Assembly: GCF_022808855.1 (NCBI RefSeq)
Contig: NZ_JAKZLF010000023.1
Coordinates: 5,632-69,631, forward strand
Reading direction: 5' to 3'
Origin: Anaeromyxobacter soli
GTDB lineage: Bacteria; Myxococcota; Myxococcia; Myxococcales; Anaeromyxobacteraceae
DNA length: 64,000 nucleotides
Shown here in pieces: positions 1-64,000 of the stretch (the stretch's first letter is position 1; each line of letters begins with the position of its first letter). A model generated the notes under the pieces. The model saw only the letters and a list, made by a program, of their open reading frames with translations, was not told the origin of the DNA and searched no databases. A program made the translations under genes and the position numbers.

Positions 1-1332
1 GGCGGGCGGGCCGCGGGTGCCGCGCCGGCGCCCGCCCCCCGCGGGGCCGCCCGCCTCGACCCCGCCCGCGTGCGGCGCGCGCGGCTCGTGGCGCTGTCGG
101 TCCCGATGCACACCGCGCTCGTGCTCGGCCTCAAGGCCGCGGCGCGGATCCGCGCCCTCGCCCCCGGCGCCGTCCTCTGCTTCCACGGGGTCTACGCGCC
201 CCTCAACGCCGACCTGCTCGTCGCCGCCGGCGCGGCGGCGGTGCTCGGCGGGGAGTCCGACGAGGAGCTCGTCTTGCTCGCGCGCGCGATCGAGCAGGGC
301 GCGCCGCTCGACCGGTTCGTGGAGCGCGGCGGCGCGGCGGCGCTCCGGCGCCGGCTCGACTACCCCGTCCCGAGCCGCGAGGGGCTCCCGCCACCCGAGC
401 GCTACGCGCGGCTCGCAGGGGCCGACGGCGCGCTCCGCCTCGCCGGCTACACGGAGGCGAGCCGCGGCTGCAAGCACCGCTGCCGGCACTGCCCGCTCCC
501 GGCCGTCTACGACGGGCGCTTCTTCGCGGTCCCCGTCGAGGCGGTCGTGGAGGACGTCGCCCGCCAGGTGGCGCAGGGCGTGGAGCACGTCACCTTCGGC
601 GATCCGGACTTCCTGAACGGCCCCGCGCACGCGCTCCGCGTCGCGAGCGCGATCCACGCCCGCTTCCCGGCGCTCACGTTCGACTTCACCGCCAAGGTCG
701 AGCACCTCCTCGGCGCGCCGGCCGCGCTCCGCGAGCTCGCCGGACACGGGGCGCTGTTCGTGACCTCCGCGGTCGAGTCGTTCTCCGACGAGGTCCTCTC
801 CAGGCTCGCGAAGGGCCACACCCGGGCCGACGCGCTCGCCGCGTTCGAGCTCGCGGCCGCGTCGGGCGTGCCGCTGCGCCCCTCGCTCCTCCCGTTCACC
901 CCCTGGGCGACGCTCGACGACTACCTGGAGCTCCTCGATCTCCTCGAGGCGCGCGGGTGGATGCAGAACCTCGACCCCGTCCAGCTCTCGATCCGGCTGC
1001 TCGTCCCGCCGGGCTCGCTGCTCGAGGGCGAGCCGAGCATCCCGTTCGACGGGCTCGACGCCGCGGGGCTCACCTGGCGCTGGCGCCACCCCGACCCGCG
1101 CATGGACTCGCTGCAGGCGCGGGTGGCGGCGGAGGTGGCGGCCGGGTCGACCTCGGGCGAGCCTCCCCTCGCGACGGTCGCCCGGGTGAAGGCGCTCGCG
1201 CTCGCCTCGGCCGGGCGACCCCATGGCCACGTCCGCGTGCTCGCCCCGGACCAGCGGCGGGTGCCGCGCCTCACCGAGTCCTGGTTCTGTTGAGCTGAGC
1301 CCACCGCGGGGCAGTTGGCTCCGCTCGAGTGA
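1..1332 (+). CDS. Radical SAM (seleno)protein with CUAEP tail, 5' end outside window
   Basis: The reading frame is open from base 1, so the N-terminus lies upstream. The visible part begins inside a B12-binding-like N-terminal domain (LDPARVRRARLVALSVPMHT). The radical SAM motif is C-x3-C-x2-C (CKHRCRHC), with cysteine codons at 469, 481 and 490, ligating the [4Fe-4S] cluster that cleaves S-adenosylmethionine. The frame meets TGA at 1291, directly after a TGT Cys codon. Reading TGA as selenocysteine gives C-U-A-E-P, then nine more residues and a stop at 1330-1332. This matches the radical SAM family I know as CUAEP/CCAEP-tail, whose members end in Cys-Sec/Cys-Ala-Glu-Pro, so I extend the gene past the TGA. 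The substrate is unknown. The chemistry at the tail (redox or metal binding by Cys-Sec) is inference. If TGA were a true stop, the protein would end at ...TESWFC and lack the family tail. Confidence 0.85.
1291..1326 (+). promoter_or_regulatory. UGA selenocysteine codon with SECIS-like hairpin
   Basis: TGA at 1291-1293 is followed at once by a possible stem-loop. GAGCC (1297-1301) pairs with GGCTC (1317-1321), extended after one mismatch by GC (1294-1295) with GC (1323-1324). The 15-base loop (1302-1316) is G-rich and carries a GU about 20 bases after the UGA. Position and shape suit a bacterial SECIS, which sits just 3' of the UGA and binds SelB. The fold is drawn by eye. Confidence 0.55.
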
Positions 1333-1673
1333 CCCTCTCCCACCGCGGCGCCGCACCCGCGCCGAGCTCCTCGACCGGGAGTCGCGCCTCCCCTGACGCC
1401 GTCGCGAGAGCAGGCGGGCTCGAGCCCTGCCGCCTGGGGCCCACCCGCCCGCCTGGGGCGGAGGATCCCGTTCCGGGCGCGTCTCCGTGACGCGCGGCGG
1501 CGCGCGCGTGACGCGGCGCGGCGCTCCTGCGGCCCCGTCCGGACCGCGCACGGGGTCGCCATTTCTTGGCATACCGATCAACCCGTGCGTACGACCGGAC
1601 GCACGACGCGGAGCGCCGGTCGCCCACTTGCCGCGAGGCGGGGCGAACCGGAGGTGCTGGAGTCTCGAGACTC
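1333..1673. other. Intergenic region upstream of the lactate operon
   Basis: No convincing gene in 341 bases. It contains a GC-rich hairpin (CAGGCGG at 1411-1417 with CCGCCTG at 1430-1436) with no T-run, possibly ending the upstream transcript, and a 7-base inverted repeat at 1584-1605 (listed separately). No clear -35/-10 pair was found, although a promoter for the lactate operon is expected here. Confidence 0.5.
1584..1605. promoter_or_regulatory. Inverted repeat, candidate operator of lactate operon
   Basis: CGTGCGT (1584-1590) and ACGCACG (1599-1605) are perfect inverted arms with an 8-base spacer, 69 bases before the dld start codon. The size suits a dimeric regulator. No regulator gene lies next to it, so the role is inference. 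Confidence 0.35.
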
Positions 1674-4586
1674 ATGGCCGAGCGCAAGGACATCCGCACG
1701 TTGCCCGGGCCGTACCGGCGGCTCCACGACATCCTCGCCGTGCACCTCCCCGGCGATCGGATCATCGCCGATCCGCTCCGTTGCCTCGCGTTCGGCACGG
1801 ACGCGAGCTTCTATCGGCTCATCCCGAAGCTCGTCGTGCAGCTCCGGTCCGCCGACGAGGTCGCCCGCCTCCTCTCCGAGACCGGCGCGCTCGGGCTGCC
1901 CGTGACCTTCCGCGCGGCGGGCACGAGCCTCTCGGGCCAGTCCATCTCCGACTCCGTGCTCGCGCTCGTCGCGGGGGGCTTCCGCGGCCTCTCCGTGCTG
2001 GACGGGGGCGCGCGCGTCGTCTGCGAGCCCGGCGTCATCGGCGCCGACGTGAACCTCGCGCTCGCGCCGTACGGGCGAAAGCTCGGCCCCGACCCCGCCT
2101 CGATCGGCGCGTGCATGGTGGGCGGCATCGCCGCGAACAACTCCTCCGGCATGTGCTGCGGGACGGCCCAGAACACCTACCGCACCGTGGAGAGCATGAA
2201 GGTGGTCCTGGCGGATGGGACCGCCCTCGACACCGCCGACCCCGAGTCGCGCGCGCGGCTCGCCCGTGCCCGCCCCGAGCTCGTGCGCGGCCTCGCGGAG
2301 ATCCGCGACGAGATCCGCGCCGACCCCGCGCTCCGCGCGCGCATCGCCGAGAAGTTCCGCATCAAGAACACGACCGGCTACGCGCTCAACGCGTTCGTGG
2401 ACTTCGAGGATCCGATCGACATCCTGCTGCACCTCCTCGTCGGCTCGGAGGGGACGCTCGCCTTCATCGCCGAGATCACCTACCGCACAGTCGAGGAGCA
2501 GCCGCACAAGGCCAGCGCGCTCGCCTTCTTCCCCGACATCGGCGAGGCCGCCCGCGCCACCCAGCTCCTCGCCGGCGGCCCGGTCGCTGCCGTCGAGCTC
2601 ATGGATCGCGCGTCCCTGCGCGCCGTGGAGGGGAAGCCGGGGATGCCGCCCGAGCTGCGCGGCCTCGTGGAGGGCGCCGCCGCCCTGCTCATCGAGACGC
2701 GCGCCGGCTCCGCCGCCGCGCTCGAGGAGCAGATCGCCGCGTGCCAGCTGCGGATGGCGCCCGTCCCGGCGCTCTACCCGGTGAGGTTCACGCCGGTGAA
2801 GGCGGAGTACGAGCGGCTCTGGGACGTGCGGCGCGGCCTCTTCCCCGCGGTCGGCGCGGCGCGGCGCGTCGGCACGACCGTCGTGATCGAGGACGTGGCG
2901 TTCCCGATCGCGCGCATGGCGGAGGGCACGCTCGACCTGCGGCGGCTGCTCGGGGAGCACGGCTACGGGGACGCGATCATCTTCGGGCATGCCCTCGACG
3001 GGAACCTGCACTTCGTCTTCACGCCCGACTTCGGGGACGTCGAGGAGGTGACGCGCTACGCGCGCTTCATGGACGACGTCTGCCAGATGGTCGCGAGGAA
3101 GTACGACGGCTCGCTGAAAGCGGAGCACGGGACGGGCCGCAACATCGCGCCGTACGTCGAGCTCGAGTGGGGCGCGAAGGCGTACGGGCTCATGCGGCGC
3201 GTGAAGGCCCTCTTCGACCCCGGGACGCTCCTCAACCCCGGCGTGATCATCAACGGCGACCCGGGCGCCCACCTGAAGGCGCTGAAGCCGCTGCCGCGCG
3301 CGCACCCGATCATCGACCGGTGCATCGAGTGCGGGTTCTGCGAGCCGCGCTGCCCGTCGCGCGAGCTCACGACGACGCCGCGGCAGCGCATCGTGGTCCA
3401 GCGCGAGATCGCGCGGCTGCGCGTCACCGCCGAGGACCCCGAGCGGCTGCGGCGCCTCGAGGCGGACTACGCCTACATGGGCGAGGAGACCTGCGCGACC
3501 GACGGCCTGTGCGCCACCGCCTGCCCCGTCGCGATCGACACCGGCGCGCACACGAAGTGGCTCCGGGCGCAGCGGCACGCCGAGGACGGCGCGGCGGCGA
3601 CCGCGGCCGCGGAGCACTTCGCGGTGGTGGGCTCGGTCGCGCGCGCGGCCCTCGGCGTCGCGAACGCGGCGCACGCGGTGCTCGGGACCACCGCGATGAG
3701 CGCCCTCGCGCGCGGGGCGCGGCGGGCGAGCCTGGGGAGGCTCCCGCTCTGGAGCACCGCGATGCCGCGGCCCGTCCGGCCGCGCCTCGCCCCCACCGCG
3801 ACCGGCGCCGACCTCCGCGTCGTCTACTTCCCGAGCTGCGTCGCCCGGACCATGGGGCCCGCGCGCGGCGACGAGGCCCCGCCGGTCTACGCCGCGCTCT
3901 CCTCGCTCCTCGCCAAGGCCCGCTGCGACGTGGTCTTCCCGGACCGGATGGAGGACCTCTGCTGCGGCATGCCCTTCGAGTCGAAGGGCTTCCCCGCCCA
4001 GGCGGAGCGGAAGGGCCGCGAGCTCGAGGCGGCGCTCCTGGCCGCGAGCGAGGGCGGCGAGCTCCCGATCCTCTTCGACACGAGCCCCTGCGCCTACCGG
4101 ATGAAGCACCTCGTCGCCGGATCGCTCGCCATCTTCGACCCGGTCGAGTTCATCGATCGCTTCCTCCTCCCCCGCCTCTCGCTCGCGCGCGAGCCCGGGC
4201 CCGTCGCGCTCCACGTCACGTGCAGCGCGGTCAAGGCGGGGCTCTCGGAGACCTACCGCCGCGTCGCCGCCGCGTGCGCGGAGCGGGTTGTGGTCCCCGC
4301 CGGCGTGGGGTGCTGCGGGTTCGCGGGAGATCGCGGCTTCACGCATCCGGAGCTGAACGCGTCCGCGCTCGCGGCGCTGCCCGCCGCGCTGCCCCCGGAG
4401 TGCCGGGCCGGGTACTCGTCCTCGCGCACCTGCGAGATCGGCCTCTCCGCGCACGCCGGCGTCCCCTACCGGTCGCTCGCCGTGCTCGTCGACCGCTGCG
4501 CGTCCACGCCGTCCGCGGCCCGACTCCCGGAGGCGCGCGGGCGCCTCGGCACCGCCGCCGCGCCGTCGGAGGAGACGCCCTCGTGA
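1674..4586 (+). CDS. dld: D-lactate dehydrogenase, FAD and Fe-S (Dld-II type)
   Basis: A 970-residue respiratory D-lactate dehydrogenase that should oxidise D-lactate to pyruvate and pass electrons to the quinone pool. The N-terminal half is a PCMH-type FAD-binding domain (RAAGTSLSGQS near residue 83) followed by the FAD-linked oxidase C domain (GHALDGNLHF near 440). The C-terminal half has a ferredoxin-type motif CIECGFCEPRCP starting at residue 550, a second cysteine cluster near 613 (LCATACP), and two CCG domains (CCGMPFES near 763, CCGFAGDRGF near 880). The size and order match Shewanella Dld-II rather than short GlcD-like enzymes. The frame is open upstream to an ATG at 1566, but homology begins near ATG 1674, which has a weak GGAG 11 bases upstream. 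It is the first gene of the lactate operon. Confidence 0.9.
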   Translation: MAERKDIRTLPGPYRRLHDILAVHLPGDRIIADPLRCLAFGTDASFYRLIPKLVVQLRSADEVARLLSETGALGLPVTFRAAGTSLSGQSISDSVLALVAGGFRGLSVLDGGARVVCEPGVIGADVNLALAPYGRKLGPDPASIGACMVGGIAANNSSGMCCGTAQNTYRTVESMKVVLADGTALDTADPESRARLARARPELVRGLAEIRDEIRADPALRARIAEKFRIKNTTGYALNAFVDFEDPIDILLHLLVGSEGTLAFIAEITYRTVEEQPHKASALAFFPDIGEAARATQLLAGGPVAAVELMDRASLRAVEGKPGMPPELRGLVEGAAALLIETRAGSAAALEEQIAACQLRMAPVPALYPVRFTPVKAEYERLWDVRRGLFPAVGAARRVGTTVVIEDVAFPIARMAEGTLDLRRLLGEHGYGDAIIFGHALDGNLHFVFTPDFGDVEEVTRYARFMDDVCQMVARKYDGSLKAEHGTGRNIAPYVELEWGAKAYGLMRRVKALFDPGTLLNPGVIINGDPGAHLKALKPLPRAHPIIDRCIECGFCEPRCPSRELTTTPRQRIVVQREIARLRVTAEDPERLRRLEADYAYMGEETCATDGLCATACPVAIDTGAHTKWLRAQRHAEDGAAATAAAEHFAVVGSVARAALGVANAAHAVLGTTAMSALARGARRASLGRLPLWSTAMPRPVRPRLAPTATGADLRVVYFPSCVARTMGPARGDEAPPVYAALSSLLAKARCDVVFPDRMEDLCCGMPFESKGFPAQAERKGRELEAALLAASEGGELPILFDTSPCAYRMKHLVAGSLAIFDPVEFIDRFLLPRLSLAREPGPVALHVTCSAVKAGLSETYRRVAAACAERVVVPAGVGCCGFAGDRGFTHPELNASALAALPAALPPECRAGYSSSRTCEIGLSAHAGVPYRSLAVLVDRCASTPSAARLPEARGRLGTAAAPSEETPS

Positions 4587-4701
4587 CCCCGTCCTCCACC
4601 ACGCCGCCCGGCGGCCTCGCGGCGGCCACCTCGATCGTCCCGGAGCTGCAAGCAGCCCTCGTCTGCACCCACCAGGCAGTCATCGCGCGGGAGGGAACCG
4701 C

Positions 4702-6522
4702 ATGTACCACCAGAACTACAATCCGCTGGGGAACGCCTTCCTTTCCACGCTCGTGGCGGCGATCCCCATCCTGACCCTGCTGTACTTCATCGCGCTCCAC
4801 CCGCACCGCGACGAGCTCGGGCGGCGCCACCTCGGCATCGCGGCGCCGTACGCCGCGCTCTACGGCGTCATCGCGGCCTTCCTCGTCTCGTGCCTCCCGT
4901 TCGGCATGCCGGTGACCTCGGCCGTCTCCGCGTTCGCGTACGGGTCGCTCTCGGGCTTCCTGGGGATCATCTGGATCGTGCTCGCGGCGATGTTCCTCTA
5001 CACGATGACGGTGATCACCGGGAAGTTCGAGATCGTGAAGGAGTCGATCATCCACATCTCGTTCGACCGCCGCCTCCAGGTGCTCCTCATCGCCTTCTCC
5101 TTCGGCGCGATCATCGAGGGCACCTCCGGCTTCGGCACCCCGGTCGCGATCGCGGGCGCCGTCATGGTCGGCCTCGGCTTCTCCCCCTTCCAGTCCGCGG
5201 TGCTGAACCTCCTCGCGAACACCGCCCCCGTGGCGTGGGGCGCGATCGGCACGCCGATCGTCACGCTCGCGGCGGTGAGCGGCCTCGATCAGGTGACGCT
5301 CTCGGCGATGGCCGGCCACCAGCTCCCCTTCGCGTCGCTGCTCGTCCCGTTCTGGCTCGTCGTCACCTTCGTCAAGATGGAGGGCGGCACGTGGAAGGAG
5401 GCCTTCGAGGTCTGGCCGGCGACGCTCGTCTCCGGCGCCTCGTTCGCGATCATGCAGTACTTCGCCTCCGGCACGAACTCCTTCCACCTCATGACCGACG
5501 TCGTCTCCGGCGTCTTCTCCGTCGTCTGCACCGCGCTCTTCCTGCGCTTCGTGTGGCACCCGAAGACGCGCTTCCTCCTGCGCTCCGAGCGCGAGGCGCG
5601 CGCCCGCGCCGCCGCGGCGAGCGTCGGGGCGGCCGGCCGCGACACGACCGACCACTCGTGGGAGTACCCCTACACGGTCCGTCAGACCGTCTACGCGTGG
5701 CTGCCGTGGGCGATCCTCATCGCCGCGTGCGCGCTCTGGGGCATGCCGTCGTTCAAGGCGTTCCTCAACAACCTCCTCGCCGACGCGAAGTTCTCGACGA
5801 CGCTCCTCGGGTCCAAGTTCAGCGGCACGCTCTCGCTCCCGGGCTGGGACATGCCCGCGCTCCACAACCTCGTGCAGCGCATGCCCCCCGTCGCCCTGCC
5901 GAACGCCAAGCCCGAGGCCGCGCGGTTCACCATCAACTGGCTCTCGGCCGCGGGCACCGGCGTGTTCGTCGCCGCCATCCTCTCCGGCCTCGCGCTCCGC
6001 ATGACCGCGGCCCAGTGGAAGGACGCCACGAGCCGGACCCTCCACCGCATGAAGATCCCGGTCCTCGTCATCGGGCAGGTGCTCGGGCTCGGCTACCTCA
6101 CGCGCTACTCGGGCACCGACGCGGTCCTCGGGCTCGCGTTCACGAAGGCGGGCTTCATGTACCCGTTCTTCGCCGCCTACCTCGGCTGGCTCGGCGTCTT
6201 CCTGACCGGCTCGGACACCGCCTCGAACGCGCTCTTCGGGAGCCTCCAGCGCATCACCGCCCAGCAGCTGAAGCTGAACGAGATCCTCATCGTGGCGACG
6301 AACTCGACGGGCGGCGTGATGGGCAAGATGATCGACGCGCAGTCGATCATGGTCGCGTGCGCCGCCTGCTACGAGAGCCCGAAGGAGCGGACGCACGCGC
6401 TCGGCCCGATCTTCCGCACCGTCTGGTGGCACTCGATCGCGCTCGCCGCGTTCATCGGGATCATCGCGATGCTGCAGGCCTACGTCTTCCCCGGGGTCAT
6501 CCCGGTGCCGCCGCCGAAGTGA
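4702..6522 (+). CDS. lldP: L-lactate permease
   Basis: A 606-residue inner-membrane lactate/proton symporter of the LctP family, with hydrophobic helices spread over the whole length (for example residues 12-32, 46-70 and 84-106). The family-typical GTSGFGTPVAIAG block lies near residue 140, in the conserved core, and the C-terminus ends in a further helix. The ATG at 4702 is preceded by GGGAGGG at good spacing. It lies between dld and the lutABC genes, so uptake and both oxidation routes are encoded together. The 115-base gap from dld shows no terminator. Confidence 0.93.
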   Translation: MYHQNYNPLGNAFLSTLVAAIPILTLLYFIALHPHRDELGRRHLGIAAPYAALYGVIAAFLVSCLPFGMPVTSAVSAFAYGSLSGFLGIIWIVLAAMFLYTMTVITGKFEIVKESIIHISFDRRLQVLLIAFSFGAIIEGTSGFGTPVAIAGAVMVGLGFSPFQSAVLNLLANTAPVAWGAIGTPIVTLAAVSGLDQVTLSAMAGHQLPFASLLVPFWLVVTFVKMEGGTWKEAFEVWPATLVSGASFAIMQYFASGTNSFHLMTDVVSGVFSVVCTALFLRFVWHPKTRFLLRSEREARARAAAASVGAAGRDTTDHSWEYPYTVRQTVYAWLPWAILIAACALWGMPSFKAFLNNLLADAKFSTTLLGSKFSGTLSLPGWDMPALHNLVQRMPPVALPNAKPEAARFTINWLSAAGTGVFVAAILSGLALRMTAAQWKDATSRTLHRMKIPVLVIGQVLGLGYLTRYSGTDAVLGLAFTKAGFMYPFFAAYLGWLGVFLTGSDTASNALFGSLQRITAQQLKLNEILIVATNSTGGVMGKMIDAQSIMVACAACYESPKERTHALGPIFRTVWWHSIALAAFIGIIAMLQAYVFPGVIPVPPPK

Positions 6523-6534
6523 CCCCCCACCGCC

Positions 6535-6558
6535 GAGGGGCGGCGCTCGCCGCCCCTC
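6535..6558 (+). other. Intercistronic hairpin between lldP and lutA
   Basis: GAGGGGCGGC (6535-6544) and GCCGCCCCTC (6549-6558) form a perfect 10-bp stem with a 4-base loop. It starts 13 bases after the lldP stop and ends 13 bases before the lutA start. No T-run follows, so it is more likely an mRNA stabiliser or attenuator than a strong terminator. Confidence 0.45.
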
Positions 6559-6571
6559 CGCCCGAGGCCAC

Positions 6572-7315
6572 GTGAAGGTCGCCCTCTTCATCCCCTGCTA
6601 CGTCGACCAGCTCTACCCGCAGGTCGGGCTCGCCACCGTGCGCGTGCTCGAGAAGCTCGGGGTGGACGTCGTCTACCCCGAGGAGCAGACCTGCTGCGGC
6701 CAGCCCATGGCGAACGCCGGCTTCGCCGCCGACGCGGCGCCGCTCGCGCGCCGCTTCCTCGAGGTGTTCGGCGGGTTCGAGCACGTCGTCTGCCCGTCCG
6801 GGAGCTGCGCGTCGATGGTGCGAAACCACTACGACGCGCTCGTCCCCGGCGCGCCCGGGCTCGAGGCCGTGAAGCGCGCGACCTACGAGCTCTGCGAGTT
6901 CATCACCGACGTGCTCGGGCTCGGGCGCATCGCCGGCCGGTACCCGCGCAAGGTCGGGCTGCACCAGAGCTGCCACGGCCTGCGTGAGCTCCGGCTCGGC
7001 AGCGCCAGCGAGCTGATGGAGGCGCGCTACAGCAAGGTCGCGAGCCTCCTCTCCTCGCTCGAGGGCATCGAGCTCGTGCCGCTCACGCGCGCCGACGAGT
7101 GCTGCGGGTTCGGGGGCACGTTCGCCGTCGTCGAGGAGGCGGTCTCCTGCATGATGGGGCGCGACCGGATCGCCGACCACGTGAGGGCGGGCGCCGAGAT
7201 CGTCACCGGCACCGACGTGTCCTGCCTGATGCACATGGATGGCCTCGCGCGGCGGGCGAAGGCGCCCCTCGCGTTCCGGCACGTCGCCGAGGTCCTCGCG
7301 GAGGCCATGCCATGA
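6572..7315 (+). CDS. lutA: L-lactate dehydrogenase complex subunit LutA/LldE
   Basis: A 247-residue cysteine-rich CCG-domain protein, one of three subunits of the NAD-independent L-lactate oxidising complex LutABC (LldEFG). Two CCG modules are visible: TCCGQPMANAGF near residue 45 and ECCGFGGTF near residue 175, each with upstream single cysteines (PCY at the N-terminus, HQSCHG near 135). These bind an Fe-S cluster in the related heterodisulfide reductase subunits. The start is GTG at 6572, because the family begins M-K-V-x-L-F-I-P-C. Its stop overlaps the lutB start by 4 bases (ATGA), which implies translational coupling. Confidence 0.93.
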   Translation: MKVALFIPCYVDQLYPQVGLATVRVLEKLGVDVVYPEEQTCCGQPMANAGFAADAAPLARRFLEVFGGFEHVVCPSGSCASMVRNHYDALVPGAPGLEAVKRATYELCEFITDVLGLGRIAGRYPRKVGLHQSCHGLRELRLGSASELMEARYSKVASLLSSLEGIELVPLTRADECCGFGGTFAVVEEAVSCMMGRDRIADHVRAGAEIVTGTDVSCLMHMDGLARRAKAPLAFRHVAEVLAEAMP

Positions 7316-8718
7316 GCGACTCGCTCCCGGTGCTCCGGTCGGGCGGGGCCGACCACGCGCAGCGCGCGGCCGCCTTCCTGCGGGACGAACCCCACGTCCA
7401 CTGGCACGACCAGGCGGTCTGGTTCGTGCGGGCGAAGCGCGACCGCGCCGCGTCGGCCGTGCCCGAGTGGGAGCGGCTCCGCGAGGTGGCCTCGCGCATC
7501 AAGGCGCACACCCAGTCGAGGCTCGCCGACTACCTCGAGGAGTTCGAGCGGAACGCCACGGCGGCGGGCGCGGTCGTCCACTGGGCGCGCGACGCCGACG
7601 AGCACAACGCGATCGTCCACCGCCTCCTCGCCGAGCGCGGCGTGACCCGCCTCGTGAAGTCGAAGTCGATGCTCACCGAGGAGTGCCACCTGAACCCGTA
7701 CCTCGAGGCCCGCGGGATCGAGGTGACGGACACGGATCTCGGCGAGCGCATCGTGCAGCTCGCGAAGGAGCCGCCGTCGCACATCGTGATGCCGGCGATC
7801 CACAAGAAGAAGGAGGAGATCGGGGAGCTGTTCCACGAGAAGATCGGCACGCCCGCGGGGCTCGCCGACCCGACCCGCCTCACCGAGGCCGCCCGCGGCC
7901 ACCTGCGCCAGCGGTTCATGGCGGCGCAGGCGGGGCTCACCGGCGTGAACTTCGCGGTGGCCGAGACGGGCGGGATCGTCGTCTGCACGAACGAGGGCAA
8001 CGCCGACATGGGCACCTCGCTCCCGCCCCTCCACATCGCGTCCATGGGCGTGGAGAAGGTCATCCCGCGGCTCGAGGACCTGGCCGTGTTCCTGCGGCTC
8101 CTCGCGCGGTCCGCGACCGGTCAGCCCTGCACCACCTACACCACCCATTTCCTCGGCCCGATGCGCGGCGGCGAGCTGCACGTCGTGGTCGTCGACAACG
8201 GGCGGAGCGCGCTCCTCGCCAGGGAGCAGTACCGCCGCGCGCTCCACTGCATCCGCTGCGCCGCGTGCATGAACACCTGCCCCGTGTACCGGCGGAGCGG
8301 TGGCTACAGCTACACGTACACGATCCCCGGGCCCATCGGGATCGTCCTCGCGAGCGCGCGCGGCGGCGACGCCCATGCGTCGCTCCCCTTCGCCTCCAGC
8401 CTCTGCGGCTCGTGCGACGACGTGTGCCCGGTGAAGATCCCGCTCCACGAGCAGATCCTCGGGAGCCGCCGCGATCTCGCCGAGCGCGGCGCACAGCCCG
8501 CCTCGAAGCGGCTCGGCATGCGGCTCGCCGCGTTCGTGCTGCGCACGAAGCTGGCCTACCTCGTCGCCGGCGCGGTGGCGCGCTTCCTCGGGCGACACCT
8601 GCCGCGCGGCGTCCTCTACGCCCGCTGGAACGTCTGGGGACGACAGCGCGAGCTGCCGCCGATGCCGGCGCAGAGCTTCCGGGAGCTCTACCGGAAGGAG
8701 CGGAGGCCGCGTGTCTAG
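7312..8718 (+). CDS. lutB: L-lactate dehydrogenase iron-sulfur subunit LutB/LldF
   Basis: A 468-residue LutB subunit. The N-terminal two thirds is the LUD domain shared with LutC. Ferredoxin-like clusters follow: [12 protein letters not shown] beginning at residue 313 and [13 protein letters not shown] beginning near residue 365. Together they should hold two [4Fe-4S] clusters that carry electrons from L-lactate oxidation toward the respiratory chain. The frame is open upstream, but the ATG at 7312 overlaps the lutA stop and starts the family homology. Its TAG stop overlaps the GTG start of lutC. Confidence 0.94.
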
Positions 8719-9301
8719 CCGGGAAGAGATCCTGCAGAGGCTGCGCGCGGCGGCGCCGCCGCCGGCGGAGCGCGCGGAGACGGGGGGCCTCGCCGCCCCC
8801 TTCGCCGACCGGCGCGCGCAGTTCGAGGCCGCGGTCGTCGCCGTCGCCGGCGCCGCGGTGCGGGTCGCGACCGGCGCGGCGCTCGCCGCGGAGGTGGCGG
8901 CGCTCGCGGAGCGGCTCGGCGCGAAGCGCGTCGCCTCGGCAGTGACGGACGCCGGTCCGGGGAACGTGGCGCTCGACGCGCTCGGCGATCCCCACGAGCT
9001 CGAGGGCATCGACCTGGCGGTGCTGCCGGGCGTCTTCGGGGTGGCCGAGAACGGCGCGGTGTGGGTGTCCGGCGCGTCGCTCCACGACCGCGCCGTGTTC
9101 GTGGTGACGCAGCACCTCGCGCTCGTCGTCCCCGCGGCGGAGATCGTGAACGACATGCACGAGGCCTGCGCGCGGGTGGCGGCGCTGCCGCGCGGCTACG
9201 GCCTCTTCATCGCCGGCCCGTCGAAGACCGCCGACATCGAGCAGGCGCTCGTCATCGGCGCGCACGGCGCCCGCTCCTGCACCGTGTTCGTCGTCGGCTG
9301 A
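8711..9301 (+). CDS. lutC: L-lactate utilization subunit LutC/LldG
   Basis: A 196-residue LUD-domain protein, the third LutABC subunit. It starts at GTG 8711, 8 bases inside the end of lutB, with the usual N-terminus [13 protein letters not shown]. The conserved C-terminal block includes [10 protein letters not shown] and a TQHLALVV strand. It is the last gene of the operon, and the next gene (9335-9913) converges on it after 33 bases. No terminator with a T-run is seen in that gap. Confidence 0.92.
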
Positions 9302-9334
9302 GGCGGGGTAGTCGTCGTCGGCCGGTGGTCGTCG

Positions 9335-9913
9335 TCAGTCGATGAGGCCCCGCGCCCGCGCGAGCCGCGCGAGCCGCTCCTTCAGCCGCTCGAACTTCTT
9401 CCGGAGCGTCGCGACGCTCCTCGGGTCGGCGTCTCCCAGCTGCACGAGCGACACCTCCTCCCACGGGAGCTGCTGATCCACCCGCAGCACGAGGAGCGAC
9501 TGCTCCTCGGGGGAGAGCGCCTCGCGGAGCGCCTCGAGCGAGCGGAGCTGTCCCTCGAGGCGGGGCTCCGTCGTGTGGAGCTCGGCGGCGAGCGCCGAGG
9601 CCTCCCCCGTCTCGAGCCGCCGGCCGTGCCGCCGGTAGCTGTCGTTCCGGACGCGGAGGGCGGCGTGCCAGGCCACCCGGTAACACCAGCTTCGCAGGGG
9701 GGCCTCGAAGCGAAACTCCGGGAGCCCGCGCCAGAGGTCCTCGGCGAACACCGAGAACGCGTCGCGCGCGTCGTCCTCGTCCCGGATGATCGAGCGGAGA
9801 TAGCGCAGGACGTGCGGCCCCAGCTCGCGCAGGACCTCGGTGGCGGCCCCCCGCACGTCGTCCGCGGCGAGCAGTTCCCGCGTCCTCTGCTCCAGCCGTC
9901 CCCCGGGTCCCAC
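9335..9913 (-). CDS. ECF-like RNA polymerase sigma factor
   Basis: A 192-residue sigma-70-family protein with only regions 2 and 4. Region 2 is near residues 30-100: RSIIRDEDDARDAFSVFAEDLW looks like region 2.2, and SWCYRVAWHAALRVRN like 2.3/2.4. Region 4 is near 120-175, with LSPEEQSLLVLRVDQ followed by a helix-turn-helix in which GDADPRSVATLRKKFERL is the likely recognition part. No anti-sigma factor gene is adjacent. The start is GTG at 9913. It follows the ATP-grasp gene on the same strand after 85 bases that include a small hairpin (9966-9982), so it may be transcribed separately. Its target promoters cannot be told from sequence. Confidence 0.75.
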   Translation of the reverse strand: MGPGGRLEQRTRELLAADDVRGAATEVLRELGPHVLRYLRSIIRDEDDARDAFSVFAEDLWRGLPEFRFEAPLRSWCYRVAWHAALRVRNDSYRRHGRRLETGEASALAAELHTTEPRLEGQLRSLEALREALSPEEQSLLVLRVDQQLPWEEVSLVQLGDADPRSVATLRKKFERLKERLARLARARGLID

Positions 9914-9965
9914 GCACCGTCGAGGATATGATGGCTGCCGTGCAGAGGAATCCGTGATGTCCCCG

Positions 9966-9982
9966 GCGCCCCGTCGGGGCGC
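9966..9982 (-). terminator. Hairpin after ATP-grasp gene
   Basis: GCGCCCC and GGGGCGC pair as a 7-bp stem with a 3-base loop, 16 bases downstream of the ATP-grasp stop on the minus strand. There is no T-run, so termination is uncertain. Confidence 0.3.
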
Positions 9983-9998
9983 ACGGACCGCCGGGCGC

Positions 9999-11273
9999 TC
10001 AGACGGTCGGCAGGGGCGCGCGGATGTCGAGCTCCAGCCGGCGATGCCCCTCGCGCAGCGCCGCCTCCACCGCGGCCGGCGACTCGGCCTTGGCGAAGAG
10101 GAAGCCCAGGTACGCCTCGCCCTCGGGCAACGGCACCACCTCGCGCCCCACCTCGGCCGTCACGACGAGGTCGACGACGTCCGGCACCGCCCTCGCCGCC
10201 TCCAGGCCGCGCACGGCGTGGAGGATCCCGCGCCGGGGGATGGGGATCATCATCACGCCCGAGGCGCGCTGCTCGCGCCGGATCGACTGGAGCGGCAGCC
10301 CCACCGCGTGGGCGACGAGGACCTCCTCGAGCGTCAGCCCGGCCCCGAAGCGGAGCGTGCGCGAGCAGAGCCCGCCGATCGAGCGCGCCGCGATCTCGAG
10401 GACCACCGGGCCGGCCGGGGAGAGCCGCAGCTCCGCGTGCACCGGGCCCTCGCGGAGCCCGAGCGCCCGCGCTCCGTCCGCGACGACCCGCTCCACCTCG
10501 CGCTGGAGCGCGGCCGGGTGACGCGACGGCGTGACGTACAGGGTCTCCTCGAAGTACGGGCCGTCGAGCGGATCCGGCTTGTCGAAGAGCGCGAGCACCT
10601 CGAGCGTCCCGCCGCGCAGGAGCCCCTCGAGCGCGACCTCCGCGCCGGGGACGAACGCCTCCACGAGCACCTCGTGCGCCTCGTCCTCGCCGCGCGGGCG
10701 CCGCTCCGCCTTCGTGTCGCGCAGGAGCCGTGCGATCCGCCGCCAGGCCGCCACGAACCCGGCCGCATCGTCGGCGCGGATGACCCCGCGACTCGCCGAG
10801 AAGATGAGCGGCTTCAGGACGCACGGGTACGGGCTCGACCGCGCCGCCGCCTCCGGATCACCGTCGAGGTCGTGCAGGGCGAACTCCGGCACGGGTACGC
10901 CCGCCGCCCTGAGCGCCGCTCGCATCGCGTGCTTGTTCGCCGCCCGCCGCGCGGCCTCCGGCGGGTTGTGGGGCAGCCCGAGCCGCTCCGCCGCCAGCGC
11001 GGCGATGACGGCGGTGGGATCGCTCGCCGGCACGATCCCGCGGATCGGCCGCCGCGCCGCCGCCTCGACGATCTGCTCGGCCGCCCGCTCCGGCCGGCGG
11101 TAATCGAGCGGGATGAGATCCGGCTGGGCGCCGAAGGCGTCCTCGATCCGGTGGCACAGATCGCTTCCGACGACGAGCGGCACGCCCAGCCGGCGCGCGG
11201 CGGCCTGGAAGTCGTCGAGCCGGTAGCTCGTGGTGGGCACCAGGAGGAGGAGCTCGCCCGCGGGGGTCTTCAT
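9999..11273 (-). CDS. ATP-grasp protein, L-amino-acid-ligase-like
   Basis: A 424-residue ATP-grasp enzyme. A Rossmann-like preATP-grasp domain (LLLLVPTTSYRLDDFQAAAR) covers about residues 1-100. The ATP-grasp fold follows, with NKHAMRAALRAAGVPVPEF near 115, PCVLKPLIFSASRGV near 150 as the ATP-binding lysine/loop region, a VEAFVPGAEVALEG strand near 205, and VVLEIAARSIGG near 285 carrying the Mg-binding Glu. The C-terminal about 100 residues (MIPIPRRGILHAVRG, then LPEGEAYLGFLFAKAES) resemble the C-terminal domain of L-amino acid ligases such as those making dipeptides or carnosine. This predicts ATP-driven joining of an amino acid to an amine or amino acid. The substrates are unknown. It lies downstream of the aromatic amino acid decarboxylase gene on the same strand. 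Confidence 0.75.
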   Translation of the reverse strand: MKTPAGELLLLVPTTSYRLDDFQAAARRLGVPLVVGSDLCHRIEDAFGAQPDLIPLDYRRPERAAEQIVEAAARRPIRGIVPASDPTAVIAALAAERLGLPHNPPEAARRAANKHAMRAALRAAGVPVPEFALHDLDGDPEAAARSSPYPCVLKPLIFSASRGVIRADDAAGFVAAWRRIARLLRDTKAERRPRGEDEAHEVLVEAFVPGAEVALEGLLRGGTLEVLALFDKPDPLDGPYFEETLYVTPSRHPAALQREVERVVADGARALGLREGPVHAELRLSPAGPVVLEIAARSIGGLCSRTLRFGAGLTLEEVLVAHAVGLPLQSIRREQRASGVMMIPIPRRGILHAVRGLEAARAVPDVVDLVVTAEVGREVVPLPEGEAYLGFLFAKAESPAAVEAALREGHRRLELDIRAPLPTV

Positions 11274-11391
11274 CGCGCGGAGTTATGCGACGGAGCGGGG
11301 CGGCGGGCAACCGGGAGAGGTGGTCCGGGTCGAGGTCGAGGTCGAGGTGCGAGTTTGCCCTCGGCCCTCGCTGCCGCCGTTCGGCTCGCCC

Positions 11392-12810
11392 TCAGCGCCT
11401 CCCCGCCGCCTCCCTCAGCTCCGCCCACACCCGCTCGACGTCGGCGCGCTCCGTGCCGGTCGCGCCGATCGACACGCGGATCATCTGCTTTCCCTTGAGC
11501 ACGCTCGGCGTCACGTACGCGCGGCCACCGTCGTTCACCCGCCGCGCGATCCCCAGGTTGTGCTCGGCGAGCGCCCGCTCGTCCAGGGCGCCTCCGGGGA
11601 CGTGGCGCAGGCACAGGGTCTGGAGCGGCACGGGCGCGAGCCGCTCCCAGCCGGTCGTGGCGTCCACCTGCTCCTTCAGCCACTGCGCGTTCGCGAGGTC
11701 GCGGCGGATGCGGGCCTGCATCGCGATGACGCCCTCGTCCACGAGGTGGAACCAGCCCTTGAGCGCGCGGAACCGGCGGCCGAGCGGGATGCCCCAGTCG
11801 CGGAAGTTGTTCACCACCGCGTCGTGCGCGGTCCGGAGGTACGACGGGTTCGTGCTCATGACGCGCACGAGGTGCTGCGGGTCGCGCACGAAGTAGGCGC
11901 TGAAGTCGAAGCCGATCCCCATCCACTTGTGCGGGTTGAACACGATCGAGTCCGCGCGCTCCACGCCCGCCCACATCCAGCGGCACTCCGGCAGCACCAT
12001 CGCCGTGCCCGCGAGCGCGGCGTCCACGTGCAGCCACATCCCGTGGCGCGCGGCGAGGTCGGCCATCCCGGCCACCGGGTCGAGCGCGGTCGTGGACGTC
12101 GTGCCGGTCGCGGCCACGAGGGCGCACGGCCTGTTCCCCCTCGCGAGGTCCTCCGCGATGGCGCGCTCGAGGAGATCGAGCCGGAGCGCGTGCGCGTCGT
12201 CCGTCCCGACGAGCCGCAGGTGCGCCTTGCCGAAGCCGGCGAGCAGCGCCGCCTTCTCGATCGAGCTGTGCGCCTGGTCCGAGGCGTAGACGACGAGCGG
12301 CGCCGCTCCGGCCTGGAGGCCCGCCCCGTTCTGCGAGAAGCCGCTCGCCCGCTCCCGGGCGCAGAGGAGCGCCGTGAGCGTGGAGGTGGAGGCGGTGTCC
12401 TGCACGACGCCGACGAGCTCGGGCGGGAGCCCGATCATCCGGCGGATCCAGCCCATCACGACCTCCTCCACCTCGGTCGCCGCGGGAGAGGTCTGCCAGC
12501 TCATCCCCTGCGCGCCGAGGCCGGCCGCGACGAGATCGCCGAGGACGGAGGCGAGGCTCGTGTTCGAGGGGAAGTAGGCGAAGAAGGCGGGGTGATTCCA
12601 GTGAGTGATGCCGGGGAGGATGGCGTCGTCGAGCGCGGCGATCGCCTCGGCCAGCCGGCCACCTTCCGCGGGCGGCTCCGCCGGGAAGCGCGCGCGGATG
12701 GCGCCGGGCGCGACGGGGCTCATGACGGGCAGGGACGGCAGCCGTTCGCGGTAGTCGGCGACCCAGTCGACGAGCGCGTGGCCGAGCTTGCGGAACTCTT
12801 CGGGGGTCAT
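11392..12810 (-). CDS. PLP-dependent aromatic-L-amino-acid decarboxylase family protein
   Basis: A 472-residue group II pyridoxal-phosphate decarboxylase, the usual length of aromatic amino acid (DOPA, tyrosine, tryptophan) decarboxylases. Visible landmarks are GITHWNHPAFFAYFPSN near residue 70, the phosphate-binding TASTSTLTAL near 130, HVDAALAGTA near 265 (Asp contacting the PLP ring nitrogen) and NPHKWMG, with the Schiff-base lysine at residue 295. The ATG at 12810 begins the family N-terminus (MTPEEFRKLGHALVDWVADY); the frame upstream of it is a chance extension. It should release CO2 from an aromatic amino acid to give an amine. It lies 118 bases upstream of the ATP-grasp ligase, which may consume the product. 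It is divergent from the epimerase at 12931. Confidence 0.85.
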   Translation of the reverse strand: MTPEEFRKLGHALVDWVADYRERLPSLPVMSPVAPGAIRARFPAEPPAEGGRLAEAIAALDDAILPGITHWNHPAFFAYFPSNTSLASVLGDLVAAGLGAQGMSWQTSPAATEVEEVVMGWIRRMIGLPPELVGVVQDTASTSTLTALLCARERASGFSQNGAGLQAGAAPLVVYASDQAHSSIEKAALLAGFGKAHLRLVGTDDAHALRLDLLERAIAEDLARGNRPCALVAATGTTSTTALDPVAGMADLAARHGMWLHVDAALAGTAMVLPECRWMWAGVERADSIVFNPHKWMGIGFDFSAYFVRDPQHLVRVMSTNPSYLRTAHDAVVNNFRDWGIPLGRRFRALKGWFHLVDEGVIAMQARIRRDLANAQWLKEQVDATTGWERLAPVPLQTLCLRHVPGGALDERALAEHNLGIARRVNDGGRAYVTPSVLKGKQMIRVSIGATGTERADVERVWAELREAAGRR

Positions 12811-12930
12811 GACCCCGAGTCTGCCCGATCGCGGGCGCCTCCGCGACGGCCGGGGGCGCTCCTCGGACGCGCAGTTTCCTTGACGCGAGCCCGCGGGCGG
12901 GGGCAGGTACGGGCGCGGAGGGACTGAAGC

Positions 12931-13932
12931 GTGGACGTCCTCGTCATCGGCGGCAACCGGTTCGTCGGCTGGCTCCTCGGCTTCCGCCTCCTCGCGGCGG
13001 GCCATCAGGTCACCCTCCTCAACCGCGGCCGCCTGGCGGATCCGTTCGGCGGGCGCGTGGACCGGATCGTCGCGGACCGCACCTCGCGCGATCTCGGCCG
13101 CCTCCTCCAGGGCCGCCGCTTCGACGCGGTCGTGGATCTCGCCGCGTTCACCGGCGAGGACGGCCGGCGCGCTACGGAGCTGTTCCGCGACTGCGGCCAC
13201 TACGTCATGGTCTCGACGGGCCAGGTCTACCTCGTGCGCGAGGGGGCGCCCGCGCCCGCGCGCGAGGAGGACTACGACGGGCCGGTGATGGCGCGCCCGG
13301 CGGACCCGGCCGACCTCGCCGACTGGGACTACGGCCTCGGCAAGCGCGCCTGCGAGGACGCGCTCGTCGCGGCGAGCGCGTTCCCCGCGACGCGCGTGCG
13401 CATCCCGATGGTGAACGGCGAGCGCGACTACCACCGCCGGATGGAGTCGTACCTGTGGCGGCTCGTGGACGGCGGCCCGGTCATCCTGCCCGACGGCGGC
13501 GAGCACCGCGTCCGCCACGTCTACGGCGGCGAGGTGGCGCGCTTCCTCGTGGAGCTCCTCGGCCGCAAGGAGACCTTCGGGAAGGCCTACAACGTGGCGC
13601 AGCAGGAGACGCCCACGCTCGCCGAGCTCATGGCGCTCCTCCGCCACCACCTCGGCAGCGCCGCGGACGTGGTCGCGATCCCGTCGGAGCGAATCCGGGC
13701 CGCCGGCCTCGACCCGCTGCGGGTCTCGCCCTTCAGCGGCCGCTGGATGTCGTTCGTCGACCCGAGCCGCGCCTGGAACGAGCTCGGCTTCCGCCACGAG
13801 CCGCTCGAGATCTACCTCGGGAAGATCGTGGCGAGCTTCCTCTCCCACCCGCCGTCGGACAGGCCCGAGGGCTACTCGCGGCGCGACGTGGAGAGAGCGC
13901 TGGCCGCGCCCGGCGTCGGCCCCACCGCCTGA
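12931..13932 (+). CDS. NAD-dependent epimerase/dehydratase family protein
   Basis: A 333-residue extended SDR protein. The Rossmann motif is at the very N-terminus (VIGGNRFVGWLL, a GxxGxxG variant), followed by VVDLAAF near residue 70. A serine/threonine at STGQVYL (near 97) precedes the region where a YxxxK catalytic pair is expected; WDYGLGKRACED near 133 supplies Y and K. This resembles the CSP41-like branch of the family rather than a typical UDP-sugar epimerase. GTG at 12931 is the start. It is alone on the plus strand and divergent from the decarboxylase across 120 bases. The substrate is unknown. Confidence 0.8.
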   Translation: MDVLVIGGNRFVGWLLGFRLLAAGHQVTLLNRGRLADPFGGRVDRIVADRTSRDLGRLLQGRRFDAVVDLAAFTGEDGRRATELFRDCGHYVMVSTGQVYLVREGAPAPAREEDYDGPVMARPADPADLADWDYGLGKRACEDALVAASAFPATRVRIPMVNGERDYHRRMESYLWRLVDGGPVILPDGGEHRVRHVYGGEVARFLVELLGRKETFGKAYNVAQQETPTLAELMALLRHHLGSAADVVAIPSERIRAAGLDPLRVSPFSGRWMSFVDPSRAWNELGFRHEPLEIYLGKIVASFLSHPPSDRPEGYSRRDVERALAAPGVGPTA

Positions 13933-13971
13933 CGCGCTCGAGTCCGCCCCTCGCGGGAGGGTCGGGCGGCG

Positions 13972-15216
13972 TCAGCCGGCCTGGCCCGCGGAGCGCTCGC
14001 CGGCCTGCGCGCGCGTCACGGCGCGGTGCCGCAGGATTCCCAGGCCGCCCGTCGCGACCTGACGCGCGCCGCCGCCCGCGCGCGCGACGGAGCGCGCCAG
14101 GCCGGGCCGCTCGGCCGCGACACGCCGGTAGAGCCGCTCGTGCTCGGCCACCATCCGCTCCACGGACAGCGCCTCCTCCACGAACCGCCGCCCCGCCTCG
14201 CCGAACGCGCTGGCACGGGCGGGCTCCGCGAGCACCTGCAGCATCGACGCCGCGAGCGCCGCGGGCGCACCCACCGGCACCACGAGCCCGCGCTCGCCGT
14301 GCCGGACGAGCTCCGCGTTCCCGCCGGCGTCGGTGACCACCATCGGCAGCCCCGCCGCCATCCCCTCGATCACCGCGTTCGAGAGCCCCTCCTGCGCGGA
14401 CGACAGGACGCCGAGGGTCGCGCGGGCGAGCACGGCCGGGACGTCGGGGCGCCGGCCGAGGAAGAAGGCGTGACCGTCGAGCCCGAGCCGCGACGCGAGC
14501 GTCATGAGCCCGTCCACGCGGTCGCCCTCGCCCACGAGGAACGCGGCCAGGTCCGGGCGCTCGCGGCGCGCGATGGCGAGCGCCTCGAGGAAGTCCTCCT
14601 GCCGCTTCACCTCGTGGCGCATGTTCGCGACGATCACGGCGACCGGGCGGCCGCGCACGTCCGGCAAGGGCAGCGCGAGCCGCGCGGCGCGCGCCGCGTC
14701 GAACGCGTCGAGGTCGATCCCGTTCCGGACGAGCGAGACGCGGTCGGGCGGCACGCGCTCGTCGCCGATCACGAGGTCGAAGATCGCGCCGCAGTTCACG
14801 ATCACCGCGTCGGCCGCGTGCGACAGCCCCGCGAGGACCGCGCGCTGCGCGGGGCTCTGGAGGTGGCCCAGGTCGAGCCGGCCGACGATCACGCCCGCGC
14901 CGGCGAGCCGCGCCGCGGGCACCGCGACGAACGCCGAGTAGAAGTCGTGGGCGTGGACGACCTGCACCCCGTCACGCCGGAACGCCCGCGCGAGCTCTCC
15001 GACCGCCCGGAGGGCCCTGCGGCTCGCGAGCGAGCCGCCGAGCGGATGCCCCTCCGGCGTGAGGCCGAGCCCCTGCACTCGCGGGAGGAGCGGTCCGCGG
15101 AGCTCGAGGGCGTGCACCGAGAGGCGATGCCTCTTCATGAGGCCCCGCACCAGCTCGAGCAGCTGCACCTCGCCGCCGCCGATGTCGAACGAGTTGATGA
15201 TCTCAGCGATTCGCAA
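13972..15216 (-). CDS. Glycosyltransferase family 4
   Basis: A 414-residue GT-B glycosyltransferase. The acceptor-side domain begins INSFDIGGGEVQLLELVRGL, and VVHAHDFYSAFVAVPAARL lies near residue 105. The donor-binding domain carries SLVRNGIDLDAFD near 162 and SSAQEGLSNAVIEGMAAGLP near 277, the nucleotide-sugar E-x7-E region typical of GT4. The start is TTG at 15216, supported by GAGGGGGA 8 bases upstream and by homology starting at once; no ATG or GTG fits better. It is divergent from the next GT4 gene across 112 bases, which hold a CATGT-N8-ACATG inverted repeat. The sugar and acceptor are unknown. Confidence 0.88.
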   Translation of the reverse strand: MRIAEIINSFDIGGGEVQLLELVRGLMKRHRLSVHALELRGPLLPRVQGLGLTPEGHPLGGSLASRRALRAVGELARAFRRDGVQVVHAHDFYSAFVAVPAARLAGAGVIVGRLDLGHLQSPAQRAVLAGLSHAADAVIVNCGAIFDLVIGDERVPPDRVSLVRNGIDLDAFDAARAARLALPLPDVRGRPVAVIVANMRHEVKRQEDFLEALAIARRERPDLAAFLVGEGDRVDGLMTLASRLGLDGHAFFLGRRPDVPAVLARATLGVLSSAQEGLSNAVIEGMAAGLPMVVTDAGGNAELVRHGERGLVVPVGAPAALAASMLQVLAEPARASAFGEAGRRFVEEALSVERMVAEHERLYRRVAAERPGLARSVARAGGGARQVATGGLGILRHRAVTRAQAGERSAGQAG

Positions 15217-15328
15217 CGGCGGTCCCCCTCACGGATGAATTCTCGGCACGCGATCCACGGCCTGCCCTTCCCGAAGATGGTCCTTCCTTTCGCGGCGTCA
15301 GCAGCCGAGCGTTCATGTCGGCAGACAC

Positions 15329-16567
15329 ATGCTCCGTGGAGAAGTCTACGCATCCCTGGAGGGGGAGGCCCCGTCGAGCGCGACCGCAGCGCCGCGGCCG
15401 GCGCCGCGCGTCGCGATCCTGACGAGCCTTTACCCTCCGTCCGTCGGCGGCATCCAGAGCCACACCTTCTCCCTCGCGCGGGCGCTCGCCGCGAGGGGCG
15501 CCGAGGTCCACGTCGTCACGCGGCGCTCGCCCGGTTGCCCGGCGCACGCCGTGGAGGGCCGCCTGCACGTCCACCGCGTCGGGGCGCCACCGGGAGCGCC
15601 GGGGCCGCTCGCGACCCTGGCCTACGTGGCCGCCGCGGCGCGCCGCGTCGCCTCGCTGCGGCCGCGCGTCGACGTCGTCCACGCGCACCAGCTCCTCTCG
15701 CCCTCCTCCGCCGCGCTCCTCCTCTCGGCGCTCACCGGTACGCCCATCCTCCTGAACCCCCACGCGTGCGGGGCCATCGGCGACGTGGGCGTCCTCTCCG
15801 CGACCGCGCTCGGCCGGCTGCGGCTCCGCGCGACCGTCGCGCGCGCCGACGCCTTCGTGGCGATCAGCGGCCCGATCCACGCGGAGCTCCGCGCGGCCGG
15901 CGTGCCGCCCGAGCGCATCCTCTCGATCCCGAACGGCGTGGACCTCGAGCGCTTCCGGCCCGCCGCGGCGGAGGAGCGCGCCGCGCTGCGCCGCGCGCTC
16001 GGGCTCCCCGCTGGACCGCTCGTCGTGTACGCCGGCCGGCTCTCCCCGGAGAAGGGCGTGGACGTGCTCGCCCGGGCGTGGCCGCGGGTCGTCGCGCGGC
16101 TGCCCGAGGCGCGGCTCTGGATGCTGGGCGACGGCGCCGAGCGCGCGCGCCTCGAGGAGCTCGCGCGGCGCGAGGGGGTGGAGACCTCGCTCGCGCTCCC
16201 GGGCCCTGTCGCCGACGTCGCGCCTTTCCTCCGCGCCGCCGACGCGGCGGTGCTGCCCTCGCGCACGGAGGGGATGCCGGTCGCGCTCCTCGAGGCGATG
16301 GCGTGCGCCGTTCCGGTCGTGGCCACCGCGGTGGGCGGGTCCGCGGAGGTGCTGCGCGACGGGGTGACCGGGCGGCTCGTGCCGCCGGAGCGTCCCGGGG
16401 CGCTCGCGGACGCGCTCGTGGAGGCGCTCCGCGATCCGGCAGCGCAGGAGCGCGCGCGCGCCGCCCGCGAGGAGGTCGCCGCCCGCTACGGGCTCGACCA
16501 CGTCGCGGAGGTCTTCCTGGAGGTCTACTCGCGGCTTCGCCGGGATCCGGCCGCCGCCGGGGGATGA
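15329..16567 (+). CDS. Glycosyltransferase family 4
   Basis: A 412-residue GT-B enzyme. The N-terminal domain has PPSVGGIQSHTFSLARAL near residue 35, the usual GG-x-x acceptor loop, and VVHAHQLLSPSSAA near 115. The C-terminal domain has SIPNGVDLERF near 192, VVYAGRLSPEKGVDVL near 230 and PSRTEGMPVALLEAMACAVP near 308, the GT4 donor site. ATG 15329 is the start, though about 25 residues of low-complexity sequence precede the fold. Its stop overlaps the start of the next glycosyltransferase by 4 bases (ATGA), so the two are co-translated and may act in sequence on one glycan. Confidence 0.9.
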   Translation: MLRGEVYASLEGEAPSSATAAPRPAPRVAILTSLYPPSVGGIQSHTFSLARALAARGAEVHVVTRRSPGCPAHAVEGRLHVHRVGAPPGAPGPLATLAYVAAAARRVASLRPRVDVVHAHQLLSPSSAALLLSALTGTPILLNPHACGAIGDVGVLSATALGRLRLRATVARADAFVAISGPIHAELRAAGVPPERILSIPNGVDLERFRPAAAEERAALRRALGLPAGPLVVYAGRLSPEKGVDVLARAWPRVVARLPEARLWMLGDGAERARLEELARREGVETSLALPGPVADVAPFLRAADAAVLPSRTEGMPVALLEAMACAVPVVATAVGGSAEVLRDGVTGRLVPPERPGALADALVEALRDPAAQERARAAREEVAARYGLDHVAEVFLEVYSRLRRDPAAAGG

Positions 16568-17946
16568 GAGAGCGGATGCCCCACACCGAGCCGAAGCCGC
16601 GGCGCCGCGGGCGCGTCGCGTACCTGATGTCCTGGTTCCCGGCGCCGACCGAGACCTTCATCCTGCACGAGATGCTCGAGCTCCGCCGCCGGGGGCTCGA
16701 GATCGACGTCTACCCGCTCCTCGGCGCCGCGCCCGGGCCCATGCACCCCGGCGCGGACGGGATGCTCGCGCACACGCGCTACCACCGCGGCCTCTCGCGT
16801 GAGGTCGCGGCGGCGCAGCTCCACTGGCTGCGCCGGAAGCCCCGCGCCTACCTGCGCGCCTGGGCGCGCGCGATCCGCGGCAACCTGCGCTCGCCGGGCT
16901 TCCTCGCCCGCGCCCTCGTGGTCGTGCCCCGCGCGGCGTTCATCGCGCGGGAGGTCGAGGCGGGCGGCCACGCGCACGTGCACGCCCACTGGGCGACGCA
17001 CCCCGCGCTCGCGGCGCTCGTCGTGAAGGAGCTCACCGGGACGGGCTACAGCTTCACCGCCCACGCGCACGACCTCTACCTCGACCGCGCGATGCTGGAG
17101 GAGAAGGTCCGGGAGGCGCGCTTCGTCGTCACGATCTCCGAGTACAACCGCGCGCTCCTGCGCGAGCTGTACGGCGAGGAGGCCGCCGCCAAGACCTCCA
17201 TCGTGCGCTGCGGCGTCGATCCCGCCCGCTTCCAGCCGCGCGCGCAGCCCGCGCGCCGGGGGCCGGCCGTCATCGCCTGCGTCGCGGGCCTGCGCGACTA
17301 CAAGGGCCACCGGCACCTCGTGGACGCCTGCGCGCTCCTGCGCGAGCGCCGCGTCGCCTTCCGCTGCGTCCTCGTCGGCGACGGGCCCGAGCGCGCCGCC
17401 CTCGAGAGGCAGATCGCGGCGCTGAAGCTCGGGGAGGTCGAGCTCCTCGGCGGGCAGCCGCAGGACCAGGTGCGCGCGCTCCTCGCCTCGGCGGACGTGC
17501 TCGTGCACCCGAGCGTCGTCACCGCGGCCGGGATGATGGACGGGATCCCGGTGGCGCTCATGGAGGCGATGGCCGCCGGCTGCCCCGTCGTCTCGACGCG
17601 GGTCTCCGGCATCCCCGAGCTCGTCCGCGACGGGAAGACGGGCCTCGTGGTCGAGCCGGGCGACGCCGCGGCGCTCGCGGACGCGATCGAGCGGCTCGTC
17701 GGGGACCCGACCCTCGCGCGCAAGCTGGGGCTCGCCGGGCGCCGCGCGGTGCTCCGCGAGTTCACGCTCGCGCGGAACGGCGAGCGGCTCCTCCGCCTGT
17801 TCGCGCCGTTCGTCGGGGGCGCCGCGGCGCGGCGGCCGAGGAAGACCGTCCCGCGTCCCGCCGAGCCGAACGAGCCGATCTCCCTCGCCCGTCCCGCCGT
17901 CCGGGCGGAAGCGGGCGCCCCGCGCACCGTCACGCCCGGCGCCTAG
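16564..17946 (+). CDS. Glycosyltransferase family 4
   Basis: A 460-residue GT-B enzyme. The N-terminus RGRVAYLMSWFPAPTETFI is typical of GT4 proteins of the exopolysaccharide/colanic acid type (WcaL-like). HVHAHWATHPALAAL lies near residue 140, FTAHAHDLYLD near 163, and the donor domain has IVRCGVDPARF near 215 and MDGIPVALMEAMAAGCP near 323. The last about 40 residues are a low-complexity Pro/Arg/Ala tail. ATG 16564 overlaps the stop of the upstream glycosyltransferase. The reading frame is open far upstream, but nothing before this ATG resembles a protein. Confidence 0.9.
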   Translation: MRERMPHTEPKPRRRGRVAYLMSWFPAPTETFILHEMLELRRRGLEIDVYPLLGAAPGPMHPGADGMLAHTRYHRGLSREVAAAQLHWLRRKPRAYLRAWARAIRGNLRSPGFLARALVVVPRAAFIAREVEAGGHAHVHAHWATHPALAALVVKELTGTGYSFTAHAHDLYLDRAMLEEKVREARFVVTISEYNRALLRELYGEEAAAKTSIVRCGVDPARFQPRAQPARRGPAVIACVAGLRDYKGHRHLVDACALLRERRVAFRCVLVGDGPERAALERQIAALKLGEVELLGGQPQDQVRALLASADVLVHPSVVTAAGMMDGIPVALMEAMAAGCPVVSTRVSGIPELVRDGKTGLVVEPGDAAALADAIERLVGDPTLARKLGLAGRRAVLREFTLARNGERLLRLFAPFVGGAAARRPRKTVPRPAEPNEPISLARPAVRAEAGAPRTVTPGA

Positions 17947-18138
17947 GGCGTGGCGCGCTGCGGCGCGGGGATGCCGCGCGGCGTCGTGGGAAGGGCCGGC
18001 ACCGGCTCGGCCAGAGCCGCCTTTCCGGCACGCCTGCGCCCGCCAGGGACGAGCCCGCGGGAGCGAGGTCGCTCGACCACGCGTGCGCCTCCACGGCCCG
18101 TAACGGGGCTCTAACGCGGCGGGGCAGCCCATCGGAGG

Positions 18139-19407
18139 ATGCCCGCCCGGGAGAACCCGACCATGCCCGCACGCCGCTCGCCGTCGCCGCAGACGCTGAT
18201 CTTCGAGAAGGGCTACGAGCCGCAGCGCTCCGAGGGCGCCGCGGTGCCGCCGCTCTTCCGCACCTCGACGTTCATCTTCAAGAAGGCGGTCGAGGGCAAG
18301 CGAGCCTTCGAGCTCGCCTACGGCCTGCGCCAGCGGGAGCAGGGCGAGAGCCCGGCGCTCATCTACACGCGGGTCAACAACCCCAACAGCGAGATCCTCG
18401 AGGACCGGGTCACGGCGTGGGACGGCGCCGAGTCGGCCGCGCTCTTCTCCTCGGGGATGGGAGCCATCTCCTCGACCTGCCTCACGCTGCTCCGCCCCGG
18501 AGACACCCTCCTCTTCTCCGACCCGATCTACGGCGGCACGGAGTACCTCTTCCGCAAGCTGCTCCCGGAGTTCGGCATCCGGACCGTGCCGTTCCCGGCC
18601 GGCGCGACCGAGGCCGAGCTGGCGGCGGTGGCGGAGTCTCACCCGAGCACCCGGGTCATCTACCTCGAGTCGCCCGCCAACCCGACCATGGAGCTCTGCG
18701 ACGTGCCCGCGGCGCGGCGCGTGGCGGACCGCTGCTCCACGGGCGGACGGAAGGTGAAGGTGCTCATCGACAACACGTTCCTCGGGCCGATCTTCTCGCA
18801 GCCGCTCGGGCTGGGCGCCGACGTGGTGCTCTACTCGGCCACCAAGTTCTTCGGCGGCCACTCGGATCTCGTGGCCGGCCTGGCCATGGGGAGCGCCGAC
18901 GTCATCAACGCCGTGCGGGCCACGCGGACCATCATGGGATCGATGTCCGATCCGGACACCGCCTGGCTCATCACCCGCTCGCTCGGCACGCTCCAGCTGC
19001 GCATGGAGCAGCAGCAGGCCAACACCCGACGGCTGGTGGAGCTGCTGCGGGGCCACGCCCAGGTGAAGCGGGTCTACTACCCGGGCCTCGAGGAGATGGG
19101 CGCGCGCCAGGTGGCGCTCTGGAAGCAGCAGTGCAGCGGCGCCGGCAGCGTGGTCAGCTTCGACGTCCACGGCGGCGAGGCCGAGGCCTACCGCGTGCTC
19201 GACGCCGTCCGGCACATGCGACTGGCGGTGAGCCTCGGAGGGATCGAGACGCTCATCGAGCATCCCTGGTCGATGACGCACGCCGACATGACGCCGGAGC
19301 AGAAGCTCCAGGCCGGCTTCGGCCCCGCCATGATCCGCCTCTCGGTGGGGCTGGAGGATCCGGCCGACCTCGTGGACGACCTCGCGCAAGCGCTCGAGCT
19401 GGCCTGA
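18139..19407 (+). CDS. Cystathionine gamma-synthase/methionine gamma-lyase family PLP enzyme
   Basis: A 422-residue fold-type I PLP enzyme of Cys/Met metabolism. Landmarks are YTRVNNPNSEILEDRV near residue 75 (Tyr/Arg binding PLP phosphate), SSGMGAISST near 100, DNTFLGPIFSQPLGLGAD near 212 (Asp on the ring nitrogen) and YSATKFFGGHSDLVAG with the Schiff-base lysine at residue 236. Whether it is a synthase (gamma replacement) or lyase (gamma elimination) cannot be decided from motifs. Two starts are possible: ATG 18139, which has GGAGG too close (1 base), or ATG 18163, which has GGGAGA 8 bases upstream and is the better-placed site. A strong hairpin follows the gene. Confidence 0.88.
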   Translation: MPARENPTMPARRSPSPQTLIFEKGYEPQRSEGAAVPPLFRTSTFIFKKAVEGKRAFELAYGLRQREQGESPALIYTRVNNPNSEILEDRVTAWDGAESAALFSSGMGAISSTCLTLLRPGDTLLFSDPIYGGTEYLFRKLLPEFGIRTVPFPAGATEAELAAVAESHPSTRVIYLESPANPTMELCDVPAARRVADRCSTGGRKVKVLIDNTFLGPIFSQPLGLGADVVLYSATKFFGGHSDLVAGLAMGSADVINAVRATRTIMGSMSDPDTAWLITRSLGTLQLRMEQQQANTRRLVELLRGHAQVKRVYYPGLEEMGARQVALWKQQCSGAGSVVSFDVHGGEAEAYRVLDAVRHMRLAVSLGGIETLIEHPWSMTHADMTPEQKLQAGFGPAMIRLSVGLEDPADLVDDLAQALELA

Positions 19408-19416
19408 GCGACGCGG

Positions 19417-19455
19417 AAAAAGCGACGGGCCGTCAGGATGTCCTGACGGCCCGTC
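19417..19455 (-). terminator. Intrinsic terminator of tRNA-Ala transcript
   Basis: GACGGGCCGTCAGGA (19424-19438) pairs with TCCTGACGGCCCGTC (19441-19455). In minus-strand orientation the stem is followed by GC and then five T (complement of A at 19417-19421). It sits 14 bases after the tRNA 3' end and also 16 bases after the stop of the convergent PLP enzyme, whose transcript it may stop too. Confidence 0.85.
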
Positions 19456-19469
19456 TCACTTCAGGGAGT

Positions 19470-19545
<76 letters not shown>

Positions 19546-19554
19546 AAAGGTCTT

Positions 19555-19878
19555 CTATTTTCGTCGCGGGAACTCGGCCTCGAGCTCCGCGATCTCCTTC
19601 TCCTGCCCCGCGAGCTTCTCCTCGAGGAGTCGCACCGCGTCCAGGAACACCGTGAGCTCGCCGGGGACCTCCGCCCGACCCATCCGGACGAGCACCGCGA
19701 AGCGCTCGCCGAGCTCCCGAGAGGCCTGGTCCAGCGCTCGACGGGTAGCGGAGCGATCCAGCTTCCGCTTCCCGATCTGCGAGCGGAGGACGACCCGATC
19801 TCGCAGCGTCTCGAAGAACCTGACCGGCTGCACCTCTCGCCCCCCGCGGCCCTGGTGACCGCGAGGGAGCGCAGTCAT
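19555..19878 (-). CDS. Small coiled-coil protein of unknown function
   Basis: A 107-residue protein I do not recognise. It is charged and helical: residues 25-75 alternate Arg/Lys with hydrophobics (FFETLRDRVVLRSQIGKRKL), and residues 80-103 form a heptad-like coiled coil (LLEEKLAGQEKEIAELEAEF). No signal peptide or membrane segment. ATG 19878 has no Shine-Dalgarno. An alternative GTG at 19833 has a G-run about 6 bases upstream and sits at the start of the well-behaved sequence. It precedes tRNA-Ala by 9 bases and shares its terminator. Confidence 0.65.
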   Translation of the reverse strand: MTALPRGHQGRGGREVQPVRFFETLRDRVVLRSQIGKRKLDRSATRRALDQASRELGERFAVLVRMGRAEVPGELTVFLDAVRLLEEKLAGQEKEIAELEAEFPRRK

Positions 19879-19897
19879 TAGCGCGACGGCGCGGGCG

Positions 19898-19918
19898 GCG
19901 TCAAGGACGTCTTGACGC
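19898..19918. promoter_or_regulatory. Inverted repeat in divergent intergenic region
   Basis: GCGTCAAG (19898-19905) and CTTGACGC (19911-19918) are perfect 8-base arms around GACGT, 19 bases upstream of the small coiled-coil gene and about 180 bases before the secreted protein gene. It may be an operator serving one or both; no T-run follows. Confidence 0.4.
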
Positions 19919-20101
19919 GTGACGCGCGGAGCCCTCCCGAGGCGGTGCGGGCGCCGGATTCACGCCGTGCCGCGGCAGCGTCACCTCGCGTCCGCGCGGC
20001 CCGGCGCGACCCTCCAGAACACGTCGATCCGCGGGCCCCCGGCGAGCGCTGCTCCGCCTCCCCGTGGCACCCCCGTTGCTACCCTGGGAGGCGAGGTGCC
20101 C

Positions 20102-21160
20102 ATGCGCTCCCTCATCGCAGTGCTCGTCGCCGGACTGCTCTCCGCGCCCGCCCCCTCGAGGGCAGACGACCCGGCGCCCCCCCGCGCACGCCCTGCCCCG
20201 AGCCGCGCCGCCCCGGCGCGCGGCGCGGCCCAGCCCCGCCCCGCGCCCCCGCGGGCCGGCCAGCCTCGCGTCGGGCCCTCCGGCGCGCCCACCCGGGCGA
20301 CCCAGTCCCCGTACTACGGCACCCGGCCCGCACCCCCGCGCGGCAGCGCCGCGGTCCGCCCCGCGCCGCCGCCCACCGGCACGGTGCCGCCGAGCCACCG
20401 CCCGGCGCCGGGGCCGTATTCTCCTCGCTACCCCTACTCCCCCTACTACCCATACTATCCGTCCTATCCATACTACCCGTACCCGGCGTACGCCCTCGGG
20501 ATCGCGCCGTTCTGGTGGGGGCTCGGCTGGGGGTGGGGCTACTACCCCATGTACCGGCCCTACGTGCCCTATCCGCCGGAGGCCTATCTCCCACCGCCCG
20601 AGGGGAGCCCGGACCGCACGACGACGCTCCTGTCGCTCCAGGCGGCCGGCCACACGCGAGGCGGCGCCGGCGTGCTCGACCTCGTCATCGAGGGGCGTCA
20701 CCTCGGGTTCCACGCCAGCATCGGCGCCGTGGGCCGCGACCGCCTGCGCGGCGCGATGACCAACGACGCGGCCACGCTGGGGTGGGGCACGATGCACGCA
20801 ACCTGGTCGTTCCTGTCCGCGCCCTCCTACCGGATGCGGCTCGAGGTCGGCGCGTCGATGCTGTCGATGCCCGACTCGGGCGGGCTCGTCGGCGAGCCGT
20901 ACGCGGGGACGATCGCGTTCGGGCCGGACGTGGGGGTGTCCGGCCACCTCGGCCTCGTCGGGCCGTTCGGCGTCGAGGGTCACGCCCGCGTGACGCCGAC
21001 CCCGGTTCCCGTCACCGACGCCCGGCTCGCGGCGGCGTTCCGGGGCGGTCCGCTGGCGCTCACGCTCGGCTGGCGGGCGATCGACGTCTCGGGCGATCGG
21101 AAGGACGGCCCGCAGCTCCACTTCTCGGGGCCGGAGCTCGGGCTGGCGCTGCGGTTCTGA
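20102..21160 (+). CDS. Secreted Pro/Tyr-rich outer-surface protein
   Basis: A 352-residue protein starting at ATG 20102, with GGGAGGCGAGG just upstream; the open frame before it lacks protein character. The N-terminus is a clear Sec signal peptide (MRSLIAVLVAGLLSAPAPSRA), with likely cleavage after ...SRA. Residues 22-100 are Pro/Ala/Arg-rich low complexity. Residues 100-125 are a tyrosine/proline repeat built on YPYY and YSPYY units. From about 145 to the end there is a beta-rich domain (GVLDLVIEGRHLGFHASIGAVG) ending in LALRF, an aromatic C-terminal residue as in outer-membrane beta-barrels. Function unknown; an outer-membrane or surface role is inference. Confidence 0.75.
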   Translation: MRSLIAVLVAGLLSAPAPSRADDPAPPRARPAPSRAAPARGAAQPRPAPPRAGQPRVGPSGAPTRATQSPYYGTRPAPPRGSAAVRPAPPPTGTVPPSHRPAPGPYSPRYPYSPYYPYYPSYPYYPYPAYALGIAPFWWGLGWGWGYYPMYRPYVPYPPEAYLPPPEGSPDRTTTLLSLQAAGHTRGGAGVLDLVIEGRHLGFHASIGAVGRDRLRGAMTNDAATLGWGTMHATWSFLSAPSYRMRLEVGASMLSMPDSGGLVGEPYAGTIAFGPDVGVSGHLGLVGPFGVEGHARVTPTPVPVTDARLAAAFRGGPLALTLGWRAIDVSGDRKDGPQLHFSGPELGLALRF

Positions 21161-21264
21161 TCGGGCGGACGGCCCGGACCGGGCAGGGAGCCGGAAAGCG
21201 CGACGGCGGGCACGGCCCGGAGGCCGCCCCGCCGCTCGTGAAGCGAGCGCCGTCGCGCGGCGCG

Positions 21265-21372
21265 CTACTTCTTCGCCTGGCCCTTGGAGGCCTTCTGGCG
21301 ACGCTTGCGGGCCTTCCACTTCCGGCGCCGCTCGCTCTTCATCCGCATGTGCTTGCTCTTCGAGTTGGCCAT
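21265..21372 (-). CDS. 35-residue very basic protein
   Basis: ATG at 21372 follows GGAGG by 5 bases and opens a 35-codon frame ending TAG at 21265. About half of the residues are Lys or Arg (MRMKSERRRKWKARKRRQK), with no acidic stretch and a QAKK end. The composition is that of a small ribosome- or RNA-binding protein, reminiscent of AURKAIP1/COX24-like basic peptides, but I cannot assign a family. A GATACA box about 50 bases upstream may be its -10. The P1 peptidase gene lies 91 bases upstream on the same strand. Confidence 0.7.
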   Translation of the reverse strand: MANSKSKHMRMKSERRRKWKARKRRQKASKGQAKK

Positions 21373-21463
21373 GGGGCCTCCGTGGGTCGGGTCGTGTCGA
21401 CCGATGGGGAAAAGTCGTCCCGGCGACGGTGTATCGCACGCCGGGGCCGGGCGCGCCAGAGCG

Positions 21464-22855
21464 TCAGCGGTCCGGCGTCTCGCCGCCGTCCGGGCGAGGG
21501 GCGCCCTCCCCCGTCGCTGCGCCCTCCGCCTTGGCCTCCTGCGAGTCGCTGCGCGCGTCCGCCCGCTCGATCCTCGCCGGCGGCGGCGCGCCCGCAGGCC
21601 GCGTCGGCCGCGGCATGCCCTCGGCGCCCCGAGCCGCGCTCGGCTTCGCGACGGCGGCGGGGATCCTCGGCGCCGCGCCCGGCTCTGGCTGCGGCCGGCG
21701 GCCAGCCGGAGCGGGCTCGGCGCCGTGACGCGACGTCCAGTGCTGCACGAGCTCCTTCACGTCGGCGAGCGGCAGCGCCCGGGAGACGTGGCCGTTCGCG
21801 CCGTCCATGTCGCGCGCCATGCAGAGGGAGTTGAGGATCGCCTCCTCGGTCGCCTCGATCACGGCCTCGTAGAGCGGATCGAGCCGCTGGTCGAGGAGGA
21901 TCTTCACCCGGTAGACCATCTTGCGCGACTCGCGCGGCACCTTGTTGGCCGTCGAGAACGCGAGGACGATCTCGCCCGAGCCGTGCATCGCGGTCGAGCC
22001 GACGCGGCCGATGCCGAGCGCGGCCCGCTTGGCGAGCCGGTTGAGCTGGTGGGTGATGAGCGGCGCGTCCGTCGCGATCACCGCGATGATGGAGCCGTAG
22101 TTCTGGCTCCGGCGCGGGGCCGAGCGGTACCGCGCCTCGAGCACCTCGCCGACCGGGAGCCCGCCCACGCGGAGCTGCCGCATCACGCCGAAGTTCGACA
22201 TGACGAGCACGCCCACGGTGTAGCCGCCGAGCACCTCCGGGAGCTTGCGGCTCGCGGTGCCGATCCCCGCCTTGAAGTCGCAGGTGATCATCCCCGTCCC
22301 GCCGCCCACGCTCCCCTCCGCGACCGGCCCGTCGCTCGCGGTCCGGAGCGCCTCGGTCACGTGCTCCTCGTGCACGTGCCGGCCGGCGATGTCGTTCAGC
22401 CAGGAGTCGTCGCACTCGCCGACGAGCGGGATGATGACGTCGTGCTCGTGCCCGATGCCCGGGAACCGGTCGATCATCCACTTCACGGCGGCGTCCGAGA
22501 CCGCGCCGACGGAGAGCGTGTTGGTGAGGAAGATCGGCGTCTCGATGAGGCCCCACTCGAGGAGCTGGGTCATCCCCGAGACCTCGCCCGCCCCGTTCAG
22601 GATGAAGCCGCCGCCGACGACGCGCTCCTCGAACACGTTCGCCGGGTTCGGGAGGATCGCGGTGACGCCGGTGCGCACCGGCGCCTTCCCCACCTTGAGC
22701 GGCCCCGCGGCCCCGCGGATGATCGTCGCGTGGCCGACCTTCACGCCCGCGACGTCGGTGATCGCGTTCCAGCGCCCGGTCTTGTAGCGCCCGAGCGGGA
22801 TCCCCAGCTCCCGCGCGCGGCGGCGCGGCTCGTTCGTCGGGCGGTCGTCGGGCAT
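21464..22855 (-). CDS. P1-family peptidase (DmpA-like aminopeptidase)
   Basis: A 463-residue member of the DmpA/BapA family of N-terminal-nucleophile hydrolases, which remove N-terminal residues from peptides, including D- or beta-amino acyl substrates. NAITDVAGVKVGHATI near residue 30 is the family N-terminal signature. GSVGGGTGM near 200 and KAGIGTASR near 215 form the conserved region around the autocleavage and nucleophile site. The catalytic domain ends near residue 385. The remaining about 75 residues are a Pro/Ala/Arg-rich tail not usual for the family. It begins 9 bases after the stop of the tandem ATP-grasp gene, so ligase and hydrolase are co-transcribed. Confidence 0.88.
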   Translation of the reverse strand: MPDDRPTNEPRRRARELGIPLGRYKTGRWNAITDVAGVKVGHATIIRGAAGPLKVGKAPVRTGVTAILPNPANVFEERVVGGGFILNGAGEVSGMTQLLEWGLIETPIFLTNTLSVGAVSDAAVKWMIDRFPGIGHEHDVIIPLVGECDDSWLNDIAGRHVHEEHVTEALRTASDGPVAEGSVGGGTGMITCDFKAGIGTASRKLPEVLGGYTVGVLVMSNFGVMRQLRVGGLPVGEVLEARYRSAPRRSQNYGSIIAVIATDAPLITHQLNRLAKRAALGIGRVGSTAMHGSGEIVLAFSTANKVPRESRKMVYRVKILLDQRLDPLYEAVIEATEEAILNSLCMARDMDGANGHVSRALPLADVKELVQHWTSRHGAEPAPAGRRPQPEPGAAPRIPAAVAKPSAARGAEGMPRPTRPAGAPPPARIERADARSDSQEAKAEGAATGEGAPRPDGGETPDR

Positions 22856-22864
22856 CGCCCGCGA

Positions 22865-25057
22865 TTATACGGGCGGCGCGCCCTCGCCGGGCGTCCCGGA
22901 AGGCTTCTCCGAGCCGTTCGACCCGTTGGCGGCGCCCGCGACCGCCTGCGCGTGCGCGCCCCGCTCCGCCACGGCGCGCTCCGCGAGGGCCTCGCGCTCG
23001 GCCGCCGCCTGCGCCCGCCGGGCCCGCTCCCGCTCTCGCTCCCGCTCCTGGTAGCGCCGGATCGCGAACGCGAGGATCTCGCCGATGAGCCCGCGGTAGT
23101 CGATCCCGGCGGCCTGCGAGATGAGCACGAGGTCCGACCACCCGGGCGCGAGCCCCGGCAGCGGGTTGCACTCGATGAAGTAGATCCGGCCCTCCGCGTC
23201 CATGCGGAAGTCCACCCGCGCGATGTCGCGGCAGCCGAGCGCGGTGAAGCACTCGCGCGCAGCCTTCTCGAGCCGGTCGAGCTCGCGCGGCGCGAGCTTC
23301 GCGGGGACCTCGTAGCGGATGTGCTCGTTCCAGTCCTGCTTCATCTCGAACGAGTAGATGGGCGTGGGATCGCTCGCGTCGAGGAAGACGATCTCCATGG
23401 GCGGCAGCACGCGCGGGCGGCGCTCGCCGAGGAGCCCCACCGTGAACTCGCGCCCGGCGACGTACGCCTCGACGAGCGCCGGCTGGCGGTACTTCGCGAT
23501 GAGCTCGCGCGCGACCTCGCGCAGCTCGACCTCGTCGCGCACGATGGACTTCTTCGTGACGCCCTTCGAGGTCCCCTCCGCGACGGGCTTCACGAGGAGC
23601 GGGAACGAGAGCTCGCGCGGGAGCCGCTCCTTCCCGGTGTGCATCACCACGTAGTCGGGCGTGAGCACCCCGTGCGTCCGGACCATGCGCTTCGCGAGCG
23701 CCTTGTCGAGCGAGACCGAGAGCGCGGCGGGATCCGACCCCGTGTACGGGATGTCGAGGAGCTCGAGGAGCGCCGGGACCGCCGACTCGCGGTTCCGGCC
23801 CCGGAACCCCTCGGCGATGTTGAACACGACGTCCACCGGCGTCGCCGCGAGGACGAAGGGCAGCTCGGTCGTCGCCTCGAGATCGACCACCTCGTGGCCG
23901 TAGCTCGCGATGGCCTCGCGGATCGCCTGGAGCGTCTTCGGGGAGTCGTACTCGGCCTCCTCGTCCCCCTCGCCCGACGGGTCCGGCGTGAGCCGCTTCA
24001 CGTTGAAGGTGAAGCCGACCTTGAGCCGCTCGGTGCGCCTCGGGCGGCCGCGCCGTCCGCGCGGCTCGGCGATGTTGAAGCGGCGCGTCGCGCTCTGGAT
24101 GACCGCGCCGAGCACGGCGTCGTCGTGGAGCCCCTCGAGCGCGGCGGAGGCGTAGATGCCCGCCCCGGGCTCGAGGGAGGGCAGCGCGTTGATCTCCAGG
24201 AAGTAGATCCCGCCGTCGTCGCCGAGGCGCAGGTCGATCCGGCCGAGATCGCGGATCCCGAGCTGGCGGTAGACGGTCTCGCAGAGCTGCTGGATCCGCT
24301 CGGCCTGGCTCCGCTTCACCTTCGCCGGCGCGCGCACGGACACGTACCGGTCGAGCTTGGTCTTGAGCTCGTAGTCGTAGATGGCGTACCGGCGGGAGGC
24401 GGTGGCCGCCTCGTCGATGACGTACTCGACCGGCTGCAGCACGCCGTGCCGCTCCGGCGCGGCCGCCTCGAGGAACGGCACCGTCACGTCCCGCCCGACG
24501 ATGAACTCCTCCACGAGGAGCCCCGCGGGGTAGCGCCGGAGGGACTCGCGCACCACCTCGTGGAGCCGCAGGGCGTCCTCGACCACCGAGTCCTGCGTGA
24601 TGCCCTTCGAGCTGCCCTCGAAGTTGGGCTTCACGATGACGGGGTAGCGCAGGGCGTTGGGCTGGAGCTTCTGCGCGTCCTCGAGGTACTGCCAGCGCGG
24701 CGTCGTGACCCCGTGCTGGGCGAGCACGAGCTTCGTGAGCTGCTTGTCGAGCGTGAGCGCGAGGGCGTAGGCGTCGGAGCCGGTGTACGGCATCCCGAGC
24801 TCGTCGAAGAGCGCCGGGAAGAACGCCTCGCGGAAGCGGCCGCGCCGCCCCTCGGCGGTGTTGAAGATGAGGTCCGGCCCGAACGCCTCGAGGCGCGCGA
24901 CGGTGCGCGACGCCGGCCCGGAGACCTCGATCCGCTCGACGCGGTGGCCGAGGCGCTCGATGGCGGCCGCCAGGGCGTCGACGGTCTCGCGGGTGTCGAA
25001 CTCGGCCTCCTCCTCGGAGTCGGAGAGTCGAAGGTTGTGCGTGAGCGCGATGCGCAT
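22865..25057 (-). CDS. Tandem double ATP-grasp protein (D-Ala-D-Ala ligase-like repeats)
   Basis: A 730-residue protein made of two copies of a D-alanine-D-alanine-ligase-like ATP-grasp unit. Copy 1 (about 1-325) has LIFNTAEGRRGRFREAFFPAL, LPYTGSD-type MPYTGSDAYALALTLDK, VKPNFEGSSKGI and YFLEINALPSL. Copy 2 (about 345-665) repeats the order: VVFNIAEGFRGRNRES, IPYTGSDPAALSVSLDK, VKPVAEGTSKGV and YFIECNPLPGL. Both copies keep the lysines and the Glu/Asn metal ligands, so both may be active. A charged coiled tail (ERERERERARRAQ) and a Gly/Ser/Pro end follow. Each copy alone equals a normal Ddl, so this is an internal duplication. The downstream partner is the P1 peptidase. The peptide or amino acid substrate is unknown. 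Confidence 0.85.
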   Translation of the reverse strand: MRIALTHNLRLSDSEEEAEFDTRETVDALAAAIERLGHRVERIEVSGPASRTVARLEAFGPDLIFNTAEGRRGRFREAFFPALFDELGMPYTGSDAYALALTLDKQLTKLVLAQHGVTTPRWQYLEDAQKLQPNALRYPVIVKPNFEGSSKGITQDSVVEDALRLHEVVRESLRRYPAGLLVEEFIVGRDVTVPFLEAAAPERHGVLQPVEYVIDEAATASRRYAIYDYELKTKLDRYVSVRAPAKVKRSQAERIQQLCETVYRQLGIRDLGRIDLRLGDDGGIYFLEINALPSLEPGAGIYASAALEGLHDDAVLGAVIQSATRRFNIAEPRGRRGRPRRTERLKVGFTFNVKRLTPDPSGEGDEEAEYDSPKTLQAIREAIASYGHEVVDLEATTELPFVLAATPVDVVFNIAEGFRGRNRESAVPALLELLDIPYTGSDPAALSVSLDKALAKRMVRTHGVLTPDYVVMHTGKERLPRELSFPLLVKPVAEGTSKGVTKKSIVRDEVELREVARELIAKYRQPALVEAYVAGREFTVGLLGERRPRVLPPMEIVFLDASDPTPIYSFEMKQDWNEHIRYEVPAKLAPRELDRLEKAARECFTALGCRDIARVDFRMDAEGRIYFIECNPLPGLAPGWSDLVLISQAAGIDYRGLIGEILAFAIRRYQERERERERARRAQAAAEREALAERAVAERGAHAQAVAGAANGSNGSEKPSGTPGEGAPPV

Positions 25058-25147
25058 CGTGGGCCGGCTCCTGGAAGGAACTAACGGGGGCTGCGCCTCC
25101 GCCGCGGCGGGCTCGCCTCGCTCGCTGGCGGTTCGCGGGTCATGCTC

Positions 25148-25684
25148 CTAGGCGGCCGACCGGGCCGCGCCGCCGCGCGTCGCGCTCGCGGAGGGCGGCG
25201 GCGCCGGCGTGGCGGCGAGGTCGGGCGCCACGGCCGCGTCCTTCGCCAGCACCTTCCCGTCGACCACCTGCGTGTCGGCGAAGATGTCGCCGATCCGGAC
25301 GCCGAGCCGGTCCGTGTAGATCATGTACGCCTCGAAGGCGACGATCGGCACGCCGGCGACGAACAGCACGGGCCAGAGCAGCGGCACCGCGTAGAAGATG
25401 GCGACGAGCGCGAACGGCGCGTTGCGCAGCATGGACTCGCGGTAGCCGGCCGGCGCCCGGCGCGGCACCACGACCGTGCGCACGCCGAAGATCTTCTTGC
25501 CGATGGACTGCCCGGAGAGCAGGCCGTCGGCGACGAGCAGGTAGAGCGCGGCGAGGAGCGGCCCCACCTGCGGCGACGCCTGGGCGAGGACGAGCGCGAG
25601 GGTGAAGTCGGCGAGCCGCGCGAGCGCGCGGAGCGACAGGTCCGCCTTGGGGTACGGGCTGCCCTCTCGCCTCGCGTCGCGCAT
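25148..25684 (-). CDS. RDD family membrane protein
   Basis: A 178-residue inner-membrane protein with the RDD signature: LARLADFTLALVL near residue 22 (Arg, then Asp), GLLSGQSIGKKIFGVRTV near 55, a second helix pair at about 95-125, and RLGVRIGDIFADTQVV near 128. The last about 35 residues are a Pro/Ala-rich tail. The function of RDD proteins is mostly unknown; some are linked to ion or osmolyte transport. It begins 4 bases after the 70-residue gene, as the third gene of a hemB operon. Confidence 0.82.
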   Translation of the reverse strand: MRDARREGSPYPKADLSLRALARLADFTLALVLAQASPQVGPLLAALYLLVADGLLSGQSIGKKIFGVRTVVVPRRAPAGYRESMLRNAPFALVAIFYAVPLLWPVLFVAGVPIVAFEAYMIYTDRLGVRIGDIFADTQVVDGKVLAKDAAVAPDLAATPAPPPSASATRGGAARSAA

Positions 25685-25688
25685 CTCG

Positions 25689-25901
25689 CTACGCGCTCCC
25701 CCGCACGAAGAACAGGTAGGCCATCGCCGGGCGGTGCGACCCCTCGCGCATGACGAAGTGCACCGACTCCAAGGCGAAGCCCTCCGCGGTCCAGCGGTTC
25801 AGCGCCCCCTCCAGGCTCTCCTCGCCGACGGGCGAGACCTCGACGACCTTGTACGAGGCCGCCCCGCCGGGCTCGTCGGGCTGGGACGCTCCGCGGGTCA
25901 C
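25689..25901 (-). CDS. 70-residue DUF4177-like protein coupled to hemB
   Basis: The GTG start at 25901 overlaps the hemB stop (GTGA), showing translational coupling. The 70-residue product has an alpha/beta pattern ([19 protein letters not shown], then [18 protein letters not shown], then [10 protein letters not shown]) close to small DUF4177-like proteins: a strand, a helix ending in W-x-x-E/G-F, and two strands. Function unknown. The in-frame sequence upstream of 25901 is hemB's shadow and not part of this gene. Confidence 0.7.
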
Positions 25902-26923
25902 CCGCGCTTCCCGGTGAGGAGGTGCGCGGCCTCCTTCGCGTAGTAGGTGAGGATGAGGTCGGCGCCGGCGCGGCGGCAGCAGAGCAGGGTCTCGAGCACG
26001 ACCCGCGCCTCGTCGATCCAGCCGCGCTCGGCGGCGGCCTTGATCATCGCGTACTCGCCGGACACGTGGTACGCGGCGACCGGCAGCTCGAAGCGATCGC
26101 GGATGAGCCGCACGATGTCGAGGTACGGCACCGCGGGCTTCACCATCACCATGTCGGCGCCCTCGGCGACGTCGAGCGCCACCTCGCGGAGCGCCTCCCG
26201 CCAGTTGCCGGGGTCCATCTGGTAGCCCTTGCGATCCTTGGGGATGCCCGGCCCCTCGCGCGGCGCGCTCTCCGCGGCGTCGCGGAACGGGCCGTAGAAC
26301 GCGCCGGCGAACTTCGCGGCGTAGGAGAGGACGGGCACGTCTCCGTACCCCTCGGCGTCGAGCGCCGCCCGGATCGCGGCGACGCGGCCGTCCATCATGT
26401 CCGACGGGGCGACGATGTCGGCGCCGGCGCGGGCGTGCGCGACCGCCTCCTTGGCGAGGAGCGGCAGGGTCGCGTCGTTGTCGACCGAGAGATCCTGCCC
26501 GGGGCCGCCGGCCTTCGGCGCCTTGAGGATGCCGCAGTGGCCGTGGTCCGTGTACTCGCACATGCACACGTCGGTCATCACGACGAGCCCGGGGACCTTT
26601 GCCTTGAGCGCGCGGATCGCCTGCGGGACGACGCCGTTCTCGTCGTAGGCCCCGCTGCCGATCTCGTCCTTGTGCTCGGGGATCCCGAACAGGATCACGG
26701 AGCGGACGCCCGCCTCGTACCCGGCCTGCGCCTCCGCGACGAGCTCGTCGACCGACAGCTGGAAGACGCCCGGCATCGACTTCACCGGGTTCCGCACGCG
26801 CTTGCCGGGGAGCACGAACAGCGGCCAGACGAGGTCGTCGGGCGCGAGGTGCGTCTCGCGGACGAGGCTGCGCAGCGCCTCGTTGCGGCGCAGGCGGCGG
26901 GGGCGGTCCTGGGGGAAGGGCAT
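25898..26923 (-). CDS. hemB: Delta-aminolevulinic acid dehydratase (porphobilinogen synthase)
   Basis: A 341-residue HemB, which condenses two 5-aminolevulinate molecules to porphobilinogen in heme, siroheme and cobalamin synthesis. Schiff-base lysines are visible at residue 204 ([16 protein letters not shown]) and residue 262 ([12 protein letters not shown]). The zinc-type cysteine motif [14 protein letters not shown] starts near residue 115, so the active-site metal is likely Zn rather than Mg. [12 protein letters not shown] near 50 is typical. ATG 26923 has no Shine-Dalgarno and sits 6 bases from a -10 box, so the mRNA may be leaderless. It heads an operon with the 70-residue and RDD genes. 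Confidence 0.96.
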
Positions 26924-26929
26924 GACGGT

Positions 26930-26958
26930 TTTCTATCGCAGACTGCGGGTTTGGACAA
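26930..26958 (-). promoter_or_regulatory. Candidate hemB promoter (leaderless)
   Basis: Minus-strand TTGTCC (26958-26953) and TAGAAA (26935-26930) are separated by 17 bases. The -10 box ends 6 bases before the hemB ATG, so transcription would begin at or within a base or two of it. Found by eye. Confidence 0.5.
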
Positions 26959-26987
26959 AGAAGCGCGGCCTCGCCGGCTAGGGCCGC
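26955..26987 (-). terminator. Weak terminator after DUF1015 gene
   Basis: GCGGCC (26965-26970) and GGCCGC (26982-26987) pair around an 11-base loop that includes the stop codon of the DUF1015 gene. In minus orientation it is followed by TTCTTT. The tail overlaps the hemB -35 box. Confidence 0.35.
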
Positions 26988-28321
26988 TCCCGGGGGTTCA
27001 CCTGGCGCATCACGAGGCCGCTCTGGAGGCGCGGGTAGAAGAGCGTGCTCTTCTGCGGCATCGTCTCGCCCGCGTCGCCGATCGCCTCGACCTGCCACAT
27101 CGGCGTGGGGTTCAGGAGGAACCCGAGCTGATGCTCGCCGGAGAGGACCCGGTTCACCGCCTCGCCCGCGTCGCGGACGTAGGTGAGGTTCTCCTGGTTC
27201 TCCTGCGCCCGCGGCGAGAGGCCGAGCAGGTGCTGGAAGACGATCGAGTGCAGCACCGTCACGTCGAGCGCCCGCAGCATCTGGTTCGCGGGCAGCTCCG
27301 CGTCGGAGAGGTCCACGTCGTCGCGCAGCGTGACCACGCGCGCCTTCTGGTCCTCGGCGGAGAGGAGGATGAAGGTGCTCGCCTTGCCCCCGTGCTCGGC
27401 GAGCTTGGAGATGGCCCAGGCGCGGCCCGCCGGGCGGCGGATGTCCTCGGGGAGCGTCTCCACCGTGAAGTAGCGCTCGAGCCGCTCGACGAAGCGCGGG
27501 AGGGAGAGGTCCTTCAGGCCGAACAGGAGCCGGTGCGTGGGGAACAGGAACAGGCCCGGGTCGTTCATCGGGCACAGGAACATGAGGATGTAGTGGTGCC
27601 CGCCGTCCGCGGGGAGGCCGGGGTTCGCCTCCTCGAGCTGGCGCTGGTACACGAGCGCCGTCTCGTAGCGGTGGTGCCCGTCGGCGATGAAGACGCGCTG
27701 CCGCGCGACGAGCTCGGTGAGCGCGGACACGAGCGCCGGGTCCTCGGTCCGCCACATGCGGTGGTGCACGCCGTCGTCGGAGTCGGTGTCCGCCACCGGC
27801 TCCGCCGCGGTCGCCGCGTCGAGCGTCCGCGCCGTGACCTGCGCCTCGTCCCGGTACAGGCCGAAGATGGGCGAGAGGTTCGCGCCCACGTGCCTCAGGA
27901 TCTCGAGCCGGTCCGCCTTGGGCGCGACGAGCGTCTTCTCGTGCGGGACGATGATGCCCTCGCGGAACTCGTGCAGCCGCACGGCGGCCATGAAGCCGCG
28001 CCGCTTGAGGCGCCGCCCATCCGGCGACCAGAAGCTCTGCTCCAGCGGGTAGAGCGCCGGGGTGGGGTCGCGGCGCAGCACGCCCTCGGCGAGCCAGCGG
28101 CGGAAGTACTCCGCGGCGCGCGTGTAGCGGTTCTGCGCCGGCCCGTCGCCGGGGCGCTCCTCGCCGAGGGTGATGTGGACCACGTTCTCGGTGCTGCGCC
28201 GGAGCAGCTCGTCGCGCTGCTCCTGCGAGATGAGGTCGTAGGGCGGCGCGATGAGCTGTGCGAGCGCGCGGCCCTTCGAGGCGGCGTATCGGATTCCGTG
28301 AAACGGGGCGATCTCCGCCAT
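26978..28321 (-). CDS. DUF1015 family protein
   Basis: A 447-residue protein matching the DUF1015 family along its length. It begins IAPFHGIRYAASKGRALAQL with APPYDLISQEQRDEL near residue 26, has NVVHITLGEERPGD near 46, and a central IADGHHRYETALVYQRQLEE near 215 that is the most conserved block, with the family-typical DGHHR. LMFLCPMNDPGLFLFPTHRL follows near 250. It has no signal peptide or membrane helix. The reaction is not established; the DGHHRYE block looks like an active site. It lies between tsaC and hemB on the same strand with gaps of 81 and 54 bases. Confidence 0.88.
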   Translation of the reverse strand: MAEIAPFHGIRYAASKGRALAQLIAPPYDLISQEQRDELLRRSTENVVHITLGEERPGDGPAQNRYTRAAEYFRRWLAEGVLRRDPTPALYPLEQSFWSPDGRRLKRRGFMAAVRLHEFREGIIVPHEKTLVAPKADRLEILRHVGANLSPIFGLYRDEAQVTARTLDAATAAEPVADTDSDDGVHHRMWRTEDPALVSALTELVARQRVFIADGHHRYETALVYQRQLEEANPGLPADGGHHYILMFLCPMNDPGLFLFPTHRLLFGLKDLSLPRFVERLERYFTVETLPEDIRRPAGRAWAISKLAEHGGKASTFILLSAEDQKARVVTLRDDVDLSDAELPANQMLRALDVTVLHSIVFQHLLGLSPRAQENQENLTYVRDAGEAVNRVLSGEHQLGFLLNPTPMWQVEAIGDAGETMPQKSTLFYPRLQSGLVMRQVNPRERP

Positions 28322-28402
28322 GGGGGTGGGACGCTAGATCAGCGCCCCGCGGGGTGCAAGGCGCCCGAGGTGACCGCGCGCATCCGGAGCAGCCCCCTTG
28401 CG

Positions 28403-29017
28403 TCAGTCGGCCGCGGCGCGCACGGCGTCGAATGGGATGGCGCCCTCGCGCAGGAGGCGGACGCTGTCCCCCTCCACCTCCACGATCGTGCTCGGCAGCC
28501 CGCCCGGCGTGCGCCCGCCGTCGAGGACGTGGTCGATGCGCGAGAGGAGGTCCGCCGAGAGGTCTCCGGCGTCGGTCGGCGGCGCCTCGCCGGAGAGGTT
28601 CGCAGACGTCGACACGATGGCCCCGCCCGCCCGCCGGGCGAGGGCCCGCGCGACCTCGCTGCCGGGGACGCGGATGGCGACGGTCCCGGCGCCGGCCGTG
28701 ACCGCGGGGTCGAGCCCCGGGAGCGCGGGGAGCACCAGCGTGAGCGGCCCGGGCCAGAAGCGCGCGGCGAGGCGGGCCGCGATGCCCGTGAGCCCGGCGA
28801 CCGCCTCCACCTGGCCGACGTCCGCCGCGAGGAGCGGCAGGGGCTTGCCCTCCGGGCGGAGCTTCGCGCGGGCGAGCCTGCCGAGCGCGGCCTCGTCGCG
28901 GGCGAGCGCGCCGAGCCCGTAGAACGTCTCGGTGGGATAGGCCACGAGGCCGCCGCGCCGGAGCACGTCCGCGGCGGCGGTGACGCGAGCGTCGAGATCG
29001 GCGGGGAGCGGCGGCAC
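28403..29017 (-). CDS. tsaC: Threonylcarbamoyl-AMP synthase (YrdC/Sua5 family)
   Basis: A 204-residue YrdC-domain enzyme that makes threonylcarbamoyl-AMP from threonine, bicarbonate and ATP for the t6A37 modification of ANN-decoding tRNAs. Signature elements are GGLVAYPTETFYGLG near residue 22, KLRPEGKPLPLL near 52, RFWPGPLTLVLPA near 86, VAIRVPGS near 113, STSANLSGEAP near 137 and STIVEVEGDSVRLLREGAI near 175. The length is that of the short TsaC form without the Sua5 C-terminal domain. The start is GTG at 29017. Confidence 0.93.
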   Translation of the reverse strand: MPPLPADLDARVTAAADVLRRGGLVAYPTETFYGLGALARDEAALGRLARAKLRPEGKPLPLLAADVGQVEAVAGLTGIAARLAARFWPGPLTLVLPALPGLDPAVTAGAGTVAIRVPGSEVARALARRAGGAIVSTSANLSGEAPPTDAGDLSADLLSRIDHVLDGGRTPGGLPSTIVEVEGDSVRLLREGAIPFDAVRAAAD

Positions 29018-29050
29018 GGCCTCGAAGGATAGTCGGGCCGGAGCGGCGCG

Positions 29051-30457
29051 TCAGCGCGCCCCGCGCCGGAGCAGGACGGCCGGGATCGTCTGGGCGACGA
29101 TGCGCAGGTCCCGCCACAGCGACCAGCCGTCGATGTAGGCGAGGTCGAGCTCCATCCAGCGATCGAACTCGAGATCGGAGCGGCCCGAGATCTGCCAGGT
29201 GCAGGTGATCCCGGGCTTCATCGAGAGGCGCCGGCGCTGCCAGCGCTCGTAGCGGCGCACCTCCTCCGGGAGGGGCGGGCGCGGGCCGACGACGCTCATC
29301 TCGCCGCAGAGCACGTTCCAGAGCTGCGGGAGCTCGTCGAGCGAGGCCCGGCGGATGAAGCGGCCGACCGCCGTCACGCGCGGATCGTCGCGCATCTTGA
29401 AGACCGGCCCGTCCGCCTCGTTGTGCTGGCGCAGGGCGTGGAGCTCGTCCTCTGCGCCGACCCGCATCGAGCGGAGCTTGTACAGGGTGAACTCGCGGCC
29501 GTTGAGGCCGACGCGCCGCTGCCGGAACAGCACCGGGCCCGGGGAGTCGAGCCGCACGGCGAGCGCGACGAGCGCGAGGACGGGCGAGAGGACGAGGAGG
29601 CCGAGGGCGCTCAGGACGACGTCGAAGGCACGCTTCGCGAGGAGCGGCAGCACCTCCTGGGGACCGGACGCGAGGGAGAGGAGCGGGATCCCGTCGAGCT
29701 CCTCGATCTCGAGCTGCGCGTCGATCGCCGGGAAGAGGTCGAGGGCGATCTTCACCGGAACCCCCTGCTCCTCGCACAGCGCGATGGCCTCCTCGACGTC
29801 CCGGAGCCGATCGCGCCCCACCGCGACCACGACCAGATCCAGCACGTGCAGGTCGAGGATCTTCCCCATGTCCTCGATCGCGCCCAGCACCTGGGCCCCT
29901 CGACGAACCGCTCCGTCCGGCTCGACGATGTACCCGCAGAACCTGAGCCCCCACTCCCGCCGCGTCCCGAGCCGACGCGCCATCGCCACCGCGAGCGGCC
30001 CGCTGCCGACCACCGCGAACGCGCGGGTGTTCCGGCCCCGCCGGCGGACGGCGCGCGCGGTGGTCCGGAGCACCACCCGGCTCGCGGCGAAGAGCGCGAG
30101 CGCCGTCGCGAGCCAGATCCCGAAGAGCAGGCGCGAGAGCTGGTGGTCGTGCGCGATGAACGTCCCGGTGCCGAGGAGGAGCGCGAGGGTGACCGTGGCG
30201 CGGCCGAGGCGCAGCACCTCGACCCCGAGCGAGCGCGTCCTGTACGCGGCGTACACGTGGGAGGCCCCCGCGGCGGGGCTCCACAGGAGCAGCGCGGCCG
30301 CGACCCACGCCAGGTAGCGGTCGGGCGCGTAGAGATCCGGGAGGGTGCCGGGCAGCGCGCTGCGCACCCAGTACGCGAGGCCGAAGGCGAGCACCAGGAG
30401 CCCGAGATCGAGCCCCCGAAGCCCGGCAGCGACCGCTCGCGCGCGCTGCTTCAGCAT
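29051..30457 (-). CDS. Polyprenyl-phosphate sugar-1-phosphate transferase (exopolysaccharide initiation)
   Basis: A 468-residue WbaP/CpsE-type enzyme that starts glycan synthesis by placing sugar-1-P on undecaprenyl phosphate. Four or five membrane helices lie in residues 15-125. A CoA-binding-like Rossmann domain (FAVVGSGPLAVAMARRLG) spans about 150-260. A further helix (DVVLSALGLLVLSPVLALVAL) precedes the cytoplasmic catalytic domain, with KLRSMRVGAE near 340, RASLDELPQLWNVL near 387, MSVVGPRPPLP and PGITCTWQISGRS near 425. ATG 30457 shares one base with the stop of the upstream glycosyltransferase (TGATG). The sugar (Glc or Gal) cannot be told from motifs. Confidence 0.92.
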   Translation of the reverse strand: MLKQRARAVAAGLRGLDLGLLVLAFGLAYWVRSALPGTLPDLYAPDRYLAWVAAALLLWSPAAGASHVYAAYRTRSLGVEVLRLGRATVTLALLLGTGTFIAHDHQLSRLLFGIWLATALALFAASRVVLRTTARAVRRRGRNTRAFAVVGSGPLAVAMARRLGTRREWGLRFCGYIVEPDGAVRRGAQVLGAIEDMGKILDLHVLDLVVVAVGRDRLRDVEEAIALCEEQGVPVKIALDLFPAIDAQLEIEELDGIPLLSLASGPQEVLPLLAKRAFDVVLSALGLLVLSPVLALVALAVRLDSPGPVLFRQRRVGLNGREFTLYKLRSMRVGAEDELHALRQHNEADGPVFKMRDDPRVTAVGRFIRRASLDELPQLWNVLCGEMSVVGPRPPLPEEVRRYERWQRRRLSMKPGITCTWQISGRSDLEFDRWMELDLAYIDGWSLWRDLRIVAQTIPAVLLRRGAR

Positions 30458-31728
30458 CAGGCCACCCGCTCCGAGCCGGGTGGCTTTCCCCCGGGCGCGG
30501 GGCGGCGCTCCGCGAGCCGCGCCTCGAGCGGGATGCTGCGCGTGTGCTGCGTCGAGACCCAGTCGCGCTTCCCGATGCGCAAGAGCCCGCGCACGAGGAT
30601 GGGCAGCCAGGTGGAGTTGAAGATCGCCGTGTACGCGTAGCGCACGAACGCGCGCGCCGGCATCCCCTCGGCGCGCATCGCCGCCATGGGGAACACCGCG
30701 TAGCACGCGAGGAGCGCGCCCCAGGCGGGGAGCGGAACGGAGAACGCCGCCGCGAGCGCCGAGCCCCGGAGCGCGGCCACCCCGTGCACCGCCGCGACGC
30801 CGGCCGCGAGCACCGCCACCGCGGAGCGCGAGGGCTGCACGCACGCGATGGCGCCGTCGAGCGCCGCCTGATCGCCGTGGCGGAGCGCCCGCGCGAGGAG
30901 CGGGAGGAGGTGCCGCCGCGCGACGTCCCAGCGGCCCTGCATCCAGCGCGTCCGCTGCGCGTTCGACGCCCTCATCGTGAGCGGCTTCTCGTCGAACGTG
31001 ACGGCGTCGTGCGCCCACTCCACGCGGATGCCCTCGCGGAGGAGCCGCATCTGCAGCTCCGCGTCGTCCGTCACGCAGGCGGGATCCGGCGGGAAGGCGT
31101 GCAGCGTGGACGTCCGGATGCAGTAGCCCGTCCCGCCGAGCGCCGCGGACATGCCGAGGTTCTCGCGCGAGAGCTGGAAGAGGCGCGACGACACCGAGTA
31201 GCCGGTGGAGATCGCCTTCGTCACCCAGCTGTCGTCCGGGTTCTTCGTGTCGAGGTAGCCCTGCACGACGTGCGCGCCCGCGGCGAGCCGCGCGTTCATG
31301 ACCGTGAGGAAGTTGGGGGACATGACGTTGTCGGCGTCGAACACGCAGATCGCGTCGGGGGTCCAGCGCGACGCGACGCGCTCGAGCGCCCACCGGAGGG
31401 CGTGACCCTTCCCCGTGCTCCCGGGCTCGTCGCGCTCGAGCACCTCGTCCGCGCCCGCGGTCCGCGCGCGCGCCGCGGTGTCGTCGCTACAGTTGTCGGC
31501 GACGACCACGACGCGGAACATGCGGCGGGGATAGTCGAGCTGCGTGAGCGCGCGGACCGCGTCGCCGATCACCGCCGCCTCGTCGTGCGCCGGGACGACG
31601 ACGACGAAGCGGTGCAGCGGCTCGACGGCGGCGCTCTTCCGGCGCGGGAGGAAGCCACACAGCGCGACCGCAAAAGTGTAGACGCCCAGCACGAGCAGTC
31701 CCCACTCGAGCGCGTGCAGCAGGATCAT
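30457..31728 (-). CDS. Membrane-bound GT2 glycosyltransferase
   Basis: A 423-residue processive-type GT2 enzyme. A first membrane helix lies at 5-25. The GT-A domain has VVVPAHDEAAVIGDAV near 43, VVVADNCSDDT near 75, DADN near 130 (DxD metal site), VTDDAELQMRL near 218 (catalytic Asp) and QRTRWMQGRW near 258, the QxxRW acceptor motif. Two or three C-terminal helices follow (about 300-380). It is similar to cellulose/hyaluronan synthase-like proteins. It heads the operon with the sugar transferase, about 100 bases downstream of a good promoter. Confidence 0.9.
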   Translation of the reverse strand: MILLHALEWGLLVLGVYTFAVALCGFLPRRKSAAVEPLHRFVVVVPAHDEAAVIGDAVRALTQLDYPRRMFRVVVVADNCSDDTAARARTAGADEVLERDEPGSTGKGHALRWALERVASRWTPDAICVFDADNVMSPNFLTVMNARLAAGAHVVQGYLDTKNPDDSWVTKAISTGYSVSSRLFQLSRENLGMSAALGGTGYCIRTSTLHAFPPDPACVTDDAELQMRLLREGIRVEWAHDAVTFDEKPLTMRASNAQRTRWMQGRWDVARRHLLPLLARALRHGDQAALDGAIACVQPSRSAVAVLAAGVAAVHGVAALRGSALAAAFSVPLPAWGALLACYAVFPMAAMRAEGMPARAFVRYAYTAIFNSTWLPILVRGLLRIGKRDWVSTQHTRSIPLEARLAERRPAPGGKPPGSERVA

Positions 31729-31828
31729 CGTAAGTCTCCCTGGGGCGCCGCCCCGCGCTCACGCGGCCGGGCGCTCATCGCGACCGCCGGCGAGTGTGAT
31801 CGAGAGCTGCCTCCACCGTCCCCAGGTC

Positions 31829-31858
31829 TTTATATCCACACGTCGCTACTCTTGGTAA
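31829..31858 (-). promoter_or_regulatory. Candidate promoter of the GT2/sugar transferase operon
   Basis: Minus-strand TTACCA (31858-31853) and TATAAA (31834-31829) with 18 bases between them, in the most AT-rich spot of a divergent intergenic region. The leader before the GT2 ATG would be about 95 bases. The divergent wecB start is 12 bases beyond the -35 box, so the two may be co-regulated. Confidence 0.5.
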
Positions 31859-31869
31859 CGTTTGGCGAA

Positions 31870-33012
31870 ATGCGCATCCTGATCGTCTTCGGAACCCGTC
31901 CCGAGGCGGTGAAGCTCGCTCCCCTCGTACACGATCTCCGGCAACGCCCCGGGGCCCACGTGGAGGTATGCCTCACGGGGCAACATCGGGAGATGGTTAC
32001 CCAGGTGGTCTCCTTCTTCGGGGTTGACGTCGATCACGACCTCGAGATCATGCGCACGAACCAGACGCTGTCGGACGTGGCCGCCCGGACTCTCACGGGG
32101 GTGGATCGGCTGCTCGAGTCGCGCCGCCCGGACTGGGTGGTCGTCCAGGGCGACACGACCACGTGCTTCGCGACGGCGCTCGCCGCCTTTCACCGCAAGG
32201 TCCGGGTCGCACACGTCGAGGCGGGGCTGCGCAGCGGCGACCGCTGGGCGCCGTACCCCGAGGAGATGAACCGCGTGCTCACCGCGCGGCTCGCCGACCT
32301 GCACCTCGCGCCGACGGCGCGCGCGAAGGCGAGCCTCCTCGCGGAGGGGATCCCGGAGGACCGCATCCGGGTGGTCGGCAACACCGGGATCGACGCGCTC
32401 CTCCTCGCGATCGAGACCCTCCGTGAAAAGGGGCTCGACGAGATGTACGCGGCGCGGTTCCCGCTGCGCGCGGAGCGCCCCCTCGTGCTCGTCACCGGCC
32501 ATCGGCGCGAGAGCTTCGGGCGACCGTTCGAGGAGCTGTGCGAGGCCATCCGGGACGTGGCGAGCGCGAACGACGTCGAGATCCTCTACCCGGTGCACCT
32601 CAACCCCAACGTCCGGGAACCGGTCTTCCGCATCCTCTCCGGGCTGCCGAACGTGCACCTCGTCGAGCCGGTCGAGTACCCGGCGCTCGTGTGGCTCGCG
32701 CGCCGGAGCCGCTTCATCCTGACGGACTCCGGCGGGATCCAGGAGGAGGCCTCCGCGCTCGGGAAGCCGGTGCTCGTCATGCGTGACGTCACGGAGCGGC
32801 AGGAGAGCGTCGAGGCCGGCGTGTCGCGGCTCGTCGGGACGAGCCGCGAGGTGATCCGCGAGGCCTGCACCTCCCTGCTCCGGGACGGCGCCGCCTACGC
32901 CCGGATGGCGCGCCGGGTCGATCTCTACGGCGACGGGCGCGCGAGCGCGCGGATCGGCGACGCGCTCGGGCTCTCGCCGTCGGGCGTTCCGGCCGAGTGG
33001 GCGGCGGCCTGA
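31870..33012 (+). CDS. wecB: UDP-N-acetylglucosamine 2-epimerase (non-hydrolysing)
   Basis: A 380-residue enzyme that interconverts UDP-GlcNAc and UDP-ManNAc for polysaccharide synthesis. The N-terminus RILIVFGTRPEAVKLAPLV is diagnostic, with VVQGDTTTCFATALAAF near 95, HVEAGLRSGD near 116, PEEMNRVLTARLADLHLAPT near 130, GNTGIDALL near 165 and LTDSGGIQEEASALGKPVL near 285. The ATG at 31870 lacks a clear Shine-Dalgarno but begins the homology exactly; the long open frame upstream is not coding. It is followed by a glycosyltransferase whose GTG start lies 16 bases inside its end. Confidence 0.95.
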   Translation: MRILIVFGTRPEAVKLAPLVHDLRQRPGAHVEVCLTGQHREMVTQVVSFFGVDVDHDLEIMRTNQTLSDVAARTLTGVDRLLESRRPDWVVVQGDTTTCFATALAAFHRKVRVAHVEAGLRSGDRWAPYPEEMNRVLTARLADLHLAPTARAKASLLAEGIPEDRIRVVGNTGIDALLLAIETLREKGLDEMYAARFPLRAERPLVLVTGHRRESFGRPFEELCEAIRDVASANDVEILYPVHLNPNVREPVFRILSGLPNVHLVEPVEYPALVWLARRSRFILTDSGGIQEEASALGKPVLVMRDVTERQESVEAGVSRLVGTSREVIREACTSLLRDGAAYARMARRVDLYGDGRASARIGDALGLSPSGVPAEWAAA

Positions 33013-34106
33013 AGACGGCGATCCGCGAGCGAGCGCCCGTGCGCGTAGGCATCGACTTCACCTGGCTCCGCCCCGACCGCCTCGCCGGCCCCGAGCGCCA
33101 CGCGATCGGCCTCGCCCGCGCGCTCGCGGCGCTGGCGCCGGGAGAGCTCGTCCTCTTCACCCGGCCGGACCCGCCGCCGAGCATCGCCGAGCTCGAGGTC
33201 GAGCAGCGCGCCGCGCCGCTCCGCACGCGCGTCGCGCTCGACCAGGCGTGGCTCCCGCTCGCCGCCGCCGGCGCGCGCGTGGACCTGCTCCACTCGCCAG
33301 GCTCCCCCACCCCGCTCCTCTGGCGCGGGCGCTCCGCCGTCACCGTCCACGACGCGACGCCGTGGCTCGAGCCCGACGCCCTGCCCGCCGAGCAGCGCTG
33401 GTACGCGCGGCCGCTGTACCCGCAGGCGCTCGCGCGCGCCGCCGCGGTGTTCACGCCGTCGGAGGCGGCGCGGGAGGAGCTCGTGCGCGCGACGGGGGTC
33501 CCGCGCGAGCGCGTGCACGTCACGCCGAACGGCGTCGACCCGGTCTTCTTCGAGGCGCGCGCGCCGGAAGGCCCCCGCGCGCCCTACCTGCTCGCGGTCG
33601 GCACCCTCGAGCCGCGCAAGAACCTGCCGGTCCTGCTCGACGTGCTCCGGCTCCTGCGCCGCGAGGGGCGCGACCTGCGCCTCGTCATCGCGGGGCGGCG
33701 CGGGCTCACCCAGTCGCTGCCGCTCGGCGATCTCGCCCCGCACGTGCAGCTCGCGGGGACGGTCCCGGACGACGAGCTGCCCGCGCTGTACGCGGGCGCC
33801 GCCTGCTTCGTCATGCCCTCGGTGCGGGAGGGGTTCGGGTTGCCCCTCGCGGAGGCGATGGCGGCCGGGACGCCCGCGGTCGCGAGCGACATCCCCGCGC
33901 TCCGCGAGGTCGGCGGCGAGACGGTGCGCTACGCCGCCCCGTCCGACCCCGAGGCCTTCGCCGCGGCGATCCGGACGGCCCTCGACGACCGCGAGGGCTC
34001 GCGGCTGCGCGCCGCGGCCGCGCGCGGGCGCGCGCGGCGGTTCCGCTGGGAGGACACGGCGCGGCTGACGCTGGAGGTGTACCGGAGGGTGACGGGGCGG
34101 CGGTGA
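32997..34106 (+). CDS. Glycosyltransferase family 4
   Basis: A 369-residue GT-B enzyme related to mannosyltransferases. VRVGIDFTWLRPDRLAGPERHAIGL near residue 15 is the acceptor-side start. VTVHDATPWLEPDALPAEQRW lies near 115, VTPNGVDPVFF near 175, LLAVGTLEPRKNLPVLL near 195 and PSVREGFGLPLAEAMAAGTP near 270, the GT4 donor site. GTG 32997 overlaps wecB by 16 bases; another GTG at 33039, closer to the fold, is possible. The context suggests transfer of a sugar onto the polysaccharide made by this locus. Confidence 0.88.
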   Translation: MGGGLKTAIRERAPVRVGIDFTWLRPDRLAGPERHAIGLARALAALAPGELVLFTRPDPPPSIAELEVEQRAAPLRTRVALDQAWLPLAAAGARVDLLHSPGSPTPLLWRGRSAVTVHDATPWLEPDALPAEQRWYARPLYPQALARAAAVFTPSEAAREELVRATGVPRERVHVTPNGVDPVFFEARAPEGPRAPYLLAVGTLEPRKNLPVLLDVLRLLRREGRDLRLVIAGRRGLTQSLPLGDLAPHVQLAGTVPDDELPALYAGAACFVMPSVREGFGLPLAEAMAAGTPAVASDIPALREVGGETVRYAAPSDPEAFAAAIRTALDDREGSRLRAAAARGRARRFRWEDTARLTLEVYRRVTGRR

Positions 34107-34209
34107 CTTGCCCGCGGAGCAGGTGCACGGGCGCCGAGCGACGCCGCCCCGACGTCCTCCCTATCAAGGGTCCCAAGGGATCGGGCACTCGTGGCAAAGT
34201 GCCCGCAGC

Positions 34210-36951
34210 ATGAGCTCGACCGTGACCTCCCCCCCGCCACCAGGCCGTCGCGAGGAGCAGAGCGTGTCGCACGACGCCGAGCAGGCCTCGGCCATGGACC
34301 CCGGCGGCATCGAGAAGGAGCTCGCCGAGGCTCGGCTCGCGCTCGCCCGCGAGCGCGCCCGCACCTCCCGGCTCCGCGAGGACCTGGAGCGCACCGGGGA
34401 GCGGCTTCGCCGCACGGAGGCGGAGCTCGAGGGGATCCGGACCAGCACGGCCTGGCGCGCGGCGCGGGTCTACTACCGCGTCCGGGACGGGTTCTGGCCG
34501 CTGCGGGTGGCGCACGGCCTGGCCCGGAAGGCGAAGGCCCGCCTCGGCGGGATGCGAGCGGTCGGGGCGGCGGCGCGCTCGCTCCTGCCGGACGGCGGGG
34601 GACAGGTCGTCGGGCTCACCCTGGGGCGCCGCGGACGGGTGAGCGTGGTGCTCCCCGTCTACAACCAGGCGTCGATGCTCGCGGAGTCCATCGAGAGCGT
34701 CCTCGCCCAGACGTACCGCGATCTCGAGCTCATCGTGGTCAACGACGGGTCGACCGACGGCGTCGAGCCCATCCTCGAGCGCTTCGCGGACGACCCGCGC
34801 GTCGTCGTCGTGACCCAGCCGAACCAGAAGCTCCCGTCCGCCCTCAACAACGGGTTCGACTTCGCCACCGGCGAGTTCTACACCTGGACCTCGGCGGACA
34901 ACGTGATGCTCCCGCGCCAGCTCGAGGTGCTCGTGGGGTACCTCCGCGCGCATCCGGAGCAGGCGATGGTCTTCTCCGATTACCAGGCCATCGACGATCG
35001 CGGCCGCCCGCTCGACGATCCGCTCTTCCGGCCGCAGAACCAGGACCCGCACGACCGCAGCCGGATGCGCCTGCCGCGCGAGGTCACGGTGGAGAACCTC
35101 CACCGGAGCGGCGACAACTTCATCGGTGCGAGCTTCCTCTACCGGCGCGACGCGGCCCGCGTGGTGGGCGCCTACGCCGAGGACACGTTCGGCGGCGAGG
35201 ACTACGACTACTGGCTGCGGATCCACGCGCTGTTCGGGATCGGCCACGTGGAGGAGGTCCTCTACCGGTACCGCGTCCACGAGAACACGCTGAACGCGCG
35301 CGCCCGCGAGCTTCGCATCGCGGAGAGCGTGCACCGCCTGCTCGACCGGCACGGCGAGCGGCTGGCCGCGCTGGCCTCGAGCCCCGCCTGGCTCCAGCTG
35401 GGCGTCGAGATCCCGGGCGCGCGGAGCGTGGCGGCGGGGGCGACGCCGGACGTCGTCGCGTACGCCCTGTCGCGCGCAGGCGATCCCGCCGTGCGCGAGC
35501 GCGAGGACTCCGACGACGCGCTGCGGGTGTGCGTGGTCGACCTCCCGCTCGACCAGGTGGACGAGGCCGCGGCGAGGCGCGCCGAGCTGCTCTTCGCCGC
35601 CGACCCCCTGGTCGCGGCGCACCTCGATCGCGAGCTGCCCGGCGGCGTGTTCCTCCTCGATCCCCGGCGCGAGCCGGAGCTCGCCCGCCGCATCGCGCAG
35701 CTGCGCCTCTTCGAGAAGCGCTGCGCGCGCGCGCCTCGCCAGCCGCCGGCGCGGGTCCTCCCCGTGCGCGAGCCGCTGCGCGTCGGCTTCCAGGTCGACG
35801 GGATGGACCGCGGCGGCCTCGAGCAGATCGTCTCCGACCTCGTCCGCAACCTCGATCGCTCGCGTGTCCGTCCGACCGTCCTCGTGCACGCGACGGAGTG
35901 CGGCCTCACCGGCCGGGCGCTGCAGAAGGACGGCGTGGACGTGGTGGTCACGGGCGGCGTCGAGGGACGGCTGATCGCGGCGGCGCAGGAGCGTCAGCTC
36001 CAGGTGGTGAACCTGCACCACAGCGTCGCCGGGCTGACCGGTTATCGCGGCCTGGGTCTCTCGACCGTGTACACCGTGCACTCGAGCTACGTGTGGCTGG
36101 ACCCGCAGGCGCGGAGCGCTCGTGCCGAGCGCCTGCGCGACGTGGATCTCCACCTCGCCGTGTCGCCGCAGGTGGGGCGCTTCTTCGAGGCGACCTTCGG
36201 GGTGGATCCGCGGCGCGTGCGGATCGTGCCGAACGGGCTCGACCCGCGCGCGCTCGAGGGCGCGTCCCGGGGCTCACGCGAGGAGCTCGGCCTTTCCGAG
36301 GGCGACTTCGTGTTCCTGCAGGTGGGGTCCTTCACGCCCAACAAGCTCCAGCGGACCACCGTCGAGGCGCTCGCGAGGGTCTCCGTCGATGTGCCGCGCG
36401 CGCGGCTCGTGCTCGTCGGCAATCCGCTGGACGCGCGCTACGCCCGCGAGGTCGACGAGGCCGTCCGCGCCGGCGGGCTCTCGGACCGGGTGCGCATCCT
36501 GCCCTGGGGCAGCCGCGACGCGATCGCGGGCCTCATCCGCGCCGCCGACTGCTTCGTGCTCCCGTCGCTCGTGGAGGGGTGGAGCATCGCGGTCATGGAG
36601 GCCATGTACTTCGGGCTCCCGCTGGTCGTCTCCGACGTGGGTTCGGCGCGGGAGGTGATCCACGAAGGCGACATCGGGATCGTGATCCCGTGCCCCTACG
36701 AGCGGCTGTCGGAGCTGACGCTCGAGCAGCTCGTCGCGCTCGGGGAGCGTCCCCCGGAGGAGTACGTCGAGGTGCTCGCCGCGGCGATGCGCGAGGTGGC
36801 GCTCCACCCGGACGCGTGGCGTGCCCGCGGCGCGCGCGGCCGCGAGAAGGTCATGGGGCCCTTCCACGTCCGCGCCATGGCCGACGCCTACGCGGGCGCC
36901 TACGTCGACGCGTACCGCTGGCTGCGGAAGACCGGGACGCGCCGGGCCTGA
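34210..36951 (+). CDS. Two-domain GT2-GT4 glycosyltransferase with N-terminal coiled coil
   Basis: A 913-residue fusion. Residues 30-80 are a coiled coil (EKELAEARLALARERARTSRL). A GT2 domain covers about 140-420: VSVVLPVYNQASMLAESIES, VVNDGSTDG and TSADN (DxD-like), then GGEDYDYWLRIHALFG. A linker with a FHAD-like region follows, and a GT4 domain covers about 525-910: VGFQVDGMDRGGLEQIVSDL, YTVHSSYVWLDPQ, IVPNGLDPRALEG and PSLVEGWSIAVMEAMYFGLP. Two transferases in one chain suggest two consecutive linkages, perhaps of a repeat unit. ATG 34210 begins the protein; the preceding hairpin (GGGCACT/AGTGCCC, 34183-34204) may hinder initiation. It converges on the methyltransferase gene. Confidence 0.88.
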   Translation: MSSTVTSPPPPGRREEQSVSHDAEQASAMDPGGIEKELAEARLALARERARTSRLREDLERTGERLRRTEAELEGIRTSTAWRAARVYYRVRDGFWPLRVAHGLARKAKARLGGMRAVGAAARSLLPDGGGQVVGLTLGRRGRVSVVLPVYNQASMLAESIESVLAQTYRDLELIVVNDGSTDGVEPILERFADDPRVVVVTQPNQKLPSALNNGFDFATGEFYTWTSADNVMLPRQLEVLVGYLRAHPEQAMVFSDYQAIDDRGRPLDDPLFRPQNQDPHDRSRMRLPREVTVENLHRSGDNFIGASFLYRRDAARVVGAYAEDTFGGEDYDYWLRIHALFGIGHVEEVLYRYRVHENTLNARARELRIAESVHRLLDRHGERLAALASSPAWLQLGVEIPGARSVAAGATPDVVAYALSRAGDPAVREREDSDDALRVCVVDLPLDQVDEAAARRAELLFAADPLVAAHLDRELPGGVFLLDPRREPELARRIAQLRLFEKRCARAPRQPPARVLPVREPLRVGFQVDGMDRGGLEQIVSDLVRNLDRSRVRPTVLVHATECGLTGRALQKDGVDVVVTGGVEGRLIAAAQERQLQVVNLHHSVAGLTGYRGLGLSTVYTVHSSYVWLDPQARSARAERLRDVDLHLAVSPQVGRFFEATFGVDPRRVRIVPNGLDPRALEGASRGSREELGLSEGDFVFLQVGSFTPNKLQRTTVEALARVSVDVPRARLVLVGNPLDARYAREVDEAVRAGGLSDRVRILPWGSRDAIAGLIRAADCFVLPSLVEGWSIAVMEAMYFGLPLVVSDVGSAREVIHEGDIGIVIPCPYERLSELTLEQLVALGERPPEEYVEVLAAAMREVALHPDAWRARGARGREKVMGPFHVRAMADAYAGAYVDAYRWLRKTGTRRA

Positions 36952-36961
36952 GCCCGGCGCG
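36938..36961. terminator. Bidirectional hairpin between convergent genes
   Basis: CGCGCCGGGC (36938-36947) and GCCCGGCGCG (36952-36961) form a 10-bp stem with a 4-base loop that includes the stop codon of the GT2-GT4 gene. It lies just before the end of the convergent methyltransferase gene. There is no T-run on either side. Confidence 0.4.
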
Positions 36962-36965
36962 CGGC

Positions 36966-37979
36966 TCACTCCTGCGATGCCGCCACCGCGGCGCGGAGCG
37001 ACGCCGCCCCGTCCGCGAGGGAATCCCACCCGCGCAGCCGCGCGTGCGCCGCCTCGACCCGGCCCGTGGTCCCGTCCCACGCGGCGACCGCGGCCGTGAC
37101 GGGGTGCTCCCGCAAGGTCGCCACGGCACGCGCGAGCACGTACGAGCGGCGCGCCCGATCGGCCTCGAGGCGCTGCGCGCAATGGGCGGCCTCCGCGCGC
37201 AGCGACGCGAGCCGGGCGCGCGCGCCTTCGCCCTCGGCAGCGAGCGCATCGCGCTCGGCGCGGAGCGCGTCACGCTCCTGCGTCAGCGCGTGGCGGGCTT
37301 CCGCGAGGGCCGCCGCCCGCGCCACGCCCGCCGCGAGCGCGGGCTCGAGCCTCAGCGGTATCCCCTCGGCGCCCCGCCGGGCGTAGGTCGCGAGCGCCTG
37401 ATCGCCCGCCCACCACGACCCTTCGACCCCCGCGCAGTGCGCGACGCGGAGATCGACGAGCTCGAAGCCGCCGACCTCCAGGGGGAAGCTCTCGAGCTCG
37501 AACGTGTAGGCGTGCTCCTCGATCCGCTCCCGCTCCTCGAACGGCACGAGCAGGAGGACGTAGCGGCCCACCCTGGGCAGGAGCGACGCGAGCACGCCCC
37601 ACGGCGCGGCGAAGTGCTCGAGCGTGTTCGACGTGAAGAGCACGTCGTACTCCCGATCGAGACCCGCGCGCGACACGGCGAAGGAGACCCCGGCGTGCCG
37701 CCCGCTCGCGCGCTCCACCGCCGCGGGCGAGACGTCGAGGCCGGTGACGGGCGTCCCCCACGCGGCCGCGAGCGCGGCGGCGCCCTCGCCCTCCCCGCAG
37801 CCCCAGTCGCACACGCTCGCCCGGCGCGCGCGGAGGTCGTCCGCCACCGCCGGGGGCACGAGCGAGAGCGCCAGCTCCGCGAAGAAGCGGGACTGCGCCG
37901 GCCCGCCGCGCGCCCCCCAGTCTCCGCTCGCGAACCGCGCCTCCCAGTAGTCCGGCGAATTCACCGCTGGCCCCGTCAT
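36966..37979 (-). CDS. SAM-dependent methyltransferase with C-terminal coiled coil
   Basis: A 337-residue class I methyltransferase. The SAM-binding motif CDWGCGEGEGAAALA is near residue 50, LDVSPAAVERA near 75, and SNTLEHFAAPW near 118 is the motif-4 region. After the catalytic domain (about 1-225), residues 232-300 are a long charged heptad region (LTQERDALRAERDALAAEG, then LASLRAEAAHCAQRLEAD). ATG 37979 overlaps the stop of the upstream glycosyltransferase by 4 bases. In some ABC-exported O antigens a methyltransferase with a coiled coil (WbdD) caps the chain and sets its length. The same role here is inference, since no kinase domain is present. Confidence 0.82.
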   Translation of the reverse strand: MTGPAVNSPDYWEARFASGDWGARGGPAQSRFFAELALSLVPPAVADDLRARRASVCDWGCGEGEGAAALAAAWGTPVTGLDVSPAAVERASGRHAGVSFAVSRAGLDREYDVLFTSNTLEHFAAPWGVLASLLPRVGRYVLLLVPFEERERIEEHAYTFELESFPLEVGGFELVDLRVAHCAGVEGSWWAGDQALATYARRGAEGIPLRLEPALAAGVARAAALAEARHALTQERDALRAERDALAAEGEGARARLASLRAEAAHCAQRLEADRARRSYVLARAVATLREHPVTAAVAAWDGTTGRVEAAHARLRGWDSLADGAASLRAAVAASQE

Positions 37980-39196
37980 GCGCGCCTCCTCTCCGCCGGC
38001 GCCGTGGCTCCCGCGTCGAGCGCGGCGAGCACCCGATCCACGCGCTCTCCCCAGGTGTTCTGCTGCACCTCGCGGGAGAGGAGCGCCTGATACGCGGCGT
38101 CTCCCCGCCTGCCGACGGCCGCCCGCACCGCGGAGAGGAACTCCGCGGGCGTCGCGGCGGTGGTGACGGACCGGTACTTGCGGCACTCGTCCATCGGCGT
38201 CGTGACGATCGGAGCGCCGGCGGCCATGTACTCGAACAGCTTCACGGGCGAGGTGGAGCGCGTCACCTCGCTCACCTCGAACGGGATGATCGCGACGTCG
38301 AAGCGCCGCGAGTAGCGGGCGAGCTCGCCGTACGGGCGCTCGCCGAGCACGTGCACGTTCGGGCGCGATGCGATGCGTGCCGCGGAGCCGTCGTGATCCG
38401 GGCCGATGACGACGAAGCTCAGCTCCGCGCCGTCCTGCGTCACGCGGTTCAGCAGCTCGAAGTCGAGCCAGCGGGCGAGCGCGCCGTAGTAACCGACGAT
38501 CGGGCGACCCAGGGCGACGATCCGCGCGAGGTCCTCGGGGGGCGCCTCGCCCTCCCTCCCGCGGAAGTCCGGAGCGTGCACGCCGTTCGGCGCGAGCACC
38601 GCGTCCGGTCGCGCTGCGCGGATGGCCGCGTGGAGCCGGTCGGCGCTCGCGACGACCACGTCGGCCCTGCGCACCAGCGCGTCGTGGTCCGCGTGCATGC
38701 GCCGGCAGTGCATGCTGAAGACCTCGAGCTCGTCGATGTACTCGTACACGACGCGCGGCTCGCGGAACGCGCGCAACCACGCCTCGTTCACGGTCCAGTT
38801 GAGCCACAGGATCGGCCGCGCGAGGTGCGCGACGAGCCGCGGATCCGCGCAGAGGAAGACGTTCGGCTCGACCTCGCGCAGCCCCTCGACCGCGTCCGCC
38901 GCGGGGTTGCAGGTGCAGAACACGCCGACGTAGCCGCGGCGGCCGAGCTCGCGCAGGAGCTGGTGCGGGCGCTGGTGGAGGTATCCCCAGTTGATCGTCG
39001 GGAGGTACACCACCACCCCGCGCGCCTCCGCGATCCGGGCGTCGAGCGCGGCGAGGGCGGCGGCGTGGCGCGCACGCAGCAGCGGCGCGGGCAGGCGCGC
39101 GCGGAGCGCGATGGCGCCCTTCTTCGCGGCGTACACGGCCTCCGGACCGCCGAGCGAGATCGCGGCGCGGACGGCGCGGCGGAGACCGACGCCCAT
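37976..39196 (-). CDS. Glycosyltransferase (GT-B, family 1/4-like)
   Basis: A 406-residue GT-B protein. The N-terminus (AVRAAISLGGPEAVYAAKKG) precedes a domain with VVYLPTINWGYLHQRPHQLL near 70, typical of glycosyltransferases in myxobacterial and other capsular loci that act on the polysaccharide backbone. PILWLNWTVNEAWL lies near 130 and APNGVHAPDF near 205. The donor domain has IVGYYGALARWLDFELL near 235 and SPVKLFEYMAAGAPIV near 325. ATG 39196 is the start, because the upstream open frame is Arg/Ser-rich shadow sequence. It lies 7 bases after wzt and overlaps the methyltransferase, within the export operon. Confidence 0.85.
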   Translation of the reverse strand: MGVGLRRAVRAAISLGGPEAVYAAKKGAIALRARLPAPLLRARHAAALAALDARIAEARGVVVYLPTINWGYLHQRPHQLLRELGRRGYVGVFCTCNPAADAVEGLREVEPNVFLCADPRLVAHLARPILWLNWTVNEAWLRAFREPRVVYEYIDELEVFSMHCRRMHADHDALVRRADVVVASADRLHAAIRAARPDAVLAPNGVHAPDFRGREGEAPPEDLARIVALGRPIVGYYGALARWLDFELLNRVTQDGAELSFVVIGPDHDGSAARIASRPNVHVLGERPYGELARYSRRFDVAIIPFEVSEVTRSTSPVKLFEYMAAGAPIVTTPMDECRKYRSVTTAATPAEFLSAVRAAVGRRGDAAYQALLSREVQQNTWGERVDRVLAALDAGATAPAERRRA

Positions 39197-39203
39197 CGCG
39201 CCC

Positions 39204-39968
39204 TCACCCCGCCCGCGTCGTCGCGTGCGGGACGAACCCCTGGAGCTCCCGGTAGCGCGCGATGGCGGGCGCCGGCGCGCCGTCGAACTCGACGCGGCCA
39301 TGGTGCAGCACGATCACCCGCTCGCAGAGCTCCGCGACCGTCTCCATCGCGTGCGAGACGTAGAAGATGGTGCACCCGGATCCCTTGAGCTCGCGGATGC
39401 GGTCCATGCACTTGGCCTGGAAGCGCTCGTCGCCCACCGCGAGCACCTCGTCGATGATCAGGATCTCCGGCTCGACGTCCACCGCGATGGCGAACCCGAG
39501 CCGGGCGTACATACCGGAGCTGTAGTTCTTCACCGGCATGTCGATGAACTCGCCGAGCTCGCTGAACTCGACGATGCGGTCGAACTTCCGCTCCATCTCC
39601 TTGCGCGTGTGTCCCATGAGCGCGCCGTTCAGGAAGATGTTGTCGCGGCCGGTGAGCTCCGGATCGAAGCCTGCCGCGAGCTCGATCATGGGCGAGACGC
39701 GCCCCTCGACCTGCACCCGCCCCTCGGAGGCGCGGAGGACGCCCGCCGCGATCTTGAGGAGCGTGCTCTTGCCGGAGCCGTTGTGGCCGACGAGTCCGAC
39801 CGACTCGCCGGGGCCGACGTGGAACGAGACGCCGCGGAGCGCCCAGAACTCGTCGGCGGTGCGCAGGTGCCGGAAGCGGCCGAGGACCGCCTCCTTCAGC
39901 GTGGTCACCCGCTCCCGGTACATCCGGAAGCGCATGCCGACGTTCTCGAAGGTGAGGGATCCGGGCAT
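39204..39968 (-). CDS. wzt: Polysaccharide ABC exporter ATP-binding protein
   Basis: A 254-residue ATPase of the Wzt/KpsT/TagH type that energises export of undecaprenyl-linked polysaccharide. Walker A is GHNGSGKSTLL near residue 60, Q-loop region RVSPMIELAAGF near 90, ABC signature NYSSGMYARLGFAIA near 145, and Walker B ILIIDEVLAVGDERF near 170. Classic O-antigen Wzt proteins add a C-terminal carbohydrate-binding domain; this one stops after the nucleotide-binding domain, so it should not itself recognise a chain terminus. The ATG is 2 bases from the wzm stop. Confidence 0.93.
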   Translation of the reverse strand: MPGSLTFENVGMRFRMYRERVTTLKEAVLGRFRHLRTADEFWALRGVSFHVGPGESVGLVGHNGSGKSTLLKIAAGVLRASEGRVQVEGRVSPMIELAAGFDPELTGRDNIFLNGALMGHTRKEMERKFDRIVEFSELGEFIDMPVKNYSSGMYARLGFAIAVDVEPEILIIDEVLAVGDERFQAKCMDRIRELKGSGCTIFYVSHAMETVAELCERVIVLHHGRVEFDGAPAPAIARYRELQGFVPHATTRAG

Positions 39969-39970
39969 GT

Positions 39971-40765
39971 TCAGAAGTTGTGGATGTGGCGGTCCTCGGA
40001 CCGCACGAAGAAGGCGCCGCCCGCGAGGAGCGAGACCGCGGCCGCGAGCGTCGCGAGCCCGACGAGCCCGGCGGGCGGGATCCGCCCCTCGTAGATGGTC
40101 ACCTGGAACATCCGCACGATGGGCGCGGCCGGGTTGAGCGCCAGGGCCATGCGCAGCGCGGGGTGGAGGTTCTCGAGGAACGACACCGGGTAGATGACCG
40201 GCGTCACGTAGAACCAGATCTGGAAGAGCACGTCGATGAGGTGCCGGACGTCGCGGAAGAACACCGAGAGCGAGCTGAAGAGCAGCGCGAGCCCCGTCGT
40301 GAACGCTGCCGCGAGCAGGAACGCGAGCGGGACGAAGAGCCAGGACACGCCGGGCGGGCGGCCGAGCGCGATCGCCAGGATCGCCAGGGCGGGCAGCGAG
40401 AGGACCGCGTCCGTGAGCTTCGAGCCGACCGCGGCGAGCGGGTAGACCGCCTGCGGGACCGCCACCTTGCGGATGAGGCTCTGGTTGCCGAGGAGCGACA
40501 TCGACGCGGAGACCGAGCCGACCGAGATGAGCGTCCAGGGCAGGAGGCCGGCGAGGAGGAACACCGGGTACCCCTCGATGCCGATCCGCATGATGGTCGA
40601 GAACACGAGCGTGTAGACGACCATCTGCAGGAGCGGGTTGAGGAGCGTCCACAGCATCCCCAGGGTGCTGCGCTTGTAGCGGACCTTGAGGTCGCGCGCG
40701 ACGAGCAGCGCGAGCAGCTCCCGGTAGCGGAGCACCGCCTGGACCGATCCCACGAGCGCCATCAT
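39971..40765 (-). CDS. wzm: Polysaccharide ABC exporter permease
   Basis: A 264-residue ABC-2 type membrane protein, the Wzm partner of the ATPase just downstream. About six membrane helices are visible, with the RDLKVRYKRSTLGMLWTLLNPL motif near residue 23 that is typical of O-antigen and teichoic acid exporters, and IWFYVTPVIYPVS near 190. ATG 40765 overlaps the stop of the O-antigen-ligase-like gene (ATGA), with a second ATG directly after it. It moves the completed glycolipid across the inner membrane. Confidence 0.92.
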   Translation of the reverse strand: MMALVGSVQAVLRYRELLALLVARDLKVRYKRSTLGMLWTLLNPLLQMVVYTLVFSTIMRIGIEGYPVFLLAGLLPWTLISVGSVSASMSLLGNQSLIRKVAVPQAVYPLAAVGSKLTDAVLSLPALAILAIALGRPPGVSWLFVPLAFLLAAAFTTGLALLFSSLSVFFRDVRHLIDVLFQIWFYVTPVIYPVSFLENLHPALRMALALNPAAPIVRMFQVTIYEGRIPPAGLVGLATLAAAVSLLAGGAFFVRSEDRHIHNF

Positions 40766-42120
40766 GCCTGCGATTCCCCTGCCTTGCCGTTCGACGCGCC
40801 CGGCCGCGGCCGCGCGAGCACCGCCGCGATCCCGATCGCGCAGCCGAACGCGAGCGCCGGCTCGGACGTCCAGAACACGTCGTGCACGGCGGAGTTCACG
40901 AGCAGCGCCGCGATCACCGCGAGCCCGCCCACGGCGCCGGCCCGGCCGAGCGCGTCCGCGCCGCGGCGCCACCGCGCGAACGCCACGGCGAGGAGCGCGA
41001 ACCAGGCCACGACGGCGCCGCCGAGCAGCGGCCCGCCCTCGGCGACGGCCGAGAGGAGCGCGTCGTGACACCAGGCCTGCACGCCGAACTGCGGATCGCG
41101 ACGCTCCCAGTAGGGCGCCGACCAGCGCGGCAGCGCGCCGTAGCCCACCCCGGTGAGCGGGTGGTCCCGGATGACGTCCGCGCACACGGCCCAGATCGTC
41201 TCGCGCCCGTTGCCGCCCCCCGTCGCGCGGGTCTCCTCCAGCCAGTGCCAGGCGGCGGGCAGGAGCGGGCTCACGGCGAGCGCCCCGGCGGCCGCGGTCG
41301 CGAGCGCGATCCGGCGAGTCCGGCGCGTCATGGCAGCAGCCGCGACGATCGCGGCGGCGACGGCGAGCCCGGCCCACGCGGAGCGCGCGCCCGTCAGGAA
41401 CACCGCGGCGCCCGAGGCGACCGCGGCGAAGGCGAGGAACGCGCGAGCCCTCCGGGGAAGCGGCGCCCGCGCCGCGAGCGTCCCGGCGAGCACCGCGACC
41501 GGCGTGAGCGCGTGGGCGAGCCGCGTGTACCAGCTGAAGAACCCCACGACCGCGAAGCGCTCCGGCGCGCCCGGGGCGAACACCTGGCGGTACGCCGGAG
41601 GCAGGGACGTGCCGCGGAGCCCCAGCGCGTGCATCGGGTCGATCCCCGTGCGCACCTGGACCCAGGCGAAGAGGGCTGGCACGAGGGCGGCGGCGCTCCA
41701 CACGGAGAGCACGAGGAGCGCCCGCCGCCGAGGCGCCTCGGGATCGTCGCCGGCCCCCGCCTCGAGCGCGAGGGCGACCACGAGCGGCGCGAGCAGGTAG
41801 CGCCAGTGGAACGCGGCGGAGGGCGAGCCCGGCGGCAGGCCCGCCGACCATGCGAGCGCGACCGACCCGGCCGCGCTCGCGGCGAGCACCAGCACGGGGA
41901 CGGCGACGCGCGCGACGGGGGGCCGATCGCCGAGCACCCACAGCCCGGCCACGGCGACCGCGGCGACGGCGAGCCCGATCTGCATGCCCGCGATGGAGAT
42001 GGGGAGGAACGCCGCGTGGACGGTCACGCCGGCGATGGCGGCGCGCGCGAGCAGGGAGCGCGCAAGCCCCCCATGCCGAGCCTCATCGCTCGGGCCGACG
42101 ACCGCCTCCCCAGCACGCAT
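40762..42120 (-). CDS. O-antigen ligase/polymerase-like membrane protein
   Basis: A 452-residue protein with about ten membrane helices. The large periplasmic loop is near 275-345, with GGGNGRETIWAVCADVIRDHPLTGVGYG, a pattern typical of WaaL O-antigen ligases and Wzy-like proteins (G-R-x-x-x-W then H-P-x-x-G-x-G). HDALLSAVAEGGPLLGG near 352 gives the conserved His-x-x-x-L-x-x-x-x-E-x-G. With an ABC exporter in the operon, ligase (joining polysaccharide to lipid A core) is more likely than polymerase. ATG 42120 follows an AT-rich stretch (GTGTATTAGTGTT on the minus strand) that could carry a weak promoter. Confidence 0.8.
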   Translation of the reverse strand: MRAGEAVVGPSDEARHGGLARSLLARAAIAGVTVHAAFLPISIAGMQIGLAVAAVAVAGLWVLGDRPPVARVAVPVLVLAASAAGSVALAWSAGLPPGSPSAAFHWRYLLAPLVVALALEAGAGDDPEAPRRRALLVLSVWSAAALVPALFAWVQVRTGIDPMHALGLRGTSLPPAYRQVFAPGAPERFAVVGFFSWYTRLAHALTPVAVLAGTLAARAPLPRRARAFLAFAAVASGAAVFLTGARSAWAGLAVAAAIVAAAAMTRRTRRIALATAAAGALAVSPLLPAAWHWLEETRATGGGNGRETIWAVCADVIRDHPLTGVGYGALPRWSAPYWERRDPQFGVQAWCHDALLSAVAEGGPLLGGAVVAWFALLAVAFARWRRGADALGRAGAVGGLAVIAALLVNSAVHDVFWTSEPALAFGCAIGIAAVLARPRPGASNGKAGESQA

Positions 42121-42176
42121 GCCGCCCAACACTAATACACAACCGTCCGGAGCGCCTCCTGGCGTCGCCCCTCGGG

Positions 42177-43259
42177 TCACCGCGCCCGCCGCACCGCGAC
42201 CGCGCCCACCACGAGGAACACGACGTTCGGCGCCCAGGCCGCGAGCCACGGCGCGACGTGCCCCGAGAGCCCCATCGCCCAGGTGACGCCCTGCGCTCCC
42301 CAGAACAGGAGCGACACCCCGACCGACTCGACGAGCGCCGCCGCGATGTGGCCCTTGCGGTTGCGGCGCAGCGCGAGCGCGAGCGCGAGCATCGCGCCGG
42401 GCGCGCCGGCGAACGGGTACGCGAGCCGGTTGTAGCGCTCGAGCTGGAACTCGGCGACCGGCAGGCCCAGCCGGCGGCGGATCGCGATCTGGGAGAGCAG
42501 CGTCTTCCAGCGCATCTGCGTGGGCCGCCCGGGGACCACCGCGAAGGCGTCGGGCGGCTCGGGGAACTCGTACCGGCGCGAGGCGGCCCGGTCGAGCCGC
42601 ACGCTCCCGTCCGGCTGGAACGTCCGGTCCTCGACGTCCTCGAGCAGCCAGCCGCCCCCCTCGGGCCGCATCTTGTCGGCGTCGATCCGGCGCACCAGCC
42701 GGAAGGCGTCCGAGACCTCCATCACCGTCACGCGGGCGAACCCGCCGTCGGGCAGCGTCCCGCGGAGGTGGTACACCCGCCGTCCGTCCTTGCCGCGGAA
42801 CCAGCGCTTCGGCTCGCGCGCCGCCTCGAAGCGGCGCCGGTCGCCGCCCCGCCCGAAGCGGAGCGCCTGGATCTCCTCGGCGCGCTCCGCGGCCTCCACG
42901 CCCCACAGGTCGTGGACGACGAGGAGCGCTCCGCCGGAGAGGATCGTCACCGCGATGACGGGCACGGCGAGCCGCCACGGTCCGAGCCCCACCGCGCGCA
43001 TTGCGGTGTACTCGCGGGTCCGGCGGAACGTCGAGACCGCGATGGCCGCGCCCAGGATCATCGCCGCCGGCGCGACCTGCCGCACGACCACGGCGGCCTT
43101 GTACACGTAGAGCTCGAGCACCGCCCCGACCCAGCCCGGCCCGGTGAACGCGGCGGCGTTGTCGACGAAGTCGACCGCCAGGAAGATCGCGACGACGCCC
43201 GCGAGCGCGCCCAGGAACGCGGCGAGCGTCCGGCGCGCGACGTACCGGAACAGGATCAC
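42177..43259 (-). CDS. lptG: LPS export ABC permease LptG
   Basis: A 360-residue YjgP/YjgQ family protein. Three helices at the N-terminus and three at the C-terminus enclose a periplasmic beta-jellyroll domain (about 125-255), as in the LptFG pair that takes LPS from the inner membrane with LptB. Landmarks are RTREYTAMRAVGLGPWRL near 80, contacting the ATPase, and the PVAEFQLERYNRLAYPF segment near 270. Its ATG overlaps the lptF stop by 4 bases (43256-43259). The ATPase LptB is not in this window. Confidence 0.85.
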   Translation of the reverse strand: MILFRYVARRTLAAFLGALAGVVAIFLAVDFVDNAAAFTGPGWVGAVLELYVYKAAVVVRQVAPAAMILGAAIAVSTFRRTREYTAMRAVGLGPWRLAVPVIAVTILSGGALLVVHDLWGVEAAERAEEIQALRFGRGGDRRRFEAAREPKRWFRGKDGRRVYHLRGTLPDGGFARVTVMEVSDAFRLVRRIDADKMRPEGGGWLLEDVEDRTFQPDGSVRLDRAASRRYEFPEPPDAFAVVPGRPTQMRWKTLLSQIAIRRRLGLPVAEFQLERYNRLAYPFAGAPGAMLALALALRRNRKGHIAAALVESVGVSLLFWGAQGVTWAMGLSGHVAPWLAAWAPNVVFLVVGAVAVRRAR

Positions 43260-44368
43260 CGCACCGCCCCCGTGCCGCGGTGGACCTGGATCGCGATGAG
43301 CGCGAGCGCGAGGGCGGACAGGACCAGGGTCGGCAGCTCGAGCGCGAGCGCGGCCGGGAGCGCGCCGCGCTGCGCCATCACCTCGCCGGCGCGCAGGAGC
43401 AGGTAGTGGGCGACCACCACGAGGAAGGTCGACCCCACCCCGAACGCGCGGCCCGCCCGCCGGGAGGCGCCGAGCGGGACGGCGAGCAGCGCGAACGGGA
43501 TCACCGCCAGGGCCGAGGCGATCCGCCGGTGCAGCGTCCCCTCCGCGCGCCGCGCGCCGACGACGTCTCCCTTGGCGCGCGCCTCCGCGGCGCGCGCGCG
43601 CAGCTCGGCCACGCCCTCGCGGCCGGTGCGGGACACGGCGTTGCGATCCGAGAGCGCGGTCCCGAGCCCGAGGACGACCTCGGCCCGCCGGAAGGTGGCG
43701 AGCACGTACTCGTCCGAGTCCACCTGCTCGCGGTGGACCTCGCCGTCGTCCAGGACGAGCCGCATCTCCTCCCCCGCGCCGACCGGCTCGAGCCGGCCGC
43801 CGTGGGCGAGCGCCAGCACCGGCGCGGAGGGATCGGAGCGGTCGCTGATGAGGACGTTCTCCCAGCGCCCCCCGTGGACCCGCTGCGCGTAGAGCGTGTA
43901 CCCCGGGATCTGGTCGTAGAACGTGCCCGGGCGGACGTCGTTCATGACGTTGTGCTTCACGATCTCGTTGAGCCGCGTGCGGGCCGCGTCGAGGCTCGCC
44001 GGCACCGCCTCGAGCGACAGCCAGAGCCCCACGCCCGCGACGGCGACGCCGAGCGCGAGCGGGACGGGCACGAGGAACGCCGGCGAGAACCCCGCCGCGC
44101 CGAGCGCCACCACCTCGCGGTCCTCGGCGAGCCGCCCCACCCCGAGCACGGCGCCGAGCAGGAACGCGATCGGCAGGACGTACCCGAGGAAATACGGCAG
44201 GAGGAAGACGATCACCGCGCCCACGTCCACGAGCGACACGCCCGAGCCGAAGAGCACGTCGGCCTGCGCGAGGAGCTGCGTCGCGAGCAAAATCTGGGTG
44301 AGGAACAGGAGGCCCGCCGCGAAGGGGAGCAGGATCTCCTTGGCGAGGTACCGGTGGAGGAGCCGCAA
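43256..44368 (-). CDS. lptF: LPS export ABC permease LptF
   Basis: A 370-residue YjgP/YjgQ family permease with the same layout as its downstream partner. MRLLHRYLAKEILLPFAAG is the usual LptF start, LAEDREVVALGAAGFSP near 80 is the coupling helix region, a periplasmic domain spans about 125-280, and three C-terminal helices follow. The start is TTG at 44368, chosen because family homology begins there; GAAGGG lies about 10 bases upstream, inside the purE end. It begins 4 bases after the purE stop, so purine and LPS genes share a transcript. Confidence 0.87.
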   Translation of the reverse strand: MRLLHRYLAKEILLPFAAGLLFLTQILLATQLLAQADVLFGSGVSLVDVGAVIVFLLPYFLGYVLPIAFLLGAVLGVGRLAEDREVVALGAAGFSPAFLVPVPLALGVAVAGVGLWLSLEAVPASLDAARTRLNEIVKHNVMNDVRPGTFYDQIPGYTLYAQRVHGGRWENVLISDRSDPSAPVLALAHGGRLEPVGAGEEMRLVLDDGEVHREQVDSDEYVLATFRRAEVVLGLGTALSDRNAVSRTGREGVAELRARAAEARAKGDVVGARRAEGTLHRRIASALAVIPFALLAVPLGASRRAGRAFGVGSTFLVVVAHYLLLRAGEVMAQRGALPAALALELPTLVLSALALALIAIQVHRGTGAVR

Positions 44369-44372
44369 CCGG

Positions 44373-44888
44373 CTAGCCCTTCGGCGGCGCGAGCTTCGCC
44401 TGGAGGGCGGCGTCCTTCGCGAGGACCTCTTCGGCCATCTTGCGGCGCTGCGCCCGGACGCGCTCGGCGACCTCCGCGTCCGTGCGCGCGACGATGCGCG
44501 CCGCGAGGAGCCCGGCGTTCCGCGCCCCCGCCTTGCCGATGGCGAGCGTGCCGACGGGCACGCCCGCGGGCATCTGCGCGGTCGAGAGCAGCGCGTCGAG
44601 CCCCTTCAGATCGCTCGCCGCGAGCGGCACGCCGAGGACGGGGAGCTCGGTCTCCGCGGCGCAGACGCCGGCGAGGTGCGCGGCGGAGCCGGCGCCGCAG
44701 ACGAGGACCTGGATGCCGCGGCCGGCGGCCTCGCGCGCGAGCTTGCCCGTGCGCTCCGGCGTGCGGTGCGCGGAGGAGACGTGGACCTCCGCCGGGATGC
44801 CCAGCTCGTCGAGCGCCTTCTTCGCCTCGGCCATGACCTCCCAGTCGGAGTCGGACCCCATGAGGATGAGTACCTTCGGCTCCATCAC
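44373..44888 (-). CDS. purE: N5-carboxyaminoimidazole ribonucleotide mutase (class I)
   Basis: A 171-residue PurE converting N5-CAIR to CAIR in purine synthesis. The family block is complete: LMGSDSDWEVM near residue 9, SAHRTPER near 38, CGAGSAAHLAGVCAAETELPVLGVP near 64 and MPAGVPVGTLAIGKAGARNAGL near 106. The start is GTG at 44888 (GTGA overlap with the purD stop) or the ATG codon right after it at 44885. No purK is present here. It is the second gene of the purD operon. Confidence 0.95.
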   Translation of the reverse strand: MMEPKVLILMGSDSDWEVMAEAKKALDELGIPAEVHVSSAHRTPERTGKLAREAAGRGIQVLVCGAGSAAHLAGVCAAETELPVLGVPLAASDLKGLDALLSTAQMPAGVPVGTLAIGKAGARNAGLLAARIVARTDAEVAERVRAQRRKMAEEVLAKDAALQAKLAPPKG

Positions 44889-46147
44889 GCCCTCTTGCCG
44901 ATGTCCCTGCGCAGCTGCATGCCGCGGAAGCGGATCCTGGCCGCCGCCTCATAAGCGCGGCGCGCGGCGTCGTCGAGGTCATCGCCGAGCGCGCACACCG
45001 TGAGCACGCGGCCGCCGGCGGTGACGATCCGTCCATCCCGGGCGCGCGCCGTCCCGGCGTGGAACACCTGCACGCCCTCCTCGAACGGGCCGGCGAGGCC
45101 GTCGATGGGATCCCCCGCGGCGGGCTTCGCCGGGTAGTGCTCCGCGGCGAGCACCACGCCGACTGCCGCCCGGCGGTCGAACTCGAGCGTCACGTTCGAC
45201 AGGTCTCCCTCCGCCGCGCCGAGGAGCGCGGGGACGACGTCGCTCGTCATGCGCAGCAGGATGGGCTGCGTCTCCGGGTCGCCGAGCCGCGCGTTGAACT
45301 CCAGGACCCGCGGGCCGTCGGGCGTGAGCATGAGGCCCGCGTAGAGCGCGCCGCGGAACGGGCGGCCCCGGCGGGCGAGCTCGCGGACGGCGGGCAGGAG
45401 CACGTCCCGCTCGACCATCGCCGCCACCTCCGGCGTCACCGTGGGCGTCGGCGAGAACGCGCCCATGCCGCCCGTGTTCGGGCCGCGGTCGCCGTCGAAG
45501 ATGCGCTTGTGGTCCTGCGCCGCGGCGAGCATGCGCACCCGCTCACCGTCCGTGAAGGCGATGCAGCTCGCCTCGGGCCCCTCGAGCCGGTCCTCGACCA
45601 CGACGCGCGCGCCGGCGCCGCCGTGGACCTTCTGGACGAGCATCGCGCGGAGGGCCTCCTCCGCCTCGGGGAGCTCGCCGCACACCACGACGCCCTTGCC
45701 GGCGGCGAGCCCGTCCGCCTTCACGACCACCCGCCCACCGCGCGCGCGGGCGAAGGCGAGCGCGGGCTCGAGCGCGGTGAACGTGCCGTGGCCGGCGGTC
45801 GGGATCCCGGCCGCCTCCATGATCTCCTTCGCGAACGCCTTCGAGCCCTCGATCTCCGCGGCGGCCGCGCTCGGGCCGAACACCGGGATGCCCTCGCGCG
45901 CGATGCGGTCGGCGAGGCCGGCGACGAGCGGCGCCTCCGGGCCGATCACGACGAGGTCGATCTGGTTCTCGCGCGACCAGTGCGCGATGCCCTCGACGTC
46001 GGTCGCCTCGAGCGCCACGAGCGTCGCCACCTCGGCGATGCCGGGGTTGCCGGGGGCGGCGAACAGCTCGCGGACGAGGCGGCTCCGGGAGATCTTCCAG
46101 GCGAGGGCGTGCTCGCGCCCGCCCGATCCGACGACGAGTACGCGCAT
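44885..46147 (-). CDS. purD: Phosphoribosylamine-glycine ligase
   Basis: A 420-residue GAR synthetase, ATP-grasp type, that joins glycine to phosphoribosylamine. RVLVVGSGGREHALAWKI is the diagnostic start. GPEAPLVAGLADRI lies near 75, FGPSAAAAEIEGSKAFAKEIM near 92, VVKADGLAAGKGVVV near 140, DHKRIFDGDRGPNTGGMGAFSP near 214 and FNARLGDPETQPILLRM near 288. ATG 46147 has no Shine-Dalgarno and lies 11 bases from an extended -10 box. It heads an apparent nine-gene run ending at 36966. Confidence 0.96.
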   Translation of the reverse strand: MRVLVVGSGGREHALAWKISRSRLVRELFAAPGNPGIAEVATLVALEATDVEGIAHWSRENQIDLVVIGPEAPLVAGLADRIAREGIPVFGPSAAAAEIEGSKAFAKEIMEAAGIPTAGHGTFTALEPALAFARARGGRVVVKADGLAAGKGVVVCGELPEAEEALRAMLVQKVHGGAGARVVVEDRLEGPEASCIAFTDGERVRMLAAAQDHKRIFDGDRGPNTGGMGAFSPTPTVTPEVAAMVERDVLLPAVRELARRGRPFRGALYAGLMLTPDGPRVLEFNARLGDPETQPILLRMTSDVVPALLGAAEGDLSNVTLEFDRRAAVGVVLAAEHYPAKPAAGDPIDGLAGPFEEGVQVFHAGTARARDGRIVTAGGRVLTVCALGDDLDDAARRAYEAAARIRFRGMQLRRDIGKRA

Positions 46148-46158
46148 GGAGACCCGGG

Positions 46159-46167
46159 CTTATATCA
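46159..46167 (-). promoter_or_regulatory. Extended -10 promoter of purD
   Basis: Minus-strand TGATATAAG is an extended -10 (TG-N-TATAAG) without a recognisable -35. It ends 11 bases before the ATG, so the leader would be about 4-5 bases and the transcript almost leaderless. Confidence 0.5.
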
Positions 46168-46336
46168 CGTCCCATCGGGCCACGGCGGGGGTCGGCGAGC
46201 CCTCCTCCACCCCGGCTCGGCGGCCTCCCTCCAGACCGGAAAGCCCCCCGGGAGGGCCTTTCCCGATGCGCCGGCCCGCCTCGCCAGGAGGCGTGCGAGC
46301 GCGAGGCCCGGCCGCGCCCCCGCCCTCGCCGTCACC

Positions 46337-46395
46337 CGCAGGAACGTGCCGCAGCGTCACATCGCAGGAACGTGCCGCAGCGTCACATCGCAGGA
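46337..46395. repeat. 26-base tandem repeat, 2.3 copies
   Basis: Two identical 26-base units (46337-46362 and 46363-46388) beginning CGCAGGAACGTGCCGCAG are followed by the first 7 bases of a third, after which the sequence diverges but still resembles the unit (CGCAGGAGTGCCGCGAG). The units are perfect copies, which implies recent duplication or selection. Confidence 0.9.
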
Positions 46396-46456
46396 GTGCC
46401 GCGAGCGCCGCGCCAGCCCTGGCCGCAGCAGGGACGAGCCCGCGCGGGGAGCGCCC

Positions 46457-48031
46457 TCAGTGCCGGAAGTGCCGCATCCCCGTGGCGACCATCGCCACCC
46501 CGGCGGCGTCCGCCGCCTCGATCACCTCGGCGTCGCGGATCGAGCCGCCCGGCTGGATGATCGCGGTCGCGCCGGCCTTGATGATCTCCTCGACCCCGTC
46601 CTTGAACGGGAAGAACGCGTCCGAGCCGACCGCCGAGCCGGCGAGCTGGAGCTGCGCCTTCATGCGCGCGGTCTTCACCGACTCGACCCGGCTCGTCTGC
46701 CCACCGCCGATCCCGACCGTCCGGCGCTCCCGCGCGAACACGATCGCGTTCGACTTCACGTGCTTCACGACCTTCCACGCGAAGAGCAGATCCTGCCACT
46801 CCGCGTCGGTCGGCGCGCGCTTCGTCATCACCTTGCAGTCCTCGCGGCGGATCGCGCCCAGATCGCGGTCCATCACGAGCAGGCCGCCCGGGATCGAGCG
46901 GAGCTCGCGGAGCTCCTCCGGGCGGCGGGTCCAGCTCGCGCGCGGCGCGGCGAGGCGCGGCGCCTCGAGCAGCCGCAGGTTCTTCTTCGCGGCGAGCGCG
47001 GCGCGCGCCGCGGCGTCGTAGCCCGGCGCGATGACGCACTCGAGGAACAGGTCCGTGAGCTCCTTGGCGGCCGCGGCGTCCACCGGGCGGTTGAGCGCGA
47101 CGATGCCGCCGAACGCGGAGACGGGATCGCACTCGCGCGCGCGGGCGAACGCCTCGGCGGGCGTCGCGCCGAGCGACACGCCGCACGGCGTGTTGTGCTT
47201 GATGACGACGCAGGCGACCTCGTCGTGCTCCTTGAGGGCGGCGAGCGAGGCCTCGAGATCGAGCAGGTTGTTGTAGCTGAGCTCCTTGCCCTGCAGCACC
47301 TTCGCGAACGAGACCGTCGGCTCGTCCGGCTCCCGGCCGGCGCGGTAGAACGCGCCCGCCTGGTGCGGGTTCTCGCCGTAGCGGAGATCCTGGGCCTTCG
47401 TGTAGACGGCGCCGAGCGTCGCGGGGAAGTGCGCCGGCGGCGCCTCCGGCGTCTCGCGCGCAGTGAGGTACTCGGAGATCGCGGCGTCGTACGCGGCGGT
47501 GTGCGCGAACGCCTTCTTCATGAGATCGAAGCGCGTCTGGCCGGAGAGGTCGCGCGAGGCCTCGAGCTCGGCCGCGACGCGCTCGTAGTCCGCGGGGTCC
47601 ACGACGACGCCCACGTGCGCCGCGTTCTTCGCCGCGCTGCGGACCATGGTCGGCCCGCCGATGTCGATCTCCTCGACGCACTCCCAGAACGGCTTCCCCG
47701 CCGCGACCGCCTCGCGGAACGGGTAGAGGTTCACGACGACGAGGTCGATGGGCGGGATGTCCCGCGCCTTCACGTCCGCCTCGTCCGAGGCGAGCCCGCG
47801 GCGATAGAGGATCCCGCCGTGCACCCGCGGGTGGAGCGTCTTCACGCGGCCGCCCAGGATCTCGGGGGCCTGCGTGTAGTCGCCCACCGGGACCACCGGG
47901 ATGCCCGCGTCTGCGAGCGCGCGCTGCGTGCCGCCGGTGGAGAGGATCTCGACCCCGAGCGCGGCGAGGCGCTTCGCGAACGGGACGAGGCCCGTCTTGT
48001 CGGAGACGGAGACGAGAGCGCGGCGGACCAT
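46457..48031 (-). CDS. purH: Bifunctional AICAR transformylase/IMP cyclohydrolase
   Basis: A 524-residue PurH catalysing the last two steps of IMP synthesis. The N-terminal MGS-like cyclohydrolase domain has ALVSVSDKTGLVPFAKRL and ILSTGGTQRAL near residue 30, and GRVKTLHPRVHGGIL near 62. The transformylase domain has LRYGENPHQAGAFY near 215, VIKHNTPCGV near 278 (catalytic Lys/His), DPVSAFGGIVALNR near 303 and SDAFFPFKDGVEE near 475. ATG 48031 is chosen over an in-frame GTG at 48040 because GGAGG lies 8 bases before the ATG. Confidence 0.96.
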   Translation of the reverse strand: MVRRALVSVSDKTGLVPFAKRLAALGVEILSTGGTQRALADAGIPVVPVGDYTQAPEILGGRVKTLHPRVHGGILYRRGLASDEADVKARDIPPIDLVVVNLYPFREAVAAGKPFWECVEEIDIGGPTMVRSAAKNAAHVGVVVDPADYERVAAELEASRDLSGQTRFDLMKKAFAHTAAYDAAISEYLTARETPEAPPAHFPATLGAVYTKAQDLRYGENPHQAGAFYRAGREPDEPTVSFAKVLQGKELSYNNLLDLEASLAALKEHDEVACVVIKHNTPCGVSLGATPAEAFARARECDPVSAFGGIVALNRPVDAAAAKELTDLFLECVIAPGYDAAARAALAAKKNLRLLEAPRLAAPRASWTRRPEELRELRSIPGGLLVMDRDLGAIRREDCKVMTKRAPTDAEWQDLLFAWKVVKHVKSNAIVFARERRTVGIGGGQTSRVESVKTARMKAQLQLAGSAVGSDAFFPFKDGVEEIIKAGATAIIQPGGSIRDAEVIEAADAAGVAMVATGMRHFRH

Positions 48032-48057
48032 TTTGAACACCTCCGGGAAGGGGTGCC

Positions 48058-48086
48058 CTTGTAGCCCGCGCCGCCGGAGGATTCAA
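48058..48086 (-). promoter_or_regulatory. Candidate purH promoter
   Basis: Minus-strand TTGAAT (48086-48081) and TACAAG (48063-48058) with a 17-base spacer. The start would lie about 20 bases before the ATG, leaving room for the GGAGG ribosome-binding site. Confidence 0.55.
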
Positions 48087-48170
48087 CGGGTGAGCGGCGG
48101 GGCCGCGCGCCGCACCCCCGCCGCCCGCCCGCCGCCGCTGCTGCCCGCCGGCGGCTGGCCGACCCGCGAA

Positions 48171-48764
48171 TCAATCCAGGAGATCGTCCGCCCCGCAGCC
48201 GCCGGGCGAGCGCGGCTCGTCCTCGGCGATGGTCCGCAGCTTGGCGAGCCCCCGCGTCTCGACCTGACGGATGCGCTCGCGGGTCAGGTTCATGATCGAC
48301 CCGACCTCCTCGAGCGTGATCCCGCCGCGGTCCGCGACGTCGAGCGCGCACGTCTCGTCGAGCTCCCAGACCTCGCGATCCGGGAAGTTCAGCTTGATCG
48401 ACCCGGTGGCGGGGTTCACGTCCAGGTAGAGGTGGTGCTTGCAGGCGATGAACATGCAGGGGCGCGGACCGTTCGCGCACTCCGCCCGCGAGCGTGGCCG
48501 GCTCGCCTCGATCTCCCGCACCGTCGCCTCGAGCTCGGGATCGACGATCCCGAAGGCGCGCTGGCGCCGGAGCTCGCGCGCGATCTCCTTGCGCGACATC
48601 GTCTTCGACCGCCGGCGGCCGCGCTTGTCGTCGATGTCGCCTTCGAGGTCGAGGTCGCCGTCCTCCGGCGCGCCGCCCACCGGGCCCACCAGCAGCTCCT
48701 CCCCGTCCTCGCGCGCCTCGTCGCCGGCCTGGATCTGCGGCTCGCTCCGCTTCGCCTCGCTCAT
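48171..48764 (-). CDS. Sigma-70 region 4-like DNA-binding protein with Cys-rich motif
   Basis: A 197-residue protein with no sigma regions 1-3. Residues 1-55 are acidic and probably disordered ([12 protein letters not shown]). [21 protein letters not shown] near 50 is basic. Residues 90-115 hold a cysteine cluster ([22 protein letters not shown]). Residues 145-185 match sigma region 4.2: [21 protein letters not shown], then LAKLR. The HTH should bind a -35-like sequence, and the Cys/His cluster may bind a metal; both are inferences. It follows the MerR gene by 80 bases on the same strand. A role as regulator rather than true sigma factor seems likely. Confidence 0.7.
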
Positions 48765-48844
48765 CCCCTGCCCTCCCTCTCCACCGTCCACCGCGGCCTG
48801 AGCGCCGCACCGTCCACCAGGCGCCGGGCCGGCGCCCACGATCG

Positions 48845-49354
48845 TCACGCCCCGGCGGCCTCCGCCGGGACGGTCGCGACCGCGCCTCCCACCTTCTCGA
48901 GCCTCCCGAGCGCGCTGCGCGCCTCGCGCTCCGCGCGGGAGAGCTCCTCCTCGAACTGCTTGCGGCGCGGGTGCGCCCGCGCCTTCTGCGACAGCTGCGC
49001 CACGAGCTCGTTGAGCCCCTTCTCGACGTCCTCGAGCTGGTTGCGAACCGTGACGAAGCTCCCGCGGATGTCCTCGACCGTGTAGCCCTCCGCCATCATC
49101 CGCTTGATGAGCGCGATCCGCCGCACGACCGAGACCGGGTAGAGCCCGGTCGACCCGGTGTGCTTGCCCTTCCGGCCGACGCGCCGGCTCCGGGGCAAGA
49201 GCCCCATCTGCACGTACTTCCGGAACGTCGAGGCGGAGAGCCGAGCGCCCTTCGACTCGAAGAGGCGCACCACCTCGCCGCTCGTGATTCCACCCGCACG
49301 CTCGCGCTCGACGCGGGCGATCTCTTCGGTGCGGAGGTACTCGGCTGGGTTCAT
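48845..49354 (-). CDS. MerR family transcriptional regulator
   Basis: A 169-residue MerR-type regulator. The winged HTH covers about residues 22-100: [20 protein letters not shown] is the first helix pair, [20 protein letters not shown] the recognition and wing part, and [25 protein letters not shown] the second helix set. A dimerisation coiled coil runs to about 155. There is no effector-binding domain and no conserved metal cysteines. ATG 49354 has only a weak upstream AAGAAG. A palindrome lies between its promoter hexamers, which suggests self-regulation. Confidence 0.85.
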
Positions 49355-49388
49355 GGATCGAAAATCTTCTTTTGGAAACTTGATTTGG

Positions 49389-49418
49389 AAGGTACTCCAC
49401 TGAGTGGCAGAGGGTCAA
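49389..49418 (-). promoter_or_regulatory. Candidate MerR promoter with palindrome in the spacer
   Basis: Minus-strand TTGACC (49418-49413) and TACCTT (49394-49389) with an 18-base spacer that contains the perfect palindrome CCACTCAGTGG (49397-49407). MerR proteins typically bind a dyad between -35 and -10, so this is a natural autoregulatory site for the adjacent gene. Confidence 0.5.
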
Positions 49419-49626
49419 CCGAGACCGGTGGTCCCTGAGGGAGGGCGTCTTGTCGCAGGGTCAGCGGTGGCAGCGACCGCGCGTCACTGCGACCGGAGGC
49501 GGGCGATCCACCCGGGGTGCGCGGTGAGCGGGGACGGTCGCCGTCCGTCGAGGAACGGAGCGGCGATCAAAGGCGGGCTCGGATCGACCGGGGGCCGGGG
49601 CGATCGCGGCGGCAGCGCCGCCGGGC

Positions 49627-51393
49627 TCAGCGCGCGCCAGGCCGCGCGAGCACGACCGTTCGTCGGCCGGGCGTGATCGTGACCACTCGCACGTCCGCGC
49701 CCTTGGGATGGTCCACGCGGACCCGGTAGCGGCCCGCCGGCAGGCGAACGTCGAGCGGCGTCTCGCCGAGGCGCGCGCCGTTCACGTGGACCGTCCCCCA
49801 CGGCACCGCGTTCACGCCGAGCACGCCCAGCCCCGACGACGCCGCGGGGAGGGCGAGGCCGTTGAGGCTCGGCGCGATCCGCAGCGCCTCGATCGCGGGG
49901 AGCGGCGAGAGCTGCAGCCCGCGCCCGCCCGGTGGCTCCGCCGCGGGCGCCGCGCGAGGCCCGGTCGGCTCCGCGGGCGGGGGCGCGTCTGACGCGACGC
50001 TCGCCTCGTGCGGCTCGTTCACGCCGGAAGGAGACGGCAGCCCGGAGGACCGGTCCGAGGGCGACGGGTGGGTGAGGGACGCGGGCGCCAGCGAGGCGCG
50101 AGCGGCGTCTCCGGGCGGAAGGGCCGCGGCAGCGCCCGCGCCGCGCGCGGGGTCCGAGGCCGCCGCGCGAACCGGCTGCAGCGCCACGGCCTCGCGCCTC
50201 GCTCCCCGCCGCAGGGCGAGGCCGGCAGCGAGCGCGAGGGCGACCGCGACCAGGGCGAGGACGAGCGCGCGCCGGGGCGTGCGACGGCGAGCCGACGGCG
50301 CGGCGGTGCGGGTGGCGGACTCCTCCCGCAGCTCGCCGCTCGGGACCGGGCGGGCGCTCGCCTCGGCCTCGAGGGTCGCCGCCGGCGGAGCGGACACCCG
50401 GGTCGCCCCACCCACCGGCTCCGCCGCGACGGGCACCGGCCTCACGCGCGTGCGCTCCGGCGCGGGCGCGGGGGCGGGCCCCTCCGGCCAGAGCGCCTGC
50501 ATGAGCGCGCGCAGATCCACGTCCGCGGGCGAGCGCGTGATCCGCAGGAGCACGCGGGCGAGCGACTCCGCCAGCCCCTCCGCCGACGCCGTCCGCCGCT
50601 CCACGTCGCGCTCGAGGGCGCCCAGGACGACGGCGTCGAGCTCGGGCGGCACCTCCTCGTTCCACGCCGACGGCGGGGAGACGACCGCCTCGCCGAGCAC
50701 CGCGCCGAAGGTCGCCGCCTCGGAGTCGCGCGCGAAGAGCCGGCGACCCGCGCAGAGCTCCCACAGCACGACCCCGAGCGCGAACACGTCCGCCCTCGCG
50801 TCCACGGGCTCGCCGCGCGCCTGCTCCGGCGCCATGTACGCGAGCTTGCCCTTGAGCGTTCCCGGCGCGGTGAGCCCCGCCCGGCCCATCGCGCGGGCGA
50901 TGCCGAAGTCCGCGAGCTTCACCTCGCCCTCGAACGACACGAGCACGTTGTGCGGGGAGACGTCGCGGTGGACGAGGCCGAGCGGGCGGCCGCCGTCCCC
51001 GAGGCGGTGGGCGTAGGCGAGCCCCTTCGCGACCTCGGCGGCGACGTGGACCGCGCGCGGGAGCCCGAGCCGGACGCCGCGCTCGCGCGCCCGCTCCACG
51101 ACGCGGCCGAGGTGGTGCCCGCGCACGAGCTCCATCGCGATGTAGTACCGGCCGTCGATCTGGTCGAACTCGAAGACCTGGACGACGTTCGCGTGGCCGA
51201 GGCGCGAGGCGAGCCGCGCCTCCTCGATGAACATGCGGACGAAGGCGCCCTCGGCCTCGTGCTCGCCGCGCACGAGCTTCAGCGCGACCTCCTTCACCAC
51301 GCCGGCCGCGAGGGTGACCTCCGCGCGCCACACGTCCGCCATGCCGCCGGAGGCGAGCGGCTCGACGAGCCGGTACTTTCCGAACGCGCGCAC
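49627..51393 (-). CDS. Membrane Ser/Thr protein kinase with PEGA domain
   Basis: A 588-residue PknB-like kinase. The catalytic domain covers 1-275: glycine loop PLASGGMADVWRAE near 12, VALKLVRGE near 36 (ATP lysine), HRDVSPHNVLV starting at residue 142 (the catalytic loop, in the form common in myxobacteria), KLADFGIARAM near 162 (DFG) and AYMAPEQARGEP near 187. A Pro-rich linker leads to one membrane helix near 375-393 (ALVLALVAVALALAAGLAL), then an extracytoplasmic region rich in Pro/Ala/Ser ending in a PEGA-type beta domain (GTVHVNGARLGETPLDVRLP). The start is GTG 51393. The signal and targets are unknown. Confidence 0.9.
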   Translation of the reverse strand: MRAFGKYRLVEPLASGGMADVWRAEVTLAAGVVKEVALKLVRGEHEAEGAFVRMFIEEARLASRLGHANVVQVFEFDQIDGRYYIAMELVRGHHLGRVVERARERGVRLGLPRAVHVAAEVAKGLAYAHRLGDGGRPLGLVHRDVSPHNVLVSFEGEVKLADFGIARAMGRAGLTAPGTLKGKLAYMAPEQARGEPVDARADVFALGVVLWELCAGRRLFARDSEAATFGAVLGEAVVSPPSAWNEEVPPELDAVVLGALERDVERRTASAEGLAESLARVLLRITRSPADVDLRALMQALWPEGPAPAPAPERTRVRPVPVAAEPVGGATRVSAPPAATLEAEASARPVPSGELREESATRTAAPSARRRTPRRALVLALVAVALALAAGLALRRGARREAVALQPVRAAASDPARGAGAAAALPPGDAARASLAPASLTHPSPSDRSSGLPSPSGVNEPHEASVASDAPPPAEPTGPRAAPAAEPPGGRGLQLSPLPAIEALRIAPSLNGLALPAASSGLGVLGVNAVPWGTVHVNGARLGETPLDVRLPAGRYRVRVDHPKGADVRVVTITPGRRTVVLARPGAR

Positions 51394-51425
51394 GCGCGCC
51401 GGATTCTACGACCGCCGGACTGTGA

Positions 51426-51465
51426 CGGAAAGGAAAGGGCGCGGCCGGACGGACCGGCCGCGCCC
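51426..51465 (-). terminator. Intrinsic terminator after the DUF4091 gene
   Basis: GGGCGCGGCCGG (51437-51448) and CCGGCCGCGCCC (51454-51465) pair as a 12-bp stem with a 5-base loop. On the minus strand it is followed by TTTCCTTTCC. It sits 25 bases after the DUF4091 stop and upstream of the kinase start. Confidence 0.75.
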
Positions 51466-51490
51466 CTCTGCGCACACGTGACGGTGGGTA

Positions 51491-53299
51491 CTACCTGCCC
51501 CGGCGGCGCCGCCGTGCCCAGGCCACGAGCGAAGGCAGCGAGAGGAGCGCGCCCGCGCCGAACCCGCCCGAGGAGCCGCAGCCGCCGCCCTGCACGAGCG
51601 GGAAGCTCGGCATGCCCGGCACGCCCCCCACCGAGGCGAGCTTCTTCCCCTGCACCGCGAGGATCTGCATCGCGAGCGCCTCGCGCGCCGCCATCACCCG
51701 CTGCGGGTCGACCTCGGTCTGCGAGGCGGAGGGGAAGAGGTCGCGCGCGATCTTGCGCGCGGCGTCGCCCTGGCCCGCGTCGGCGAGGAGCTTCAGGTAC
51801 TCGTAGTCCTCCATGCCCTCGCGGATCATCTTGAGCCGGATCGAGGCGACGGGGATCTGGGTCGAGCCGCCGATCCGATCGGGCCGGCCGGGGTAGAAGA
51901 GCGTCCCGTCGCCGTTGCCGGAGAAGTCCCACTGGTTCGACCACGCGTCGTGGGTGAACGCGAACGCCGTCTCCCAGTACAGCTCGCCGGTCGCGCCCTC
52001 GAGGAAGGAGATCCACTCCATGGCGCGGTTCCGCACGGCGGACGCGTCGATCATGTAGGAGGGCCAGCCGGTGGTGTACTCGTCCCACTCCGACGGGCTG
52101 CCCATGTTCACCGTGCCGCCGCAGCCGTGGCTCATGCAGCTCTGGTAGAGCCAGAGCTCCTTGGCCTTCGACTGCGCGAGGAAGCCGTCGTACTTGGAGC
52201 GGTTGTCGCCGGGGTGCTCGCCGGTCGGCTTGTCGTCCATCCAGTTGATGACCGGCACCATGATGTCGATGTCGCTCGACACGCCGTGCGCGTCGGAGTC
52301 CCAGATCTGCGTCGTCACGAGCGTCTTGAACTCGGGGTCGGCGTCATGGACGGCCTGCGTGCGGGTGGGGATGTCGTCCCAGCTGCAGGTGAGGGGCGGC
52401 TCGTCGCAGGTGTAGTCGAAGAGGCGATCCATCCAGCCCTTCGCGCGGAAGTGCTCCGCCCAGCGGCGGTGCTCGTCGACGGAGGTCTGGTTGCCGACGT
52501 ACTTCACGGTCGTGAGCTTCGCGCCGGGGAGGCGCGTCTGCGCCGTGCCGTCCACGAGCGCCGCGTAGTACTGGTCGAAGTGGTCGAAGTCGCCGTGGTG
52601 GCCGTCGTCGGCGACGCCCGAGAGCGAGATGCGGTGGTCGAGGCCGAGCGCGGCGTAGCGCGCGCGGATGGCGGCGTCGTCCTCGGGCGACACGCCGTGG
52701 CCGCCGGGGATGAGGCCGTACGACAGGCCGAAGTGCGTCTTGAGCGACGCCGTCGACGGCAGCTCGAAGTCCCAGGCCGTGAGCATCACGGGGATCTGCG
52801 CCTCGCCGGCGTCGGAGGTCACCGTCACCTTCCCGAAGTAGCTGCCGGGCTTCGCGTCGCGCGGTACCCGCACCTCGACCCAGATCGCCCGGCTCTCGCC
52901 CTCGGCGACGTCGAAGGGGAACGCGTTGCGCTTCTCGCCCACGACGTCGTCGACGTCGGGCACGAGCGCGTCCGGCCACCGGCCGGTGCCGCCGTCGAGG
53001 GCAGACGGCGTCTGCACGTCGATCGCGTCCTCGCGGTAGAGCTTCACGTCGTCGACGGTGCCGGGCCCCTGGAGGCTCGTGGCGCTCGCGGACACGCCGC
53101 GCGCCGGACCGGTCACCACCACCTGGAATGCCTCGAACTCGTTGCGGGCCGCCGCGATGCGCGCCTCGGTGCTCGGGCGCGGCTTTGCGTCGGGCCGGAT
53201 CTTCTCCGTCGCAGGGGCCACCCACACGTCCGCCGCGGAGGCGAACATCGGGGCGATCGAGAGGGCGGCGGCGAAGAGGACGGCTCGGCGGGAAGTCAT
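51491..53299 (-). CDS. Secreted DUF4091 protein with MYXO-CTERM-like anchor
   Basis: A 602-residue exported protein. The signal peptide is MTSRRAVLFAAALSIAPMFASA. Residues 25-200 are a beta-rich domain (EFEAFQVVVTGPARGVS, IWVEVRVPRDAKPGSYFGKV). The middle and C-terminal part match DUF4091, a TIM-barrel glycoside-hydrolase-like domain (RLKMIREGMEDYEYLKLLAD near 510). The end has a Cys-containing GGGCGSSGGFG motif, a short hydrophobic helix (AGALLSLPSLVAWA) and RRRRRGR, the layout of MYXO-CTERM sorting signals used in myxobacteria for surface processing. AAAGGAG precedes the ATG. The substrate is probably a polysaccharide; unproven. Confidence 0.85.
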   Translation of the reverse strand: MTSRRAVLFAAALSIAPMFASAADVWVAPATEKIRPDAKPRPSTEARIAAARNEFEAFQVVVTGPARGVSASATSLQGPGTVDDVKLYREDAIDVQTPSALDGGTGRWPDALVPDVDDVVGEKRNAFPFDVAEGESRAIWVEVRVPRDAKPGSYFGKVTVTSDAGEAQIPVMLTAWDFELPSTASLKTHFGLSYGLIPGGHGVSPEDDAAIRARYAALGLDHRISLSGVADDGHHGDFDHFDQYYAALVDGTAQTRLPGAKLTTVKYVGNQTSVDEHRRWAEHFRAKGWMDRLFDYTCDEPPLTCSWDDIPTRTQAVHDADPEFKTLVTTQIWDSDAHGVSSDIDIMVPVINWMDDKPTGEHPGDNRSKYDGFLAQSKAKELWLYQSCMSHGCGGTVNMGSPSEWDEYTTGWPSYMIDASAVRNRAMEWISFLEGATGELYWETAFAFTHDAWSNQWDFSGNGDGTLFYPGRPDRIGGSTQIPVASIRLKMIREGMEDYEYLKLLADAGQGDAARKIARDLFPSASQTEVDPQRVMAAREALAMQILAVQGKKLASVGGVPGMPSFPLVQGGGCGSSGGFGAGALLSLPSLVAWARRRRRGR

Positions 53300-53753
53300 C
53301 GGGTGGGGCTCCTTTCCCGTTCGGGTTTGCGAACGAGGAACGGAGGCCCAAGCGAGCGAATTTCTCGCCCCCCGGTGAGCAGAGGTGCCGTGGAGAGGGT
53401 GAAGCTCGGCCGCGCACCCACGCCATCCGACGCCCGGCGCCAGGGTGAGCCGATTCGTACAGCGAGCTCGCCTGCTCGCGATCGGGGCTGGGGTTACTGG
53501 AAGATCCGCGCCGGCTCGGCGCCCCGGCGCGGGCGTGGGCTACGCCCTGCTCGCACGCCCGTCGTACGGGCGGCGCCCAGGCTGTGGCCAATTTGGGGAT
53601 AGGCGCGGCGGGATGGGCGCGCGGCGGTCACGCGCGGCCGCGTGCCGGCGACGCACGGACGGCCAAAACGGCTCGCGCCGCACGGCGTGAGCCGCGCGGC
53701 GCGAGGGTGGGCGGCGGGAACCGCCCGATCAGGCTCTGCCCCGACCTCGGCTG
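53300..53753. other. 454-base intergenic region
   Basis: No gene is convincing. It holds the terminator at 53665-53694, a GCCCGT-CGT-ACGGGC palindrome near 53562-53576, and the ribosome-binding site of the DUF4091 gene at its low end. The middle (53440-53640) is less G-biased and more irregular than the coding regions around it. Confidence 0.5.
53665..53694 (-). terminator. Terminator of the 184-residue protein gene
   Basis: Minus-strand CGGCTC-A-CGCCG-TG-CGGCG-C-GAGCCG (53694-53669) folds into an 11-bp stem with one mismatch, followed by TTTT. It is about 60 bases downstream of the stop codon at 53754. Confidence 0.6.
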
Positions 53754-54308
53754 CTACTCACCGCCGTGGGGCGCGGCGGGGAACGCCGGCAGCGGCGGAG
53801 GCCGCGCGGCCTGCCGCGCGCGCGCCGAGGGCAGCGGCGGAGGCCGCTGGAGGGCGGGCGCCGGCCGGGCCACCGGGCTGGCCGACGGCGCGCGCTCCAG
53901 GAGCTCGACCCGCGCGCGGACGCGATCCAGGCGCTCGAGCGACGCCGCGAGCGCCTCGTCGAGCCACTCGTCGACCGCGCGGCGCTCGTCCGCCGCGATG
54001 ATTCGCCCCGAGGCGCGGAGCGTGTCCCAGACGGCGCGGTGCAGGAGCTTGAACTCCCGCGCGACGCGCGCCCCCTGGGCGCCCGAGCGGACGAGCACTG
54101 CGCAGCGCTGCAGCCCGTCCTCCATGGAGCGCGCGCGGGACGGCGGGGCGTCGCCCCGGAGGGCGAGCGCCATCTCCCGCAGCAGCGGCCCCACCGCGAA
54201 CCCGATCGCCGGCTCTCCGCCGAGCTCGTGCTCGACCGTCCCCCGCCAAGCCGACGCGATCTCGCCCCGCTGTTCCTCGATCAGAAGTCCCACCGCCACC
54301 GCTCTCAC
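53754..54308 (-). CDS. Unrecognised 184-residue protein, RsbRD-like helical domain
   Basis: Start GTG 54308. Residues 1-135 are helical and begin VGLLIEEQRGEIASAWRGTVE, a pattern similar to the N-terminal domain of RsbRD/RsbT co-antagonist proteins and myxobacterial histidine kinases (L-x-E-x-x-x-x-I-x-x-x-W). Conserved-looking parts are GPLLREMALALRG near 40 and REFKLLHRAVWDTLRASGRII near 84. Residues 140-184 are a Pro/Ala-rich tail (RPPPLPSARARQ). No HTH or membrane segment. Divergent from the TldD-like gene across 362 bases. The family link is a guess. Confidence 0.6.
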   Translation of the reverse strand: MRAVAVGLLIEEQRGEIASAWRGTVEHELGGEPAIGFAVGPLLREMALALRGDAPPSRARSMEDGLQRCAVLVRSGAQGARVAREFKLLHRAVWDTLRASGRIIAADERRAVDEWLDEALAASLERLDRVRARVELLERAPSASPVARPAPALQRPPPLPSARARQAARPPPLPAFPAAPHGGE

Positions 54309-54670
54309 GCCCCGCCTCCCCGTCCGCCTTCAGGACCCCGCGCCCGGCACCCCGGACCCACCGAAACGAGATAGCAACGGTCTTGCCAGCGCGCGCCTCC
54401 CCCCCGGCGACGCGCCGGCCGCGAGCTCGGCGAGCGGAGGGAGAAACGGATTTCCCAACCGGTGAACAGGGCGGGGCACGAGCGGCACCGCGCGGCTCCG
54501 CTCGCGCGCGTCTGCACGCTTCGCGGGACTCCGGAGCCGTGCACCGCCAGGCGAACGCACGCGCGGTGGGGGACGGGGCGAAAGCTCGCCCGGCCGGCCG
54601 CCGAGCCGCGGCCGCCCCGGAGGACGATCCGAGCCCGCGCCGCCCGGGGCCCCGTGCTAAGTCACGGGCG
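54309..54670. other. 362-base divergent intergenic region
   Basis: No gene supported. TGCTAAGTC at 54653-54661 resembles an extended -10 (TGC-TAAGTC) 9 bases before the TldD-like ATG, with no Shine-Dalgarno in between. The rest is GC-rich with no clear operator. Confidence 0.4.
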
Positions 54671-56422
54671 ATGCTCGCCGCCGCCCTCGCCGCCGCCCTC
54701 GCGGTCGCCGCCGCACCCGCCCCCCCTCACCCGCCCGCGCAGGCGGTCGCCGACGAGCGGCTGGCCATCCTCGGCGCCATGCAGGCGGAGCTCTCCCGCT
54801 CGATGGAGCGGCTGCGGATCGAGGGCTACGACGCGCCGTACTTCATCGGCTACCAGGTGACGGACGTGGCGCGCCACCAGATCAGCGCGCGCTTCGGAGC
54901 GCTCTTCGAGGACGACGCGCGTCGCGACCGCAACCTGTTCGTCGATCTGCGCGTCGGCTCTTACGAGCTCGACTCGTCCGCGCCGGACGAGGGGCCGTTC
55001 CTCGTCATGGGCGAGGGGCCGAGCTGGTACGCGCCGAAGGAGGCGCCGCTCGACGGCGACACCACGGCGCTGCGCAACGCGCTGTGGCTCGCGACCGACG
55101 AGAAGCTCAAGGAGGCGCTGTCGTCGTACTTCAAGAAGCGCTCGCGCCAGGTGTACCGGCAGGACGATCCCGCGCGCGCCCCGAGCTTCACGCGCGAGGC
55201 GGCCTCGCGCCACGTCGACGCTCCCCTGCCCTTCCCCCTCGACCGCGAGCGCTGGAAGGCGCTCGCGCGCGAGGCCACGGCGCGCTTCCGGGCGCACCCC
55301 GCGATCTTCGACGCCTCCCTCCGGATCACCGCGGAGAGGCAGGTCCGCTGGTTCGCCTCGAGCGAGGGGTCCGCCCTCGTCACGGAGCGGACGCTCTACC
55401 TCGTCCACCTGCAGGCGGTGACCCGCGCGCCGGACGGCCAGCTCCTCGAGGACGGGCGCGACTTCTACGCGCGCACGGAGGCCGCGCTCCCATCGGAGGG
55501 CGAGGTCCGGGAGGCCGTCGACGCCGTCGCCGCGGAGCTCGAGGCCCTGCGCAAGGCGCCGGCCATCGATCCGTACACCGGGCCCGCGATCCTCGAGCCC
55601 GAGGCGGCGGGCGTGCTCTTCCACGAGGTGGTCGGACACCGGCTGGAGGGTGAGCGCGTCGACGACGACAAGGAGGGTCAGACGTTCAAGGGGCAGGTGG
55701 GGCAGCAGATCCTCCCCGCCTTCCTCTCGATCGTGGACGACCCGACGCTGGAGAGCGCCGCCGGCACGGCGCTCAACGGCAGCTACGCGTTCGACGATCA
55801 GGGCGTCGCCGCGCAGCGCACGGTGCTCGTGAAGGACGGCCGGCTCGTGACCTACCTGCTCTCGCGAAAGCCGGTGCGCCCGTTCGAGCGCTCGAACGGC
55901 CACGGCCGCAGCCAGGGCGGGCGGAGCCCCACCGCGCGGATGGCGAACCTCGTCGTCGAGTCGCGGCGGACGGTGTCGCACGACGAGCTGAAGCGCCTGC
56001 TCATGAAGGAGGCCCGCCGCCAGGGGAAGCCCTACGGGCTCGTCATCCGCGACGTCACGGGAGGCGACACGAACACGATGTCCTACGGTTACCAGGCGTT
56101 CAAGGGGACCCCGCGGCTCGTCTACCGGGTGGACGCGAGGACCGGCGAGGAGGTGCTCGTGCGCGGCGTGGAGCTCGTCGGGACGCCGCTCACCAGCGTG
56201 AACAAGGTGATGGCGACGACACGCGAGGTGAAGGTGTTCAACGGCTACTGCGGCGCGGAGAGCGGCTACGTGCCGGTGTCGACCGTGGCCCCTGCCGCGC
56301 TCGTCGGCGAGATCGAGCTGCAGCGGGTGGCCCGCGCGAGCGAGCGGAGCCCGATCCTGCCCGCGCCTTGGTCCGAGGCCCCCTCGGGCGCCTCCCCGCG
56401 CAGTCCGGGGGTGGCGCCGTGA
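54671..56422 (+). CDS. Exported TldD/PmbA-family metallopeptidase
   Basis: A 583-residue TldD-like protein. The zinc site HEVVGHR (HExxxH) is at 318-323, with LEGERVDDDKEGQTFKG following, as in TldD; the third ligand should be one of the C-terminal cysteines (FNGYCGAESGYVPV near 525). Family blocks LVRHPNAG-like SYAFDDQGVAAQRTVLVKDG near 372 and QGGRSPTARMANL near 415 are present. Unlike cytosolic TldD, the N-terminus (MLAAALAAALAVAAAPAPPHPPA) looks like a Sec signal peptide, and 180 residues precede the usual start. No pmbA partner follows; instead an overlapping 158-residue gene does. The role is probably proteolysis in the periplasm. Confidence 0.82.
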   Translation: MLAAALAAALAVAAAPAPPHPPAQAVADERLAILGAMQAELSRSMERLRIEGYDAPYFIGYQVTDVARHQISARFGALFEDDARRDRNLFVDLRVGSYELDSSAPDEGPFLVMGEGPSWYAPKEAPLDGDTTALRNALWLATDEKLKEALSSYFKKRSRQVYRQDDPARAPSFTREAASRHVDAPLPFPLDRERWKALAREATARFRAHPAIFDASLRITAERQVRWFASSEGSALVTERTLYLVHLQAVTRAPDGQLLEDGRDFYARTEAALPSEGEVREAVDAVAAELEALRKAPAIDPYTGPAILEPEAAGVLFHEVVGHRLEGERVDDDKEGQTFKGQVGQQILPAFLSIVDDPTLESAAGTALNGSYAFDDQGVAAQRTVLVKDGRLVTYLLSRKPVRPFERSNGHGRSQGGRSPTARMANLVVESRRTVSHDELKRLLMKEARRQGKPYGLVIRDVTGGDTNTMSYGYQAFKGTPRLVYRVDARTGEEVLVRGVELVGTPLTSVNKVMATTREVKVFNGYCGAESGYVPVSTVAPAALVGEIELQRVARASERSPILPAPWSEAPSGASPRSPGVAP

Positions 56423-56895
56423 GCCTGCCCCTCCCCGTCCCCACGCTCGACTCCGTCCTCCTCCAGCCGCGCCGCGGCGCCCTCGACGCGTTCCTCCGCG
56501 CGGGCTGGACGCCCTACGCGACGCCCATCGGGCTCGACGCCGAGCGGCGCCGCCTCCTCAACATCGATCTCTCCGAGCCGGACGTCTGCTTCCGGAAGGA
56601 CGGCGAGCTCGCCGCCGTCGCCCACCTCGAGGCGGATCGCGAGGGGCTCGTGACGCTCATGGAGGTCGTCGGCGCCGAGCCGGCGGACCCGGTGCGTGTG
56701 TCCCTCGCGCTGCTGGGCGCCGAGGCCGGCCCGCCCCGCAGCGGCGGGGGCGCCGAGGCGCGCGAGTGGGTGTGGGGCCCCGAGTCGGGCGCGGCCCTCC
56801 AGGTGGCCGGCGAGCCGGTGCGGCTCTGGCTCTGCGCGGAGCGCGCCTACGGCGACAGGCTGTGGCTGGTCGCGAGCGTCGTGCGCCGGGCCTGA
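56419..56895 (+). CDS. Unrecognised 158-residue protein coupled to TldD-like protease
   Basis: The GTG start overlaps the TldD-like stop (GTGA), so the two are translationally coupled. The product is a soluble alpha/beta protein with no signal peptide (MSLPLPVPTLDSVLLQPRRG, DAFLRAGWTPYATPIGL near 25, VRVSLALLGAEAG near 90, then two strands VWGPESGAALQVAG and RLWLCAERAYGDRLWLV). I do not recognise a family. Its link to the protease is only by position. Confidence 0.65.
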   Translation: MSLPLPVPTLDSVLLQPRRGALDAFLRAGWTPYATPIGLDAERRRLLNIDLSEPDVCFRKDGELAAVAHLEADREGLVTLMEVVGAEPADPVRVSLALLGAEAGPPRSGGGAEAREWVWGPESGAALQVAGEPVRLWLCAERAYGDRLWLVASVVRRA

Positions 56896-56897
56896 GC

Positions 56898-57743
56898 TCA
56901 GCGCTCGAAGCCGCGCCACGCGACGTAGCGCCGGAACTCCGCCTCGAACGCCTCGGGCTCGAGGCCGACGGCGGCGCGGAAGGCGGACGCGAACGAGAGC
57001 CCCGCGCCCATCCCGTCGAGCACGGCCCGCACGCGCGCGTCGCCGTAGCGCGCGACGAGGAATCCGAACGCGTGGTGCGCGGCGCCGTAGACGAGCTCCG
57101 CCTGGCGGAGGTACAGCGCCTCCGACTCGGAGAGCGGATCCGGGCCGCCAGCGCCCCCTGCCGCGGAGGGCGCCGCGCCGTCGTAGAAGCGCGCGAGGTC
57201 CGCGAGAGCCGCGTGGCGCCGCTCCTGCCCCGCCGCGACGCTCGCGAGCCCCTCGGTGAACCAGCGCGGGATGCCCTTGTAGAGCCAGGTCTGCGCGTCG
57301 CCCGCGCGCTGCCACATCGCGCAGTGGGCGAGCTCGTGCGCGAGGAGCTCGGCGACCCGGCCGCGGCGCGCGCCGACGAGCCCGCCGAGCCCTCCCCACG
57401 TGCGCGGGGACTGCAGCTCGATCGTGGCGTAGCGCGCCCAGGCCCTCAGCCAGGGGTAGCCCGGCCGCGACGCGGCGCGCTCGAGCGCCGCGTGGCTGGG
57501 GTGGAGGGTGATGGTCACCGGGACGGCGAGCGCCCCGAAGCGCTGCGCGCGCGGCGCCGCGAGGGCGAGCGCGTCCGCGACGCGCCGGGCCTCGCCGGCG
57601 TCCTCCGGGCCGAACACGATGCGGAAGCGCGCCCCGCCGGCGGAGACGTCGAGGGCGCGCTCGGCGCCGGCCCCGTCGCGGGGCGCGCGCGGAGCGCACG
57701 CGGCGAGGAGCGCGAGCGCGGCGGCGAGCGCGACGCGGGGCAC
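56898..57743 (-). CDS. Lipoprotein gluzincin (peptidase MA-like)
   Basis: A 281-residue protein with a lipoprotein signal (VALAAALALLAACAP, lipobox LAAC, Cys near 16). Residues 136-140 are HELAH, a zinc HExxH site, with a downstream WFTEGLA near 160-166 supplying the third ligand Glu, as in MA clan peptidases. An Ala/Gly-rich loop (SAAGGAGG) follows near 185, and helices end the protein. The start is GTG at 57743. The 3' end converges on the 158-residue gene with 2 bases between stop codons. The substrate is unknown. Confidence 0.78.
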   Translation of the reverse strand: MPRVALAAALALLAACAPRAPRDGAGAERALDVSAGGARFRIVFGPEDAGEARRVADALALAAPRAQRFGALAVPVTITLHPSHAALERAASRPGYPWLRAWARYATIELQSPRTWGGLGGLVGARRGRVAELLAHELAHCAMWQRAGDAQTWLYKGIPRWFTEGLASVAAGQERRHAALADLARFYDGAAPSAAGGAGGPDPLSESEALYLRQAELVYGAAHHAFGFLVARYGDARVRAVLDGMGAGLSFASAFRAAVGLEPEAFEAEFRRYVAWRGFER

Positions 57744-57758
57744 GCCCTCCTCTACCGT

Positions 57759-58703
57759 TCAGCGTGCGGGCGGCGCAAGCGCCCCGGCGAGGCCGAGGAG
57801 GAGCGGTGCGAGGTCGGTGAGGTCCCGCACGGCGTCGAGCGCGGCCGCGGCGCGGCCGAACCCGAGCACGGGGACCGGCGCGCGGGTGTGGTTGCGGATG
57901 GACAGATCCTCCACGTTGCCGTGGTCGCTCGCGACGACGAGCGCGTCGTCCGGCCCGAGCGCGGCGACGAGCGCGCGGAGGAAGGCGTCGACGCGCTGCA
58001 AGGCGTCGAGGGCGGCGGGCATGGACCGCGCGTGGCCGGCCTCGTCGGTCTCGAAGAACTCGACGAGCGCGAGATCCGCGCCCGCGGCCAGCGCGCCGAG
58101 GATCCCCGCCGCCTCCTCGGGCGCGCGCTCGGGCACGTCCGCGCCGTGAGCTCGCGCGCGGCGCCCGGTGAGGTCGTGGGTGAGCGCCCGCCCCGCGCGC
58201 GCGTCGGCCCACGTCCGGAAGCGGAAGCCCCCCGCCGCGTACGCGATCGTCGTCGCCGCGGCGCGCGGGCGGCGACGCCCGAGCGCGAGCTCCGGCTCGC
58301 CGTCCGCCTCGAGGCCCAGGGCGCGCAGGTAGGCGACCGGGTACGCGTTCGCGAACACCGCGGTGCGCCCCGCGGCGGCGAGCGCGCGGAACAGCGAGCG
58401 CGCGCGGAGGAGCTCGCGGAGCGGCGCGTTCGGAAAGCCGAGCACGTGACGACCCACCGCCGCCGGCGCGTTCTCGCCGGTCAGGATCGCCGTCTGCCCC
58501 GTCGCCGACTGGGGGCGACCGGGGACGCCGAGGCACGCGTCGGCGAGGACGGCACGCCCGCCGGCCGGGAGCGGCGTCCCGGTGCCGTCCGCGAAGCGCG
58601 ACAGCAGCAGGTCGGCGCGGGCGAGCGGGTTCCGGTCCGGGTCCGGGAGCCCGGCGCCGACGCCGTCGACGAAGACGAAGAGGACCGCCACGCGGTGTGT
58701 CAT
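57759..58703 (-). CDS. Alkaline-phosphatase-superfamily metalloenzyme (iPGM/phosphopentomutase-like)
   Basis: A 314-residue protein. VFVDGVGAGLPDP near residue 12 holds the first metal-binding Asp. SATGQTAILTGENA near 62 has the nucleophile Thr/Ser region. EFFETDEAGH near 220 and ASDHGNVEDLS near 265 give the second set of Asp/His ligands. The pattern matches 2,3-bisphosphoglycerate-independent phosphoglycerate mutase relatives, but the protein is shorter than iPGM and lacks its inserted domain, so the reaction is open. ATG 58703 is the start; the open frame before it is not conserved-looking. Divergent from the dehydrogenase operon across 107 bases. Confidence 0.8.
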   Translation of the reverse strand: MTHRVAVLFVFVDGVGAGLPDPDRNPLARADLLLSRFADGTGTPLPAGGRAVLADACLGVPGRPQSATGQTAILTGENAPAAVGRHVLGFPNAPLRELLRARSLFRALAAAGRTAVFANAYPVAYLRALGLEADGEPELALGRRRPRAAATTIAYAAGGFRFRTWADARAGRALTHDLTGRRARAHGADVPERAPEEAAGILGALAAGADLALVEFFETDEAGHARSMPAALDALQRVDAFLRALVAALGPDDALVVASDHGNVEDLSIRNHTRAPVPVLGFGRAAAALDAVRDLTDLAPLLLGLAGALAPPAR

Positions 58704-58810
58704 AACCCGGGCGGCGCGCGGACGCGCCACAGGGCACCTTCGGGCACGGTGCGCGGGCGAGACGCCGGGCCGCCTCGGCGCTATTCTCCGCGCGCCCGAG
58801 CCAGGACCCC

Positions 58811-60103
58811 ATGCCCCGCCTCCCGACCTTCGATCCCGACTGCACCATCTTCTTCGACGGCGAGCCCATCCCCGCGCGGCGGGGCGAGCCCGTCGCCGCC
58901 GCGCTCCTCGCCCACGGGCGCCCCCTCGTGTCGCGCAGCGCCAAGTACCACCGCCCGCGCGGCGCCTTCTGCCTCACCGGCTCGTGCGGCTCCTGCCTCG
59001 TCCGCGCCGGCGGGCTCCCGAACCAGCGGGCCTGCCGGACGCCGTGCCAGCAGGGACTCACGGTGCAGACGCAGAACGCGCTGCCGACGGCCCAGCACGA
59101 CCTGCTCGGCGCGATCGACCTCGTCTACCCGCACGGCCTCGATCACCACCACCTCATGACCTGGAGCGGGATCGCGAACCACGCCGCGGTGGCGTTCTCG
59201 CGCCGGCTCGCGGGCCTCGGCACGCTGCCCGACGTCGAGGCGCTCCCGGCCGAGCGCTCCGCGCCGGCCTCGGAGGAGCGCTTCGACGCGCTCGTCGTGG
59301 GCGCCGGCCCCGCGGGGCTCGCCGCCGCCGAGGCCCTCGCGGAGCTGGGCCGCCGGGTGCTCGTCGCCGACGCCGAGCCCGCGGTGGGCGGACGGCTCCG
59401 CTGTCGCTACGGCCTGCGGGGAGAGCCGGACCTCGCCTGGGCGGCGCGGGTGGTCGCCCGGGTGACGGCGGCCGGGGGCGAGGTCGCGCTGCGCACCGCG
59501 GTGCTCGGGCTCTGGCGCGACGGCGGCAGCCCCCTCGCCGCGCTCGACGCCGACGGGCCGCCGCGGCGGCTCCGCCTCGTGCGGCCCGGACGCATCGTGG
59601 TCGCGGCGGGCGGCCACCCCCAGCCGCCCGCCATCGCCGACGGCGATCGACCGGGCGTGTACGGGGGCCGCGGCCTCGCGGTGGCTCTCGCGGAGCACGG
59701 GGTCGTCCCGGGCCGGCGCGCGATCGTGCTCGGCGAGGGGGCGGAGCCGGAGGCGCTCACGGCCCGGCTCGCCGCGGCCGGGATGGAGGTCCGCCGGCTG
59801 CGGAGCGCGGAGGGCGGGCGGGTCCTCGGCCGCGCGCGCGTGCGCGCGCTCGAGCTCGCGGGCGAGCGGATCCCGGTCGACGTCGTCGCCGTGGCCACCC
59901 CTCCCGCGCCGGCGACCGAGCTCGCGCGCGAGCTCGGCGCGGAGCTCGTGCTCGACGCGACCACGGGCGTGTTCGCCCTGCGCGTGGCCGCCGACGGGCG
60001 GACCGGCGTCGACGGGCTCTTCGCGGCGGGCGAGGTGACGGGGACGATGGACGGCGCGCGCGCGGCCGAGGCGGGCCGGCGGGCGGGGGAGGCCGCGCGA
60101 TGA
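58811..60103 (+). CDS. FAD/[2Fe-2S] subunit of an amine or imino acid dehydrogenase (HcnAB/sarcosine oxidase alpha-like)
   Basis: A 430-residue fusion. Residues 10-95 are a [2Fe-2S] domain with GAFCLTGSCGSCLVRAGGLP and RACRTPC supplying four cysteines. Residues 155-430 are an FAD-binding disulfide-reductase-type domain (DALVVGAGPAGLAAAEALAELG near 158, VAAGGHPQPPAIADGDRPGVY near 258, GLFAAGEVTGTMDGARAAEAG at the end). It is like HcnA+HcnB or opine/sarcosine/D-hydroxyproline dehydrogenase alpha subunits. Related alpha subunits carry a BFD-type [2Fe-2S] domain at the C-terminus; this one stops before it, and the next gene has it instead. Overlaps the next gene by 4 bases. Confidence 0.82.
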   Translation: MPRLPTFDPDCTIFFDGEPIPARRGEPVAAALLAHGRPLVSRSAKYHRPRGAFCLTGSCGSCLVRAGGLPNQRACRTPCQQGLTVQTQNALPTAQHDLLGAIDLVYPHGLDHHHLMTWSGIANHAAVAFSRRLAGLGTLPDVEALPAERSAPASEERFDALVVGAGPAGLAAAEALAELGRRVLVADAEPAVGGRLRCRYGLRGEPDLAWAARVVARVTAAGGEVALRTAVLGLWRDGGSPLAALDADGPPRRLRLVRPGRIVVAAGGHPQPPAIADGDRPGVYGGRGLAVALAEHGVVPGRRAIVLGEGAEPEALTARLAAAGMEVRRLRSAEGGRVLGRARVRALELAGERIPVDVVAVATPPAPATELARELGAELVLDATTGVFALRVAADGRTGVDGLFAAGEVTGTMDGARAAEAGRRAGEAAR

Positions 60104-61578
60104 CGAAGACCTTCGTGTGCAGCTGCGAGGACGTGCTCCTCGACGAGGTCCGGCGCGCCTTCGAGGCCGGCAACCGCGATCTCGAGTCGGTGAAGCGCTA
60201 CACGGGGCTCGGCACCGGGCCCTGCCAGGGGAAGAGCTGCGTCGCCCTCGTCGCCCGCGAGCTGCTCCGGCTCGGCGCCACGCCGGCCGAGGTGCTGCCC
60301 TTCACGGTGCGGCCGCCCTACCGGCCGGCGCCGCTCGGCGCGCTCGCGGCGATCGAGCCGGCCGACCTCCCCATCGACGACGGCGTGCCCGTCCACCCGG
60401 CCGAGGCGCGAACGCCCGCCGCCGAGCTCGCGCCGCTGCCCGCGCGCGCCGACGTCGTCATCGTCGGCGGGGGCATCATGGGCCTCGCCCTCGCCTACGA
60501 GCTCACCCGGCGCGGCACGAAGGACGTGCTCGTGCTGGAGCGCGCCTACCTCAACGCGGGTGCCTCGGGCCGGAACGGCGGCGGGGTCCGCGCGCAGTGG
60601 ACGACCCCCACGATGATCCGCCTCGCGCGCCGCTCGCTCGAGCTCTGCGACCGCTTCGCGGTGGACATGGGCGTGAACGTCTGGTTCCGGCGCGGCGGGT
60701 ACCTGTTCCTCGCCCCCACGCCGGAGCAGGTGGAGCGCATCGAGCGCAACGCCGAGCTCCACCGCGAGGAGGGGCTGCGCACCCGCGTCATCGACCGGGC
60801 GCAGGCGCTCGAGGTGGTGCCGGAGCTCGATCCGTCGCGCTTCCTCGCGGCCTCGTACAACCCCGACGACGGGGTGGTCTTCCCCTGGCCGTTCCTGTGG
60901 GGCTACGCCGGCCAGGCGGAGGCGGCCGGCGCGCGCATCGCGACCTTCACGAGGGTCACCGGCTTCGAGACGGCCGAGCGGCGGGTCACCGCCGTCGTGA
61001 CGGACCGCGGCCGCGTGGCCTGCGATCTCGTGGTGGTCGCCGCCGGGGCCTGGTCGAAGGAGGTGGCCGCGCTCGCGGGCGTGGCGCTCCCGAACCGCCC
61101 CACGCGCCACGAGATCCTGGTCACGGAGCCGATGAAGCCGTGGCTCGATCCGCTCGTGTCGGTCCTCGGGAACGGCCTCTACTTCTCGCAGTCCCAGCGC
61201 GGCGAGCTCGTGGGCGGCATGGGCGATCCGCTGGAGCCGGAGGGCGTCGTGCAGGGGTCGACGCTCCGTTTCCTCGCGCGGTTCGCGCGCGCCGCGATCG
61301 ACTGCATCCCGGTGCTCGCCGGGACGCGGGTCCTCAGGCAGTGGGCGGGCTGCTACGACGTCACGCCCGACAACAACCCGGTGCTCGGCCCGGCCGGGTT
61401 CGAGAACTTCCACCAGCTCTCCGGGTTCGTCGGCCACGGGTTCATGATGGCGCCGGCCGTCGCGGAGCTGTACGCGGACTGGCTCACCGGCAAGGGCAAG
61501 CACGAGATCTTCGAGCAGTTCACGCTCGACCGGTTCACGCGGGGCCCGGTGGCGAAGGAGGACTTCATCATCGGGTAG
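60100..61578 (+). CDS. FAD-dependent amine/imino acid oxidoreductase with N-terminal BFD-type [2Fe-2S] domain
   Basis: A 492-residue fusion. Residues 1-60 form a bacterioferritin-associated-ferredoxin-like [2Fe-2S] domain (FVCSCEDV, then LGTGPCQGKSC), with cysteines at 7, 9, about 43 and 48. After a linker, a D-amino-acid-oxidase-type FAD domain spans 118-480: DVVIVGGGIMGLALAYELTRRG, ASGRNGGGVRAQW near 157, and WAGCYDVTPDNNPVLGP near 415, close to sarcosine oxidase beta and HcnC. This is the catalytic subunit, oxidising a secondary amine such as proline, hydroxyproline or sarcosine. It is coupled to the preceding gene and next to proC, which favours a proline-like substrate (inference). Confidence 0.85.
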   Translation: MTKTFVCSCEDVLLDEVRRAFEAGNRDLESVKRYTGLGTGPCQGKSCVALVARELLRLGATPAEVLPFTVRPPYRPAPLGALAAIEPADLPIDDGVPVHPAEARTPAAELAPLPARADVVIVGGGIMGLALAYELTRRGTKDVLVLERAYLNAGASGRNGGGVRAQWTTPTMIRLARRSLELCDRFAVDMGVNVWFRRGGYLFLAPTPEQVERIERNAELHREEGLRTRVIDRAQALEVVPELDPSRFLAASYNPDDGVVFPWPFLWGYAGQAEAAGARIATFTRVTGFETAERRVTAVVTDRGRVACDLVVVAAGAWSKEVAALAGVALPNRPTRHEILVTEPMKPWLDPLVSVLGNGLYFSQSQRGELVGGMGDPLEPEGVVQGSTLRFLARFARAAIDCIPVLAGTRVLRQWAGCYDVTPDNNPVLGPAGFENFHQLSGFVGHGFMMAPAVAELYADWLTGKGKHEIFEQFTLDRFTRGPVAKEDFIIG

Positions 61579-61696
61579 CGCGCTCCATGGAGCAGCCCTC
61601 GCGCGCACGGCCGGCGCCTCACCCCTCTGGCCGGGCCCGGGAACGCGCGGTCTCGAGCGCGCGACGCCCACCCGGAGGCGCTTCGCTCGTTGGCTG

Positions 61697-61725
61697 TTCA
61701 CGAATCCCGCCGGGTCGTCTAGGCT
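61697..61725 (+). promoter_or_regulatory. Candidate proC promoter (short leader)
   Basis: TTCACG (61697-61702) and TAGGCT (61720-61725) with a 17-base spacer. The -10 box ends 6 bases before the proC ATG, with no Shine-Dalgarno between them. Confidence 0.4.
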
Positions 61726-61731
61726 TCCCCG

Positions 61732-62562
61732 ATGGCACTCGGGAAGAAGATCGCGTTCCTCGGCACCGGAAACATGGCCGAGGCGTTCGTGAAGGGGCTC
61801 CTCCGCGCGGGGACGGCGACCGCCGCCGAGATCCTGTGCGCCGAGCTCCGTTCGGAGCGGCGCGACGAGATCGCGAAGCGCTACGGCGTCACGACGGTCG
61901 CCTCGAACCTCGAGGCGACCGAGCAGGCGGACATCGTCGTCCTCTCCGTCAAGCCGCAGACGATGGAGCAGCTCCTCGACGAGATCGCGCCGGCGGTGGA
62001 TCACCGCAAGCTCGTGATCTCGATCGCCGCCGGCGTCTCGATCGCGGCGATCGCCCGCAAGCTCGGCGCCGGCGTCCGCATCGTCCGGACGATGCCCAAC
62101 ACGCCCGCCCTCGTGGGCGCCGGCGCGAGCGCGCTCGCGCGCGGGGCGCACGCCACCGACGCCGACCTCGAGCAGGCCCGCGCGCTCTTCCAGTCCGTCG
62201 GTACGACGGTCGTCGTCGAGGAGCCGCTCCTCGACGCCGTGACCGGCCTCTCCGGCTCGGGACCGGCGTTCCTGTTCCTCGTCATCGAGGCGCTCGCCGA
62301 CGGCGGGGTGAAGGTCGGGCTCGCCCGCTCCGTGGCGATGGCGCTCGCCGCCCAGACCGTGCTCGGCTCCGCGAAGCTGGTGCTCGAGACGGGCGAGCAC
62401 CCGGGCCGCCTGAAGGACCAGGTGACGAGCCCGGGCGGGACGGCCATCGCGGGCGTGCACGTGCTCGAGCAGGGCGGGCTGCGCGCCGCGCTCATCGCGG
62501 CGGTCGAGGCCGCGACGCGGCGCTCGCGCGAGCTGGGCGAGCGGGCCGTGCGCGGGGATTGA
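61732..62562 (+). CDS. proC: Pyrroline-5-carboxylate reductase
   Basis: A 276-residue ProC reducing P5C to proline with NAD(P)H. The N-terminal Rossmann motif is IAFLGTGNMAEAFVKGLL near residue 8; VVLSVKPQTMEQLL near 70 and VRTMPNTPALVGAGASAL near 120 follow. The dimerisation/active region is LSGSGPAFLFLVIEALADGGVK near 178, ending DQVTSPGGTAIAGVHVLEQGG near 226. Normal length. It lies 153 bases after the FAD dehydrogenase genes on the same strand and may be linked to them in proline metabolism. Confidence 0.95.
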   Translation: MALGKKIAFLGTGNMAEAFVKGLLRAGTATAAEILCAELRSERRDEIAKRYGVTTVASNLEATEQADIVVLSVKPQTMEQLLDEIAPAVDHRKLVISIAAGVSIAAIARKLGAGVRIVRTMPNTPALVGAGASALARGAHATDADLEQARALFQSVGTTVVVEEPLLDAVTGLSGSGPAFLFLVIEALADGGVKVGLARSVAMALAAQTVLGSAKLVLETGEHPGRLKDQVTSPGGTAIAGVHVLEQGGLRAALIAAVEAATRRSRELGERAVRGD

Positions 62563-62609
62563 GGGGCCGGCGCGATTCGAGATTCGCGACGCGAAGCGGG
62601 CGCCCTCGA

Positions 62610-64000
62610 TCAGGGAACGCGCGCGGGCACCGTGGCGCGGATCTCGGTCCCCTCCGCCCCGCCCACGATCCGCAGCGTGCCGCCGAGCTGGCGGATCCGC
62701 TCGCGCATCCCTCCCACGCCCACGCCGACGAGCGCGCCGGGGCCGAGCTGGATGCCCCGGCCCTGATCGCGGATCACGAGCACCACCTCGCCCTCCCCCT
62801 GCGTCAGCGACACCTGGGCGGACGGGCTCCCCGAGTGGCGCTGGACGTTCGCGAGCGCCTCCTGCACCACCCGGAACAGCGCGAGCTCCGTCTCGGGGGC
62901 GAGCCGCTCGACGCCCTCGGACCGGAACGCCACGTCGATCCCGCTGCGGGCCGCGAAGCCGCGGACGAACCAGTCGAGCGCCGGCACGAGCCCGACCACG
63001 TCGAGCATCGGCGGGTGGAGCACGTGCGCGACGGTGCGCAGGTCCTGGAGCACCATCCGGCACAGGGCCTCGCACTCCTGCAGCGATCGGAGGACCTCGG
63101 GGTCCTCGGCGCGTCCGCGCGCCCGGGCGAGCTCGAGCGACATCGCGAACACCTGCTGGGCGACCCCGTCGTGCAGGTCGCGCGCCATGCGCCGCCGCTC
63201 GCCGTCCTGCACGTGCAGGATCTGGCCGGTGAGCGCGTGGAGCCGCTCCTCGGACTGCTTGAGCTCCGTGACCTCCTCGTGCGCGAACACGAGCCGGGTC
63301 GCGCTGGGCGTTCCGAAGCGCGTGATGCGGAGCTGGAACCAGCGCGGCCGCTGCGCGCCATGGCACGCGTACTCGACGCGGTAGTCGTCGAGCCGGCCGG
63401 CGGCGAGGGCGCCGATGGCGCCGTTCACGGCCGCGGCCTCCGCGCAGCCGTTCGCGGCCGCGGCCTCGCACTCGGCGACGTAGCTCGCGCCCAGCCCGTG
63501 GCGCGGCATCGCGAGCCCGTTCTCGTCCGCGAAGCGCCGCCAGGCGGCGTTCACCGCGAGGACGGTCCCCTCCGCGTCGGTGATCGCGACGTGCGCCGAC
63601 AGCGCGTCGATCGTCGACTGGAGGAGGTCCCGCGACGCGAGCGCGCCGAGCTCGCTCGCGCGCATCCGCTCGGCGTCGCGAGCCCTCGCGATCGCGCCGC
63701 CGACCACGTCCCCGACGATGAGGGTGTTCGCGAGCGCGTGCGCCGACCACGCGTGGGGCCGCCGGCACGAGAAGGCGAGCCAGCCGAGCGCGCGATCGCC
63801 GGCGCGGAGCGGGATGGCCGCGAGCGCCTCGGCGTCGAGCGCGCGCAGGCGCTGGCGATCCGCCTCGGCGGTCGGCGGGAGCTCGTCTATCGTGTGCAGC
63901 GCGTACGGCCGGTGCTCGCGGAGGTGACGCTCGAGGATCGCGCCGAGCCAGGGCTTCTCGTCCCGCGCGCCGCGCTCCGGGAGCCCGGCGTCCGGCGGCC
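62610..64000 (-). CDS. GAF-PAS sensor histidine kinase (NarL-type), 5' end outside window
   Basis: The frame stays open to base 64000, so the N-terminus is missing. Translated inward, the first visible part is a GAF-like domain (LAAIPLRAGDRALGWLAFSC, then HAWSAHALANTLIVGD). A PAS domain follows (LQSTIDALSAHVAITDAEG, then WFQLRITRFG), then a HisKA_3 dimerisation/phosphoacceptor helix (RRRMARDLHDGVAQQVF, His phosphorylated) and an HATPase_c domain (VVQEALANVQRHS, then IRDQGRGIQL, ending GTEIRATVPARV). This is a NarX/DegS-type kinase; its partner would be a LuxR-type response regulator, not visible here. It converges on proC; a TTCGCG-A-CGCGAA repeat (62583-62595) lies between. Confidence 0.88.
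   Translation of the reverse strand, partial: PPDAGLPERGARDEKPWLGAILERHLREHRPYALHTIDELPPTAEADRQRLRALDAEALAAIPLRAGDRALGWLAFSCRRPHAWSAHALANTLIVGDVVGGAIARARDAERMRASELGALASRDLLQSTIDALSAHVAITDAEGTVLAVNAAWRRFADENGLAMPRHGLGASYVAECEAAAANGCAEAAAVNGAIGALAAGRLDDYRVEYACHGAQRPRWFQLRITRFGTPSATRLVFAHEEVTELKQSEERLHALTGQILHVQDGERRRMARDLHDGVAQQVFAMSLELARARGRAEDPEVLRSLQECEALCRMVLQDLRTVAHVLHPPMLDVVGLVPALDWFVRGFAARSGIDVAFRSEGVERLAPETELALFRVVQEALANVQRHSGSPSAQVSLTQGEGEVVLVIRDQGRGIQLGPGALVGVGVGGMRERIRQLGGTLRIVGGAEGTEIRATVPARVP

What the first reader, a model, noticed from the sequence alone, without database searches (positions are those of the whole stretch)
1291..1332. UGA read as selenocysteine: a C-U-A-E-P tail on a radical SAM protein
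The frame of the radical SAM gene reaches TGA at 1291 straight after a Cys codon, and the next three codons read Ala-Glu-Pro in the same frame before a stop at 1330. That gives Cys-Sec-Ala-Glu-Pro, the tail that names the CUAEP/CCAEP radical SAM family. A gene caller that stops at TGA would cut the protein short and lose the part that defines it. The role of this Cys-Sec pair is, to my knowledge, not settled.
Basis: partly seen in the sequence, partly recalled or inferred. Interest (0 to 1): 0.85.

Follow-up and report, generated by a model that had tools for sequence, protein, structure and literature searches.

The report
Selenocysteine-tailed radical SAM enzyme gene
An apparent stop codon near the end of this bacterial enzyme gene really codes for the rare amino acid selenocysteine, completing a conserved Cys-Sec tail that marks an already named enzyme family whose job is still unknown.

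Summary
In an Anaeromyxobacter-type genome, the radical SAM frame reaches TGA at 1291-1293 right after a Cys codon and goes on as Ala-Glu-Pro-Thr-Ala-Gly-Gln-Leu-Ala-Pro-Leu-Glu to a stop at 1330-1332.

Four lines say the UGA is selenocysteine:
- In 97 distinct homologue tails this codon is TGA 82 times, TGC/TGT 15 times, never TAA or TAG.
- UGA forms carry a SECIS-like hairpin at a fixed distance (77 of 81; Cys forms 0 of 14); here 1306-1324.
- The genome has selA, selB, selD and tRNA-Sec.
- SelB passes its cut-off in 22 of 23 genomes with UGA but 3 of 15 with Cys.

The protein scores 579.9 bits against NCBIfam NF040546 (cut-off 500), "CUAEP/CCAEP-tail radical SAM (seleno)protein". So family and tail are already named; the function is not known.

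New here: the closest characterised relative is ArsL (arsinothricin synthesis), which also ends in adjacent cysteines. The gene travels with an L-amino-acid-ligase-like ATP-grasp gene (here 9999-11273) and, in other phyla, with Fe-S carrier genes. I favour, at about 40%, an enzyme whose Cys-Sec tail holds a soft atom that receives a SAM-derived group.

The parts
1..1332 (+). Radical SAM (seleno)protein gene, CUAEP/CCAEP-tail family NF040546; 5' part lies upstream of the window (start about 212 bases before position 1)
   Evidence: NF040546 579.9 bits, cut-off 500, profile 24-467/468; Pfam Radical_SAM 60.6 bits
469..492 (+). Codons of the CX3CX2C [4Fe-4S] motif (C-KHR-C-RH-C)
   Evidence: sequence; these Cys invariant in 78 of 78 relatives
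1288..1293 (+). Cys codon TGT followed by UGA = selenocysteine codon
1294..1329 (+). Tail after Sec: AEPTAGQLAPLE
   Evidence: A-E-P(-T) conserved in 97 distinct homologue tails
1306..1324 (+). SECIS-like hairpin: arms 1306-1312 (GCGGGGC) and 1318-1324 (GCTCCGC), loop 1313-1317 (AGTTG); 7 of 7 pairs, one of them G-U
   Evidence: 77 of 81 UGA forms keep at least 6 of 7 pairs at this offset, 0 of 14 Cys forms
1330..1332 (+). True stop codon (also TGA)
9999..11273 (-). L-amino-acid-ligase-like ATP-grasp gene, convergent with the radical SAM gene; orthologue of the ATP-grasp gene that lies next to it in relatives
   Evidence: only match in the genome, 54% identity to the neighbour of the G005 radical SAM gene; ORF; NCBIfam hits to ATP-grasp ligases

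Best explanation
(1) Shown by comparison, not by protein chemistry: UGA 1291-1293 is decoded as selenocysteine by SelB and tRNA-Sec, directed by the hairpin at 1306-1324. This gives a radical SAM protein with an invariant ...WF-Cys-Sec-Ala-Glu-Pro-Thr tail on a variable linker. (2) Inferred: the enzyme works like ArsL. The CX3CX2C [4Fe-4S] cluster cleaves SAM to a radical. The adjacent Cys-Sec pair on the mobile C-terminal arm holds a soft atom or substrate (most simply a metalloid such as As(III), possibly a chalcogen or metal) at the active site, where it receives a SAM-derived group, probably 3-amino-3-carboxypropyl. The product would be an unusual amino acid that the linked ATP-grasp ligase joins to another amino acid. 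Fe-S carriers (NfuA-like, A-type) encoded next to it in other phyla would keep its cluster supplied. Step 1 is about 0.98 likely; step 2 about 0.4.
For: Sec: 82 TGA, 15 Cys codons, no TAA/TAG among 97 distinct tails. Hairpin in 77 of 81 UGA forms and 0 of 14 Cys forms; sliding it to other offsets gives 47 of 81 at the next base and under 20 elsewhere. selB, selA, selD and tRNA-Sec in the genome. SelB over cut-off in 22 of 23 UGA genomes against 3 of 15 Cys genomes, Fisher p = 2e-6. At least 5 changes between Sec and Cys on the tree (shuffled labels: 10 or more). Mechanism: the second-best family is ArsL, 233.5 bits; ArsL/RCCLKC relatives are 29-36% identical in the plasmid search and end in R-C-C-L-K-C. 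Only five Cys/Sec positions are invariant in the family: the three cluster Cys and the Cys-Cys/Sec pair. ATP-grasp genes near 36 of the relatives' genes and also in RCCLKC clusters; nearest solved structure of the ATP-grasp is L-amino acid ligase BL00235. NfuA-like or A-type carrier genes near 37. ArsL's 3-amino-3-carboxypropyl transfer to arsenite is proposed in PMC8552651 and cited as established in PMC12159101.
Against: No arsenic genes (ArsM, ArsN, ArsR, ArsQ, ArsB, aquaporin) of the arsinothricin type lie near the CUAEP genes; only two weak ArsM-like hits. The two kinds of ATP-grasp are only distant relatives, 23% identity. The protein is well under the ArsL cut-off. The fold matches many B12-type and MiaB-type radical SAM enzymes, so it does not single out this chemistry. 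Taken alone, the window's hairpin region is no more stable than shuffled sequence (z -0.81). One UGA genome, a draft, shows no SelB over the cut-off.
Confidence: 0.4

Rival explanations
1. The Sec (or Cys) of the tail is the redox partner of ordinary radical chemistry: it gives a hydrogen atom or electrons to a substrate radical made by the 5'-deoxyadenosyl radical, the tail being re-reduced after forming a Cys-Sec bond. The enzyme would be an epimerase-, dehydratase- or reductase-like radical SAM enzyme.
For: An adjacent Cys-Sec pair on a variable linker is a classic mobile redox arm (own knowledge). The best structural match is the radical SAM dehydratase AprD4, Z 27.0. Sec and Cys interchange at least 5 times on the tree, as is usual for redox Sec.
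Against: ArsL, the closest characterised family, has the adjacent Cys pair but does group transfer to arsenic; no redox partner protein is consistently encoded nearby.
Confidence: 0.27
3. The UGA is an ordinary stop and the downstream reading is chance or a relic; the enzyme ends in ...WFC.
For: Gene callers end it there, e.g. the T. roseum CDS; the window's hairpin alone is not unusually stable.
Against: Never TAA/TAG in 97 tails, Cys codon and the same A-E-P-T continuation in relatives, fixed hairpin only in UGA forms, SelB co-occurrence.
Confidence: 0.02

Closest known systems
NCBIfam NF040546 rSAM_CUAEP, 'CUAEP/CCAEP-tail radical SAM (seleno)protein'
   Same: Match over the curated cut-off, including the C-U-A-E-P tail; RefSeq uses the name on Thermomicrobium roseum
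   Different: Nothing of substance; this is a member. The window's copy has a scaffold gap and extra G/C-rich sequence in its N-terminal part, upstream of the window
ArsL / RCCLKC-tail radical SAM protein (NF040542), arsinothricin synthesis
   Same: Related over almost the whole length (233.5 bits; 29-36% identity), same CX3CX2C motif, C-terminus with two adjacent Cys, ATP-grasp gene in several of its clusters
   Different: Under the ArsL cut-off of 450; ArsL ends in R-C-C-L-K-C, this in W-F-C-U-A-E-P-T plus extension; arsenic genes around ArsL but not around CUAEP genes; separate clade with full support
Other radical SAM selenoproteins (TIGR04167 'GxxU' protein; TrsS NF045646) listed in PMC13188914
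   Same: Radical SAM proteins with Sec
   Different: Different families and Sec motifs; neither is among the NCBIfam matches of this protein
AprD4, OxsB, TsrM, MgmA (B12-type radical SAM fold)
   Same: Whole-length fold match, Z 24-27
   Different: 17-19% identity, different tails and known reactions

Membership tests
Bacterial selenoprotein (UGA read as Sec) | In-frame UGA aligned with Cys in homologues | tested here: met
   82 TGA against 15 TGC/TGT, no other codon
Bacterial selenoprotein (UGA read as Sec) | SECIS-type stem-loop just downstream of UGA | tested here: met
   77 of 81 UGA forms, 0 of 14 Cys forms; window 1306-1324 pairs 7 of 7
Bacterial selenoprotein (UGA read as Sec) | selA, selB, selD and tRNA-Sec in the genome | tested here: met
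   selB 306.9 bits, selA 537.8, selD 392.9, tRNA-Sec 75.4 with anticodon TCA
Bacterial selenoprotein (UGA read as Sec) | Sec present in the protein | not testable with these tools
   needs mass spectrometry or 75Se labelling
NF040546 CUAEP/CCAEP-tail radical SAM | Score over the curated cut-off of 500 bits | tested here: met
   579.9 bits although the N-terminus is missing from the window
NF040546 CUAEP/CCAEP-tail radical SAM | Tail C-U/C-A-E-P | tested here: met
NF040546 CUAEP/CCAEP-tail radical SAM | CX3CX2C radical SAM motif | tested here: met
   window 469-492; invariant in 78 relatives
ArsL (NF040542) | Score over the curated cut-off of 450 bits | tested here: not met
   233.5 bits
ArsL (NF040542) | C-terminal R-C-C-L-K-C | tested here: not met
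   tail is W-F-C-U-A-E-P; RCCLKC seen in the true members
ArsL (NF040542) | Arsenic genes alongside (arsM, arsQ, arsN, arsR) | tested here: not met
   none found near CUAEP genes apart from two weak ArsM-like hits
ArsL (NF040542) | Transfer of 3-amino-3-carboxypropyl to As(III) | not testable with these tools
   needs an enzyme assay

The most novel reading that the evidence does not exclude
CUAEP enzymes are a widespread selenium-dependent branch of ArsL-type chemistry: the Cys-Sec arm binds a metalloid or chalcogen and a SAM-derived 3-amino-3-carboxypropyl group is attached to it, making an unknown heteroatom amino acid that the linked ATP-grasp ligase builds into a dipeptide. The relatives used here come from Myxococcota, Rokubacteria, Planctomycetota, Nitrospirota, Nitrospinota, Chloroflexota, Acidobacteriota and others.
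Probability: 0.25. Interest if true: 0.8.

Novelty: new member of a known kind. Interest (0 to 1): 0.42.

Why it matters
The recoding is a clear example of a gene cut short by annotation: the part that is lost is among the most conserved parts of the protein. The family is spread over many phyla, with Cys-Sec or Cys-Cys at the same place in every complete copy read here, yet no paper found here treats it. Its kinship to ArsL and its link with an amino-acid ligase and Fe-S carriers give a concrete guess about the reaction, which can be tested in a natural Cys-Cys variant without having to make a selenoprotein.

Tried and rejected
Ordinary stop codon: rejected. Gathering-level Rfam search of the 12 kb locus: no match, so the hairpin reaches no Rfam family at that threshold. 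Folding the window's hairpin alone: no signal (z -0.81); only the comparison across relatives shows it. Arsenic resistance cluster around the gene: not found. Lactate utilisation genes downstream (1674-9301) as functional partners: rejected as a general rule, because the neighbour clusters found across phyla do not include them and in G015 and G013 the ATP-grasp gene lies 1-2 kb from the radical SAM gene. Common origin of the ATP-grasp genes of ArsL and CUAEP clusters: not supported, 23% identity. Position of the tail relative to the Fe-S site in the AlphaFold model (mean pLDDT 93.3, linker and tail about 55-78): could not be measured, coordinates are not given. The Haft papers on selenoprotein families are not held.

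Full report
What is there. In frame 1 the window reads ...S-W-F-C (TGT 1288-1290), TGA (1291-1293), then A-E-P-T-A-G-Q-L-A-P-L-E and TGA at 1330-1332. The gene begins upstream of the window, near C16:5419 of the assembly. The genome (5.3 Mb, 80 contigs) belongs with Anaeromyxobacter: the closest relative fetched is A. terrae, 89% identical over the protein.

Family. With TGA read through, NCBIfam NF040546 'CUAEP/CCAEP-tail radical SAM (seleno)protein' scores 579.9 bits against a cut-off of 500, aligned to position 467 of 468; the next family is ArsL, 233.5 bits against a cut-off of 450. Pfam sees only Radical_SAM. So both the protein and the meaning of its tail are already named by NCBI curators. 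I found no paper with the family's name or number in the library, and a 2026 review of prokaryotic selenoproteins (PMC13188914) gave no hit for this name or for accessions beginning NF0405 in its text.

Is the UGA selenocysteine? Four tests agree. (a) Codon: among 97 distinct homologue tails the site is TGA in 82, TGC in 10, TGT in 5 and TAA/TAG in none; the following A-E-P is nearly invariant while its third codon bases vary. (b) Hairpin: a 7-pair stem beginning 15 bases after the first base of UGA, with loop AGTT(N) or AGGT(N), keeps at least 6 pairs in 77 of 81 UGA forms and in none of 14 Cys forms; the adjacent base gives 47 of 81 and all other slid positions fewer than 20. Several pairs change on both sides between relatives, for instance G-C, C-G and A-T at pairs 2 to 5. 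In the window it is 1306-1324. The window's sequence folded alone shows no unusual stability, so this evidence rests on the comparison. (c) Machinery: selB 306.9 bits, selA 537.8, selD 392.9 (itself with an in-frame TGA) and tRNA-Sec with anticodon TCA. (d) Co-occurrence: SelB passes its cut-off in 22 of 23 genomes with a UGA form and in 3 of 15 with a Cys form, Fisher p = 2e-6; relatedness of the genomes is not corrected for. A relative in the same order, G008, has Cys at the site and no SelB over the cut-off, while other genera of its family have UGA and SelB. The tree needs at least 5 changes between Sec and Cys (shuffles: 10 or more); it is the quick version of the tree. The sample is the nearest 80 relatives plus the class, so the ratio of Sec to Cys forms is not that of the whole family.

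Anatomy. In 78 relatives only five Cys positions are invariant: the CX3CX2C motif and the tail Cys-Cys/Sec. The tail (P-x-L-T/S-E-x-W-F-C-U/C-A-E-P-T) follows a linker of variable sequence. The AlphaFold model is confident (mean pLDDT 93.3) except for linker and tail. It matches AprD4 (Z 27.0), MgmA, OxsB, TsrM and MiaB over most of its length, i.e. a B12-type radical SAM architecture.

Neighbours. Clustering of open frames around the relatives' genes gave recurrent partners. An ATP-grasp protein lies near 36 genes; the one tested has the L-amino acid ligase C-terminal domain and is nearest to the solved ligase BL00235. Small Fe-S carriers lie near 37: a NifU-domain, NfuA-like protein downstream, or upstream an A-type carrier, judged from its Cys signature (own reading of the sequence, not run against profiles). 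DUF169 lies near 13, YggX upstream in 27 (mostly Myxococcota), and SufU- and SufT-like genes upstream in 5. These counts include related genomes. In the window's genome the ATP-grasp orthologue is the only one, at window 9999-11273 on the minus strand, separated from the radical SAM gene by lactate-utilisation genes; in other Anaeromyxobacter genomes it lies about 1 to 14 kb away.

Kinship with ArsL. ArsL and RCCLKC-tail proteins found on plasmids are 29-36% identical and end in K-R-C-C-L-K-C. Among the four clusters inspected, all hold some arsenic or arsinothricin genes (arsR, arsM or arsN1), and three hold an ATP-grasp gene. PMC8552651 shows that ArsL is needed and enough to make hydroxyarsinothricin from arsenite in E. 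coli and proposes transfer of 3-amino-3-carboxypropyl; PMC12159101 cites later work for this radical transfer. CUAEP genes have no such arsenic neighbours, and the two kinds of ATP-grasp are only distantly alike. So it is not ArsL; that it works like ArsL, with the Cys-Sec arm holding a soft atom, is my preferred inference at about 0.4, ahead of a redox or hydrogen-donor role (0.27) and an auxiliary-cluster role (0.2).

Verdict. Observation and interpretation are right; the feature is a clean member of a known, named family of open function.

Noticed in passing
L009:5560-5640 (contig C16, just before window position 1): A scaffold gap of 10 N flanked by long G/C homopolymers lies inside the radical SAM gene, where relatives have a short ordinary sequence; probably an assembly fault.
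   Followed up: partly
window 1674-9301: D-lactate/glycolate-type FAD oxidase with Fe-S domains, L-lactate permease, and LutA-, LutB- and LutC-like genes stand between the radical SAM gene and its ATP-grasp partner, as if inserted into the old neighbourhood.
   Followed up: partly
L142:5944-7380 (Thermomicrobium roseum plasmid NC_011961.1): The RefSeq CDS carries the name CUAEP/CCAEP-tail but ends at the Sec UGA, with GCG GAG CCG following: annotation cut short at Sec.
   Followed up: yes
L129 (G000:C44:22034-22960): The genome's selD itself has an in-frame TGA, so selenophosphate synthetase is probably a selenoprotein too.
   Followed up: no
L144:5458-6774, L145:191-1414, L146:1-1227: Arsinothricin-type clusters on Pantoea, Priestia and Alicyclobacillus plasmids carry an ATP-grasp gene, hinting that the arsenic amino acid may be built into a peptide.
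   Followed up: partly
L011 and L017 tails: A few UGA forms (G018, G022) have longer tails in which the hairpin does not pair at the usual offset; a shifted SECIS is likely.
   Followed up: no
L115 (KSB1) genome G176: UGA form in a draft genome with no SelB over the cut-off; draft incompleteness or a recent loss.
   Followed up: no
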